DNA from: Daphnia pulex
Lineage: Eukaryota > Arthropoda > Branchiopoda > Diplostraca > Daphniidae
Reading direction: 5' to 3'
Assembly (NCBI RefSeq): GCF_021134715.1
Contig: NC_060026.1
Location: 11,709,001-11,773,000 of the forward strand
DNA: 64,000 nucleotides
In this document: piece after piece, positions 1 through 64,000 of the stretch
Layout of the letters: each line of letters starts with the position of its first letter
How positions within the stretch are numbered: position 1 is the stretch's first letter
Translations under genes and position numbers: made by a program
The notes under the pieces: generated by a model
Told to the model about the DNA's origin: nothing
Seen by the model: only the letters and a program-made list of their open reading frames with translations
The model's database searches: none

Positions 1-1147
1 ACTTTGTTTGTGTGTTAAAAAAAATTTATTAATTGGCAATTTGACTTTTACTTTTTTCAAAAAAAGAAATTTCTTTGATGGAATGTTTCGGCTGTTTTCC
101 TTCAGACAATATATAGAATTTTGCATTCAAACATGTTTTTGGCGTTTTTTTTTGGTTCAAAAACTATGGTTTATCGTTAGAGCTCCAATTTGTTTTGTGC
201 CATTTAAGCCAAACTGATTATTATTCATGGAATAGTCTAATCATTTTTATTTCTTAGTAAGAATTTGTTCTCTTTACGTTTTAACCAATCGTTAAATCTT
301 GTCCCTCCCATTGCATTGCTGAACTATGGACGATTTTTTGATAGTCTATTATGTTTAGTAAGGATGGACGGACCAAAAAGCTGCTGCAAGCTGAGGTCTC
401 GAACCTCAAGAATCCGCCCAAATACAAACACGACCCAAAACTTTGTCTAGTGTAGTGTACAGATTAAAAAAAGGTGTTGTGTATTTCGTTTCTCTTTAAA
501 AAATGAAATATTGATTGGCAAATATAGACAAGGAATCAACACAATTTAATTCATTTTAAAAAATAAAATAGAAATTGTGCGGAATTGTGACGTCACTTTT
601 AAATCGGCCGGATGTTATGTAGATCCATCACGTTGAATGGATGAAATGTGAACTATCGACGACGACATTTACTATACGCTGGTTATTTGACTGAATGCTT
701 GTCTGGGCTCGTCTGGGCTCGATAGAAAAGCAAGCTTATCAGCTCACCGCGAAGGGATAGTCGTAAGCCAGTTGAAAACTGTCTTAAATTGTCTTGACTG
801 GATGTCGTGATTATTTCTAGCATTAATTTCAAATGTAGCTTCGAAAACAATTATACTTGTCAAACGATTGACCTTGTGTACTTTACTTGATAAGATTGAA
901 TAACGCTTCGCTTATCAATTATTCGAATATTCGTTAGGCTCAATTAATGAGATTTTCTATTTCGATTCAGTTGGAAACTTCATTCACCTTGAAAGCTCAG
1001 CGTCTGTGTGGTTCACTCAATGAGAATCAATTGCTTTCCACATGACTCTACACGACATTTTGGCTGAATTAACAGTTCCGCAGCAGCCGTATTCTCAGAA
1101 AATGAAATGAACGTGACGTCAAAAGGCATAGTGCATTTGTTGCTTAC
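1..1147. other. AT-rich 5' flank, no supported gene
   Basis: No gene can be supported. Short ORFs at 8-217 and 265-450 look like chance. A short open frame at about 360-450 is described separately. Two adjacent copies of a 10-bp unit (gtctgggctc) lie near 701-720. The 3' part is the upstream region of the receptor pseudogene. Confidence 0.6.
360..450 (+). other. possible orphan terminal exon
   Basis: After a plausible acceptor (tttagtaag) one frame reads KDGRTKKLLQAEVSNLKNPP and continues for 14 more residues to a TAG stop at about 448-450. The lysine-rich, helical composition looks coding and unlike the surrounding AT-rich DNA. No upstream exons can be seen because the window starts here. 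I do not recognise the family; it may equally be a retrocopy fragment. Confidence 0.25.
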
Positions 1148-1154
1148 TATAAAA
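1148..1154 (+). promoter_or_regulatory. TATA box of receptor pseudogene
   Basis: TATAAAA lies 73 nt before the ATG at 1227, leaving room for a start site near 1180 and a short leader. It is the relic promoter of the ionotropic receptor locus. Confidence 0.55.
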
Positions 1155-1226
1155 CCCAGTTGGAATAGAGCTAGACGAACCATTAACAAACTGTGAACGT
1201 TTCCAACATCTTATAGGTATTAGACC

Positions 1227-3549
1227 ATGTCTTTGCTTCGTTTTTTAATGATTTTGTTGTTGCTGGCCAATAACTTCTCCCCAATGACTGCCAATTCTTT
1301 GCCGACTCTGAATAAGAAAAGCACGGGCCTGAACGGCGTCCATTTGAAGTTAGGAGCCATTCATGTAAGTTGGTTGTCTTTTAGTCATTACGAGTTGATG
1401 ACTAATTACTTGATTTATTTTTCTGTGCCTGGCAAGATGCCACCCTTTGATGTATTGACTTTGCGTCCAGACGGGAACTACACTCACACTGGCAGCAGCA
1501 AAGTGCTGTATGATTGGGTCGCAGAAAAGCTCAATTTTACGTATGATTTCATCTTTGTTTACTCAGAATTCATTTATGTTTTTTAGACTGACAGATTTTT
1601 ATTGCCCATTTTTATTTTCTGGGTTTCACATAAATTTACGTCTAGGTTTTCTTATTATTTTGTACCTAATAAATTAATTAAAGCCAGGTACGGAAACATT
1701 AGCGACATTGCAACAATTATTATCCTTTTCATCGACAAAGTGAGCTATAGTAACTGATGACACGTAGCTGGTTTAAAATTAAGCAAAACACCCCAACATT
1801 TATATCTTATACAACTCTTCTATTATAGGAAATTGACTTGTCGGCTATGGGTATGATCGCAACTCCCGATAGAAAAAAGCTGGTGGACTTGGTGTACGCG
1901 ATTTGGACGGAAGCGTACGTTATGGTGGTGCCTGCACCAGGCGAAGAGCCTCGACTCTTTGCGTTCATTCTGCCATTTCAGTCCACGGTATTCAAATAGT
2001 TCATTTGTACATTGTGTGGCGAACATTTTTAAGTGTACCCCAAATCTTTTAATTTTCCGAATTTTGTGGTTGTCTTCCCACCGCCATAGGTGTGGCTACT
2101 CATCTTAATTACTATGATCACCATGGTAGCCATAATGTAATCGTTCTCAAAAATTTACTTGAAATTCTTCGCAAAAGTCAACGCTGGCCATAATAATCTC
2201 CATCCGATTACTAGCAGAGAGGAAACCTCATTCAGGTGGATCATTCATTATGCCATATACATAATCAACACCATGACAAATCAAGGTATTTAATTGCGTA
2301 TTAGCTTACATTATTACTGCGGTGCATGTTTTTAATTTTATTCCTTTTAAATATAGGGGGAGGAATCGCAATCGCTCGGCTCTCGTTTCGCATTCTTGTC
2401 GGGGCGTGGCTGTTGATCGCCATGGTCTTGGTCAACAGTTATTCGGGCACTGTCATTTCTTACTTGCCAGTTCCGAAAATGAAACAACCCATCAACAATT
2501 TAGAGGATCTAGCCAGAAGTGAAGATGTTGGGCTCATATTACTGGCAAGACTAGGCCATTTCTTGAGTATCCTTATACCATTTTGCTAAGCGTCGGCGTT
2601 TGTGGAAACAACGAAAACTTTGTGTCAACTTTCCAAGGATGCCGAAACCGGTGTACTCAAAGTTCTTGGTGACCAAGTTCGGAGCAACCCAGATCGAATA
2701 GCTAGCAGCGTACCGAAACTTTACAGTCGTTTAGAATCTGGGAATTTCGCTTTTCCATTCGTGAGTTTTCATCGTATAAATAGTATAGGAATTTGCATAC
2801 GATTCTAAAAATTCTAATCTTCGTTTCCAGTTAAAAACATTTTGCCAAAATTTTGTATTGTACGATTTAAAAAAAGATGGCAAGTGTCGTTTTAAATTCA
2901 CGGATCCTATCAACATTTTCGGACTTTGGTCTCTGCCTATTCAAAAGGACAGCAAATCCGTACGAAACTTTTAGCTTAAAATTTTACTGTTAGCTAATAA
3001 CCGCTAATAACAGCTCACGCGGTGCTAGGCTAAAAAATCAAACCTTTTATCATGCTGCAAATACCTCAAAATTTGTCATCTCAAAATAATTCCCCTTTTT
3101 TTTAGCAGATATCACCTTTTATTTTCCAAGCTATAGGTCGTTTTCTTATCTTGCTTGAAAAAATAAACCTTAAAACTAGCTAGAATTCCCCCCCCCCCTT
3201 AAATATATTTCCTAACTGTAAGCTAATTCCACTATGGAAATTTTAATCTAGGGTTTCACTCCACTTTTTTTAGCAGATTTCAGCTTTTATTTTCCAAGCT
3301 AGGGTGTTTTCTGATCTTGCTTGAAATAATTAACCTTAAAATCAGCTAGAAATTTTCCCCCCTAATATATATGGGCGTTGTCACGCGAAGTTCCCATTCA
3401 ATTAGCTGACCTGATGGGAGCCTTCTTCATGTTGGGCATCATTTTCACATTTCTTCATTTTGGCTTTCCTCGTCGAAATCATTTTTAACTACAGGGACCT
3501 CAGATCTCGACGCAAGAAAACTACTGTGCAAAAGCAAAACAGTCAATAG
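1227..3549 (+). pseudogene. ionotropic (glutamate-like) receptor pseudogene
   Basis: The relic of a chemosensory-type ionotropic receptor, a ligand-gated channel of the plasma membrane. A signal peptide (MSLLRFLMILLLLANN) opens exon 1 (1227-1364). Next come the ligand-binding lobe (MPPFDVLTLRPDGNYTHTGS from 1437; APGEEPRLFAFILPFQ before 1995), TM1 (VWLLILITMITMVAIM, 2090-2137), a pore/TM2 segment with [13 protein letters not shown] (about 2358-2590), second-lobe pieces (2593-2760, 2831-2970) and TM3 (about 3390-3480). Lesions are visible: an in-frame TAA at 2138-2140 just after TM1 with homology continuing behind it, a stop near 2587, a TAG near 2971, and a one-base shift near 3460 that moves the FLVEIIFNYRDL tail into another frame. 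Intron 1 (72 nt) is open and a multiple of three. Family assignment is from the conserved S1-TM-S2 order. No single reading rescues all lesions. Confidence 0.75.
3095..3365 (+). repeat. tandem ~100-bp repeat inside the receptor pseudogene
   Basis: A unit beginning ttttagcagat and running through ttttattttccaagcta and cttgcttgaaa to a C tract occurs at about 3101-3200 and again at about 3270-3362, in the same orientation. Each unit ends in a run of C. It occupies the stretch before the last receptor segment. Confidence 0.7.
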
Positions 3550-3699
3550 AAAGAATTGCTAATTAAGTAGGACAGGCTCTTACCCAAGCTTTGTCATGTA
3601 TAGCCCTAAGAAATATATAATGTTTTGTTAGTTCGCTTGCTTATCGCCGAAACCTAGGCCTATAATTCCTTATAGTTGTAACTGGTTGTAAGCTCCAGT

Positions 3700-5150
3700 C
3701 AAACATTGGCGTACCAGCACCAGCTCCACGTTTAGTATCAGCCCCAGCTCCGCCTCCAGCATTATCTCAAGCTCAGTGTCCAGAGCCAACTTAAGCTCTA
3801 CAGGAGCCACCTCTACAGGAGTCACGAGCCAACAGCAGATGCAGCGGCTCCATCCAAGCCGGCAGTTGGTCAAGGCAATGGAGCAGCGACTCCAAGAAAC
3901 CTCCCGACCATGCCAAGTGAGGAGGCAACAGCAGCAGCGGCAGCGGCTCCAACCAAGCCAGCAATCGGCCCAGTCAACGAAAGTGAAGACGAGTGGAAGG
4001 TAGCCGTGCAGCGGCTCTAAGAACTCGCTAAACCCAGCCGGTCGAAGAGGACGAGCTCCTAATCTACCGGATAAGTTTGTGTGACTCGTCGAAAGACTCC
4101 ATATCTACGGACGAAGACCAACGCGGATTCAACCGGGAATGGGAACGGAATTCAGCCTTCGTCGCAGCTTACACCAGAGCAGAAGAGGCTAGAGTTTCTT
4201 GAGGCCGCTTCAACGCGCGACCAGGCCTGTGCTGGAGCAGGAAGTACACCAGGGGGAGAGATACCAGGTCGGCGTAAGAATATTAATACCAACATTGTAT
4301 TCTTTGGAGATGGAAGCGATAAAAGCTGTAAAATACATTTGGTAAAAATAAACATGCATCCGCGTTCTATCCTTCTTCAAAAAAAACCTTTCTTGTATAA
4401 GGAGTCCGAGTAATCGGTGTATTCAACAACAAAAAAAACTTTCTTGCATATGGAGCCTGAGAAATCGGTGTCTACAAAAAAACCTTTTGTTTGGCCTCAG
4501 TATATGGAACCACCGCACTTGGCGCGAGACCTATAGAGGGCACTCAACAGTAACCCAAGACGAACTGAATGCTGCGGTTGCAGACCAGGCGGAATGCGAC
4601 GCGAAGACTGACATTACGTTCCAACGCAAGACGAAATATTAACCGCCAAAGCAATCATCAAGTTGAAACGCCAGAAATGGCTAGACACGTTGAAGAAAAA
4701 AGAAAAAGAAGAAAAGAAATAGGAGCAAAGAGAAGAGGACAGAGGCAAAATAATCCTAGCCTCATCCAACAACAAGCAATGAATCAGGCAGCGACACAAC
4801 AACTCGTGACATAATCGCGCAGGTGATCGCCACCATACCGATCACTCCAGCACCAGTGGTAAACCGTAATCGCAGCAGCTCCGTCACACAATCAATGAAA
4901 TTGTCACAGAGACAAATTAAACACTTCAAGGGGGAAATTTTGGAATGGACCCAATTTTGGGAATCTTCAATGCAACGGTTCACTCCTCAACCCTCACCAA
5001 CGTCCAAAAGTTTGATTATCTCAAAGAGTATTTGAAAGGCGTAGCCTATTTAATTGTTAATAATCTTGAGTTAACAGGTCAAACCCAACACCTGGAAGTT
5101 CAGTTCCGGATCCCGAACGTACCGGCCAACAAAACCAAAAAACTATAATT
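3700..5150 (+). mobile_element. BEL/Pao-type retrotransposon gag remnant
   Basis: Pieces of one gag-like protein lie in several frames. They are an Ala/Pro-rich stretch (AAAPSKPAVGQGNGAATP) and ESEDEWKVAVQRL near 3840-4015; DEDQRGFNREWERNSAFVAA near 4110-4170; TAKAIIKLKRQKWLDTLKKK near 4640-4700; and the gag core LSQRQIKHFKGEILEWTQFW joining IFNATVHSSTLTNVQKFDYL and KEYLKGVAYLIVNNLELTGQ (4900-5085). The last block resembles the DUF1759 gag domain of Pao/BEL elements. Frame changes near 4980 and stops throughout show it is dead. No protease, reverse transcriptase, integrase or LTR was found. Family call is from pattern recognition, not a search. Confidence 0.65.
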
Positions 5151-5239
5151 ATTAATAAAGAAAAATCCTTCTACAGAAGCATTCAAAAGATAACAGAGAA
5201 AGAGTCTTAGTCTAAGACTAAGTCTCATATGACTTACAG

Positions 5240-5880
5240 ATAGTGACTTACGGGTGTCCTATTTCTTGAAAAACTCTAACTTCACAATAATGGGAAAGTT
5301 TGACTCAAGTGTCACGTTTGATGGCGGTTTCATTCCAATTTTAAAAGCCTTTGAAAAGTCATCACTTGAGACACTTTCCGTAGCCTATTTCCGTGATGTC
5401 AACATTCAAGTAGTCTTTCAGCTTTGCCCAAACCTTCAAATAATGACCTCTTTGAGAATTCTTATCATTTCACTGCAAAATTCGATAGAGGATGGGTAGA
5501 GACTGATCCTCAAATATTGATGCATCTGGAGAAGTTTACACTGTCAGGTGATTGTATTCTAAGAGAACATTTGATTTCGTTGTTGTCTTCGCCTACATTA
5601 GTGAAAATAGACATTATAATGATGTACTATGCTCAACGACAACATACTACACATTGTTGTTAGAATTCACAAATTCAATTGTCTTAAACAGTTAAACATT
5701 TGCAGATGCCACAGCGTGACCGACAAAGGAATAGATGTATTCATGAATGCTAATAACTCGCTCTTAAGGAGATCTCGATTTATTGGTGTGTTTTGGAAAG
5801 TAATTTTGAATGTTGGGAGAAACTAGCTAAAGAGAAAATTTGGCAGTTCTCCATTTACTTTTGAGAAAAGGCTTAGATAT
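5240..5880 (+). pseudogene. leucine-rich-repeat (F-box/AMN1-like) gene fragment, frameshifted
   Basis: Three overlapping frames carry consecutive parts of one LRR protein: 5254-5450 (LETLSVAYFRDVNIQVVFQL, CPNLQ), 5450-5640 (FDRGWVETDPQILMHLEKFT, LSGDCILREHLISLLSSP) and 5640-5790 (FNCLKQLNICRCHSVTDKGI). The motif LKQLNxxxCxxVTDKGI is typical of cysteine-containing LRRs that bind substrates in SCF ubiquitin ligases. Frames change near 5440 and 5640, so the gene is broken or contains unseen micro-introns. There is no N-terminal F-box in view; the BEL remnant sits directly upstream. Confidence 0.6.
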
Positions 5881-6159
5881 TTCCCTATTTTTCCCATACT
5901 TTAATTTAGTCATGACCTTTGCTGAACTGTGTCACTTTGTCTTTTATTTTTGCCATGACGACAATGCTTTCTTTCCGTTTTACAACTAATCTGCTATGTA
6001 GTCCCAATGACCAGTAATAAAATCAGAACCTAGATTTATACCGATTATTTGTTTTACTAAAATTTGCAGGAAATCACAGCTTTAGCCTGAATTATTTATC
6101 TGGTTGACTATACGATAATGTTACTTTTTATTTGCATTCGACATGATAGTCTGTTTTCA

Positions 6160-6345
6160 AAAACAGGTTGTGCTGGGCAATGTGTGGTGTGTGTGTCTGA
6201 ACTGTAGGCCGGATGGATGATGATGAGGTTGACGCCATATTGTGGCATTGGCTTGGCTCTTCGGCGTGTAGGAGAAAGGCGAGTCGGGTGATGTCGGTCT
6301 ACTATTACCGGAGCTACCGGAGTGATTGGTTCTTCTTTTTCTAAG
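6160..6345 (-). other. exon-like GC-richer segment (possible 3' exon)
   Basis: On the minus strand a plausible acceptor (tttacctgcaag at about 6357-6346) precedes an open frame of about 60 residues to a stop at 6157, with KRRTNHSGSSGNSRPTSPDS and HHHPSGLQFRHTHHTLPST. GC content and codon use differ from the AT-rich flanks, as in a real Ser/Pro/His-rich C-terminal exon. No upstream exon was found on the minus strand within several kb, so it may be an orphaned duplicate. Function unknown. Confidence 0.3.
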
Positions 6346-6751
6346 TATCTTGCAGGTAAAATACATTATGATAAATGTCAAGTATTTAAAAATTACCAGT
6401 TTTATCCCAGATTCATACCCAACAACCCAAGTTCTAGTTTTCCTGATCCGAATGTAAAAAGTATGAAAAAAAGTTAAAACCAAATAAAGAATTCATAAGT
6501 TGATTGATATTTTTTATTCCAAGTGTCAGTTTTGTCGTGATCCCAGAACACTTGTCATTATCTACACTTGTCTTCAATAAGAAGTGGGAAAATAGCAAAT
6601 TGTGATGGTTCACTGGGGAAATGGATTTTGAAAATGTTACATGCAATACAATTGATGGGCCAAAGAGAAAACACCATAGAGGCTTATACAGATCATTAAT
6701 GTGCTGTGTGTTTCATCAAAATTTAACTTAGAAGAAAATTTTTGATTTGCC

Positions 6752-8006
6752 CCCAGCTAAAAAAGAACTTCAGTTTAACTGTAGTTTAACTATAGTTTCC
6801 ATTACTAGAGTAATTTGGCCGCAAAACTATAGTTTTTTTAGTTAAATAACTGTAGTTTTTCTTTAAAAAAAATGCAGTTTTATTACTACCATTGATAAAA
6901 AACTTCGACAAAAAAAGATTCGACGTGGGCCAGGATCGAACCTTCAATTCTGGAGTTGGCAACTCATCTCGCTAACCACTAGACCAATTGACTTATTCAA
7001 TTGGTAGACATCTATGAAGTAGGTTATGATTTTTGTTTTCTATAACCTATGGACTTGGAAAGTTTTCTAGTCTTTGTTAGTTTAGAAAACAGGAGTAAGA
7101 AGGTAGCGGGCGTGTTTGTCGAAAACACTCACAAATACAATTATAGTACTTAGACTTAACATTATAGGTTAGACTACTTACGTTTTAAGAAATTGGTAAA
7201 ATTATAAGCAAGGGGAGATACATAAAAATATTTCAAGTTGGAAAATGTGATGTATGGCTAAGTGCAAATGAAAATTGATCTACTTGACTAAATAGGCCTA
7301 AAGTGGTTAATGGATATACTATAAACTATTAAATAGACTTTAAATAATTCTGTACCGCTGCTGCATATAGAGAAAAACTAAACTTGTCAAGTCAAGAAAC
7401 ATTAATCTCGTTAATTTTATGAAGATTATTGTCCCAGAATCATTTCGGGAACGGGTTTTTTTAATGAGTTAGTCATTTGTCCCAAATAATTGTAGATTTG
7501 AAATGGATTAAATGTGTTCCTGCTGTATAAAATTTAATAATTTTTTTTTCACTGTCAATTTTATAACTGCCAAGTCATATGTGTATGTGAACAATTCCTA
7601 TTAAATGTATTGTTCACGTACAATTTCATATTCGTTTAACTATTTTTATAAATCAAACAACTGTTTAAACTGCAGTATTACAGATATATAGTAATTAAAA
7701 CTGGAGTAAATTTTGCTGAACTGCAGTTTTTAAAATTTATACTACAGTAAACTAAACATAGTAATAAAAAACTAAAATACATTTTGCTGAACTGCAGTTT
7801 TTAAAATTTATACTACAGTTTAATAAAAAAAACTGCAGTTGTTTTAATTTTGGAAAAACAGACTTGGTAAAACTACAGTTTTACAAGGATAAACTACAGT
7901 AAAATAAATATAGTAATGGAAAACTAAAGTAAATGTAGAATAACTACATTTTTTTTGCAAAATACTGCAGTTTTCGGCAAAATACTGCAGTTCTTTTTCA
8001 GCTGGG
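6752..8006. mobile_element. 1.25-kb non-autonomous TIR element with palindromic subrepeats
   Basis: The left end cccagctaaaaaagaactt and the right end, read as reverse complement (cccagctgaaaaagaactg), match over about 22 of 25 bases, so the unit has terminal inverted repeats. Subterminal regions are packed with copies of the near-palindrome aactgcagtt / ctgtagttt on both sides (6770-6880 and 7660-7990). A tRNA-like segment is inside (6928-6990, minus). No transposase frame is present. A possible 2-bp duplication (cc) flanks it. Superfamily not assigned. Confidence 0.65.
6928..6990 (-). other. degenerate tRNA-like sequence (Gly-GCC-like)
   Basis: The minus strand has an A-box-like TGGTCTAGTGGTTAGCGAG (6986-6968), an anticodon-like hairpin with loop TTGCCAA, and a B-box-like GGTTCGATCC (6942-6933). 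Acceptor and T stems do not pair, so it is not a working tRNA gene. It is better read as the tRNA-derived head of a SINE-like sequence carried by the surrounding element. Confidence 0.5.
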
Positions 8007-8219
8007 CCACTTTGAAAGGAAGACACACTGAAAACTTCTTCATAATCGTCATTGATGAAAAAATTGTTTTGGTCAGAAATCTATTCTAAATTTTGTTGAA
8101 AACAAAGACAAGGGGAAAGTTGGCTATCATTTTTAGTTGGAGTAAATTCAATCCGAATTTGTTCTAGTGGAGATGTTAGCAGACCAAGTTCCTCTAGTTG
8201 TGCATTTACGGCAGCCATT

Positions 8220-8700
8220 AAATGCATTATGATTTTTTATATGTAATAAAAAGCAGTTGCCGAGGAATCACAAGATATTCCACTAATGGAAATGTAAACA
8301 GTTTTGTCTTCATACTGAATGCCGCGCCTGCATAAATCAGCAACTTCTTCTTTGAAGGCACAGAGGAACTGGTTCACGGCACCGGGTTTACCTGGTCCAT
8401 GATAAATGCCGCCAAAATACGTTATACCACCCTAGAGAAAAATAATTAACGTGGATTTATTTTGATCAATTTACATAGAGGTAGTAAAATCGATTAAAAA
8501 TGCTAATTACTACCAAGAATTCTAAAAAGAATCGGTCAGAATTCTGATGTTATACTCTTTCTCATTGGAATTCCATCCACGTTGAGTAAAAGCTTCAACT
8601 CAAGAGGGATTTGTATTCCTTTCGACTCTAACACTGTAGGGGGCTGCCTCTACACCAAAATGGTAGTATTTTCCTGGTGAAACATCAATAAACAGGTGTT
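8220..8700 (-). pseudogene. transposase-domain-like protein remnant
   Basis: The minus strand shows pieces in order: FIDVSPGKYYHFGVEAAPYS (about 8690-8640), IPLELKLLLNVDGIPMRKS (about 8610-8560) and, after a plausible intron, GGITYFGGIYHGPGKPGAVN then FLCAFKEEVADLCRRGIQYE and ISGISCDSSATAF (8431-8245). The order (gatekeeping YHFG, LLLNVDG, then CDxxAxAF) resembles the transposase-domain-containing proteins common in arthropod genomes. Stops interrupt both ends. Assignment is from memory of that family and uncertain. Confidence 0.4.
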
Positions 8701-9051
8701 TTCCTCGCTTGGAATGTAGTAGAGTACTCCCACAGAGTATTAGATCAGTTAATTCAGATTTGCTGTTCAGCAATTTTAGTAAACTTGAAACCTGTGTTGA
8801 GGAATGCGGGAGTCAATTGCCTAATTACGTAAACTGGCTCAAACAATTTCTTGTGAATCTGTCTTTTCTGTTGATGTATTATTACTGTTGATCAGCATCT
8901 TTTACAGTGTTGTTGTTCTCCCAGTATCCGGCATCGTCATTCTTGATTATTATCGTCGAATCTTTTTCCTCCAACAGGATAATTTCTACGTCGAATGAAA
9001 TGGTCCGTTTGTCACTTGCTGCTGCAAGAAACGGGTCGGTAGTTGATATAT

Positions 9052-9678
9052 ACTGAACCAATCATCGCAACATGTATTACGTTATTCAACGAGCTATTTT
9101 TAAGTATTAAAAAAAATGCCGAAGTCGAAGAAACTCCAAGTTCAGCCCGCTCAAGCACCGAACAAAGTTGCACCGAAGAATGGTTTAAAGCAGCCAAAAC
9201 CGACTCATCTGATTTCAATACCTGTACCACGATCACATCACTTGCTGGCAGTGATTCGTAGAATTCCATATTTTCCCCTATTGGGTCCACTCAAGACCAA
9301 AACGATGAAAACTGCGTACATTCAGATGCACCTTTTTCACTTGATTACATTGGGTTGGCATAAACTTTTGTGCGGCAAGGGGAAAGCGATTGCTACCGAC
9401 CAAAACATCGACAGCCAACTTCTGTTGCAAGAATTCAAGAAAGAGAACAGCAAAGCCGACCCGCTGTAGAATTCTTTCCAATTGCAATATCTGATAGTGA
9501 CATACAAAAATTCATTAACATACGCAACAATACTGCGCATCTGGATCTCAACGCAATAGACCAAACGTCGATGAATGACCTACCATCATTGGTACTTTTG
9601 AACCGCAGCGTCAATCAACCTTGTGTAGGAGTAGAAATACCAAACAATTATCAACCAAATGAAGGCCAGCAACTTTGA
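9052..9678 (+). pseudogene. unrecognised interrupted ORF
   Basis: One frame is open from about 9052 to 9678 except for a TAG at about 9259-9261 and a TAA at about 9361-9363. It reads NAEVEETPSSARSSTEQSC then SPIGSTQDQNDENCVHSDA and later FPIAISDSDIQKFINIRNNT. The acidic, Ser/Thr-rich composition looks coding, but the two in-frame stops and lack of a recognised domain suggest a relic. It may be part of the neighbouring mobile element on the opposite strand. Confidence 0.3.
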
Positions 9679-10592
9679 TGGCCTGGTGAAGTTTACCTTC
9701 ACTTTTACAACTGCGTTTAGTTTCAAAAAGGCCTTTGGTCTGTCGCAGATTGTATACGGAGTGATACTTGAGTTCCTAGCCGAGCCGATGCGGAATTTTT
9801 TAGGTACTGAAACTTAATCTGGCTAATATTACCATCTATGTCTTTGCAAACATGATAAAGTAAACAGCGTTTTCGATGTCAAAAGATCGCTCATCGTGTT
9901 ATGATCCAGAAATCTTGGAGAGGCTGGATTCAGGAAAAGGAATTTAAACGAAAGAGTCGACGTAAGATAACGTCGAGTGGACGATGGAGGGTGGTCAACG
10001 AGTGGAAAGAAAACGGGAAGTGCGGGGCACGACGGCAACAGGAACGGTCGAGGGAAGAGAGCTGTTGGACCTGGTCTATGGGCTGTACTGGGCCGAGCGT
10101 AACAATCGTTTCAAGTTAAACGCTCAGAACATCTCAAAAAGGACTTGGAAAAAAGGAAGATCGTTATGATTTACATATAATATCAGTAGTAACCTGTGAC
10201 AAAAACTGCATAATGTCTGTAAGTTTAACCAAAGATCATCAAGACCAATCGATACCAGTGCTATTCAACCAATAATTGGACAACAGGAAACTGATTAACT
10301 GAAGAATGTGCATTTTTTAACTTTTTCGCATAACTTAACTTAACATAATGTCTTTATCCAACATAAAATTAAACGTACTCCGTTTCATTGCAGTATTTTT
10401 ATTACTTAAATACAATATGATACAGCAAAAAATGTTACTATTAGTAGTGAGACATCGAATAATAAATAACGAAAGCAGATATTAGGAAAATATTGGAAAA
10501 TCATAACATACAAATCCGTTGTCTTCCGATTCCGCAAGATATTTATCGATGTAACAGGCAAACAATAATAAATTATTCGTCGTGAAAACATA
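9679..10592. other. no supported gene
   Basis: Short open stretches at 9901-10169 give basic, Arg/Trp-rich peptides in all frames without a recognisable domain. TTTATT at about 10397-10402, read on the minus strand as AATAAA, is a candidate polyadenylation signal for the peptide gene that ends at 10593. Confidence 0.5.
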
Positions 10593-11893
10593 TTAACCAT
10601 AAAGCCATCCAGGAAATCTATTTCTCTGTAGTGCGCTCTGAGATTCAACGTCACCAATGAATCTGGCTTGGCGATTTTTAATAATGGGGTAGCTTTCCGT
10701 GTACTGATTCTGCGATGAAACTATTAGTACGCAAACGGCAAAGAAGACAACAAGAATAAAGATGACCTGTAAGTGCCCTACTAACACAGCGATGTACAAT
10801 GGATATGACTGCAGCGTACTCCCAAGGATAAGGGAGATACAAACAGCATATCCATGGAATGCTTCATGTTGATCCTTATTTCCCCTTCCCCGCACGTACC
10901 ATTTGTATGTCCCTTGAATATACCGGTTTGTGTATACACAGGATCCTTAAATAACATCCATCTTTGGATAGGATTTCTGTTAGAAAAAAAAAGATAAAAG
11001 TCTCACCCCAGATTTGAACTACTGACCTTCAATTCCGTAGCTCAGCTCCCTGACCCCTTGGCCACCTATTCTTTCAAATGAGGGACAAAGGTTTGGGTGT
11101 AATGGAAATCGATATATTTTTTAGCTTTTTCGTTCACTGTGTACCTAAATGGTTATACTGTGATGCACATTCTGTGTATGTACCAAATGGTATCACAACA
11201 AAATCATACCCCCGGGTATATTACTTTGACGTACAATCAGTATATTAATGAATATACGCTGGTGGATCTACGATGAATATTCTTTATTTGATCCCATCCT
11301 AGATCCGTATAAATTTATACCTACGCTATACTACCGCCCCCCAATTGCGACCTGGATCTCTATTCATCCCATATTTACCTACATCTTACATTAAGTGGAT
11401 GGGCCGTGTTAGTAGGGTGATGATAAAATTATAAGTTATCGTTAACAATAACGCAACAATTATAAAATTTTGCTGAAAAATGTCATCATCGATCCACCAC
11501 TCAATAAGGCCTAAATCCCGGCACGAATTCCAGATCTAAATCTCAAAATAACCGTAAAAATATATTTTTTTAAAAATATCTCCTGTAGTCAACAGAAGCT
11601 CTTATCTCTTTGCTTTCTCTTGGCGAGTTGAAAAAATGTAATCTAGAATCTGATCATACTTTAAGCAAATTTTAACCATAAATGTCTCCTGAACGGGGGT
11701 GTGGGGATTTCTTTGTTCTGTAAACGCAGGCCAATCTGGCGTGCACTGGTGCACAGAAGAATTCTTGAAAACATATATTTTTTAAAAACCCCTTGAGATT
11801 AAGATCAGGAAAGACACCCCAGAATTTCAGCCCACTTGATGGTTAAACGATGGGTTTAAATGTAAAAGTTTTTGATAATCATACCTTGTTCAT
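10593..11893 (-). CDS. small secreted peptide precursor, copy 1
   Basis: Two coding exons: 11893-11885 (ATG AAC AAG, then GTATGA) and 10766-10593. Together they encode 60 residues. Residues 4-21 form a hydrophobic signal sequence (IFILVVFFAVCVLIVSS), so the product should be secreted. The remainder is QNQYTESYPIIKNRQAR, then FIGDVESQSALQ, then RNRFPGWLYG and stop. RQAR (35-38) is a furin-like RxxR site and RNR (51-53) a second basic site. A terminal Gly is the usual amide donor for peptide hormones, so an FPGWLY-amide or a longer amidated peptide could be released. A TATA box lies at 11993-11986. The 1118-nt intron contains a 642-bp transposon starting 9 nt from the acceptor. I do not recognise the family; hormone, antimicrobial or structural roles are all possible. 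Confidence 0.75.
10776..11417. mobile_element. 642-bp TIR element in intron of peptide gene copy 1
   Basis: It begins ccctactaacacagc and ends gccgtgttagtaggg: perfect 12-bp terminal inverted repeats (CCCTACTAACAC). The paralogous intron at 14302-14743 lacks it; there the sequence reads straight from aagtg into ttgatcaaattat, which marks the empty site. Only a 2-bp (tg) flanking duplication is visible. It has no coding capacity and contains a tRNA-like segment at about 11000-11075. Confidence 0.8.
11000..11075 (-). other. degenerate tRNA-like sequence (Leu/Ser-type A box)
   Basis: Minus strand: TGGCCAAGGGGTCAGGGAG (A-box and D-arm-like) followed by GAATTGAAGGT and AGTTCAAATCT (B-box-like), about 57 nt overall. 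Stems are poorly paired, so no functional tRNA is called. It shares GAATTGAAGGT with the tRNA-like segment at 6928-6990, which hints at a common SINE-like source. Confidence 0.45.
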
Positions 11894-11985
11894 GTTGAAA
11901 AGTTTTTGATTATTTCTTCTATATTATTGATCCGCCGTATTTTTGAAGCCAAGTGTCGTCTGATGAAAAGCGAAATGGTTTGTCC

Positions 11986-11993
11986 TTTATATA
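11986..11993 (-). promoter_or_regulatory. TATA box of peptide gene copy 1
   Basis: TATATAAA on the minus strand, about 93 nt before the ATG. The same box and the adjoining upstream block (caaagaacacctgtg on the plus strand) are conserved at copy 2. Confidence 0.65.
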
Positions 11994-12423
11994 CTCAGCT
12001 GTCAAAGAACACCTGTGCAAAACTTTCTCATTTTCAGCAATAGTTATACGATTTTTCTTAAGATCTGGAATTTCCCAGCTAGTTGAAGGACAATGGTATT
12101 CCCCAACAAATAAAGTCATCATATCTGTATCTCGTTTTGGCAATATTGTGACGTTGAGATTAAATTAGTCCTTGTATCAGATCAAGCCGTTAAAATTTAT
12201 TTATCCAGTTTTGTTTTATACTTATTTTAAAGAGTGACCCACTTATTTGGGTTTTCCCAAATTGCTGTATTAAAAACAGTAAGAACTACTTTCACGGTTT
12301 TTTCAAGTTAAACAATTGGCTCAAGGGGGAAATGGAAAGACGAAGGATTGTATATAATGCAAGACCTACTTGTTTCTTCCCCTTGTTTTTGTATTAAATT
12401 GATAGTTTTTGAAACCACGATTA

Positions 12424-13477
12424 GGGGAGACTGGAGTAAGCAGGGACGGTTTTCGTTTTCCCCCTTATCTCCCAAACTAATCATTTAATTTATTTAAAAT
12501 TTTGTTTTTATGTATTCCATACTGTAATGTACCCCCCATATTTTTTGTATAATTCAATAATAAACCATTTTCCCATGGAAGACCTTCAAAATTTTCTAAA
12601 ATTTTTGGAAGCAGCCTATTTTTAGGGGTAAGTGAGGACGCTGGGGTGGGTGGTGAGGAACGTTTTCGCCTTAAAATTCATTAAACATGTAAAAATTGAA
12701 ATTGCGTTCCGCTGCCCTGCTTGCCCTGCTCCTTTCGGCGAGCTCCGGAAGCTTTACCTTACTTGGCGGTAGGGGCGGTCCTGAAGGGGGAGAACAACTG
12801 GGAAATGCTTCCGGAGCTCGCCGAAAGGAGCAGAGCAGTCGAAAAGGAGATAGAGGGGGGAAAAGTCGACAGCTGGACTTTACACAGAGTGGCCCATCTC
12901 CTTATCTCTGAGAAATACCTTGAAAAAAAAGAAGAAATATGGGAAACTCTGTCATGATTTGATTTACTGACTGTCTGAAATCTACTTCTACGATGGACAA
13001 AATAATTAGCTATTGATAGCATGTAACTATCGATTACCAAAAAACTCCTCCCTTATTGCAGCTAAAGCCAACCCCCATAACACAAAAGGAAAATTTTGAA
13101 GAAAAAAAGTTTAAAACTATTTTTAGAATTGTAACATATTATTTTCAATAAATGTTACACATTACCCGACGCGAAATGTAATTCTTAATGAAATGACCAT
13201 AATAACTTTTAAAAAATTTAATTATTTTAGGATAAAAAAGAAATTTCTTGAGCTGTCCATAGTAACCCCGTGAGGTTTTAGTGTTCAACAAATAAAGGTC
13301 TTTATTTAGACGATTTGCAAGAAAATTGTGTATTGTGCAAAAACATATTTTAAAAATATCTTTAAATAGAGGACATGATAAGGTTTAAGATGAATACAAC
13401 AAGTTTAATGATATTTTATTTTTAAAACGAGAAAAAAATTCGTTAGTTTTTTGGTCCCATATAGCCCCGGTCTCCCC
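12424..13477. mobile_element. ~1.05-kb GGGGAGAC-type TIR element
   Basis: The left end is TA-ggggagactggag and the right end is ccggtctcccc-TA, giving inverted ends (ggggaga plus partial match) with a TA target duplication. Copy 2 of the duplicated peptide locus reads cacgattaaatccg at the corresponding place (about 15200), an apparently empty TA site. The interior holds a foldback repeat at 12727-12910 but no transposase. Confidence 0.6.
12721..12957 (+). repeat. foldback repeat with coding-like frame, copy 1
   Basis: Arms gctcctttcggcgagctc... (from about 12729) and ...gagctcgccgaaaggagc (to about 12831) are perfect inverted repeats of about 25 bp. One frame reads LAVGAVLKGENNWEMLPELA, AERSRAVEKEIEGGKVDSW and TLHRVAHLLISEKYLEKKEE to a stop at 12957. 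The same frame is kept in the copy at 17338, which suggests descent from a coding sequence, perhaps a retroelement gag-like protein. Confidence 0.55.
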
Positions 13478-13479
13478 TA

Positions 13480-14127
13480 CCATCTTTTTAAAAAGATAGG
13501 AAACACTTACGTATTGGTATTAGCATGGTGGAAGAGATGAATGGTGGAGCCACGGGATAGGGATCTGGCCTGTCAAACTGAAGCGTATGCTGAGGCAGAC
13601 CACTACGGCGCCACCGTCGTTTCTCCCGGTTTCAAGAGCTCTTATGGCACATTTACATGCAAAGGGATTTGAAATATTTATTTTTTAAAATTCTTAGACA
13701 GGTATGATGGTAAATGTACTTAACAAAAAGTAAGTTTATTTATAGTGCAGTATTTTAAAATTATCACAAAAAGATGTTCTCCAAGTCATAATGCAGAAAT
13801 TTAAGTTTGAAATGTCGACGTTCAAGGCAGTAATTGAAGGGATGCTGTTTACAATATTCAAAATAAAGGATGTCAATTTCATATCGTGTGAACGTGCGGA
13901 GTGTGTTATCAATTTATTGACATAAAACTTCACATCATTAGGATATCAGAAATGTTATATCTCATAATGCAATATAAAAAATATGTCAAATACGTATCAT
14001 GTATAAGATGTCTAAAAAAATCATGTCAGTTATGTGCCGAAAGCATGACATGGATGTGGAAATGGCATAAGAATATGAAAATGACATCAAAATTATATCA
14101 AATGCTACCTAGGGTCGTGCAAACAAA
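13480..14127. other. intergenic, SINE-like fragment only
   Basis: Around 13550-13625 the minus strand reads ggtggcgccgtagtggtctg... and ends ggctccacc, with pairing ends and a tRNA-like A box but no good B box. Otherwise AT-rich sequence with no supported gene. Confidence 0.4.
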
Positions 14128-14752
14128 TTAACCATAAAGCCATCCAGGAAATCTATTTCTCTGTAGCGCGCTCTGAGATTCAACGTCACGAATGAATCTA
14201 GCTTGGCGATATTTAATAACGGGGTAGCTTTCCGTGTACTGATGCTGCGATGAAACTATTAGGACGCATACGGCAACGAAGACAGCAAGAATAAAGATGA
14301 CCTGTAAGTGTTGATCAAATTATAATTTCTCGTTAACAATAACGCAACAACCACAAATCTTCTAAAAAAGGATGTAATCATCTATCCACCACTTAATAAG
14401 GCCTAAATCCCGGCACGAATTACAGATCTAAATCTGAAAATAAACTTAAAAATATTTTTTAAATGTCTCCTGCAGTCAACGGAAGCTCTTATCTTTTTCC
14501 TTTGTTTTGGCGAGTTACAAAAATTTAATGTAGAATCTGATCATATGGGAAAAAAACGATTTCTAAGAGAAGAACGAGGGGAGAGAATTTCGTTGTTCTG
14601 TAAACGCCGGCCAATCTGAGACGAATTATTGAAAACATATTTTTAAGCCCCATTGATATTAAGATCTGGAAAGGCACGCCAGAATTTTAGCCCACTTGAT
14701 GGTCAAACGATAGGTTTAAAAGTAAAAATTTTGATAATCATACCTTGTTCAT
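14128..14752 (-). CDS. small secreted peptide precursor, copy 2
   Basis: Tandem paralogue of the gene at 10593-11893, with the same structure: exon 1 14752-14744 (MNK) and exon 2 14301-14128, 60 residues. The compact 442-nt intron lacks the transposon seen in copy 1. Six residues differ (V9A, F12V, N23H, I31V, N34Y, G41R), all before residue 42; there are four synonymous changes. Residues 42-60 (DVESQSALQRNRFPGWLYG) are identical. The signal sequence, the RQAR site, the RNR site and the C-terminal Gly are all retained. A TATA box lies at 14841-14834. The duplication also covers some 450 bp upstream of the TATA box. The function is unknown; two conserved copies argue for an expressed gene rather than a relic. 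Confidence 0.75.
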
Positions 14753-14833
14753 GTTGAAAAGATTTTTATTATTTTCTTCTATATTATTGATTGAAGCCAA
14801 ATGCCGTCTGATGAAAATCAACATGGTATGCCC

Positions 14834-14841
14834 TTTATATA
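14834..14841 (-). promoter_or_regulatory. TATA box of peptide gene copy 2
   Basis: TATATAAA on the minus strand, 82 nt before the ATG, in the same context as in copy 1. Confidence 0.65.
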
Positions 14842-15210
14842 CTCCGCCGTCAAAGAACACCTGTGAAAAACTTTCTCGCTTTCAGCAATAGTTCAAAAAA
14901 ATAGTATAGTCGTCTTCTGTATCTCGTTTTGGCAAAATTGCGACGTAGAGATGAAATTCGTCTTGTTTCAGATCAAGGCATAAAAAATTCTTTTTCCAGC
15001 TTTCTTTCAAACTTCTTTTAAAGAGTGGCCCACTTATTTGGGTTTTCCCAAATTTCTTAACAGTAAGAACTACTTTCGTGGTTCTTTCAGGTTTAACAGT
15101 TGGCTCAAGGGAAAAATGGAAAGACGAAGGTTTGTAGAAAATGCAGGACCTATTACCTCTTTCTTCGCTCTGTTTTTTGTAATAAATTGTTAGTTTTTGA
15201 GACCACGATT

Positions 15211-15668
15211 AAATCCGTTCCAACTACCATTTTATACGAAATCAAATAACAATTATAAAAATTTTAAAATGGTAGTATAGGTATAATAAAAGTATAAAAT
15301 AATAATAATTTATTTCTATAAGGGTATAAAACCAGAAGTGGCAGAGATCGAATATAACTAAGAATGTCAGGAAAAAAAGAGGCAGTAAGGTGATCGTGTT
15401 TTCGTTTGAAACTGAGATCGTCTGGCATACCAAAATTATTATCGCAATAACAAAAAAACGTAGAAATACAAACAAAGCTCATTAGGATTTCTGTGTTCTT
15501 AATGTCTTTTTTGACTGATTGAGATCTAGCACGATCATTTCTATATGGTCAGGAAGACATACACATGTTTCAATTAAACAATACATTTCGACTATGCCAC
15601 GGTACAAATACGCAAAACAAAAATGAAAACTCAACGTTTAAAATTTCAGTGATTAGGTTAATAAGTAG
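15211..15668. other. no supported gene
   Basis: AT-rich spacer. A minus-strand ORF at 15475-15242 is hydrophobic and rich in Ile/Leu/Tyr with no family signal; it is probably chance. Confidence 0.5.
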
Positions 15669-16420
15669 GGGAGAGGGGGTTATATAGTCTGTCGTACTAT
15701 GTGAAACAGCAAGTTAAAAAATATCAAATTTAGTTAGAAAATTCTATAATTTTTACATGATGTTGTTCATAGGTATCTACTTCCCAAAAAAAACATTACT
15801 TTTGTACTAATAATAAAAAAAGCTCTCTAAAATTCTTAAAAAAAAACACAGGATTTTTTGGAATTTACTCAAAATTTTAAAAGAAAAGTGAGATAGCAAA
15901 AGTTTTGACATACCTTTTTCTTTAATCAAAAAAAATAAAATTTTTTACTTGTGTTTTATAATTCATGTTTTCCCAAAAGCGTTTTTGGGGGGATATTTGG
16001 GACGAAAAAGTGGGGTAGACTGGACCCAAAAGAGAGTCTGCAATGGGCGGAGCTTAGCTCAGTGGTAAACCTGCAAAAATAATAATTCTTAAAAAATGTA
16101 TTTTCTTAATTTAGCAATAACCTAAAAACATAGCGAAAAACAAACACTAGGTTAATTAATTTAGAACAATATTTTAGTGCTAAATTAAGAGTGTTTCGCC
16201 CTGTCCCATATGACCCCCGAATTTTTCCACGCCCCCTTTTTTTCTACAACTTTAAAAATCGGTAGCGGGTAAGCTAACGACTCTAAAATAAAATAAAAAT
16301 TACGATAGATAGAAAAAAGTAAGACAAGTACAATACAACATTTATTTTACAGATCGGATGATTAGGAAAGGCCCTACACGAGAAAAATCAAAACAGGTCC
16401 AAATAACCCCAGTCTCCCCT
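15669..16420. mobile_element. ~750-bp GGGGAGAC-type TIR element
   Basis: The left end TA-ggggagagggggtta and right end aataaccccagtctcccc-TA are inverted and belong to the same family as the element at 12424-13477, again with a TA duplication. No transposase. A tRNA-5'-half-like sequence (ggagcttagctcagtggtaaa, about 16040) is inside. Confidence 0.55.
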
Positions 16421-17312
16421 AAAGTGGCAAATATTATATTTCCAAAACGGATATAAATTTAAGAATTGATGGTTTCAGTAAACTATAGCGCCATAAAAAT
16501 TTTGCTGTAGTCAAATTGAACAAAAATTTTGTGATCTACGTGAAATTTGGGGTCAATAATGTGAATTTCAAACGAAATCCAAAATTTTGTCAAAATCGAG
16601 AATTTTCTTGGACGTAAGGAAAAAATCATATCCCGGGTGCATGTCACTAGAAGGGAAGACCGTTCCCACTTTGTACACCTTTGGTTTTTACCCATTACCT
16701 CCCATCCCCTGAATACAATTTTATTTATTTTTTGGAAAATAAATCATTTTTGTCCTCCTCACCTCCTATTTTTTTTTGTTTCTGTAAAATAAGAATTGCC
16801 GAAGTTATAGTGATTTTAATTTTTGGGTGTTCTTTTCCTGTACCGGGGTGACTTTAGACAGACGCTTGTGGCCTGTTCCACTTTAGACGGGTTCGGGAAA
16901 TGGGGAAGGGTCCATTATAAAATTCACAGAAAATTGCGCTATAAGCTATTTATGTAAGGAAAAATTAACATAATTTCTAAAAGAAATATTGTTTAATAAA
17001 AAAATTTGCTTATGCATGAAGTTTTCATTGTAGATACAAGAGAACAGAGGGAGTTTAACTTATATCAATCTTTTACGTAGAGTTTTCTTTTAAATCGATT
17101 TTGAACCATAGTCTTGATTGCGCTTTGATTTTTTTTTTTTTTTTGTTTGGGGGAGGGGTATCCCCCAAACACACCCACTTATTGTCCAAACTCACCCCTC
17201 GTTTGTATAACGAAACTGTCTGTATAACGAAACTAAAGTGGTATAACTTGACCTCGAAAAAAATAAAAAATTCGCAAAATCATGATTGCGAATAAACTTG
17301 AAGGAGTAAATA
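16421..17312. other. no supported gene
   Basis: AT-rich sequence with T tracts. At about 16840-16910 the motif actttagac occurs twice around a gcctgttcc spacer, possibly another element end. No coding signal. Confidence 0.45.
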
Positions 17313-17988
17313 CAGTAGGCACCAAAAGTGTCTCAAAAGAGCTCCGAAAGCTTTACCTTACTTGGCGGTAGGGGCGGTCCTGAAGGGGGAGAACAACTGG
17401 GAAATGCTTCCGGAGCTCGCCGAAAGGAGCAGGGCAGTCGAAAAGGAGGAGGAGGGGGAAAAAGTCGACTGCTGGACTTTACACAGAGTGGCCCATCTCC
17501 TTATCTCTGACTAAACACCTTTGTTTCAGAAAAACGTGGGGGAGAGTCAATTCCGTAGACCCGGCAGCAGTGCACGGCTCTCAGAAGTGGAATTCTTCAC
17601 GAAATCAATTTTGAGGGTAGGTAGGGAAAGAACAGTAATTGTTTTAAAAAATCGTGATTCACGGGTGCCATAGAAGAAACGCAGATCTTTTTTTTAAGAC
17701 CGTTTGCGTTTCTCTAGCATTTCCCAGTGAGTTACAATTGGAACCTAAAGTAAGCCCATTTACATATGGGTCTCACTACTGTCCGGACACTTTTAGGTTC
17801 GCCAAAAACCTACCCTTCCCATTATTTTAAAATTCTGAAAAAAATTAGGATTGTTCCTGGCACCCGAGAGAACCTACAGAAAAATTTTCATTCAAATCGA
17901 ATGAAAATTTGATCACTTTTTCGCCTTGCGAAAACAGCGGTTTCCCATGAGGTTCTCTCGGGTGTCCGGACACTTTTGGTGCCTACTG
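17313..17988. mobile_element. 676-bp Tc1/mariner-like TIR element
   Basis: It begins CAGTAGGCACCAAAAGTGTC and ends with the reverse complement, flanked by TA on both sides. CAGT ends and a TA duplication are typical of Tc1/mariner elements. No transposase is present. The interior carries a second copy of the ~170-bp coding-like repeat (17338-17512), which is also present inside the unrelated element at 12424-13477. Confidence 0.75.
17338..17512 (+). repeat. coding-like repeat, copy 2
   Basis: About 170 bp nearly identical to 12745-12910. The left foldback arm is degenerate (gagctccgaaagc) while the right arm is intact. The frame LAVGAVLKGENNWEMLPELA then RAVEKEEEGEKVDCWTLHRV continues to VAHLLISD and a stop, as in copy 1. 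Confidence 0.6.
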
Positions 17989-18469
17989 TATTTGTAATCC
18001 TTTTGAGGCATTAATAATCAATGGCAAGACTAGAGTTTTACAATAGTTTCAACTGAATAGCTGTATAATAAAAATGAAAATTTACACCGAGAAGAGAGAA
18101 AATTTTTAAAATTTTACAGCTGTATTGCCTATGGAGAGACTCTCTATAGTCTATACCAATGTTTAATCTAATAAACATGATCTCTAAAACAGCCATGCGA
18201 TATGAGTTGAGTAGAAGCGATGAGATTAATAGAAGTTCATTTAATATGTCCAAATTGTATTTAACTACTTATTTATCATTAATTGGTAAAAGCTGTAAAA
18301 ATTAAGTAGCTAACTTCACCCTTGTCTTTCTTCTCCATTAACTAAATGAAAGAATCCTCTTGTTCGTAACTACAATATACGGCGAAGTTTAAAATAAGAT
18401 TAAATGTTTGACTGATTTATTTTTTATTAGTTTATAACTAAAATGGGCGCAAACAAGTTCTGTGCCCTT
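17989..18469. other. 3' flank of astacin A, no gene
   Basis: AT-rich spacer. TTTATT at 18416-18421 and 18423-18428, read on the minus strand as AATAAA, are candidate polyadenylation signals about 45 nt after the astacin A stop. Confidence 0.5.
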
Positions 18470-19918
<1,449 letters not shown>

Positions 19919-19960
19919 TTTCGATGTTTGACTGAATGTCTGTGAGTAGTTTACTGCGCA

Positions 19961-19969
19961 TTTTATATA
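19961..19969 (-). promoter_or_regulatory. TATA box of astacin A
   Basis: TATATAAAA on the minus strand, about 43 nt before the ATG, implying a very short leader. Confidence 0.6.
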
Positions 19970-20720
19970 TACGACACCAAAGTTCAATGCCAAACATAGA
20001 TTGGCTGCAATTACATAGGCTATCTTTAGTGCATCTTGATGCTACCTTACATTTATGATCAAAAGTCGTTGGTATCTATCCTAGCCGTAACGTTTTTGTA
20101 CTGCATGCACCAGTGAATTTTAGATTCTCACGTCAAAATTTGGAAACGGATTTCAATTCAACAAGGATATCGAATGTTTTTTTTACGCAATGTATGTATG
20201 CAATATAAGAATAGGCTGGCTTGTTGCTGTCAAAATTTTATCGGCAACGACGCTATAGCTGTCAACAATCATCGGATGGATCCGGACAAAACAAGGACTT
20301 CTCGCCAGATAACGCGAGACAACAAATGACGTGTGCTATTTTATATCAATACAAGAAGGAACATGGTCTAAACTAGTCTTTAATCCCGCTTAGCTGCATC
20401 CGGGAGTTCAATAACTTAAGTTTTACTTAAGCCTATGTATGCGCGGTTAACATCGGGTTATTAGTCCTTACGGCATAACTTAAACTTAAAAAAAACTGCT
20501 AGCAACCAGATCAAACCAGAGTATGCGATAAAAGAAAAGAACGTAATTAAAAAAGATTTCGTGTTTATTTCACTATTATGTAGACGGAAACTGTCAAAGT
20601 ATGAATTAGACATTTTAAGATGAAGTTAGTTGAAAAGGTTAGTTTTGTTGTTCATCAGAGAGAGACAGGTTTTTTTTTATTTTTTTATATTTAAATATGT
20701 ATAGGATTCGTCAAAAAGAT
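19970..20720. other. intergenic spacer, no gene
   Basis: No coding frame. TTTATT at about 20676-20681 (AATAAA on minus) is a candidate polyadenylation signal for the cuticle gene ending at 20721. Confidence 0.5.
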
Positions 20721-21394
20721 TTAACTAGACCGAAAAAATGCCTCGTAGAAAGCGCGGAAGAAGGCCAGTTTAGCTTCGAGAACTTCGGGAGTGTCCTGAA
20801 CGAACTGCGCCGGCGCACCCCAGTTAACTTGGGGAAAGAAACTGGGTAGACCCAATATGAATCCGTTTGTAGCCGAAGCCACCGAGTTCGCCAGATTTTG
20901 ATTGGCGAGAAGAATAGGCTGCTGCTGAGACTGAGAAACAGCACTGGCGGTAGCAAAAGCGTGAGCAGCCGTATGGGCCTGGCGAGCAGCGGCTACTTCG
21001 GGAGTCTCTTGAACTTGTTGAGGAACTTTCCAGGTCCAGGGCACCGAGGAATACCGGGCAGGCAGTAGGTTGGCAATCACTCCGTTTGCGGCAGCTGCGG
21101 CATTGTACGCACGATAATGTTCAATTGTCGCGGCCTTTACTTCCGGTGTGTCCTCGACGTTACGTTTGGCTCGGGCGCTGACATGAGAAGTGCGAGCTTC
21201 GGCTAAATGTTTTGCAGTGTAGGGATAAGAAAGCAAGGGGCTGTAGTTCCAACCGGTCGGATACTGAGCAGAGACAGTACAGACTGCTATCAAGATAAAA
21301 CATATGACAGAAGCCACCTTCGGAGAAATTGCATATAATTAATAGAAGCAATAAGATAAAGAAAACCAAAAAAATTAGTTACTGAGTTATTCAT
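20721..21394 (-). CDS. cuticle protein with DTPEV-type repeats
   Basis: A structural exoskeleton protein of 202 residues. A 12-nt first coding exon (21394-21383, MNNS, then GTAACT) joins exon 2 (21317-20721) in phase 0, which begins VASVICFILIAVCTVSA and so completes a signal peptide cut before QYPTGW. The mature part has three repeats of the D/E-TPEV-xAA motif: EDTPEVKAATIEHYRAYNAA, QETPEVAAARQAHTAAHAFA and QDTPEVLEAKLAFFRAFYEA. Between them lie aromatic/Pro stretches (SVPWTWKVP, FFPQVNW). TPEV repeats of this kind are known from crustacean cuticle proteins. The tiny first exon is inferred because no ATG precedes the signal segment in exon 2. The TATA box is at 21480-21474. It sits between astacins A and B on the same strand. 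Confidence 0.8.
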
Positions 21395-21473
21395 GTCGAT
21401 TCGCTGAAAATTTGATGTTGTTCGCTGCGAAAGAGAAGGAGTTGAATTGTTTGGAAATGAGCCAGGCTATGGC

Positions 21474-21480
21474 TTTTATA
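21474..21480 (-). promoter_or_regulatory. TATA box of cuticle protein gene
   Basis: TATAAAA on the minus strand, 80 nt before the inferred ATG at 21394. Confidence 0.6.
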
Positions 21481-22341
21481 GCAACCTTATTGTGTTGTTC
21501 TTGCTGTTAGATTTGCAACACCTTCAATTTAAAGTCCTTGTGGGCATACAGTCATGCGTTTCACCAAAAACGCTGTCCTCTTCCGCATCAGAGGGGAAAA
21601 AAATTATCGGAAGGAGGAAATGAGTTTAGCGTTGTATGTCCCAGCACTCTGCATACTTTTACTTTTTCATACAAAAACGATTCATTGTTATATAGATAGT
21701 CAAGACTGTGGTTTAGGCTAGTTTTCCATCTGTCCTCCATTTGATCCGTGCGGCTGTGGAATTTGAATGGCTGATGGTTAACCTTCATTTGCGTTTTGCA
21801 ACGGGCTGTTAACGGTAATGAGAGTACACGGTCGTACACGGTATATCCTTGAAGAACAAGCCTCGATTTGCCACTACCAAGATATGGTCCAGCGATCGTG
21901 ATTGATGTAAAAAAGCAAACGCAAAATTTAATTACTTTCTATTGGTGTCAATTTGTGGGAGACAATCGAGAATGACATGACCACAGTAAACTCACTCAAC
22001 AGCAGTATCAAACTTGAATTTGATCCAGTTCATTTGAATTTTAATTGCTATCTACGCACTAGTGAAAACACGAGCAGCCCAAAAATGTGATATCAAATAG
22101 TGTTATGATATAGAATATGTGTGTATTGTAAACCTCATGAAAGTTATGCTTTAGGATATGCAAAGTCATATGTTTAATCCAGTTAAACAAATCAGGGGGA
22201 AAGAAATTCGATTGATTGATGAACGAGTCCGGGTCCGGCCTATTTTTTCTATGATTTTTTCGGATTTTTTTCACATACGTAGGACAAAGATAAATGTGTC
22301 AATTAATTATTGTTCCTTTTTTGAAAAATTTGTATTATTAA
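21481..22341. other. intergenic spacer, no gene
   Basis: AT-rich sequence between the cuticle gene and astacin B. Short ORFs here lack splice context and family signal. Confidence 0.5.
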
Positions 22342-23699
<1,358 letters not shown>

Positions 23700-23739
23700 T
23701 TTCACTTGACTCGACGAGTGTATTTGGTTACCGGTCGAA

Positions 23740-23746
23740 TTTTATA
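23740..23746 (-). promoter_or_regulatory. TATA box of astacin B
   Basis: TATAAAA on the minus strand, 41 nt before the ATG, the same spacing as at astacin A. Confidence 0.6.
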
Positions 23747-24318
23747 GCAAACGCTCGCCAATCAATGTTTTATTATTTGTTTCCATTTTTTAATCTCTAG
23801 CCAAAATGGTGGTACTCCTCGCTTTTGATTAGCTATTACCAAACGTGTTGGTGCCGTGCGCACCACCTCCTAATTATAAAACTGTCGTGTCCAGCATGCA
23901 AGCAGAGCATGCTTGGTTTTTATTGTTAACGCGCATGTTTGTAAAGCTAAAAAGATAGGCCATAGACTTTGATTACTCATCACTGTCAAGTGTCAAAACA
24001 TTAACAGCAGTCAGCAACGTTTTGCAGTCTGGTGCGAGTAAACTTACTGATGACAACAGAATGACGGACGAGATAACTGATCGTGTTTGACTTTTATATC
24101 TATTTACTCTATTTACAGAATAACAATCCAGAACGACCTTCAAGTTGCAGCACACGATTTATCTTTTTTTTTTATTGATAACCAGTATTGAAAAAAAAAA
24201 GAAAAAAACTGCGACAAACAAGTTTATATAATAGCAGAAATAATAAGGTGATGTGCATATGATTAGTCAAATAAATTTGGATCAACCCCAGCTGCTCTAA
24301 AGTTTCACGGCTATAATT
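23747..24318. other. intergenic spacer, no gene
   Basis: No coding frame or recognisable repeat was seen between astacins B and C apart from A/T tracts near 24160-24210. Confidence 0.5.
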
Positions 24319-25639
<1,321 letters not shown>

Positions 25640-26046
25640 GACTCTGATAATCCAAACAAAACTGTATGGGTGATTTAAAAGACTGCTGTGTGAAGCTGGA
25701 CGCTTGATTGTAGGTTTGGACTTTTCAAAACAAAACGTTTAGCTTTTCTTTTATCAAGTATTGACATAGCTAGACGTCATCACTATTAATCGTTGTTTAA
25801 GTAGAAGAAGTTTGAAAAGAAGATAGCAATACGACATAGCAGTTTATCGAACGAATTTGGCCAGATGACAAAAATCAGTAGGAAATGATTTTTTAAAAAA
25901 AGAACTAAATTGATACTAAAGATATCCTGCCACAAACTTTAAACATAACGTAACAAAAAGACTCGATAGTCAATCCTACGTAGTTTATTACAAGAAAAAG
26001 TCATCCAGAAATGTCCCAGAAATGTCACAAATACATTTTTCAATTT
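25640..26046. other. intergenic spacer, no gene
   Basis: Holds the astacin C promoter side and the 3' end of the AKAP17A-like gene; nothing else recognisable. Confidence 0.5.
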
Positions 26047-28535
26047 TCAAGTAAGTCGCTCAACGGCTAGTGCAGGTTCCATCGTATTCTCACCGGACAT
26101 TGAGCTACTAGGAGCTGAAAATCTACTTTCCGATTTCATTGTGTATCTTTCTTTCGTCGGCGGGAAATCGCGTGTTCTGCGGGCGTGGAATTCTCCACCT
26201 CGACCTCCTCTTCGGTACCCTCCGCGTCCATTTTGCCGTTGGTTGTCTACGTTGGGTCCATCCCACAACTCTTGATCCAGTTGGGAAACCCAATTCGCTT
26301 TACCGTTGTCGAACCGACTCCGTTTCCAATCACCTCGATTCTGATTTTGGCGTGGAGCTGAATGGAACGACTCCTGAGGTGGATATCGTTTCCTGTTGAA
26401 GGATGAATGTCGGTGGTGGTGGTTTTGCTGATTGACGTGTTGTTCGTCATATTCTTTCCTAAAATCAATGGGCTGCACCGGAATTGAGCGTTGAGACATG
26501 GGTTGATTCATCAAAGGATCTTGTCTGACGAAATGCCCGTTATTCGCCCTACGTTTAAAATGAAATTAATAATATTTGCACAATTCCAAAGTTTGGCGAA
26601 TAACAAATTTACCTATCAGTTACATGAAGTAGATTTTCTTGAGTTTGCGCTTGAACTGGAGCAACTTTATCAGCAATTTTGGGCTCAGACATGACATTGA
26701 CGGTGCTTTTCAATTTGACGGCCGAAGTTTGAAGCATGTGCCGCACTCTCTCCCTCTGTTCCTCAAGTTGCTCCTGCCCAACCTGCTGGTATTTCTTAAG
26801 TAGTTTGGCGCGCAAATTTCGCTCTTCTTCTTCCAGCTTCAATTGACGTCTAGCCTCCTTGTCCTTAAAAGAAAATGAGTCATGAAATCAAGTGTTCCAA
26901 GAGAAAATCATCAAACTAGCAAGTTACCTTCTTTAAAGACTTATCTTTCTTCCTGGAAAGGTCTTTTTTGCGCCTTTCTTTCTCTTCAAGTGCAGCCTGA
27001 ATAAATGTGCTCACAGAAAAATGATTTCTTTAAAAGATTCTATTTAAAATACCTTAACCCGCTCGAAAACCGCGTCCAGCAACCGTAAACTCTCCAGCCT
27101 TCTTTGGACAAGCACCAACTTGCGCTCCTCGAGCACGACCCTGGCCTCCTCTTCAGCCTTTCTCTTTCTGGCGGACTCCTCTTCCTCTTTTAGTCGTTCT
27201 TCTGTCTGCTGACGTCTACGAAGAAAAGCGTCAACGTCATGTTGCAGTCGATGTCTTGTGATAACTCTTTGAGAGTTTTTTTTTGTTTGTTTGTTTGTTT
27301 TATGGCAATCAGCCTGACCTGCTCTCTTCGTGTTTGAGATTTTCCAGTTCCCTTCGAACTTTGTCGGCCCTCTCTTTGTCAATTTCTTCCTGGATTAATC
27401 TTTCCCTGGCAATCCTCCGGAATTTTAGAGATCTTTCGCTTTGGTGTCGAGTGCGATCAAAGTCAACCTAGAAATGAGGTAACACAGTAAGGCCATGTAA
27501 ATGCTACTCACCTTTGGATGGGATCTATCACCTGTACAAGAGCTGTCCAAGCTCTGTTCCCTTCTTTGTAAAGTAGTTTCATGCCTCTGAAGGCTGTCAT
27601 ACATTTAAGAAATCCAACATACTCCTGGTACTGAACGAATGCTTCAAATAGTCCATCTTGTCCGAATGCAAAAGTATTTGGGGGATTAGAAACCATTTTT
27701 GGCCTGTATGGGTCCAACATGGGAATGTCAACAGTGCGAAGAGGTCCAAACACTTCAAAAATGGCCCTGAGCATAGATTCACTTGGCTTCATCTTGAAAC
27801 AGTTTGTCTCCAATCTATTGGGGAGGAATTCAAAACCAAATAAAGAAACAATTTCATGTTTTCTGCTTCACATGAAATTCATTAATCATTACCCGCTTGA
27901 CTGAGGGACCATAAACCATTGGCATGGCAGCAGACTGATGTGAACAGTATCGGGCCGTTCTCCTGGTTTGAGCTCATTCATATTTTTGCTTTGTTGAAAG
28001 TATGTGTCCCAGTCATGTCTTGATGGGTAGATTAGTTTGGATTCACAAGCTCTCATTTTCAGTGGTTCCGGGAAGCCGTTCAATCTTAGGATGCCTCTGT
28101 CAAGCCGGTGAAGAACTCCTGCTATCTAAAGAGTAAGTTTGTCGTTACATTTAACTTGTGATGCATATGTAGAGTTAAGTTGCTCTTACCTGATGTCTAC
28201 TGTCAAGGTGAGCTTCAAATCGCACATATTGCAGCGTGCTTTTCAATACCTTAGAAACATAGATGGCATTTTTTTTCTGGAATACAAGGTTTGTATTTGT
28301 TAACAATGTTTCGAAAATTCTATACTTTCATCCCAATGATTTCATCGGGTTTTGCGGCCGTTTTGATTTTATCCATTATTTCCAAAGTGGAGACGGATTT
28401 CCCCGCGGTTTTTAGCATGTCGGCTGGCAACTGGACCGAAATGCTGATACAAGAAAGTGGTTTCAAATACAAATTCTGAGATGTGTTGATGACGACGGCA
28501 TCCCTCCAGTCTTCACAGGGAAATATAGATGTCAT
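26047..28535 (-). CDS. AKAP17A: A-kinase anchor protein 17A-like (splicing regulator)
   Basis: An orthologue-like match to AKAP17A (XE7/SFRS17A), a nuclear-speckle protein that binds PKA and influences alternative splicing in vertebrates. Nine exons: 28535-28326, 28276-28190, 28125-27893, 27814-27532, 27467-27319, 27266-27053, 26996-26928, 26863-26613, 26548-26047; about 665 residues, close to the 695 of the human protein. Conserved blocks are LYLKPLSCISISVQLP near residues 23-38, PSRHDWDTYF and PGERPDTVHI in exon 3, and VDIPMLDPYRPKMVSNP then GMKLLYKEGNRAW in exon 4. Exons 5-8 are a charged coiled coil (residues about 275-470). The last exon is Gln/Arg-rich with an RGG-type box (GRGGYRRGGRGGEF) for RNA contact. 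The exon 6 acceptor could be at 27266 or 27254, both in frame. It shares a ~510-bp upstream region with CENP-A. Confidence 0.85.
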
Positions 28536-29048
28536 TTTAACTAAGCCAAAATACTTTCATGTACAAAAAGCTATCGTTTAAGAACGTCAACAAAACACGT
28601 TAAGTTACTCCATTTCTTTCCTGCTTACGTCTACCAAAGGAAACCAATTGCCAACGTAGGCAATACATGCAATTTCAGACTCTACTCACAGGTGGCTCTG
28701 CCGTCAAGGCGGGTTTTACGAAATGATAAATCGTGTACCAGTGGAAAAAAGAAAAATGAGAAAGTTGGATTGCGCGTCAAGTCCAGTAAAAATTCCGTTA
28801 TTAGGTAAATAATCAAGTAAGACAGGAAATTCGAATGAAGAAATTTTAATGTAAAGGCATCCGGCTGGAGTGGAGACGAAAAAAACAAATTCCTTTCTCA
28901 GACTTCGCCAGCTTTATTATCTGCTAAAACACTGTGCGACGGACGGGAATTCATTTAGTGGTCGTTTATCTAGTCGCCGTGGAAGTCATTATTCAACGAA
29001 GGTTACAGCCAGGAATTTCACCGAGATATCATCCAACAACGAAAGAAA
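28536..29048. promoter_or_regulatory. shared divergent promoter region
   Basis: The ATGs of the AKAP17A-like gene (minus) and the CENP-A gene (plus) are 513 bp apart and point away from each other. No TATA box is evident on either side, as expected for housekeeping or cell-cycle genes. The exact start sites cannot be placed. Confidence 0.5.
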
Positions 29049-29770
29049 ATGGCTAGATTGAAAAAATCTAATGCTGGCGCATGTGCATCAAACCTTCCGA
29101 TTACAAGGTCACAAACTGTGGTGTCTAGAGCTTCGATTGTGGGGGCTAAAGCTAAAACCCCGGCGCAAGCTCCGCCGAAATCTTCGAGTTTTCGTGACTC
29201 TGCTGGCAAGAAACGTTACAGGCCAGGATCGAAAGCTCTCAAAGAGATTCGTCATTATCAAAGAGGTATATAATATATGCGCTACATTATTCCTTTCTAA
29301 ATCCTCTTCGTGATTTTCCCATTTAAGAATAGAAAAATGATGTTTTGTGTTTTTTTAATAATGCAGTGTGTTTTATGATGTTTATATAGGGACGGGGTTA
29401 TTAATTCCACGATCGCCTTTTACGCGAGTCATTAAACAGATCAGCCAAGAATTGACGGGGAACTCTGCGTTTCGGTATAATAGTAACCCAATATATACTA
29501 TAGAGCTTAACAGCCCCAACAGCACATAATTCATAGTCCACTTATACGTCTAAGGTTTACGAGCGAGGCGCTGGAATGCCTGCAAGTGGCATCCGAAGCC
29601 ATGGTGATTCAGTTATTCGAAGATTCAGTGTGGACCATGGTCAACGCCAAACGGCTGACTCTAATGGTATCTACTATTTCTTCGTTTCTTAGAGTTAATT
29701 AAATTATCCTTTTTTTAAATATTAGGTGCAGGACATTCAGCTGGTCAGGCGCATTCGCGGAAATCTTTAA
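29049..29770 (+). CDS. centromeric histone H3 variant (CENP-A/CenH3)
   Basis: Replaces H3 in centromeric nucleosomes and marks kinetochore position. Four exons: 29049-29265, 29390-29474, 29555-29666, 29726-29770; 152 residues. The first ~55 residues are a basic, Ser/Ala/Pro-rich tail unlike H3 (no ARTKQT). The fold starts at RPGSKALKEIRHYQRGT (alpha-N), then LLIPRSPFTRVIKQISQEL (alpha-1), and continues TSEALECLQVASEAMVIQLF and EDSVWTMVNAKRLTLM, ending VQDIQLVRRIRGNL. Loop 1 (TGNSAFRF) is two residues longer than in H3, and FQ of canonical H3 is FT; both are hallmarks of CenH3. Introns also argue against a replication-dependent H3. Head-to-head with the AKAP17A-like gene. Confidence 0.9.
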
Positions 29771-31611
29771 ACTTAACTTCTCAACACTCAAATTCAATTT
29801 GAAAATCTTTCTAATCACCAAATTCACCAAATCTGTTCAAATCACTTTGTTAAATTATTTTTAAATGTTTGAAATTTGATCTCGAGGAAAATACAAAATT
29901 TGAATTTTTTTTTAACTGAATGGTGTCTTGTGTGTTCAATTCAGGTTTCAAATTCGATTGACCCAGCTGACTGTATACGTGTTATATCCCCTTATTTACT
30001 TGAATGACCATTTAGATGGAGATATGAAAGTGTGCCCAGTTGTATAATGCAAAAACTGTCCAAGTATTTCTTTGAACCCAAAAAACCAATAGCATTCAAC
30101 CCGTGTGTTTCGTTGGAAGATATACCCTCTCGACTGCTGGTGGGATTCATTATCTTGTCTCCATGAATAATGTACGACGCATAACTTTTGTGCTGAGAAA
30201 AAAAAAATGTATTTTTCTTCTTCTTCTTCTTCATTCCGTTTCTTCGTCTCGATTCGATTCCACACAGCGCCCCGCATTTCCTATAGAGAGTTCAAACAAA
30301 AACCACATGTTCATTTGAAAGTCAATTTCATTTCAAATTCCTCTTCGAATTTTTTGGAGGTTCGTCCCAACTGTGGAAATCAAACCGATTTAAAGATCAT
30401 CGCAACTTTGTTTTTTTTTTTTCTTTTCCGGCTGGGGGGCGATGGTGGTGCTGATGCTGGTATGTGTCTAGTACGTAACCTCTTTTCACCGCGGGATCGG
30501 TATCACGCCATGCATGCATTTTCCATGTCCAGTACACAGAGCCAAATTGTGCACGCGCATGTGTCCTTGGGGTTAACGGGAAACCCAATCTAGGAAGAAT
30601 CATTCACCTAATCCATTAAATGCGCCCATTACCGCGCAAATGTCGCATCCAAGTAGAAAACCAAGAAAGAAAAAAACAACAAAAAGACACGAAAACAAGG
30701 AAGTTAAAAAGCTTCCAGATTTGACCAGAAGCAGCTAGCAGCAGCCAGCAGCCGGGAAGCGCAGAGGGTAAACGTTTTATGCGCATATGTACACGGCGTA
30801 TTATATACGCGCTGATTGCAAAGTATCGGGCGCAATCTCTCCTTCTTCGACATGCTGGTTAACATGTCCGCGAGGATTATTATCTAAGTCTTTTTTGTTG
30901 TTGAATTATTTATTTCCTCCCCCCGCGCGACCCACCAGCAGCAACACCAAAGTTTCCAGCGCGCATAACGCCATAAACTCCACATTTTTATTTGAACACC
31001 ATCTGCGTCGAAAAGGAGAAGAAACTCTCTCTAGCGCAGCGCTCTCGACTCTCTCGTGGTAATAATTTCAAGTTCTGATGAATAAAAATACACACAGGAA
31101 ATATCATGACATTCCCCGGGTGGCAGTGCAATGTGTCTACAAGTATATTAGATAGACTCTATCGCTGTCGAAAGTGTCGTCTCTCTCTCTCTCTCTATAA
31201 TAAATAAACCAGAATTCCTATTTCGAGATATATACGCGCAGCTCGGAAAAGGATATACAAATGCCCCGGCGACAAGCGAAACAGATTGCGTCGTCTTTTT
31301 TTTCCATCGAATTTTTTTGCGTAATGAAGACGAGAAGTTTATTTTGTTTTGTCTCGAAACGGCCATCGCTGATGGGGACCCAGTCAAACGAGAAATTGTG
31401 ACAGGGCACCACATTTTATGTATATATCCATACAACAACTACAGCTAAACGCACCATGAAGGTTATACACACACACACACACACACTCGGCATTTTGGGT
31501 TTACCTCATGGGGAGGGTTCGCTGATGGAGAGAGAAAGAGAGGAGGGATTTCACCAAGGGAAATAACACACACACACACAGAGCAGTCTAAAGGAGAGAG
31601 AATAGGTGGAA
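29771..31611. other. intergenic, Wnt7 upstream region
   Basis: No gene supported. Features are low-complexity (TTC)n near 30217-30235, a T tract near 30410, microsatellites (CA)n near 31470 and 31567, and a CT/GA-rich stretch near 31175. Part is probably regulatory for the Wnt7-type gene. Confidence 0.45.
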
Positions 31612-31619
31612 TATATAAA
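31612..31619 (+). promoter_or_regulatory. TATA box of Wnt7-type gene
   Basis: TATATAAA, about 460 nt before the signal-peptide ATG at 32076, with a CGGAC downstream-element-like motif near 31635. Implied leader is about 430 nt and contains several upstream ATGs, including a 22-codon uORF at 31631 with a serine run. Confidence 0.5.
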
Positions 31620-32075
31620 GGCGAGTTGTGATGTCGGACGATGGCAGCAGCAGCAGCAGCAGTCAGCCAGCCAGCTGGTGTGTGTGTAGCTATAGGTAGT
31701 GTTGGTGTAGAAGGTGTCGGTCTAGTGTCGGTGGGTTAGCTCCCGAACACACACAGTTCTTAAGAGGACGTTAGCCGCACCGCACCATCAACTTTGCTCT
31801 CTCTCTCACTCGGCTCCTCTTTTTTAGAACATTTTTCATTTCTTGGTGTGATTTTGTGAAATTTTTTTGCTTGTTGGGGGTCAATTTCAGTGCGTGAATT
31901 TTGGAGTGTACCCCGCCAATTTTTTGAAATTTTGAAAAAAATTGTGTGGAGGGAAATTTGAAAAAAACAAACCGGAAAAAGGAAAATTCGCCGCCCGGAA
32001 TTAGTCAGAAAAAACAGGAGCACTTGAATCTTTTTGGGGGGTTGGTTGTGATATGGTTTTGCGTGGGGGCGGATC

Positions 32076-35000
32076 ATGTCTCCGCAGCTCGGGCCGACCA
32101 CTCTCCTCTCACTTGCCCGGCACTGGCACGTCCTCTTGCTCATCTCTCTCATCACGCCGATCGGACCTTTTTCCAGCAGGTAAAAAATAAATTTCTCTCC
32201 CCTTCAACTTTTTTCCTGTTGGACGTATGTACATATTTTATCCAAACATGTCGCCTCCGTTTATTTATTACGAGTGAACCCTTAGGGAGAATGAACAAAA
32301 AAGCTAATACCTCTCTACAACTAATACTACTAAAAACAAAACAACATCCAACACACACACTCACCATTTTTCGCCATTAAACCCTGCCCCACAGCAGCGA
32401 GCGCTGAGCATAAATCATTGTAATCTTTTCGCTGTTCTCGCTAAAAAGTCGACTCGTTTTTCGCCCCGGCTTTATAGTAGTAGTATATAGTATAGATTCG
32501 GATAAGAATAGAAAGAAATAAAACACACACACAAACGCACAATCTCATTAACATACGCTAATGGTCGAGCTGCTGCTATAGCCCAGCAGTCCTCGGTAGT
32601 CGTCGTCGGTGGTTGTTCCACTTTGTCGTTCCTTTTTTTTTTGTTTTGTCTTTTGTTTTGTTTCGGGAATATTTGAAAGGAAACAAAACTGGGAAACAAG
32701 AAGTATACAGTAGAAGAAGAAGAAAATGAAAGAGAAAAGGTTTATGGGACGGAGAAGAAGGCCCCCTGCTGGCCCTGGCCCTGGTTTATCAGTGATCAAT
32801 GTCGTCCAAAACGGTGGAGAGAGAGACGAACGCTTTCGCTCGATGATGGCGCGTGCTGGCTGGCTGCTAACTGGCTGCTGCCGCTATGTGTGTACAAATG
32901 CTATACGTGACTGTTGAGGACCCGGGTCGGCCGGCCGGCCCGCCGTGTGTTCCATCTCCTTCTTTGGATGATGTAAGAGAGGAACGGATGGTTCGTTTGA
33001 GTGCTTTTCCCAATTCGATCGGACAGCCCTCAGGATGGATTCAATTAGATATATCAAATCGACAGTTGTCGACGGGCAACTGCTGTTCGCTGCTGCTGCT
33101 GCTGCTGCCGAGAGTTGGACTGGAGTTGGAGCCCCCCAATAACACAGTAGGACGGGCCGGCTCTCTTCACTTTTTCTTCATGACAAGGCGGACAACACCT
33201 GCCCAGCAGCCAAAAAAAAAAGAAAAAAAGTCGCAGACACACAAAGGGCAACTACTAAAATCAGGCGCAGTTATTATACGGTCGTGCAATAAATAACCGA
33301 ATCGTCACCGGTCGAAACACCCTCAATAGCTGTGTGCCCAGTGTTTCTTAGTGGGAGGTCGACCCTATTGGGAGAAACAAAAAAAGAAAAAAAGAAAAAT
33401 GGGGGGGCCGCACCAAAACACGAGAGGAATATAACCGTAAGAGGTCCCATTAAGAGCCCAAGAGCTCCTCTCCGAAGAGAGCGCAGTAGTTGTCAAGTTC
33501 GACTAATGAGCCGATCGATTTCCTCTTCGGTCTTTTCTCTTTAACTATTTCTTCTTTTTTTAAAATTTTATTTTCTGGTGGGGGGGTGGAAGGAAAGAAG
33601 AAATATAACGCCACCTGGATGTATAATATAACTGATGACAGAATAGGCCGCCGAAAAGGAACCGCTTCATCACTTATTTTTTTTTGTTGGTTGGTCTTTT
33701 TTTTTTTCAACATAGAAAATGGCCTTTTCGATAGTTCTTTTTTAAGATTTTTGTTTTATTATTATTATTTTCACCGTGACCAATGAGAAGAGAAAGAACA
33801 TCACGCGAACATAAAGAAACCAAATTATATACCCAGTCGGAGCGCGGGGTTTTGTGTCTGTATGTGCATGTGAACATCACAAACAGAGCCCGCGATATAC
33901 GTACTAAACCGTGCTGTGTACACCTGATCAGGTAAAGCACCACCACCACCACCACCACACCAATTTTCGACCACATCAAAGCGTATACATTTTTTTTTTT
34001 TTTTTCTTTTCGGGTGTTATATTTTCTCCTCGACGTGAGAACTGCTGTTATCTTCTTCGAGTTGAAGAAGGGGGGGTTCAACTCTCCCAAACAGTCGGAG
34101 AAAAGAAAAACCCCCCTCCTGCTGTGAGACATAATATAGCTTGGCTGGCTGACCTCTTCTCTTATTTTTTTATCCTTTTCTTTTCTTTTTTTTAAGTTTT
34201 TTTCTTTTTTTTTACCAATGGGGGGAGCACGCCCAACTCATCAGTCGGTGCGCGAGCAATAAGACATTTTTTTCTTCTTGTTATTTTTACCTTGTTCGTG
34301 CGGGTTTATTTCGTTTTTTCCCTTGTTTCTTTCGAAAAAAAGAAAAGAAATAACACTAAAGTCTTTTCGGGTTATTCCTCTACAAGGAGAGAAATACAAG
34401 CGGTCGAAAAACTTGAAAGAAGCTAAGAAAAAAAGGCCTTTTTTCTGTTTTGTTTTTATTTTTTGAGTTTCCTGAAAAAATGATTAGAATTGCCTAGGGG
34501 CTAAGTCATTTCACACCTGATTAGAATGCAACCCTCTCGTTCGACACCCACTTCCAGATTTTTTGTTGTTTTCTTTCAAAAAAATAAAATAAAAGAGAAA
34601 ACTCCAATCAGCATCCTGTCAATGTTTTGTTTTTTTCTCTCTTTCCTCTTTTATCTGCTTTTTTGTTTTGTTGTTGGTTAAATTATCGATCGAGAAACAA
34701 AACAAAACAAAAAATTCTTTTCTATATCTCCTTTATATCTTAACCCCATTTGAAATCTTCTCCTCGCGATTGAACTGTCCAATAAATTCAAACTGCGCGC
34801 GGGGAGGGATAAAAGCCCGGGTGATTTGAACGCGCGCGCGCGCGCTTGGCATTCCACGAAATTCTTTTCTCTCTTCTCTCTAGTTCTGTCTCACTCTAGG
34901 CAAATGCAATTAAAACAAACGTGACTTTGGTTCTAATAAAATGACGTTTAGAGCAACAAGTTGTGTGTGTGTGACAGGAAATCCCGTTGAGGTTGAAAGA

Positions 35001-37919
35001 AAAAAGAAAACTAAATTTTTTTGTTTTACATTTCTGAAAACTTTTTTTTCGTGTGTGATGGGTGTCACCTGGGAAAAAAAAAGCCCTGCGACAAAAGAAG
35101 TGTCGGCCCTGGTCACGTACCTACGAGGTACCGGGAGTCATAAAAAGAAAATACGTTTAAAGCTTTCACGTGACCGTATCTCTGAACCCAAAGCTGCTGG
35201 GCTGATGACATTCTTCTTCTTCTTCTTCTTATTTCATCGTTCCATTTGACTTTTTGGTTAATTCGTCGTTTGTTTTTCTTTTTTTTTTGCCTTCTCTCCC
35301 AGGTCGGTGATGGCTTTGAGCGCTGACCTGATATGCGGCAAGATACCGGGATTGACGTACAAGCAGCGGCTGCTCTGCGCCGCCAAGCCCGACGCCATGG
35401 TGGCCATCAGCAACGGAGCCAAACTGGGACTAGCCGAGTGTCAGGAGCAATTCAAGTACCACCGATGGAATTGCACGGCCATCGGCAGCCGAAACGGATT
35501 CGGTCACGTCGTCGTTGTCGGTAAAATAAGAAAAACTAACAGAAAAACGTTTTTAACCAAATTTCTTCTCATTTCGTCGACTCAGACTTCCCCTTTAAAT
35601 TTCTCATTTGGTGTAAAAACAAACCGCCGAACGCGGTGCCCAGCAGAGAGAAAAGACAAAACGACAAAACATTTCTAACCGAAAAATCCCGGGCGTTCAA
35701 TTATAATTTAAAGACGGGCGGGCGGGCGGTAGAAGGACATAGTAGTCTGCGGCTTCTTTTTGGGGTTATGTTAAGTAAATGAGGACAATCTAAAGGAGGG
35801 AAGAAGAAATCGAAACGTCTGGGCAGCCTCCTACTATAGCTGTGGTCACCGCTGAAATGTAATTCAAATGTTTTGTGTCTCTCCCGGTGTATTACGCTCG
35901 AGTGACAAACACGGTAAGTATAAACCGCAGCTCGGCTCGGGTTCATACAGTCGAGAGAAATAGAAAGAAAAAATAAATACAAGTTTGGTCATGGCAACTG
36001 AGAGCTCGGTACTATTATATAGCGTATGTCTACACCGCGCCCAATCTAACTGGGCGGGTGGCCCGTCGTGAAAAAACATTTTCGTCGCTGAAAAAGAAAC
36101 GGTCGCCGAGAATTTTCTACCGGATGAAAAAGAATTTGAATAAACCAACCGAAAATGTTTGCGCAATTTAAAAATGCCTATCAACAAACAGACGAAATTG
36201 CAATGAATTATATCGTCTCCCATATTTGTCAAGCCCAAAAGGGGAATTTTGTTTTATTTCGGCATAGAAAATAAAAATTTTCTCTTCTATTCAAATATCT
36301 AACATAACATAATAACATACCCGGCGAAGAAAGTCTGGCTAGTCCCGGTGCCCGTCCTCGATTGAAACGACGCTGGGCGACGCTCAGCGGGGAGACGCAG
36401 AGGAACATACATATCTATAAGTTGCGAATTCGCCTTTTGAATCAGATAGGGTCGTCCAATGAAATACCCAAGAGTAAATAATCTAGACGCAGCACACAAT
36501 ACCGCCGCTTTCGCCTTTTTTGGGCCGTCTTCTAAGAAGAAATAAAATATCTCTCTCTCAGCTCTTACTCTGTGTGCTGTGCAGTATCTAAATTGTATAA
36601 AATAAAAGCCACAACTTTATATTTTCCTTTGCGCCAGCCAATGGCAATTTTCCAATGTAAAAAAACAAAAAATCGTTTGGTGGATTCTCCTTTTTGATCT
36701 GATTATCATTACCAACACCGTCGTGGATCCTTTTTGTTTCTTTTTCTTACAGGAAGCCGAGAAGCGGCTTATCTGTATGCAGTGTGGAGCTCCGGCCTGA
36801 CGTACGCTATCGCCCAGGCGTGCAGCCAAGGAGCTATCAGCTCTTGCGGTTGCGATCCGACCAAACGGGGCGGCAAGGACCTGGTCAGATCCATGCGCAG
36901 GTCCCATCGGGCGCGCAACGCCGCCAACGGAGCTAATACCAACGCAGGTAATGGAGGAGGTCCTGTGGCTGCCGGCGGAAACGGATGGAAATGGGGCGGC
37001 TGTTCGGCCGACGTCCGATCGGGAGCCTCGCTGGCCAAACGATTCGCCGACTCGAGAGAAACCGAAGGAGACGATAGGAGCTTGATGAATCTGCACAATA
37101 ATAAAGCCGGTAGAAAAGTGAGTCTTAAAATATCTTATCACTTCTTTATTCAGACTGTTTCCTGGAAATGATTATAATATATACCTTCTTTTCTTTTTTG
37201 TTCCTTTATCATTTGTGTGTATCTAGATTGTCAAATCGATGTTGAAGAAGGAATGCAAATGCCACGGAGTCAGCGGCAGTTGCTCACTCAAAACCTGTTG
37301 GGAGAAATTGCCGGCCTTCAGGGACATTGGCGATGCCCTGATGAAGCAGTAAATCATCGTTTTTGAATAGTTTTGTTAAACACATTATGATATGCCCATC
37401 AGCGCTGACTCGTTTTGATGTTGAATGTGTGGTGACAGGTACCGTGAAGCCAAGGCCGTCGTCGCCAAAGAGAGTCGCAGCGGCAACGACAGCAAGCCAC
37501 GCAAACTGTTGACGCTGCAGTTGCGTAGGAAGCCGCACAACAAGCCCCGTCTCTCGGAGCTGGTGTTTCTCAACTCTTCGCCAAACTACTGCGAGGCGAA
37601 CCCGTCGACGGGGTCGCTGGGTGTCGTCGGCAGGAGGTGTAATCGAACCTCAACAGGTAACTGGCAAATCAACATCAATAAAAGGAGATTTAGGAGTTGC
37701 TGTACATGGTCTGGAGAACAAGTAGTGGTGGCTTACAAACCTTGTTCTCTCTATTCTGTAATAGGTGCTGATGGCTGCAACCTGCTCTGCTGTGGACGGG
37801 GGTACAACACCCACCAGTTCAACCACGTCTCCCATCAGTGCAACTGCAAATTCCACTGGTGCTGCGAAGTCAAGTGCCAGACTTGCACCATCAAGAGCGA
37901 AGAGTACACCTGCAAATAA
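32076..37919 (+). CDS. Wnt7: Wnt7-type secreted signalling protein
   Basis: A lipid-modified ligand of Frizzled receptors. Six exons join in phase: 32076-32179, 35303-35520, 36753-37117, 37227-37348, 37439-37656, 37765-37919; 393 residues. The signal peptide ([13 protein letters not shown] core) lies in exon 1. Wnt landmarks are [16 protein letters not shown] (45-60), the glycosylation site RWNCT (89-93), [20 protein letters not shown] (186-), [24 protein letters not shown] with the palmitoylated Ser at 245, and the Cys-rich end [14 protein letters not shown]...EEYTCK. The SADVR block, SREAAY and [10 protein letters not shown] point to Wnt7. A Gly/Asn/Arg-rich linker (residues 142-185) is some 30 residues longer than usual in Wnt7. 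Intron 1 is 3.1 kb; intron 5 is 108 nt and open. It converges on Wnt5, whose stop lies 1.7 kb away. Confidence 0.92.
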
Positions 37920-39609
37920 AAATGAGAGAATTGTTCACTCGTAGACTGTACAATCTAGGACTGATAAATTTATGATAATGTGTTCGATGGGCTTGGAACG
38001 TTGAAATCTGATATGATGGATGTAGGCCTACAGTAATGATCAAGAGATTGATTCAGAGTCGTTTTTTAAATATGTATCCGAAATGTAATAACTCATCTGC
38101 ACTGACCTCGTTGGAAGAAATTAATTGCCCCCAATGTTGTTATATTTTAAGATTTCAAAAAATTGCTTCATCATCGTATTTTGGACGTGCCATTTCGGAA
38201 TGTGCCGATCAACTTGACGTATTGAGGTTCAAGAATATTGAGAATCATTTCCCATTGTTTTCACTGGTCATCCAAATCTCGCTGCTTTCTATTTTTTAAT
38301 TTGAGATTTTCCTTTTTTTTTTTCCCTTGAAACATAATAAAACAATAACAAACCATTTTTGAATCTTGCAGCAGACGAAATTCTGTCCGAAACGAAAAGA
38401 GAGGGAGTTTCGAACGATTTTTTGAATTTTGTTATTTCCTTGATAAATAATAAAAATAAAAAGATTAAAAAAACAAAACATTCAAGACCAAACTGTTTTT
38501 AATTATTATATGGGTTAATACTGAGTGTATTTCTTTTTCTTTTTGTTCTTATATGCGGGGAGGTGTACAATTTGTGTTTTCTTTTTTTTTTGTTCTGATG
38601 GACGAGGAATTTCGAAGTGATCATGACGTCACTTCGTTTTTTTTTGTAATGTAATAAGTTTTAACTTCTTCTTCTTTTTTTGTGTTTTATTCTTTTTTTT
38701 TCTTTTCTTGCATGTTGCTTTTCTCCCCATTCGTCTGTTTGTAATTTCTGGAGACAACGAACAAAAATAATTGAACAAAAACCCCCAATTGATAAAATAA
38801 TATCAAAATGTCAAATAATGTCAAAGGGCGTGGTGAAAGAAAAAAAACACAGAGAATCGCATGTTTTCGTCGTTTGGCTTGTTGAAAGAGGAAACATAAT
38901 AATTAATTTAAAAAAGAGAGCGGAACGAATACAAAAAAAAATCCTAAAAAATAATCGATTCAATCAATCAAATTTTGGCGCTCTCACACACACACACACA
39001 CACACGCACAGATACACACCGGCAGCGTATACACAATTACAAAAAGGCGAGTATTGGCGCGAACGGGAGAAAAAAATGATCGAATTCATGATTTTAAAAA
39101 TAAAACACGGCGATGAAAAAATTGTTTAGCCCCTCAAAATTAGAAACCGACAATAATCGAAGAAAAAAAAACACACGAAAAATTTCCACAAATTAAAAAA
39201 AAGAATCGATATTTTTCTGTCCCCCCCCCTTCTCAAAAATATTAAAGCGACACTCACACACGAAAAAAAAAAGAAATTGAAAAAATCACGTGATATTTAT
39301 AATACACATCGAATATAAATGGCGAAACAAAAAAATTAGAAACAGTGATGACAAATAATAATTATTCAAAACTGAAATGGTGGATTATGTAGCCAGGTAG
39401 AAAATTCAAAACGAAATTGGTAATTATCGAGTGAGAGAAAAGAACCAAAAAAAGTTGATATAATAAAATGGTATTTGTTTTGTGTTTCAATTTTTCTTTT
39501 TTTCTTTTAAGAGTTATTTTAGAGAATTGGGAAGGATTTTTATAGCTGGTTGTGTTTGTCGTCGTTATTCATTTGTCTGTTGCCCCACGCCAATAACTGT
39601 CGTTTTCAA
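37920..39609. other. convergent 3' spacer between Wnt7 and Wnt5
   Basis: It holds the 3' UTRs of both genes. AATAAA-type motifs at about 38336 and 38445-38458 could end the Wnt7 transcript. (CA)n near 38990 and A/T tracts fill the rest. No other gene. Confidence 0.5.
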
Positions 39610-42600
39610 TTACTTGCAGGTGTGAATGTCGACCGTTTTGATGCAAGTCTTGCACTCGACGTGACAGCACCAGTGGAATTTGCACTTGCAACGCTCTTTG
39701 ACCGTCGTCTTGAGCGTGTTGTAACCTCGTCCGCAGCACATGAGATTGCAGCCGTCCATCCCGGCAGACGTCCGGTTGCACGGCCTGCCGTAAGTACCTG
39801 GAAAAAAATTCAAAATGATTTCAAAATTTAATTTTAAAACTATTAAATTATTCTGAATGAATACCGAAAGATCCGATTGTTTTGTTGCGGAGGCAGTAAT
39901 CCGGCGACTCGTCCAGGTAAACCAAATCGTTAGCTGTCGGCAAATTGTACTGGGCATTTTTCACTTGGAGGCGGCCTCGTTTGTTCACTCTCACTTCGGT
40001 GGCTCCGTCGTACTTGTCTTTCATGAAATCACCTGCAATCAAAAAAGAAATTTGTTGCCATTATTATTATCATTATTATTATTATGGCCGAACTTAAACG
40101 TGATGTGAAATTGGGTAATAAATTTAACAAATGATGATTATTATTTTCGAATTTCATTTCGAAAAATAATAAAATAAAATAAATGAACAAAATGACATTA
40201 TGAATTTGCTTTCTCAATCGTTAGATGGCGTGCGACGAGGCCGTTACAAAAATCCCGCGTCCGTCGGGTCTCTCCCCGCGTCAAATGTTCGACGGACACG
40301 CGATGCGAGCGGCACTCGAAAGGACGACCGACGAAAAAAAAAATAGAAAATAAGAAGAAATCTCATGGAACAACTGCAATTGACGTTTCCCTCTCTCGTA
40401 TCCATTAATCTCGAGATGACGCAAAGACATGGAAAGTTGCCCGCCACCAAAAAAGAATAAAAATGAGAAGCTCCACGTCGTGTTGTGTATAATTACCGAT
40501 TTCTCTGAACGACGCCAGTTGCTGCCAGCACGTTACCAACGAGCCTATACGTCGAAAAGAAAAAGAAAAAATGAATAACATTTTAAAACAAGTTTTTTCT
40601 TTTCTTTTTGGCCATTTATTTTTTAAAATGAGCCGGTGAACTGCTACAAAGGAGTCAAAGGAAAGTACATAAAAGAGCGCAAGGATGTAACGAAAGAAAA
40701 AGAAAGAAAAAAGCTAATCATAATTCGTCTTACATGAGCCGGAGACTCCATGGCATTTGCATGTGACACGCGCTTTCTTAATCACGGCCTTTTGAAGACG
40801 TCGCCAACAGGAGGAGGAGCAGCAGCAGCAGCGGGAGCGGGAGTAGCGGACAATAACGTGAATTGAAAAATCATGTTCCAAAAGAAAAAAAAATGTTAAG
40901 ACACGCTGAAAAAAAGATTGAAACATCACCAGAAAAAGCGCCAAAAATCCCCTTTCTTTTGTGGAAAGAGATACGACAATGTTATACGACATGACACGAC
41001 ATAAACGACCCGACAAAACGGTCATTTCGTATACATAATCATTTTCTCTTTTAAAAAAATAAAAAAAAAGGGGTAGAAAATATTTTTTTGACTGGAAAGG
41101 ATTGGAAAAATATCTCTCTCCGGATGACATGGGCGGAGTAAAAAATTTTTCTCAGGTAACACAGAGATACATATATATATTTATTGTACCCCCCTATTTT
41201 TTGGGGGGGAAAAAAACCCACCCGCTGAGATAATCACGTGTTTAAAAATGAAATAGCGGCGGGTTAAATATACATAGGAGAGAAGAGATAGAACCGCTGT
41301 CATTCTCTTTCTCCCCCCTGATTTTATTTTATTTAATAAATGAGTCGGAAATGAAACGCTATATAGCACACACAAAAAAGGGGTGGGTGAGGGGCAGGGG
41401 GGACAACTACGCGCGGGCATATCTCAATTTAAAAAGGACACACGAAAAAAAAGTTCAAAGAGAAACCGGCTCCTACTTTTTGTTTTCAATTGGTCCTTAT
41501 CGCTAATTATTCCGCCCATTTTTGGACAGTACACCCCCCTCTTTCCTTTTCTCTTTATATGTACTTCCTATAGATGTGTATACGTAAAAAGATACAAATT
41601 TAAATTTCAGAATATCTCCCTCTTTTTCATTCTTCATTTGAATTTGTTTGACTAAACGTGACACGGTCAGCTGTGGGGGGAAATGATGGGAGGGCGGTTA
41701 TAACCCCCCAATACCCTCAAAAAATAAAATTTAACATCAAATGTGTTACATCAAGGAAGGAAGAGAGAAATCTAAACATACCCGACGTCCGGCTTCGTTA
41801 TTGTGTAGGTTCATCAAGCTGCGTCCTTGTTCGCGTGATCCTCGCTTGTAGTTCTTCTCACGTTCGCGGACGTCGACGAAGCCTTGCGTGAATCTTTAGA
41901 GATTCCGTCAAGAAGGAATTTGTGTGTCGGCGAGAAAAATTCGAGGAAATAGAAATCAATTTCTTTTTCTTTTTCTTTTTCTTTTTCTTTTTTTGATTGA
42001 TTGGATTTGATTTTTGTTGATTGGACTTACTTGTATCCATATTCAATGTTATCGCCGCAGCCGCCCCAAATCCATTCCTGGTTGAGATTCTTGGGTCGGA
42101 GGGCTCGGGAGCAGCCGCAAGACGAGAGTTGACCTTCTCGGCAGGCCCGTGAAATCGAGTGGACGACACCGGCGGCGGCGATCGAATGGGCGAACGCCGC
42201 TTCACGGCTCCCTATTTTTCATTTTTTTTTTAAATTCGAATCATGTCCGAAGAATTAATGATTGTAATCAAAACCCACGAATGGAAAGTAACAAAAAATA
42301 TAAAAATATTCAATTATATATAGACACGGAAAATGCAATCAAATTCAATCAGACATTTTTCTTTCTCTTGGATACAGCATTCCGTGTCTAAAGAAACTCC
42401 GGGGAAACAATCAAGGCGGGTCCGTCCCTCCTATGCAAATGATCTCGTCCATCATTTGCAATGACAAACCGAATCTTTTTTTTCTTCTTCTCGCATTTTC
42501 ATAATCAAGCGAGTCTGATTATATTCAATCAAATAATTTTACAAACGTGCATAATATGGAGCGCGCCCCAATCTGTTACGGCCATTAAGAATATAATACG

Positions 42601-45600
42601 ACCGAAAACCGTCATCCTCTTCACAAAAAGTTATATAAGAAGAGAGAAAAATAAAATTCTAAAAAAGGTCTGATTGTTTCCGATTCGGCGAGTAGATGTA
42701 GTCTGTCTGTCTGTCTGTGTGCTGGAAACTCATTCCTCCTCCTACCCGTTCCATTTCTATGCTAATGACCCACTCGACAATCGGAGAGAAACAGCAGCAG
42801 CAGCAGCTCTCCGATTCTCTCTCGTGATATCTTTTTGATATCATCCCGACTATATAGTCTAAATATAGAAAGAGGAGAGAAAAAAGATCTAGACAATCAT
42901 TTGATGTACAGACACGAGTATCGGGTCATCATCAGTTTGGCTTTTGATCGATGGAGCGCGCTGCCAGCCAGCCAGCCAGCGTGCGCTGGGGGTGATGAAT
43001 AGATGACGATATATAATATGTTATATGCGCTGCACGATATCGCAATGCCGGAAAAATCGACGGGGGCATATACTATACTGTATAGTGTATATACTATATA
43101 CGGAAATATCTATTCATTGGCCCTTTTTTTTTATTATTATTATTTTCACCCGATCCCCCCCCATTGATACGTTCAGTGGCTCTGCCAGATGACGTCCCTT
43201 ATCCCCCCAAACTCCTGACTGATGTCTTTCAAAAGAAAAAAAAAAGGCAATTTTGAGCGACCATATGCTCTTGTGTAACACACGGCATCTGTTACGAAAT
43301 CCAAAAAAATTTGCCTGGCCGTCCGTACCAATTTGTAAGACGGGTCCAAAGACGGTGGAATCTTCGACGGTGGAACAATTCCACCTCCTGTAGCGGAACT
43401 GCCACTGGCACTCGGCGATGCCGGCCCTGGCCCCGCGACCCACCGAGCTCATGTGATCCTGGTAGAGTTGGCACAATTTGGCCTGGCCAGGCGACAGCCC
43501 AGGGATTTGCGTGCACAGCGGCTGGGCTCCCACCATGTAGAGCTGAGGATTCCGCCACACCTCGTAGCCCTGGACGCCGAGATTCCTGACAGGGGAAAAA
43601 AATAGAAAATAGAAAAGAGAAAAAGACGTTTTATTTTTAACAACTTTTTCGGGAAGAAGTTAGTGAGCGAGAGGTGAAAAGAGCCAGTCGAGTCGACGAG
43701 AAACACGTCGCAAAAGAGGTCATCGTTAACATTTCAGAAAGAAAAAGAAGAAAAAAAGGGGAAACAACATTCTTATATAGTAGCTGATGGCCATGGCCGC
43801 GTCTGGCAGTGTGTCTAGCTGTTGTTGTTGTTACAAGAAGAAGTGGAGGAATGAATCAAAGAGTGTATATATATATGTGTGCTGGGGAGAGCAAACTTTT
43901 TCAGCAGCAGAAAAGAATATAAACAAGAGTCACACACACAGCACACACAAGCAGTTGCACATAAATCTCCGTGCAACTGCGGACGAGGGGGGAAAAATAA
44001 ATTCTGGGCAAGAAAATAATAAAAATAAATAATATTCGAAATTAAAGTTGATGTGGAATTTTTTGGTGAATGCTGACGTCATTATAAGTTAGATTCTATT
44101 TTTTGGGAGTATATAAGGAACTTTGTCTCTTTTTTTTTCCCAGAAAAAACAATGGAGACTGATGTTGTTTTATTTTGTTTGTTTTTTTTGTGTACATTTC
44201 GCTGATTTCAATCAGGTTATTTCTCTGCTGGCTTATCTCTGTTGGACCATCTCTCTTTCCCAATGTTTTTGTCTTTGCGTCTCTCTGATACACAAATAGC
44301 TATACATACGAACAATCAATAACAGCCAAACAAAATGTCCTTCTCGATTTTCTTTTCTTTTTTGTGCGACTCCGATGGAATTTTCGATTTGTTTTTTTGT
44401 TTTGAAAAAGGAAATTTTTCTGTGGTTTTGTAAGTTTTTAACTTTTACAAATAAAGCTATTACACGTTGACAAAAGAGAGAGAAAGAAAGGTGTGTGTGT
44501 TTTTTTATTCACTTTTATAACATCTCAGTCCCGCGGAATTACTGCTACACAACACACATACACACAAGGTGAGAGATCCTTGGACATTTTTCTTTATTAT
44601 ATGGAGAGAGAGAGACCGAAGACAAGCGCTCAGACTCTCTCTCTTTCTTTCTTTCTCTCTATAGGGTGATGGTGGTTGGGAAGCAGTTAAGTCGTAAAAT
44701 ATAAATAAATTTCTTCTTCTTCTTCTTATTTTTTGAAATAAGAAAAAGCTGTGCCTTCTCACCATATCCGGATGACTCCTATATACTCGGGAACCCCGAA
44801 GGTGCCGAGTCAAAAAATACAGAAATTTTGAATGAAAAATTTTGTGTTTTTTTTTTCTTTTGTGTGCGTGCTAGAGATGCAACAGCAGCAGCAGCAGAAG
44901 CTTCTGCTCTTTTGTCTCATTTTTGTTACTTTTGTGTGGTGGTGTCTGTTTTTGTATATTTCACTGCCATAGGGAGGGAAGAAGAAGAAGAGAAAGAACA
45001 GATAACACCAACTGGGAAAATGTTGAATATCATGGTCGAGTCATTTGTCTGATGTTTCTCCGTTTCTTTTGAGGGCCTCTTGGAGAGAGGCCTCCAGCAG
45101 GAGGAATCCCAGAGTTCAATTGGAATAATAAGACAACTGGGAATAGCGCATCTATACATGTATATGTATATACCATGTGTGTGTGTGTGTGTCTATAGCA
45201 ATTGTAAAAAAAAAAGGGTCAACTCAGTTCGTTCTTTTAAAAATAAAAAGCTATCGTCATTTTCACCTGATAGGGCTATACAAAAAAATTTTCTTATTTC
45301 TTTTTTTTTACAATTAAACTTGTTTTTTTTTTTAACTCATTTTACCCTTCACGTATTCATTCCCTCCCCGCTGTTTTTTTTCGCACTCGAGCGGGCGGCA
45401 GCGGCGGCGGCCGACAGTCAGCCGCCGCACCTTTTCTCATCTACCGCCGACACGAAAATTTGAAAAACCCGGCGGGGCCGCTCGCCACCGCGCCACCATC
45501 ACCGCACCACCGGCCGCCGCCACGCCATCTCATCTCTCAAACAAAAATTAAAAAATCAAAAGAAGAAAGAAAAGGAAAAAAATCAAATTTGATCAGAAAA

Positions 45601-48600
45601 GCGCGTGCCGTCATGGACGACTGACAAATTGATTTTTCCGAATAAGATGAAAATTTTTTGGAAAAAATGTATAATCACACCCATTTTAGATTGAAAAATA
45701 TCTAAATAGGACGCCAGACGAGCGAATAATAAAAAAAAGGGGAACGAGAAACGTCATTTCCGCCGACAGCAGCAAATGATTATTACAGCAGTTCTTGATT
45801 CTTTTTTCTTTCGGTTGTTGTTGTTGTTGTTAGGTTTTTTTCTTCTTTTTATTGCGTTCGGATTATTTGTACCCACTTTGAAATGAGGTGGGTATATATA
45901 TAAAAAGTGGGAGGAGCAAATGGCAGAAGCAATTTTCAACCGCCGCCGCTTTGCCTGTATATTTTTTTTTCACGCCCGATCCCTCCTCCCACCTTTAAAA
46001 AAGAATTTAAAAAAATGAAATAAAATAGAATTTTCTCTTCGAATGATATGCTTCTTATTTTATTTTTATTTTTAAAACTTCGCGGTAGGTCCCCCCCCCC
46101 CCCATCACCTTCTTCCTCTATGTATGTAATTCAAGGAAAAGAAACTTTTACCATATCTTCCCCCTTTTTCTTTCTTAATTTACTGTCGTGTGTGTTGGCT
46201 AATTAGAGCCGCGGGTGGTTTGATACTATACTACACGAGGACAATTAACATCCTTTTTTTTCTCTTTTTCTTTTATTTTCTCGTCTTTTTTTATTGCGTT
46301 TCAAATCAAATCAAATGAAACAAAAAAATAAAGAAAAAAAGAGGGGGGATATCACACGCATGGGGGGTGATGTGGAGCGACCCGATATACCACATTACGC
46401 AATAACCGACGGTGCTGTGTGTGTGTAGTTGTGTACTTCTTCTTTGCTTTCTGCGGTTTTCGGTTTGAGAAAAAGTAAATAAATTTCACGCAGTAAAGAA
46501 AAAAAGAAAAAAAAATTTTGGTGGAAAACGGACGCATAAATTCAATTGTTTGTGATTTCTCCCGGGCAATATATCAAACAACTCCCAACCCTCGACTGTG
46601 TAAATATACAAGGATCAATAGCGGTGTTGTGTATATACGTAATATATATCGGTTACGAACGTTCAAGTCGACTTTCAACAACAACCAAAAATCGAGGTGA
46701 TTATTCGATATGAAAATCAAATCGAGGCGCTATCAAAGTCGGAAATATTTTATTAAAAAATAAAAAATAAAATTTCCTTGTTTTATCCCCCCCCCCCCTC
46801 CACTCTAGACACTTTCATCGAGGATGAAAAGAGATGGAAACGATGGGTTTTCTTTCTTTTTTTTTCTCACACACACAGAGAGCAATACAGCATCATCAGA
46901 AGAGATTGAGGCGGCGGCACACACACATAGGAGAGAGAGAGAGAGGGACAATTCCGAAAAGAAAATTCCAACTCTCTCTTTCGAAAAAAGAAAATAGGAG
47001 GGATATCGGATATGTACGGTAGAAGAAGAGGCCTAGTATATCTTTTAGCTTTTGGCGCTTAATGGATGAGGGGGGTATATGCTGGAAGGTTTTTTTTTTT
47101 TCTTTTTCATGTTATTTACCACCAGCCTCTCTCGGGTCCTCTAAGATATATCTGAGCTAGAGAACTTCCTCCCCCTTATTTTTTTACCCACTCAGAAATG
47201 TAAAAATTTTTAAATAATTTAAACTATGGAAATTATTTTTCTTTTTTTGGTTTCGAAACCGGACAGAGTCATCGGAGATTTGTGTTATCGAAGGCAATGA
47301 ATTTCTTGGTCTTTCTTTTATTTTCTATCGCACAAAATAATTTAATGGCCTATCAATATAAAATTTCACTTTAGACGTCTATACAGAGCTAGGGGAAATT
47401 TCAATGGAATGACACGAAAACCTTTCACCCCTCCCGCAAAAGGTATATAGACTATAAGTGTCTTTGTTTTTTTGTTTTTTTATCCATCCAAATTTGGGAG
47501 AATAGATTGATATTTTCTATTTACTTTTTATAAATTCAAACCCAAAATGAAGGAATTTACGTAACTAACTTTTTGTTTTCTCGCCGAATCTTTTGTCTCT
47601 TTTTACGGTTAAACGAATAACAACACGACGCGGATAACCGGCCAACAAACAAAGGAAATAAACGACATTGAATTTGTCTGATAAATCTCCTTTTTGACCA
47701 AATTTTCCCTTTTTTTTTCTTCTTCTTTGAACTGAGAGTGAGACAATCGGCGGGATTTTGGTGTAATGAAAAGGTTGGAAAGGGAAAAATCGCCATCACT
47801 TCCAAGTCGAGTGAAATTGACGACAACAACAACGGCGCTTAAAGGGAAATGGCCTTATTTGTGCTCTTGCGGTATCTTATTATATGTGTGTTTGTGTGTG
47901 GGTGCCTGTTGTTTTGTTTTTTTCCTCTTTAATTCCACGATCGCGTAATAAAATAAAAAGTCGTTGAAATTCTCATTTCGCTAAAGTTCATTGTTCTATA
48001 AAAAAAAGGAAGATAGAGAAAGTCTTCAATCGGTTTACACATCAAATAGAAAATTTCTCCACCCGAAAAAAACCCCGCCAAATTCAAATTGAAAAAAATC
48101 AAATAGGAAATGGGATTTGATTTGCGCAACTATCGGGACCAGTATATCGATGGCCTCCAGCAGACCCTGACGGTTTTATTTTGTGTACATCAGATGAATG
48201 TTGATGATGGCCCTGAAAGAAAAAGAAACAGACGCGACACATCAGGAGAGAATATAAAGGGACAGCCGCGCTGACTGAAAAGAAATAAGGGAGGATATAA
48301 TCTCATTCACGGATGAACAACGGCCCGGGCAAATACACAACCAAGAAGAAGAATGAAACAGACAACAAATTCTTCTTCTTCTTCTCCTCATAACAGTTGA
48401 TAGAGAGAAAAGGGACCCCCAAATAACCCATCATCACAGTCCTTTTTGTGTGTGAGTGCGGAGAGACACACACACAGCGCGCCCAGTCCGTGTGTGTGTG
48501 CTGTGTGTCAGTTGGGAAAATATATAAAAGAGACCAGAAGACATCAGTCTCTTTCTCTCTTCTCTTTTGTCTTGTTGTTGTTGTGGTGGTGGTGGTCGTA

Positions 48601-49272
48601 ATAATATATCGAGACAACAACAACACGACGACAACGACACAATATAACATTTTGGAATCTCACCCGACCGGTCCCTTTATTTTATTTTATTTTTTATTTC
48701 GATGGGGATGTTGAATGTACGTGTCAATGAAAAAAGAAGAGAAAAGTGTGAAATGAATAAAAATTTCTTTAAAAAAATTATTATTTTTTCAAGAAAAATA
48801 AAAAGGAGGACGGACTTCCATTCTCTTCCAGGTCATTGAGCGTTTTCGAAACACCATTCCATTTTGATTTTTGGCCCTATATAGACACACACACACCCGG
48901 CCTATTATATAAGGGTGGCTAATTGGTTATAACCCAAAAGCAGATGCGTTTTTTTCTTCTAACAAATAATAAATAAAACTGGTGGGGGAAAAAAAATGAT
49001 GGTTTTTGATTTTATAATTACATCCAGTTGCCGATGGCCGTGCTGGAAGAGGCTGGAGCGCTCGCGATCAGCAGCAGGATCGTCCAGGAGAATAGTAATA
49101 AGGAAGAAGAAGTAGAAGACGACGGCGAGCAAGAAGGGGTCCGACAGTTTGGAGCTGCTTCATCTGCTACTCTTCTCTGACACTGTTGTTGTTGTTGTTG
49201 TTGTGGTTGCACTCTAGGAGACTGTTCACTGTCCGTCGTCAATTCCTGGTTCCTCTTCTGCGGTCGAGTCAT
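39610..49272 (-). CDS. Wnt5: Wnt5-type secreted signalling protein
   Basis: Eight exons join in phase: 49272-49022, 43585-43329, 42211-42031, 41893-41782, 40788-40734, 40544-40497, 40032-39865, 39797-39610; 419 residues. The Wnt5 signature is strong: [99 protein letters not shown] (palmitoylated Ser at 283), [27 protein letters not shown], and [16 protein letters not shown]. Wnt5 ligands mostly act in non-canonical, polarity-type signalling. The N-terminus is unusual: about 55 hydrophilic residues with a Gln run precede the signal-anchor-like [19 protein letters not shown], and no later ATG precedes it. Two exons are very short (55 and 48 nt). Intron 1 is 5.4 kb. The exon 1 to exon 2 join (AT+G) is inferred from phase and from the GNWMNLG match to Wnt5. 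Confidence 0.92.
43586..49021 (-). other. Wnt5 intron 1 (5.4 kb)
   Basis: Low-complexity DNA with A/T, (CA)n and (GA)n tracts; no second gene. A GC-rich patch at about 45385-45535 stands out. An exon-like stretch with a good acceptor lies at about 48216-48100 on the minus strand but has no support. Confidence 0.5.
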
Positions 49273-50466
49273 TTTTTGTAAGTCAAAAAAATTTGTTTCT
49301 TGGTTTTTGTAGAATTATTTCCGTCGGTTTGAAAAATGACAAATGTCCGGTTATATATTTTTTTTCCGGTTGGATGAAGTTATTCAAGATGAAGATGTTG
49401 TTGAACAGTCGATCACTTTTCGACACTGCACTGAAAACGAATAGACGTCGGTCGGGGCATTTTGTCTAATGTCACTGCACGTAGCGAAGCGAAGAGTAAT
49501 AACATGTCAATTCCAATCTGCGATGAAGTCACTCTGTTGAAATTCAAAAATCCAAAAAGTCCATTTATTAGATAAATTCTTACGTTACTATCGATTTGAG
49601 ATGATTCGCAACACGTAAAGATTTGATACCTGCAAATAATTATCAAAAACCAAAATTTCACTTCATCAAACAACACGATTCGAAAAAATAATCCACAAAT
49701 TTCATATAGGCCTACACGATCAACAATTTTGTTTTTTACTATTTGAATTTCGCACTTTAGAAAAATTCGCTCACTTTATTTTTTTCGATGTAATAAATCC
49801 ACAAAAAATAAATTCCACCAATCTAAAAGAAAAATTTTAAATTTTCTTTTAAAAAAATTTTCAAATCGAAAGAACAAAAATAACTGGCAAACACGGAGCG
49901 CGTAGTGCGGAGATGCGGCTCGTTCGGTGGCCCGTTTGCGACTGAAGCCACGGCTAGCAACTCTGTGCCGTGTATATACGTTCCAAGTTTTCTTCTTCTT
50001 CTTCTTGTCTATATAGCTCCCCTCTCTTTCTCTCTCCCTGGGAAATGTCTGTGTGGAGGGTCTGGCTTGATTCTTCTCATCGGTTACCCTTGGCAACGGT
50101 TGTCCTTATACTACACAGGCCTATATATACCTGGTCGTCTCTCCCTCTCTCTCTCTGCCCATCCATCCGTCCATCCCTTTTGGTTAGATTTATGTACTAT
50201 ATCTCGGCAACTGATATATTCTTTGACACAAAATAGACGATGAGAATAATATCATACAAGAGAGCCTTCTTCTTCTTCTTCTTCTGTCGTCATCTCGGAG
50301 GGTTCTTAGACACAATCACCTTTTATTGTGTGCTGTCCCCCCGCCTGGTAAATAATAATAGACGCAGGGGCCTGTATATCTACGCGCCGATGCGATTGAA
50401 TTCTATTTTTTCATCGCTTCCTTCCTTTCTTCTAAACGTCTGCTGTTTGCTTGATGTCCTGGCAAT
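49273..50466. promoter_or_regulatory. Wnt5 upstream region
   Basis: A TATATAA on the minus strand at 49357-49351, about 80 nt before the ATG, is a candidate TATA box. Other TATA-like motifs occur in this AT-rich DNA, so the assignment is weak. No coding sequence is supported. Confidence 0.35.
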
Positions 50467-51112
50467 ATAGATACAACAATACCGGTAGATATATACACAA
50501 TTAAATCTTTATATATATATATAAAATAAGCTCAAAATGTAATATAGCTACTTAATCTCTTTTTCTTTCTTCCGCTCTCTTCTTATATAATCGACAAGAA
50601 AAAAAATAAGGATCGTCCAGATAACAAAACTCTGGCCCTGTACTCTATTACCTGCGTCTAGATATATATTGGCTGTATATATATGCGATTCAATCGTCTT
50701 TTTGTGTACGTAATTTAATATAGAGAAGAAGGGCCAATTTATAGATATAAAAAATCGTCAACTTTTCATGTTCTATCGGAGCTGTGTAGTGTGTACCTAT
50801 GTAATAATATAGTGAGCAGATGTGTCGTTAATGCCCTAGAGGCATTCCTTTATATTTCCTTTCACCATTCCGCTTTTTTCCCTACTTGCAACACTTAAAA
50901 ATATGTGCGTATATAGGCGCGGACGTTGATAGATATAGAACCCCTATAAATATTTTGTCGTGTTCAATCAATTGGGAAAAAAATTAATTGTTTTTCGACT
51001 GGAAAAAAATCAAATTTCGGTTTCCACTTTGTGTTGAAATTTCGTGAGATGATTGGCCGTACACACAAAAAAACCGCCTCACCGAATTTTGACATTCCAA
51101 TAAAACTAGTCG
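50467..51112. repeat. intergenic repeat R1, copy a
   Basis: A ~645-bp block starting atagatacaacaataccggt and ending ccaataaaactagtcg, repeated at 52336-52937 in the same orientation with small indels. It has no open frame. It contains a short hairpin at 50830-50846. Confidence 0.85.
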
Positions 51113-52335
51113 TTAAAGGACCGCAATTGCTAATGATTTATTAGTATAAATATAAGTATTTATTGTTTATTCAGTTTTTTATTTGTTGTCATATTAAATT
51201 AATTGATTTTAAAAATCTTGATAGTGAACTTCGTTGTTATCAATAGTAAAAAATTGAAAACCAAAGTACGGTGCATAGTTCAATTAACTTGTATCTTACG
51301 CTATATATGTTAGCCGCACGATTTCACCAACGTCAATTCTTAATCTCTTCTATTCTTAGTATGGTTAATAATATATTTAAAAAATTAAGTCATGTCAGAA
51401 GAAGGAAAGTCGGATTAAAGATTTATTTCTTCATTGATCTCGATTCTTGATTCCTTCTTCAACGTACCCCGCATCGGATAATTATAATAATCTTAATAAA
51501 AGCTGAAAATAAATACGTGAGCTATTTGAACCAAGTTGGTAAAATATCATTAATAAAATATCTTCGCTCAGTGAGCATATATAACTAAAGACGATTAGAT
51601 CAATACTCAACGTCTATCCAATGCAAGTTAAATCAAGTTCACATGTTAGGTTCGCATTTGTGATTTAAAAAATCGTAGAAAATGACCCCGACTAAGATAA
51701 CCAGGCAATTGTTCGACGAACCATGCTTACACGTGATGCACTACAAGAGGAACAGCACACGGCTGGCTGATGCTAATGATTTCTTAGTTTAAATCGGTTT
51801 AAATATATATTGTCTATACAGTCTTTTCATTTGTTATCAACTTGAATAATTAAAATTTTAAAGATATTGATAGTGAACTGCGTTTTTATTAATTGTATGG
51901 ACTTGAAAACAAGAGTGCGGCGTATAGTTCAATTAACTTGTATCTACCGCTATATGTGTAAGTGCTACGATTTCACTATCGTCAGATTTCATTCGAGACT
52001 AATTAAAGTGTGGTTAATTTTGCTAATTAAATTCAGATAATTCTTCAGTGTAGAAAAAGTATTCATTGAACGAAAAAAGCTATGAAAACTGACAAATTTT
52101 CAAAAGTATTTCCGGATCAATGTTCGCCGACACTGGGAAGTCAAGTTGTTGTCAATGAAAGTAAATATTTTTAAATACGCGAGCTCATTGAACTCAGTTG
52201 GTATGTCACCATTACTAAACTGACTTCGCTTTGTGATCGTATGCCACTAAAGATGGGTAAATTGGTCTCTTTCCTAGATCCAATGCAAGGTGAATCCAGT
52301 TCACATGGTAGATTCGCATTTTTTATCAAATCACG
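51113..52335. repeat. intergenic repeat R2, two tandem diverged units
   Basis: Unit 1 (about 51116-51775) starts ggaccgcaattgctaatgat and runs through ttgatagtgaact, gcatagttcaatta and gcgagctatttgaa to the ccaggcaattgttcgacgaa block. Unit 2 (about 51775-52335) is a diverged copy. Further R2 units are at 54790-55490 and 55626-56230. No conserved reading frame. Confidence 0.8.
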
Positions 52336-52937
52336 ATAGATACAACAATACCGGTAGATATACACAATTAAATCTTTATATAAGACTCAAAATGTAATAT
52401 AGCTACTTAATATCTTTTTCTTATTTTTTCCGTTCTCTTCTTCTATAATCGACAAGCAAAAAAAATAAGGATCGTCCCGATAACAAAACTCTGGCCCTGT
52501 ACTCTATTACCTGCGTCTAGATATATATTGGCTGTATATATGCGAATCGTCTTTTTGTGTACGTAATTTAATATAGAGAAGACGGGCAAATTTATAGATA
52601 TCGAAAATCCTTTTCATGTTCTATCGTAGCGCATCGATATATCTGTGTGTGTACGTATGTAATAATATAGTGTTGTTAATGCCCCGAAGGCATTCCTTTA
52701 TATTTCCTTTCACCATTCCGCTTTTTTTTTTCCTTCTTGCAACACTTAAAAATATGTGCGTGTATAGACGCGGACGTTGATAGATATAGAACCCCTATAA
52801 ATATTTTGTTTTTTTTTCGACTGAAAAAAAAATCAAATTTCGGTTTCCCCTTTGTGTTGAAATTTCGTGAGATGATTGGCCGTGCACACAAAAAAACCGC
52901 CTCACCGAATTTTGACATATTCCAATAAAACTAGTCG
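52336..52937. repeat. intergenic repeat R1, copy b
   Basis: Second copy of 50467-51112. After the shared end actagtcg it continues into unique sequence (acacgcaag), whereas copy a continues into R2. Confidence 0.85.
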
Positions 52938-54587
52938 ACACGCAAGAAAATGTAATAGTAATAATAATATAATAACATTTAGTATCCCCCTTTTTTTTCA
53001 ATGTCAAGCGTCATCACCGCCATAAGGAAATATTATTTGACAGGCCCAAACCCCTAAAACTCTCCCTTTTTTTATTTAATGCATTTAAAGCTTATACAGC
53101 ATATAAACAGCAGCTGTGCAGCGCTACAAAAGCGTCGACACTCGATCTACATAGTCACGCTTATTATCAATCGGCTCTTGTATACAATTTTTGTTGAAAA
53201 ACTTCCGTTTGATTATTATTTACACACAGTACTAATACAAATCATTTACCGAAATGCAATTCACTTGACTGTTACCCGATCTCTCAGCTATAATAAACCA
53301 TCAGATTATGGAAGAACAAAAGAGGACAGTCTATCTTTTCCTATGTACATAAATCCCTCGCTCATTGAAACACTATACACATCCGAGAGAGTCTGAAATG
53401 GAGAATAGATGTTAAAAGCTCTGGCCTTTTATGAAATAAAAGCAAAAAAAAAAATTGAGACAAAAGTGGAGGGGGGAAACTACTAAAAAACTATACAATT
53501 TTTTTTCCCTATACATACGTTTTCAAGGGCTGGCTGGCTGGCTGCTGTACTACTTTCAACTACACAACGTCGAGTGCAGGAACAACAACATATCTGGAGA
53601 GGGGGGTCTCGATACAAAAGCCTCCGCATTTATGTACAGAGTGTACATATACACATCATCCATTGAATTCGGCTCCGCAAAAGTTTCTTTACAAAATAAT
53701 CTATTAGAACCGGGTGGATGAGCGAGGGGGAGTGTGCTGAGAGTTTTTCTTTTTTTTTCTTCTTTCTCCAGCAGACTAAAGAGGATACATGTACTAACCA
53801 TCAGGGGGTTGTATAAGTATAACATGGAGGGGCTAATCACGGACGCATATCTATATTTTTCAAGAATATAAGAGGGGGGATATGAATAAAGTAGCTACTG
53901 TTGTAGAGATGTGACCCCCTCCATGTTTGATTCGCCCACCCAGAAAGTACACACACACACAAACTAGAGGGATAATACTCAACAAGGAAATGTGAGGTAC
54001 AGACGTGAGCGCTAGATAGTCCGGTGAACTGTGACGACAGCAGTGTGTGTACTGTACCTATATTGGCACTTTTTGAAACATTATTATAATAGCCCAAGGC
54101 GGCCCAAGGGGCGGGAGAAGAAGACTATTCTACTACATCTGACATTTTCACAGAAAAGATATTTTTTGGGGGGAAATATTGTATAAAACGCGCATATTTA
54201 TATTTACTAACTTTTAACTTTTTGGCTTCCGTTTTTTCTTCTTTCCCCCTTTCAAGTTTTCTAAACGATTTCGGGTGAACAAAAAGAAAAAAATTCGAAA
54301 GACAAAGAAAATAATGTACACGAGAGTCTCTCTCTATACTAATATAACAAGCAGCTACTTATTATACGTGCTGAGCTGCACAAACACATTATATATTGTA
54401 ACCCGAGCGTAAAAAAAAAGAAAAAAGTTCAAAAAGAAAAAATAAAGGTTGCTGGCGCGCACAATAAGGAACAAAAAAAAACTAAACTCTTTGATCTCTT
54501 CTTTTGATGGTACACATATTATAACAGCAAAGAGAGGCTATATGTATTTCTCCGGTATTTCTCCTCAGCTCTTGTTGTCCTATATAA
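52938..54587. other. no supported gene
   Basis: AT-rich spacer with short microsatellites. ORFs near 53079 and 53455 are short and without family signal. Confidence 0.5.
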
Positions 54588-57100
54588 CCAGGCAATTGTT
54601 CGACGAACCATGCTTATACGGGATGTACTACAAGAGGAACAGCACACACGCATATATAGGAGACTATATACATCCGTGTATAGGCGATATATTTATAGGT
54701 CGATGTTTCGATTGGCCGCCAAACATGACTTTATTGACGCAAAACCAATGGAGACAAAAGGGGATCGACTAGACGATGTGTTGGTGTTATAGGACCGCAA
54801 TTGCTAATGATTTCTTAGTATAAATATTTTTAGTTTATACAGTTTTTTATTTGTTGTCAAATTAAATAAATTAATTTTAAAAATCTTGATAGTGAACTGC
54901 GTTGTTATCAATAGTAAAAAATTGAAAACCAAAGTACGGTGCATAGTTCAATTATCTTGTAGCTTACGCTAAATATGTTATCCGCGCGATTTCATCGTCA
55001 AGTCTAAAGCGCTTCTACTTTTAGGATGGTTAATATTGTTGTACTTCAAGTCACGTTACCAGTTGACAGGTGAAATTTCATAGGAATTTTGAAGAAACGA
55101 GATTGGATCCAGTCGAATCATCACTTTAAAATTTTCAATGTTATTTACACCTTAACTGGAACATTAAATTCATACTCAATAAAAGTTTTAGATGTATACG
55201 CGAGCTATATGAACTAAGTTGGTAAAATACCATTAATAAGATTACTTTGTATAGTGAGCATATATAACCAAAGATGATAAGATCAATCCTCAACGTCGTT
55301 ACAATGCAAGTTAAATCAAGTTCACATGTTAGATTCGCATTTTTGATCATAAAAATCGTAGAAAATGAGGAGAAAGTGCATAGGAAAATGACCCCGACTA
55401 AGATACCCAGGCAATTTTTCGACGAACCATGCTTATGCGGGATGTACTACAAGAGGAACAGCACACGGCAGGCTGATTGATGCTAATGATTTCTAAGAGA
55501 CTATATACATCCGTGTATAGGCGATATATTTATAGGTCGATGTTTCGATTGGCAGCCAAACATGACTTTATTGACGCAAAACCAATAGAGACAAAAGGGG
55601 ATCGACTAGACGACGTGCTGGTGTTATAGGACCGCAATTGCTAATGATTTCTTAGTATAAATATAATTCTTTTTATACAGTTTTTTATTTGTTGTCAAAT
55701 TATATAAATTAATTTTAAATATCTTGATAGTGAACTGCGTTGTTATTAATAGTAAAAAAATGAAAAACCTAAGTATGGTGCATAGTTCAATTACCTTGTA
55801 TCTTACGCTAAATATTTTAGTCGCGCGATTTCACCATCATCAAGTCGAAATCGCTTCTACTCTTAGCATGGTTAATATTTAAGGACTTTAAGACTTTAAG
55901 TCACACTTCCGATTGACAGGATTTGATGAAATTCATTAGAAACGGTGGTAATGATATTGATTATCATTGTCCTCAACAAGTTTTAATGAAAATTTCACCT
56001 TCATCGGAATGTCAAATCAATACTCAATTAAAGTCGAAAATATATACGCGAGCTATTTGAATTAAGTTGGTATAATACCATTAATAAGATTACTTCACTT
56101 AGTGAGCGTATATAACTAAAGATGATTAGATCAATCCTTTACGTCGATCTAATGCAAGGTGAATCCAGTCCACATGGTAGATTCGCAATTGTGATCAGAA
56201 ACCGTAGCAAACGAGGACGAAATTGTATAGGAAAATGACCCTGTTTTTATTGCGCAGTTTCGTATCACAAGATAAACCCCCAAAGCTATTGCATAAAATT
56301 ACATCATCGACGACTAGGGCTACGACGGACACCATTTTTTATTTAAATATTTCATTTGGTGTTACACTACTAAATATCTGAACAACGAACTGTTTTTCCA
56401 ACATAAGTGGGTTTATGCACAGAATCAATCACCGAACAATATTGACGCCCACGATTTAATGTTGATGATTATCATTTATCGATTACATTATCGTAAAGTT
56501 GTATTAATCTAAGCTTTATATTTTGGTAAATTAATTTTCTAACCTGAAGTTCCGGCTTCGGGTACCACCGTAACGGCAATTACATTACACTCATTCTAGA
56601 ATCTTTCAACTATATATCTTTAGGGCAATATTGATTACTACTTATGAAATAATCAGGGCGACTACTTTAAAACATAAATCCCAACATTTAATTAGAAATT
56701 GATCAACATCCGACTGTGCCAATCTCATTAGAGGAACTTTATCAGCGTTACTCGACGCTTGCATAAATCATAAATGGCCATTAAATTACTTAAATCGGAT
56801 ATCTTAAAAAAACTCTTTGATCTTTCTGTTAGATGATCAATACACAGAGATGATATGTGTATTTTTCCCCAGTTCTTATTGTCCTATACAACCAGGCAAT
56901 TGTTCGACGAAGCATGCTTCTTTATATATAATACGTGGGAAGTACTACAAGAGGAACAGCACACACGCATCTATAAGGGACTATATACAACCATGTACTA
57001 TAGGCGATATTTATAGGTCGTTTTTTCGATTGGCCGCCAAACATGTCGTTATTGACGCAAAACCAATAGAGACAAAGAGGGATCGACTCTCTATAACACA
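54588..57100. repeat. R2/R3 repeat array
   Basis: The R3 block (ccaggcaattgttcgacgaa, then gtactacaagaggaacagca, then gatatatttataggtcgatg, cgattggc and gacgcaaaaccaat) occurs at 54588-54790, 55408-55626 and 56890-57095, alternating with R2 units at 54790-55408 and 55626-56230. A shortened R3 is at 51699-51770. Apparent ORFs across the copies are in different frames, so the repeat is not protein-coding. About 56240-56880 is unique spacer. Confidence 0.75.
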
Positions 57101-59687
57101 ACAGACGACGTGCTGCTGGTGGTATACGCGACCGCCATCGTATTACTCTCTACCAGACGTGCGTCAATGATATTATAGAGCTCGCTTTTATCCCTCAATT
57201 CTCAAGGAACGCTCTAAGAAGCTTTTCACATATGTCGGCATCTTTTTTTCTTCTCCCCTTCCGATCTTGACAAAAATAAAAGATTACATGGTATATAGAA
57301 GGAGAGAGAGGCCAGCCTATATGTCATTATTCCAGCTCTCTCCGCTAGTTTTTCCCTCTATCATCAAGGAGAGAAAATATATCTAAGCCGTCAAGTGCCG
57401 CCGACGCCACCACCCAGTCTCTCTCTCTTTTTATATAATAGGCGGCTTATCTTTCTTTTTTATATATTATTAGATAGATATTTTCTATATAGGCCTATAC
57501 ACATCTCTATATACTATTACGATATCACATTTTGAGACCGCAATAGATTTACCAGGATTTGACATCGGGGAATGTGCTGTCTGCTGTGTGTGTTGGATAT
57601 GTGCGCTTCTATATACCCCCTATGCGCGCGTGAATGATTTATAGTTGTCCGCTGCATGTATTACATTAGATTTTTCCCTTTTCCCACATACTTTGTGTTA
57701 CGGATGGCCTCTGCTCGCGCGGTGTAAGGGCTATTAGCGATAAGCTATAGAGAAGAAAGTGCGTATAGATGGCTTGCTGGAGCTGGCTGGGTGGTAATGA
57801 TGATGTTGAATCATCACGTCTACACAAGATCAGAAATGATGACATGTCGGAGCTAGGATCATTGTGTGAAAAATGTTATTTTATAAAAGAAAAGGGGGGG
57901 GGATATATTCGTAATGGATATTTATGTATAATACCGGAGAGCAACCTAAATATATACGGAAAGAAAATAAAATAAAAATTGTTTCCCTCTATTACCAAAA
58001 TTGACTGCTGCGGATCTGCTGGTCAAACTTGATTTTATTGTAACATTACATCTTATAGCTATGTATATAATGGCGATGAGAGAGCGATTTGTTCAATATA
58101 TATTTTATCCATTCCGGAGATGAAACCACTTGAGATAGATAGGCACGTTCTGTAAAGCGTGTGTATATACACACATATCCGAAATTGTCTATGCATCACG
58201 CGCGCGAATCGAAATTCCGATCACGCCGATGTGTGCTGTGCTGGTGCTGGGCTGTTGGCTGAGGGACGCGCGATTTGCTGGGTGCAATATAAAGCGACGG
58301 TGTGTTCCGCTATAGCTGTCGTCGCTTTTCCCCCCTTTTATACTAATCGACAAAGATGGTGATGTGTGTGTATACAATACACGGCACTATATATACTATA
58401 CACTGTGTCTTGTTTTCTCTCTCGTCTGTTTTTCTTATCTCTCTGTTTCCTATTCAGCGCAGACAAAGCGAAATTACAACGCGCGGTCCAACAAAACATT
58501 CCGAAAGCTTCTCAGCACAGACACTTTTCCGCGTATTCCCTTTGATTCGCTTTCGTTCGCTTTGATTCTCTCTCTCCGCTTGATATAAAATATTATGCCG
58601 AATAGTTTAAACGAATGCCCACCTGCTGGCGTATATCCGTGTGTAATGTAGGTGAGAGGGCGAGGTCTAATCGGGTGAATAGATATCGAGGCATAAGGTG
58701 CGATGATTAATAATATACACACGTAATTCGGCGCGCGTGTCATTCTAATAATATGAATTTGATTCACAATAATTTCTATTCGCCGTGAAATATTTCGGAT
58801 ATTTGACTGCGTGTAGATGTCGAGGAATGATGGCAATCAAGACGTTGTTTAATAATGTACATCAGATGATCAAAGGAAGACATTCTCTCTGCTGTGTGTA
58901 ATATAGGCAGGAGAGAGAGAGAGATATTGAACGTGCTGGAAACTGTTGTTTGAAATTGAAAATGCAATTATCCGCATAGTTTCTCATCTCTTCATCGAAT
59001 GGTATATGTACTATAAAGGCGAAACCAGAGAGAGAGAGAGAGTAGCAGAGAGCTTCGGGAAAGACGTCAGGATTCCACACGCCCTAAAAAAATAAGAAGG
59101 GGGGGGGCTCCCTTCCCATATATATATATATTATACTACATATAATCCAATTCCCGATTTCATGTCGCCCTGTGCGCACGTGGTATGTATTCCTTATATA
59201 CCGTCGTCGCTTAGAAAGTTGCCAGACACAGCACACATGGGATGGTTGGCAAAGCCCAGCTATATAGATAGTCTGAGACTCCGTGATGAGCATATTATTA
59301 CATCGTCGGCAAAAGGAATCTTGAATAATATATTTTATACCTATAGGCTATTTAGCTTATCTACAGACATTTGAATTGCATATGCGTGGAGTCGTACAGT
59401 TCAAATTTGTGAAAAATTTAATTGTTGGATTTTTTGAGCGATCAAATTTCCGCAATGGCTTTTGGAATTTGTGTCGATGAATTGGCCTGTTTTTATTAGC
59501 GCAATTTATAATAAGAGGACTTTGTTGATTCATAAAAAAAATTATTTAAAATTAATTGATGGAATGTAGGGCACCTTATATAAATAAACTCTCGGGAAAT
59601 CACACAGGCGCCGGCAGTCGATTTGGAGCGCACCGTGAAATATATGTCCAGTTGGCCAACTGCGCTTCTCGGTATATTTATGAAATA
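57101..59687. other. no supported gene
   Basis: AT-rich DNA with tata/ata microsatellites, GA tracts near 58912 and 59028, and no convincing exon. Confidence 0.5.
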
Positions 59688-59896
59688 CAGTATCGTCCAA
59701 AAAAATCCGAACACCATGGTCTCTTTCTTTATTTAAAAAAAATATTTGTGCATTTTATTCTTAATTCTAATAAATGAACTTTGTAAAACAATTAATTCTA
59801 CACATAATATGAAGTCTTGAATGTTAAAAACAAAGAATCTACATTAAACTGGGCTTTTGAAAAAGAAGTGCGTTTGGATTTTTTTGGACGATACTG
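59688..59896. mobile_element. 209-bp Tc1/mariner-like MITE
   Basis: It begins CAGTATCGTCCAAAAAAAT and ends with the reverse complement; the first 21 bases are perfect inverted repeats and the match continues weakly to about 28. TA flanks both ends. It is a short non-autonomous element with no coding capacity. Confidence 0.85.
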
Positions 59897-62800
59897 TACG
59901 ATATTGAGATAGCCGATAGCTGAGCTGCCAGCTCTGTTGTGTGCATCAGCACACGGCGTAATTATTTATTTTTTATTTCGTGATAAAAAAAATACCCACA
60001 CGCGGGATATTATTAAGTTAGTGCGTAATAAAGGCTGCAGGCTGCTGCAATTGCGTAAGCCTCTCTCGCGATACGCACCGCTCTATAGCTATAGCGTGCC
60101 CAGTCGCTTTTCAACGGCATATTAAATTGCGAAACGCATTAATAAAAATTAAACGAATAAATAAAATTGCCCCGACAAATTATATCTCCATTTTTCCCGT
60201 TATAACTCGAAAATATTTATCTTCGAGAAATTCCACCCAAGTTTATTTCTTGTGTAAAATAAATTCATAGAAAAAAAAAGAGTCGGGGTTCAGATTTCTT
60301 TACATAATACAGTCAGCCCGATAAAAGATAAACAGTTGTACAAATTCAGAGAAAAAAGGAAAACAAAATAGAAGAATAAGCATCTCACAAGAATTATGTT
60401 GCGTCTTGTATAAATCTCTACAAAGAAAGTTCATCAGAAGGCCAACAACACAAACTCTTTTTTTTTTATCTTTCCCTTTTTCTTATATTCCTCAACCTCA
60501 TTATATAATAAAGAATACATCAGAATATATCGAATGAAATAAAAGTCCGCCAGGTAAAAACGAAAATGGAAAAATAAAACGGGACTGATAATAAAAACAA
60601 GAAAAAGAAAAAAAAAAGAAAACCCTAATCGACCGTGATAGTCTTATAGCAGTAGTAGTATAGTAAGTCTCGAGAGATATTATTATCATTATAATAAATA
60701 TACAAAGACGAAAATGGCGCGCTGTGAATGTTCATGTTGGCTGGTTTTCTCGGTTTGTAACGAAAAGATGTTTTTTTCTTTTCCATCTTGAATTTTCGTT
60801 TTTTTTTTTAGCTATGCCGGTCACGAACGACCTTGCTCCCGCCATTGTTTTAAACATTTCGTGAGCCAATCTGAAGTCGTCGAGATGTTCCCAACTGAGA
60901 CGAAAGGAGCTGGGCTTTTGCAGATGTTCATTTTAGGCAATAAGAGAAAACTAATGACTGCTGTGAACTTCTCCTCATATAGGTCTACACACGGCAGCCA
61001 TATAGCAGCTAGCAGCAGCAGCCGTTCAGAATCGGCACGATACGGCGCATTGTTCAAGGTGTCGCTGATACACAAGGAAACATTTCTCTATATGCTGCGC
61101 TGCATATCGTTATGGGGTTAGAGAGTTTCTAACATTTACAAAGAACTGGCTGATGTGTGTGTGTGTCTGTGTGTGTAGACATACCAGGCGAAAAAAATAA
61201 AATAAAATAAATACCAACACGAAAACATTTTTCTTTCTATTTTATATATTATTATCTAGACTTTTCACAGGGAGCTGCTGCTGCTGCTGTACATATTAGC
61301 CAACCAGATGCTGCCCAGTCCATCTATAGCCTGCTGATGGCGGAGAGCGACGTGACCCACCGGCATAATATCGGTTAGTATATAATCAGACAAACTATTA
61401 ATATTGGATGTGTATAGTTATAATATACATTTCTATATGTATATGTGCAGCAGCCAAAAGGGCAGCAACCGGTTTCTCCGACGTGCTGGCCCCTATTAAC
61501 ATTTTTTGAAGAGAAGAAGAAGTCAGGGACAGCAGCAGCACAGAGGGCTCTAATTTTCTATTTTCTACCTAACAATTCTTTACGACGTATCTCGTATCTC
61601 CACAAATGAGCGGAGGGTGCTGATGGCTATCCAGCGCTCCCAGAGAGACGGACATATATACTACTATATACCCAACAATATTCATTTGCATTATATCTTT
61701 TCCTTCGGAGCCCCCTCTCTCTCCCTCTCGCATGCAACATTTCCTCATGGCATAAATTATATTCATCATCTTCTTTCTTGTCCGTCTAGGACCTCACAAG
61801 GACTATTTCACCGACTGACTGACTTTTCGTGCTCCTTCTCTCCAAAGTCGTCTTTCTTTCTTTTGCTCGTCAGTAGACATCAGTCCGCCCCCTTTATATA
61901 TAGCCAGCCACAAGGCCCCCTTTGCTCTCGTCTCTGCTGTGTGCATGTTTTGTATAGGCTAAGACACATAGCTCGTCGCGCTATATAGCTGTATACCAGT
62001 GCTGTGTATAGATCTATCGGATGATGCATGTCTGCCTTCCAGCCCCCCGCATCTTTTTTTTTTATCTGAGCGGCGGCGAGCACAGGTCGTCTCGCGTCTC
62101 CATCCGTCAATTAACTTTCAACGGATGAGAGACGAAACTGAAGTCAAATTTACTTTTTTTTTTCTTAGAGAAAATTTTTTCGCTGGAGGAATTTTCTCTC
62201 TCACAAAGTTAATACGCGCGTTATCTCGGGGAATGCGAAGAGTGAAAGGGCGATTGACCTGATGAAATTTTTCGAAAATTTCAAAAAGCCCGCGCGCGGT
62301 TTCCCTTTGAATTTTTGAAAACCGCATAGCAAATCATCCCAGGTGAAAACAAATTTCCTTCCCAAACAACAACGAAAAAAAGAAGGGTAGTAAATTGTAT
62401 TATTTCTTTCCTCCTTTCTAGAAATATAATTCACTCGTCGACTCTGCTGCTGCTGCTGGCCCGGCTACAAAAAATAAAAAACAAAAATGTTTGTTTTGTG
62501 TGTGTTCTGCCTTATCCTATTATTTCCCTTGCGACATGCCCATGCTATTAAAATGGCAATATAACCAGCGCTGGCCAGGGCCAGGAATGGTGAACAAACA
62601 TAAACGCCGATTCCTCCTTATTCCTTTTTTTCTTTCCCAATGTGACGACAACTCGGTAAAAGAAAAAAAAGAGACAAGAAAAACTTTGCCGACCATTTTA
62701 TATATATTTTTGTTTCTAAATTTTTCTTTTATTTCAATTCCGCAGGAGAAATTTCATCCGATAGTATACAGCACGAGAAAGCTCTTACTAAATCCTTGAT

Positions 62801-64000
62801 ATCCCTTTTTAACGATCCATCTGCATCATGAGCTGCCCACCGTTGATGGCGGATGCTGCGATGCTGTTACAATAAATCGGGAGCGGTCCCCCTTTAAAAT
62901 TTTCGAACCCGCAATATTTTAATGAGGACTCGTGAGATCGTCGAGCTGGCGAACAAGGAGAGAGAGAGAGAGTTCATCTGCTGTGCATACAGTATATAGC
63001 TATATTATTATAAGCTGATGAGGATATTACGATTCCAGTCGACCGCGAATAATGAAAAGGAATTAAAGAAACAAAAAAAGGTTAGATGGATTTTAGACAA
63101 ATAAGGAAAATCAACCGCTGAACTTTTTAGTTTCGGCGCACCGCAAATTGATTTTTCCACGATTAATAATTGGGTTTTTTTCTTTTCTGAAATACCCAAA
63201 CGAACTTGCGCGTGCATGTATAAATAACCCCGGTGTAAAAAACAATAAAACACTTGAACCCCTCTGATATTTTTCCCATAATTTTTTTTTTCGTCGTTAA
63301 GAAATTAGCGGAACATAAAAAATCATTTTATTTGAATAAAAAATTATTATTCTCCTTTTTTTCTTTCTTTTTCAAACGCTGATTATTGTCTTGTATAACG
63401 AGCTGCAAGCGCGGCAGCCTAGAGTTGTTAGCTTATTCTTGGCTATATAATATACCAGCCGGAATCAATTTTCTCACGGTCTCCGCGCCGTCTTATCCTG
63501 TAAAAATGGCGGTTCTTTCTGTTTCTCTCGAGGCTTTTCTTAAAAAAAAATAAGTATTTTACACGAAAAAACAAAAAAATTAAAAGAGAAAATGGCGCGG
63601 CTTCACACACAGCACACACAGCCTTTGCAACATTCGTCTTGTGTCTTTCGGCCCTCACCAAATAAACACAGAAATGTTGGCTTGTAATTTAAGTATATAT
63701 GTGTACACATTTCCATATAATTGGTTTGTGCCTTAAAAAAAAAAAAACACAACAGCAACTGTGTGGTGGTGGTGCTGGTGCTGCGGTTGTTCTTTTATTT
63801 TTCGCCATATAGCCAGAAAAGAAAAAAAAGATCCTTTGCTTTCCAAAGAGGGGGCACCCAAGAGTCATCATCTTGTATAGTCATGATTCCCATCCTAACA
63901 ACGCACGCCACACGGTCCATACATCAAAACATGGGAGAGTAGAAGAAGAAGAAAAAATATACAAGTGGGCGCTGTTGATTACAGGTCGGTATGTATATAG
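59897..64000. other. no supported gene
   Basis: Low-complexity and AT-rich sequence. Opposing ORFs at 60821-61121 are slightly GC-richer but have no recognisable domain. CAG/CTG runs occur near 61011, 61275 and 62444. An exon of an unseen neighbour cannot be excluded near the right edge. Confidence 0.45.

Follow-up and report, generated by a model that had tools for sequence, protein, structure and literature searches.

The window analysed here is a stretch of 64,000 nucleotides of the Daphnia pulex genome (contig NC_060026.1, positions 11,709,001 to 11,773,000), and its minus strand carries two tandem genes, A and B. Translation bears out the original prediction that each encodes a 60-residue secreted-type precursor ending in RNRFPGWLYG-stop, and that the two share one exon layout. 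The features are as follows, in window coordinates and with their basis in brackets.

14833..14841, minus strand: gene A TATA box TATATAAAG (sequence)
14744..14752, minus strand: gene A exon 1, ATG AAC AAG, then GT at 14743 (sequence)
14302..14743, minus strand: gene A intron, 442 bases, phase 0, GT-AG (GT-AG and the same layout in five paralogues)
14128..14301, minus strand: gene A exon 2, 57 codons and stop, ending in RNRFPGWLYG-stop (AG before 14301)
11985..11993, minus strand: gene B TATA box TATATAAAG (sequence)
11885..11893, minus strand: gene B exon 1, ATG AAC AAG (sequence)
10767..11884, minus strand: gene B intron, 1118 bases, phase 0 (sequence)
10593..10766, minus strand: gene B exon 2, 57 codons and stop, ending in RNRFPGWLYG-stop (translation)
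10776..11417, no strand assigned: transposon-like insertion in the gene B intron (15-base terminal inverted repeats, 93% complementary)

The splice sites of both genes are predicted from the GT-AG signals and from the layout common to the paralogues. The TATA box lies 89 and 100 bases ahead of the ATG in A and B, respectively. The two precursors differ at six residues (9, 12, 23, 31, 34 and 41), all before residue 42; no difference affects the final 19 residues, where the DNA has a single synonymous change (residue 48). All of this agrees with the earlier description. The likeness is beyond chance, because exon 2 (94% identity) is more alike than the intron (82.5%) and the 250 bases before the ATG (72%), because a third copy, gene C, has the same layout, and because the pattern FPGWL[YF]G-stop is rare. 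The insertion in gene B, which the original prediction did not describe, is 642 bases long and leaves nine intron bases between itself and exon 2. In the comparison of A with B, no counterpart of it is found in the gene A intron.

In fact, the pair is not a two-copy curiosity, since the same genome contains further genes of this kind. Gene C, on contig C2, ends in RNRFPGWLFG-stop and is 71% identical to A (E 6e-22 in a single-genome search). Three more genes, F1, F2 and F3, lie on contig C10 about 1.2 Mb from A and B and end in SRFSRWLFG-stop, and a seventh gene, on contig C4, has a different precursor whose last ten residues are identical to those of A and B. This makes seven genes in all, spread over three contigs and four loci. 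In each of the six A, B, C and F genes, a first exon of three to five codons ends on Lys and is followed by a phase-0 intron; the predicted precursor has a hydrophobic leader and an RxxR site, and its C-terminus reads RFxxWL[FY]G-stop. With C as the query, the three F genes are found at E 7e-4, 1e-3 and 0.02, and with F2 as the query, C is found at E 1e-3 (all one-genome values); a search with A misses the F genes even up to E 10, and one with F2 misses both A and B. In terms of sequence similarity, gene C is the link between A/B and the F genes, and the six genes, as predicted from their sequences, are a previously unnamed, probably lineage-specific family with at least six tiny secreted-peptide genes. 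The conserved C-terminus expected of homologues is found among these paralogues and in the C4 gene, and no paralogue extends beyond the Gly.

The C-terminal pattern is very specific. In 133 Mb, FPGWL[YF]G-stop has four exact matches, namely A, B, C and the C4 gene (reversed control pattern, 0), and RFxxWL[FY]G-stop occurs at eight exact places, seven of which are the family and C4 genes and the eighth of which reads Ser for Arg. When one mismatch is allowed, there are 44 matches in all versus 29 in the reversed control; 36 of them are one-mismatch matches, and the leader check covers 4 of these 36. KFLRWFFG-stop (contig C2), RFRFWLYGR and RFRYWLFGK (C6) and RFDGWLYGR (C1), each with one mismatch, were rejected as chance or unproven, their open frames showing no leader. 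A candidate at C2:7925741 was rejected as well, with three mismatches and an in-frame stop; there the reversed control also gave one match.

Among viral contigs, 186 pattern matches included no relative. Prokaryote contigs gave 45 pattern matches, one of which was called a relative; this Kitasatospora stretch (52% over query residues 35-57, E 3e-5 among candidates only) is judged to be chance. A PDB search gave no match with query A1 and two matches with query A2, at E 0.32 and 0.5, and a 20-residue motif query gave no match. The Pfam matches to NVEALA (E 0.15-0.24) and UL78 (0.26) were far below the cut-offs and were discarded.

Across the six A, B, C and F genes, R32, R35, E41, R50, F51, W54, L55 and G57 (exon 2 numbering) are invariant and are followed by the stop. 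Over the whole of exon 2, dN/dS is 0.42 for A/B, 0.53-0.58 for C versus A or B, and 0.30-0.39 for A or B versus the F genes, where dS is above 1. The constraint is not uniform, since dN/dS takes higher values without the leader (A/C 1.0, B/C 0.77), over the last 20 codons (A/C 1.08, B/C 0.93) and among the F genes (F1 versus F2 0.97, F1 versus F3 0.87).

The leader, judged by eye, is a hydrophobic segment of about 20 residues. All seven genes have a C-terminal Gly-stop, with Gly as the candidate amide donor, and PF03712, a copper monooxygenase domain common to peptidylglycine and dopamine-type enzymes, has matches in the genome; for these reasons, an amidated product is plausible. The candidate products are DVESQSALQRNRFPGWLY-amide, FIGDVESQSALQRNRFPGWLY-amide, AAEPAMIGSRFSRWLF-amide and NRFPGWLY-amide. 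Directly ahead of the C-terminal peptide, Lys-Arg is found only in gene C (before NRFPGWLFG), that is, in one of the six A, B, C and F genes; the residue ahead of the motif is a single Arg in A and B, and Ser in F1-F3. The conserved basic site is instead an RxxR of the furin type located further upstream, and five of the six genes have RxxRxxR. The predicted mature peptides are weakly cationic, with a net side-chain charge of 0 to +2, and contain no cysteine.

The promoters of these genes share a further element, a putative Rel-type site matching GGGWWWWCCM, a pattern that PMC3009591 states as a consensus for Dorsal; the same paper puts the number of Dorsal-consensus sites in the fly genome at over 10,000. 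The matches in the window, upstream of A and B, are as follows.

15040..15049, minus strand: gene A Rel/Dorsal-type decamer GGGAAAACCC (part of 23 bases identical in A, B and C)
12249..12258, minus strand: gene B Rel/Dorsal-type decamer GGGAAAACCC (pattern match)
12094..12103, minus strand: gene B second GGGWWWWCCM match GGGAATACCA (pattern match)
12066..12076, minus strand: gene B GGGWDWWWCCM match GGGAAATTCCA (pattern match)

Within 500 bases before the ATG, the site is present in six of the six A, B, C and F promoters, and shuffled promoters (1000 each) contain it in 0.9-2.1% of cases. It does not occur in the 63 kb of the window outside the A and B promoters or in 29.7 kb made up of three C4 stretches. 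In particular, the promoter of the C4 gene does not contain it, despite the identical C-terminal ten residues. The F region has four further sites outside its three promoters. Note that the A, B and C sites are not independent, because the genes are related, and that the choice of a Rel factor is post hoc, because the consensus was looked up after the conserved word had been noticed.

The longest exact word common to A, B, C and F1 is TGGGAAAACCCAA, and none of 200 F1 shuffles reaches the same length. For each of A, B and C against F1 alone, the longest shared word is matched in 2, 3 and 5 of 200 shuffles, respectively, and for C against F2 in 38 of 200. Across all six promoters the longest exact word has only 7 bases (matched in 22/200 shuffles), since F3 reads GGGAAATCCC. 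We set aside the reading of TGGGAA as a CSL/Su(H) site: ATGGGAA in F1 fits that consensus and TTGGGAA in A does not.

We tentatively favour, with a confidence a little short of even for the statement as a whole, the explanation that the A, B, C and F genes encode lineage-specific, NF-kB-controlled, furin-processed, amidated host-defence peptides. Transcription would start from the TATA promoter, where the upstream Rel/Dorsal-type site is seen and may confer regulation, and the precursor would be exported by means of the leader, which, read by eye, ends ahead of a conserved Gln. A furin-like convertase would then cut at the conserved RxxR to give a C-terminal peptide of 16-21 residues, and removal of the C-terminal Gly would leave a W-L-Tyr-amide or W-L-Phe-amide. 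The released peptide would most likely be infection-inducible and under NF-kB control, working like Drosophila Daisho or the short Bomanins. We consider the precursor-and-processing part of this explanation highly probable and the immune role less secure. Against the defence reading count the C-terminal identity, which is equally expected of a receptor ligand, the weakly cationic, cysteine-free nature of the predicted mature peptides, and the C4 gene without a Rel-type site.

Several known systems offer points of comparison. The Daisho peptides (Dso1/IM4 and Dso2/IM14) are presented in PMC6989431 as short, Toll-induced peptides from adjacent genes, known only from Drosophila, with mature Dso1 amidated. 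Like A and B, they are short secreted products of adjacent, lineage-restricted duplicates; however, the daisho genes are divergently transcribed, while A and B run in the same direction, and no sequence relation is seen by Pfam at its cut-off. Bomanins, which PMC12894722 describes as very short Toll effectors encoded by a multigene family, with a conserved 16-residue core and, in some, tails, resemble our genes, compared by description, in number and size; the core of our genes is the C-terminal RFxxWL[FY]-Gly. By this analogy the A, B, C and F products may work like Daisho or Bomanins, although we do not file them as members. Drosophila Baramicin A likewise comes from a secreted precursor cut at furin sites and has putative upstream Dif/Dorsal sites (both as stated in PMC8423362), but it is a polyprotein that yields several peptides at RXRR, whereas each precursor here has one candidate peptide and RxxR.

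The table in PMC2685406 lists Dorsal, Relish, Cactus, MyD88 and Pelle for D. pulex (its first column is taken as D. pulex because the PGRP count of 0 agrees with that paper's text). According to the surveys in PMC2685406 and PMC5437397, antimicrobial peptides were not recovered from the Daphnia pulex genome, although parts of the Toll pathway are present. Short processed peptides with a common Rel-type promoter site would be concrete candidates for the missing effectors in this host-parasite model.

The main alternative is a peptide hormone or neuropeptide, in which the W-L-Tyr/Phe-amide end is a receptor ligand that could be released as NRFPGWLY-amide after Arg or as the longer furin product. 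Arthropod amidated neuropeptides have a leader, basic processing sites and a C-terminal Gly, and the original prediction assigned A and B to this layout. The amidation layout is conserved, with the Gly-stop in all seven genes and a leader that reads by eye as hydrophobic. The genome has PF03712 domains; RF..WL[FY]G is kept between A/B/C and F although the exon 2 synonymous distance is above 1, gene C has its Lys-Arg, and the same ten residues on the different C4 precursor fit a ligand whose end alone matters. The specific label of neuropeptide or hormone is not supported: a host-defence peptide fits at least as well, because the dibasic flank is found in one of six genes, the RxxR lies upstream, the duplication is in tandem and the Rel-type site is in all six promoters. 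Moreover, the seven genes have no Pfam family at its cut-off, and the open-library papers searched print neither FPGWLY, PGWLF, PGWLY, RFSRWLF or NRFPGW nor a WLY-amide or WLF-amide peptide name. We regard a hormone as unlikely, though a serious contender; should the product prove to be one, it would establish a new class of peptide whose ligand is open to test.

Less likely again is a secreted gut, cuticle or reproductive-tract product whose C-terminal motif is structural or enzyme-binding, neither signal nor antimicrobial. The C4 gene does belong to a cluster whose members encode Tyr/Gly/Pro-rich proteins of secreted type, and the leader segment of this cluster also precedes aminopeptidase-like proteins. 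However, blastn finds no match between the C4 stretches and the A/B or C regions, tblastn against C4 aligns the last 18 residues only (11 identical), the C4 promoter does not have the shared site, and A, B, C and F keep RxxR. That these are chance open frames or decayed copies, as the insertion adjoining the gene B acceptor might suggest, is very improbable, given that a layout recurs in seven genes across four loci, that their frames are free of internal stops and that the C-terminal pattern is nearly confined to these genes in the genome.

Finally, we return to the C4 gene. This one member of its cluster ends like A and B, unlike six others examined, whose last residues are KA, YAY, SCG or VL. 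Its leader, pro-region and promoter differ from those of A, B, C and F, and its last 33 bases have seven differences from A, of which six are silent and one is between stop codons. It is conceivable, though doubtful, that the RNRFPGWLY-amide end is one bioactive unit from two precursor families, the NF-kB-controlled A, B, C and F genes and the C4 gene without a Rel site. In that case, an animal reported to be without recognisable antimicrobial peptides would have its own amidated effector or cytokine-like ligand, with one source inducible and the other constitutive. As minor observations, DNA matches on contigs C5, C8 and C10 near 6.8 Mb are to gene A intron sequence only, and an exact copy of the promoter 23-mer on C7, passed over as a gene candidate with no coding sequence found nearby, lies within a 63-base match to the promoter on C2.

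The tandem genes A and B are made up of the following coding segments, with one insertion, in the window:
14752-14744, minus strand, gene A exon 1
14301-14128, minus strand, gene A exon 2
11893-11885, minus strand, gene B exon 1
10766-10593, minus strand, gene B exon 2
10776-11417, transposon-like insertion of 642 bases in the gene B intron, with 15-base inverted ends CCCTACTAACAC

Reading and translation confirmed the pair as first described, with 60-residue products that show six amino-acid differences, every one before residue 42, and share the last 19 residues with one silent change. The common TATA box that had been proposed was found as TATATAAAG, 89 bases (gene A) and 100 bases (gene B) before the ATG. 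Identity between the copies is 94% in exon 2 (164/174), 82.5% in the comparable intron sequence (358/434), 72% over 250 bases upstream of the ATG (170/235 aligned) and 60% over the 60 bases that follow the stop (33/55 aligned), so that the coding part is restrained relative to its flanks. The insertion, which the gene A intron lacks, is separated from exon 2 by nine intron bases, the last two being the acceptor AG, and may affect gene B splicing.

The genome containing the window (133.19 Mb, 13 contigs) was searched with the gene A protein (E <= 10), which found A, B and one gene on contig C2, gene C (E 6e-22, 71%), whose product is MIK/GMLILFVFVAVCVLLVSAQHEYTENYPIINYRITRFSRDVESQMMAKRNRFPGWLFG-stop (the slash marks the end of exon 1) and whose intron has 120 bases. 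The pattern FPGWL[YF]G-stop occurs exactly at four places in the genome, namely A, B, C and a different precursor on contig C4 (the C4 gene), and at none in the reversed control; with up to two mismatches there are 13 places versus 3 in the control. Three of the 13, on contig C10 (12.93-12.96 Mb), are genes that end in SRFSRWLFG-stop and have the layout of A, B and C:
F1, first exon MSNK, intron 99 bases
F2, first exon MNPK, intron 76 bases
F3, first exon MNPNK, intron 91 bases

Gene C reaches the F genes with E values of 7e-4, 1e-3 and 0.02 (one-genome values), and in direct protein searches of the genome neither A nor the F genes found the other. The pattern RFxxWL[YF]G-stop has eight exact places in the genome, the seven family and C4 genes and one with Ser for Arg. 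At one mismatch it gives 44 in all versus 29 in the reversed control, a small excess, and therefore more members with changed ends are neither claimed nor excluded.

A precursor layout of leader, RxxR site and C-terminal Gly is well supported. The putative leader is hydrophobic and, judged by eye, ends ahead of a conserved Gln, and the invariant columns of the six aligned exon-2 proteins include R32 and R35 (RxxR), E41, R50, F51, W54, L55 and G57, followed by the stop. RxxRxxR is present in five of the six, the third Arg being lost in B. Cleavage at the RxxR/RxxRxxR site would yield C-terminal peptides of 16-21 residues, and the predicted mature peptides have a net side-chain charge of 0 to +2. 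C-terminal amidation is plausible, since PF03712 domains occur in the genome; the domain spans peptidylglycine and dopamine-type monooxygenases, and the matches may be of either kind.

Nei-Gojobori dN/dS values, which are noisy with so few codons, are for exon 2 0.42 (A/B), 0.53-0.58 (C versus A or B), 0.30-0.39 (A or B versus the F genes, at dS above 1), 0.10 (F2/F3), 0.97 (F1 versus F2) and 0.87 (F1 versus F3). With the leader left out they are 1.0 (A/C) and 0.77 (B/C), and over the last 20 codons 1.08 and 0.93, respectively, the differences at residues 47-50 accounting for these last two; when just the last nine codons are taken, the A/C value is 0.25. Strict constraint therefore applies to the very end and the RxxR site, not to the whole mature segment.

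The C4 gene, whose frame reads ...TLLVLVALAACVFAMDAEVQDQEAAEQSYRNPTGPPMTPIHGVYGPPSYQYGVNAGGDINRNRFPGWLYG-stop, is a member of a cluster of Tyr/Gly/Pro-rich secreted-type proteins. Six further members were seen, which have KA, YAY, SCG or VL at the C-terminus, and RAFPGY occurs in some. In blastn the A/B and C regions gave no match to the C4 gene region, and the tblastn alignment covers the final 18 residues, with 11 identities. Between A and the C4 gene, the last 33 bases differ at 7 positions, six of them silent and one between stop codons. This end would reflect either an old transfer, then kept by selection, or convergence, and either reading marks out the ten C-terminal residues as the likely functional unit. 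As a separate observation, the leader and xxQDxEAAEQxYxIHGVY segment of the cluster also starts aminopeptidase-like proteins on C4 (stretch L028, ~1501) and contig C3 (stretch L031, 1459-1986), suggesting a shuffled leader segment; a scan of L031 gave Peptidase_M1_N at E 2.7e-5, which falls slightly short of the Pfam cut-off.

The A, B and C promoters have an exact 23-base stretch in common, TTGGGAAAACCCAAATAAGTGGG; GGGAAAACCC is kept in F1 and F2, and F3 reads GGGAAATCCC. GGGWWWWCCM fits the sites in all six promoters (500 bases before the ATG) and was present in 0.9-2.1% of 1000 dinucleotide shuffles per promoter. The Dorsal motif was recognised post hoc, after the conserved word had been seen; GGGWWWWCCM is given as a Dorsal consensus in PMC3009591, where over 10,000 Dorsal-consensus sites are predicted in the fly genome. 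GGGWWWWCCM is absent from 63,000 window bases outside the A and B promoters, from three C4 stretches (29.7 kb) and from the C4 gene. Stretch L012 contains two, both within the gene C promoter, and the 50-kb F region seven, three of them promoter sites. A stretch of contig C7 with two sites was excluded from the background because it had been chosen for holding the conserved word; with it counted in, there are 14 sites in 161.6 kb.

The F genes are more distant, and exact words in common with A, B or C run to at most 13 bases for F1 and, in the case of C and F2, to 11. The longest common to A, B, C and F1, TGGGAAAACCCAA, was reached by 0/200 shuffles of F1, and the pairwise words were equalled in 2/200 (A-F1), 3/200 (B-F1), 5/200 (C-F1) and 38/200 (C-F2); the six-way word has only 7 bases (22/200) and is unremarkable. 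From these sites we infer that a Dorsal/Rel factor may act at the promoters. At C7:5066460 (L033, L037) the C2 promoter has an orphan match of 63 bases that includes an exact copy of the 23-mer; a coding sequence was sought nearby and none was found.

With a Rel-type site in the promoter, a furin-type site and tandem duplication, the family resembles, by analogy, the Toll-controlled short effectors of the fly, namely Daisho (PMC6989431), Baramicin (PMC8423362) and the Bomanins (PMC12894722). For D. pulex, two surveys (PMC2685406, PMC5437397) list Dorsal, Relish and Cactus and report no recoverable antimicrobial peptides, with no ALFs or crustins. In PMC4833078, where domains of all main Drosophila AMPs were searched, Defensin2-bearing proteins appear only in Ixodes and Mesobuthus. 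Phrases on Daphnia antimicrobial peptides gave no match in open papers. The original prediction was of an amidated neuropeptide or hormone; its C-terminal Gly, RxxR and leader layout are indeed conserved, and as to its role we lean, with less than even confidence, towards a defence peptide akin to the fly effectors. We regard a peptide hormone as the less likely alternative; that the predicted mature peptides are weakly charged, lack cysteine and have a strict C-terminus speaks for it. FPGWLY, PGWLY, PGWLF, FPGWLF, NRFPGW, RFSRWLF, SRWLFG and the amide names are not printed in the open papers searched. The main Daphnia neuropeptide inventory is that of Dircksen et al. 2011.

Three Wnt-family exons lie in the window:
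35262-35675, plus strand, Pfam wnt E 7.5e-15
37425-37916, plus strand, Pfam wnt E 6.7e-31
43117-43659, minus strand, Pfam wnt E 1e-17

Since they occupy both strands, the window holds at least two Wnt genes. A 205-residue open frame (20724-21338, minus strand), which starts like a leader and carries PEV-A-A repeats, is cuticle-protein-like by eye and has no Pfam match at E 0.01. Near the F genes, a C1q-domain open frame (stretch L063, 6933-7424, plus strand, E 6.9e-17) lies ~2.3 kb before F2 exon 2, and its final 60 bases, together with what follows them, are found again before F3 (92.7% over 851 aligned bases). At ~12.938-12.967 Mb of C10 (L062-L065), several frames with IACGxGP...GG..A.PNSWPF look by eye like serine proteases; a scan of one frame gave no Pfam match, and a GGGAATTCCC site lies ~350 bases upstream of one of these frames.
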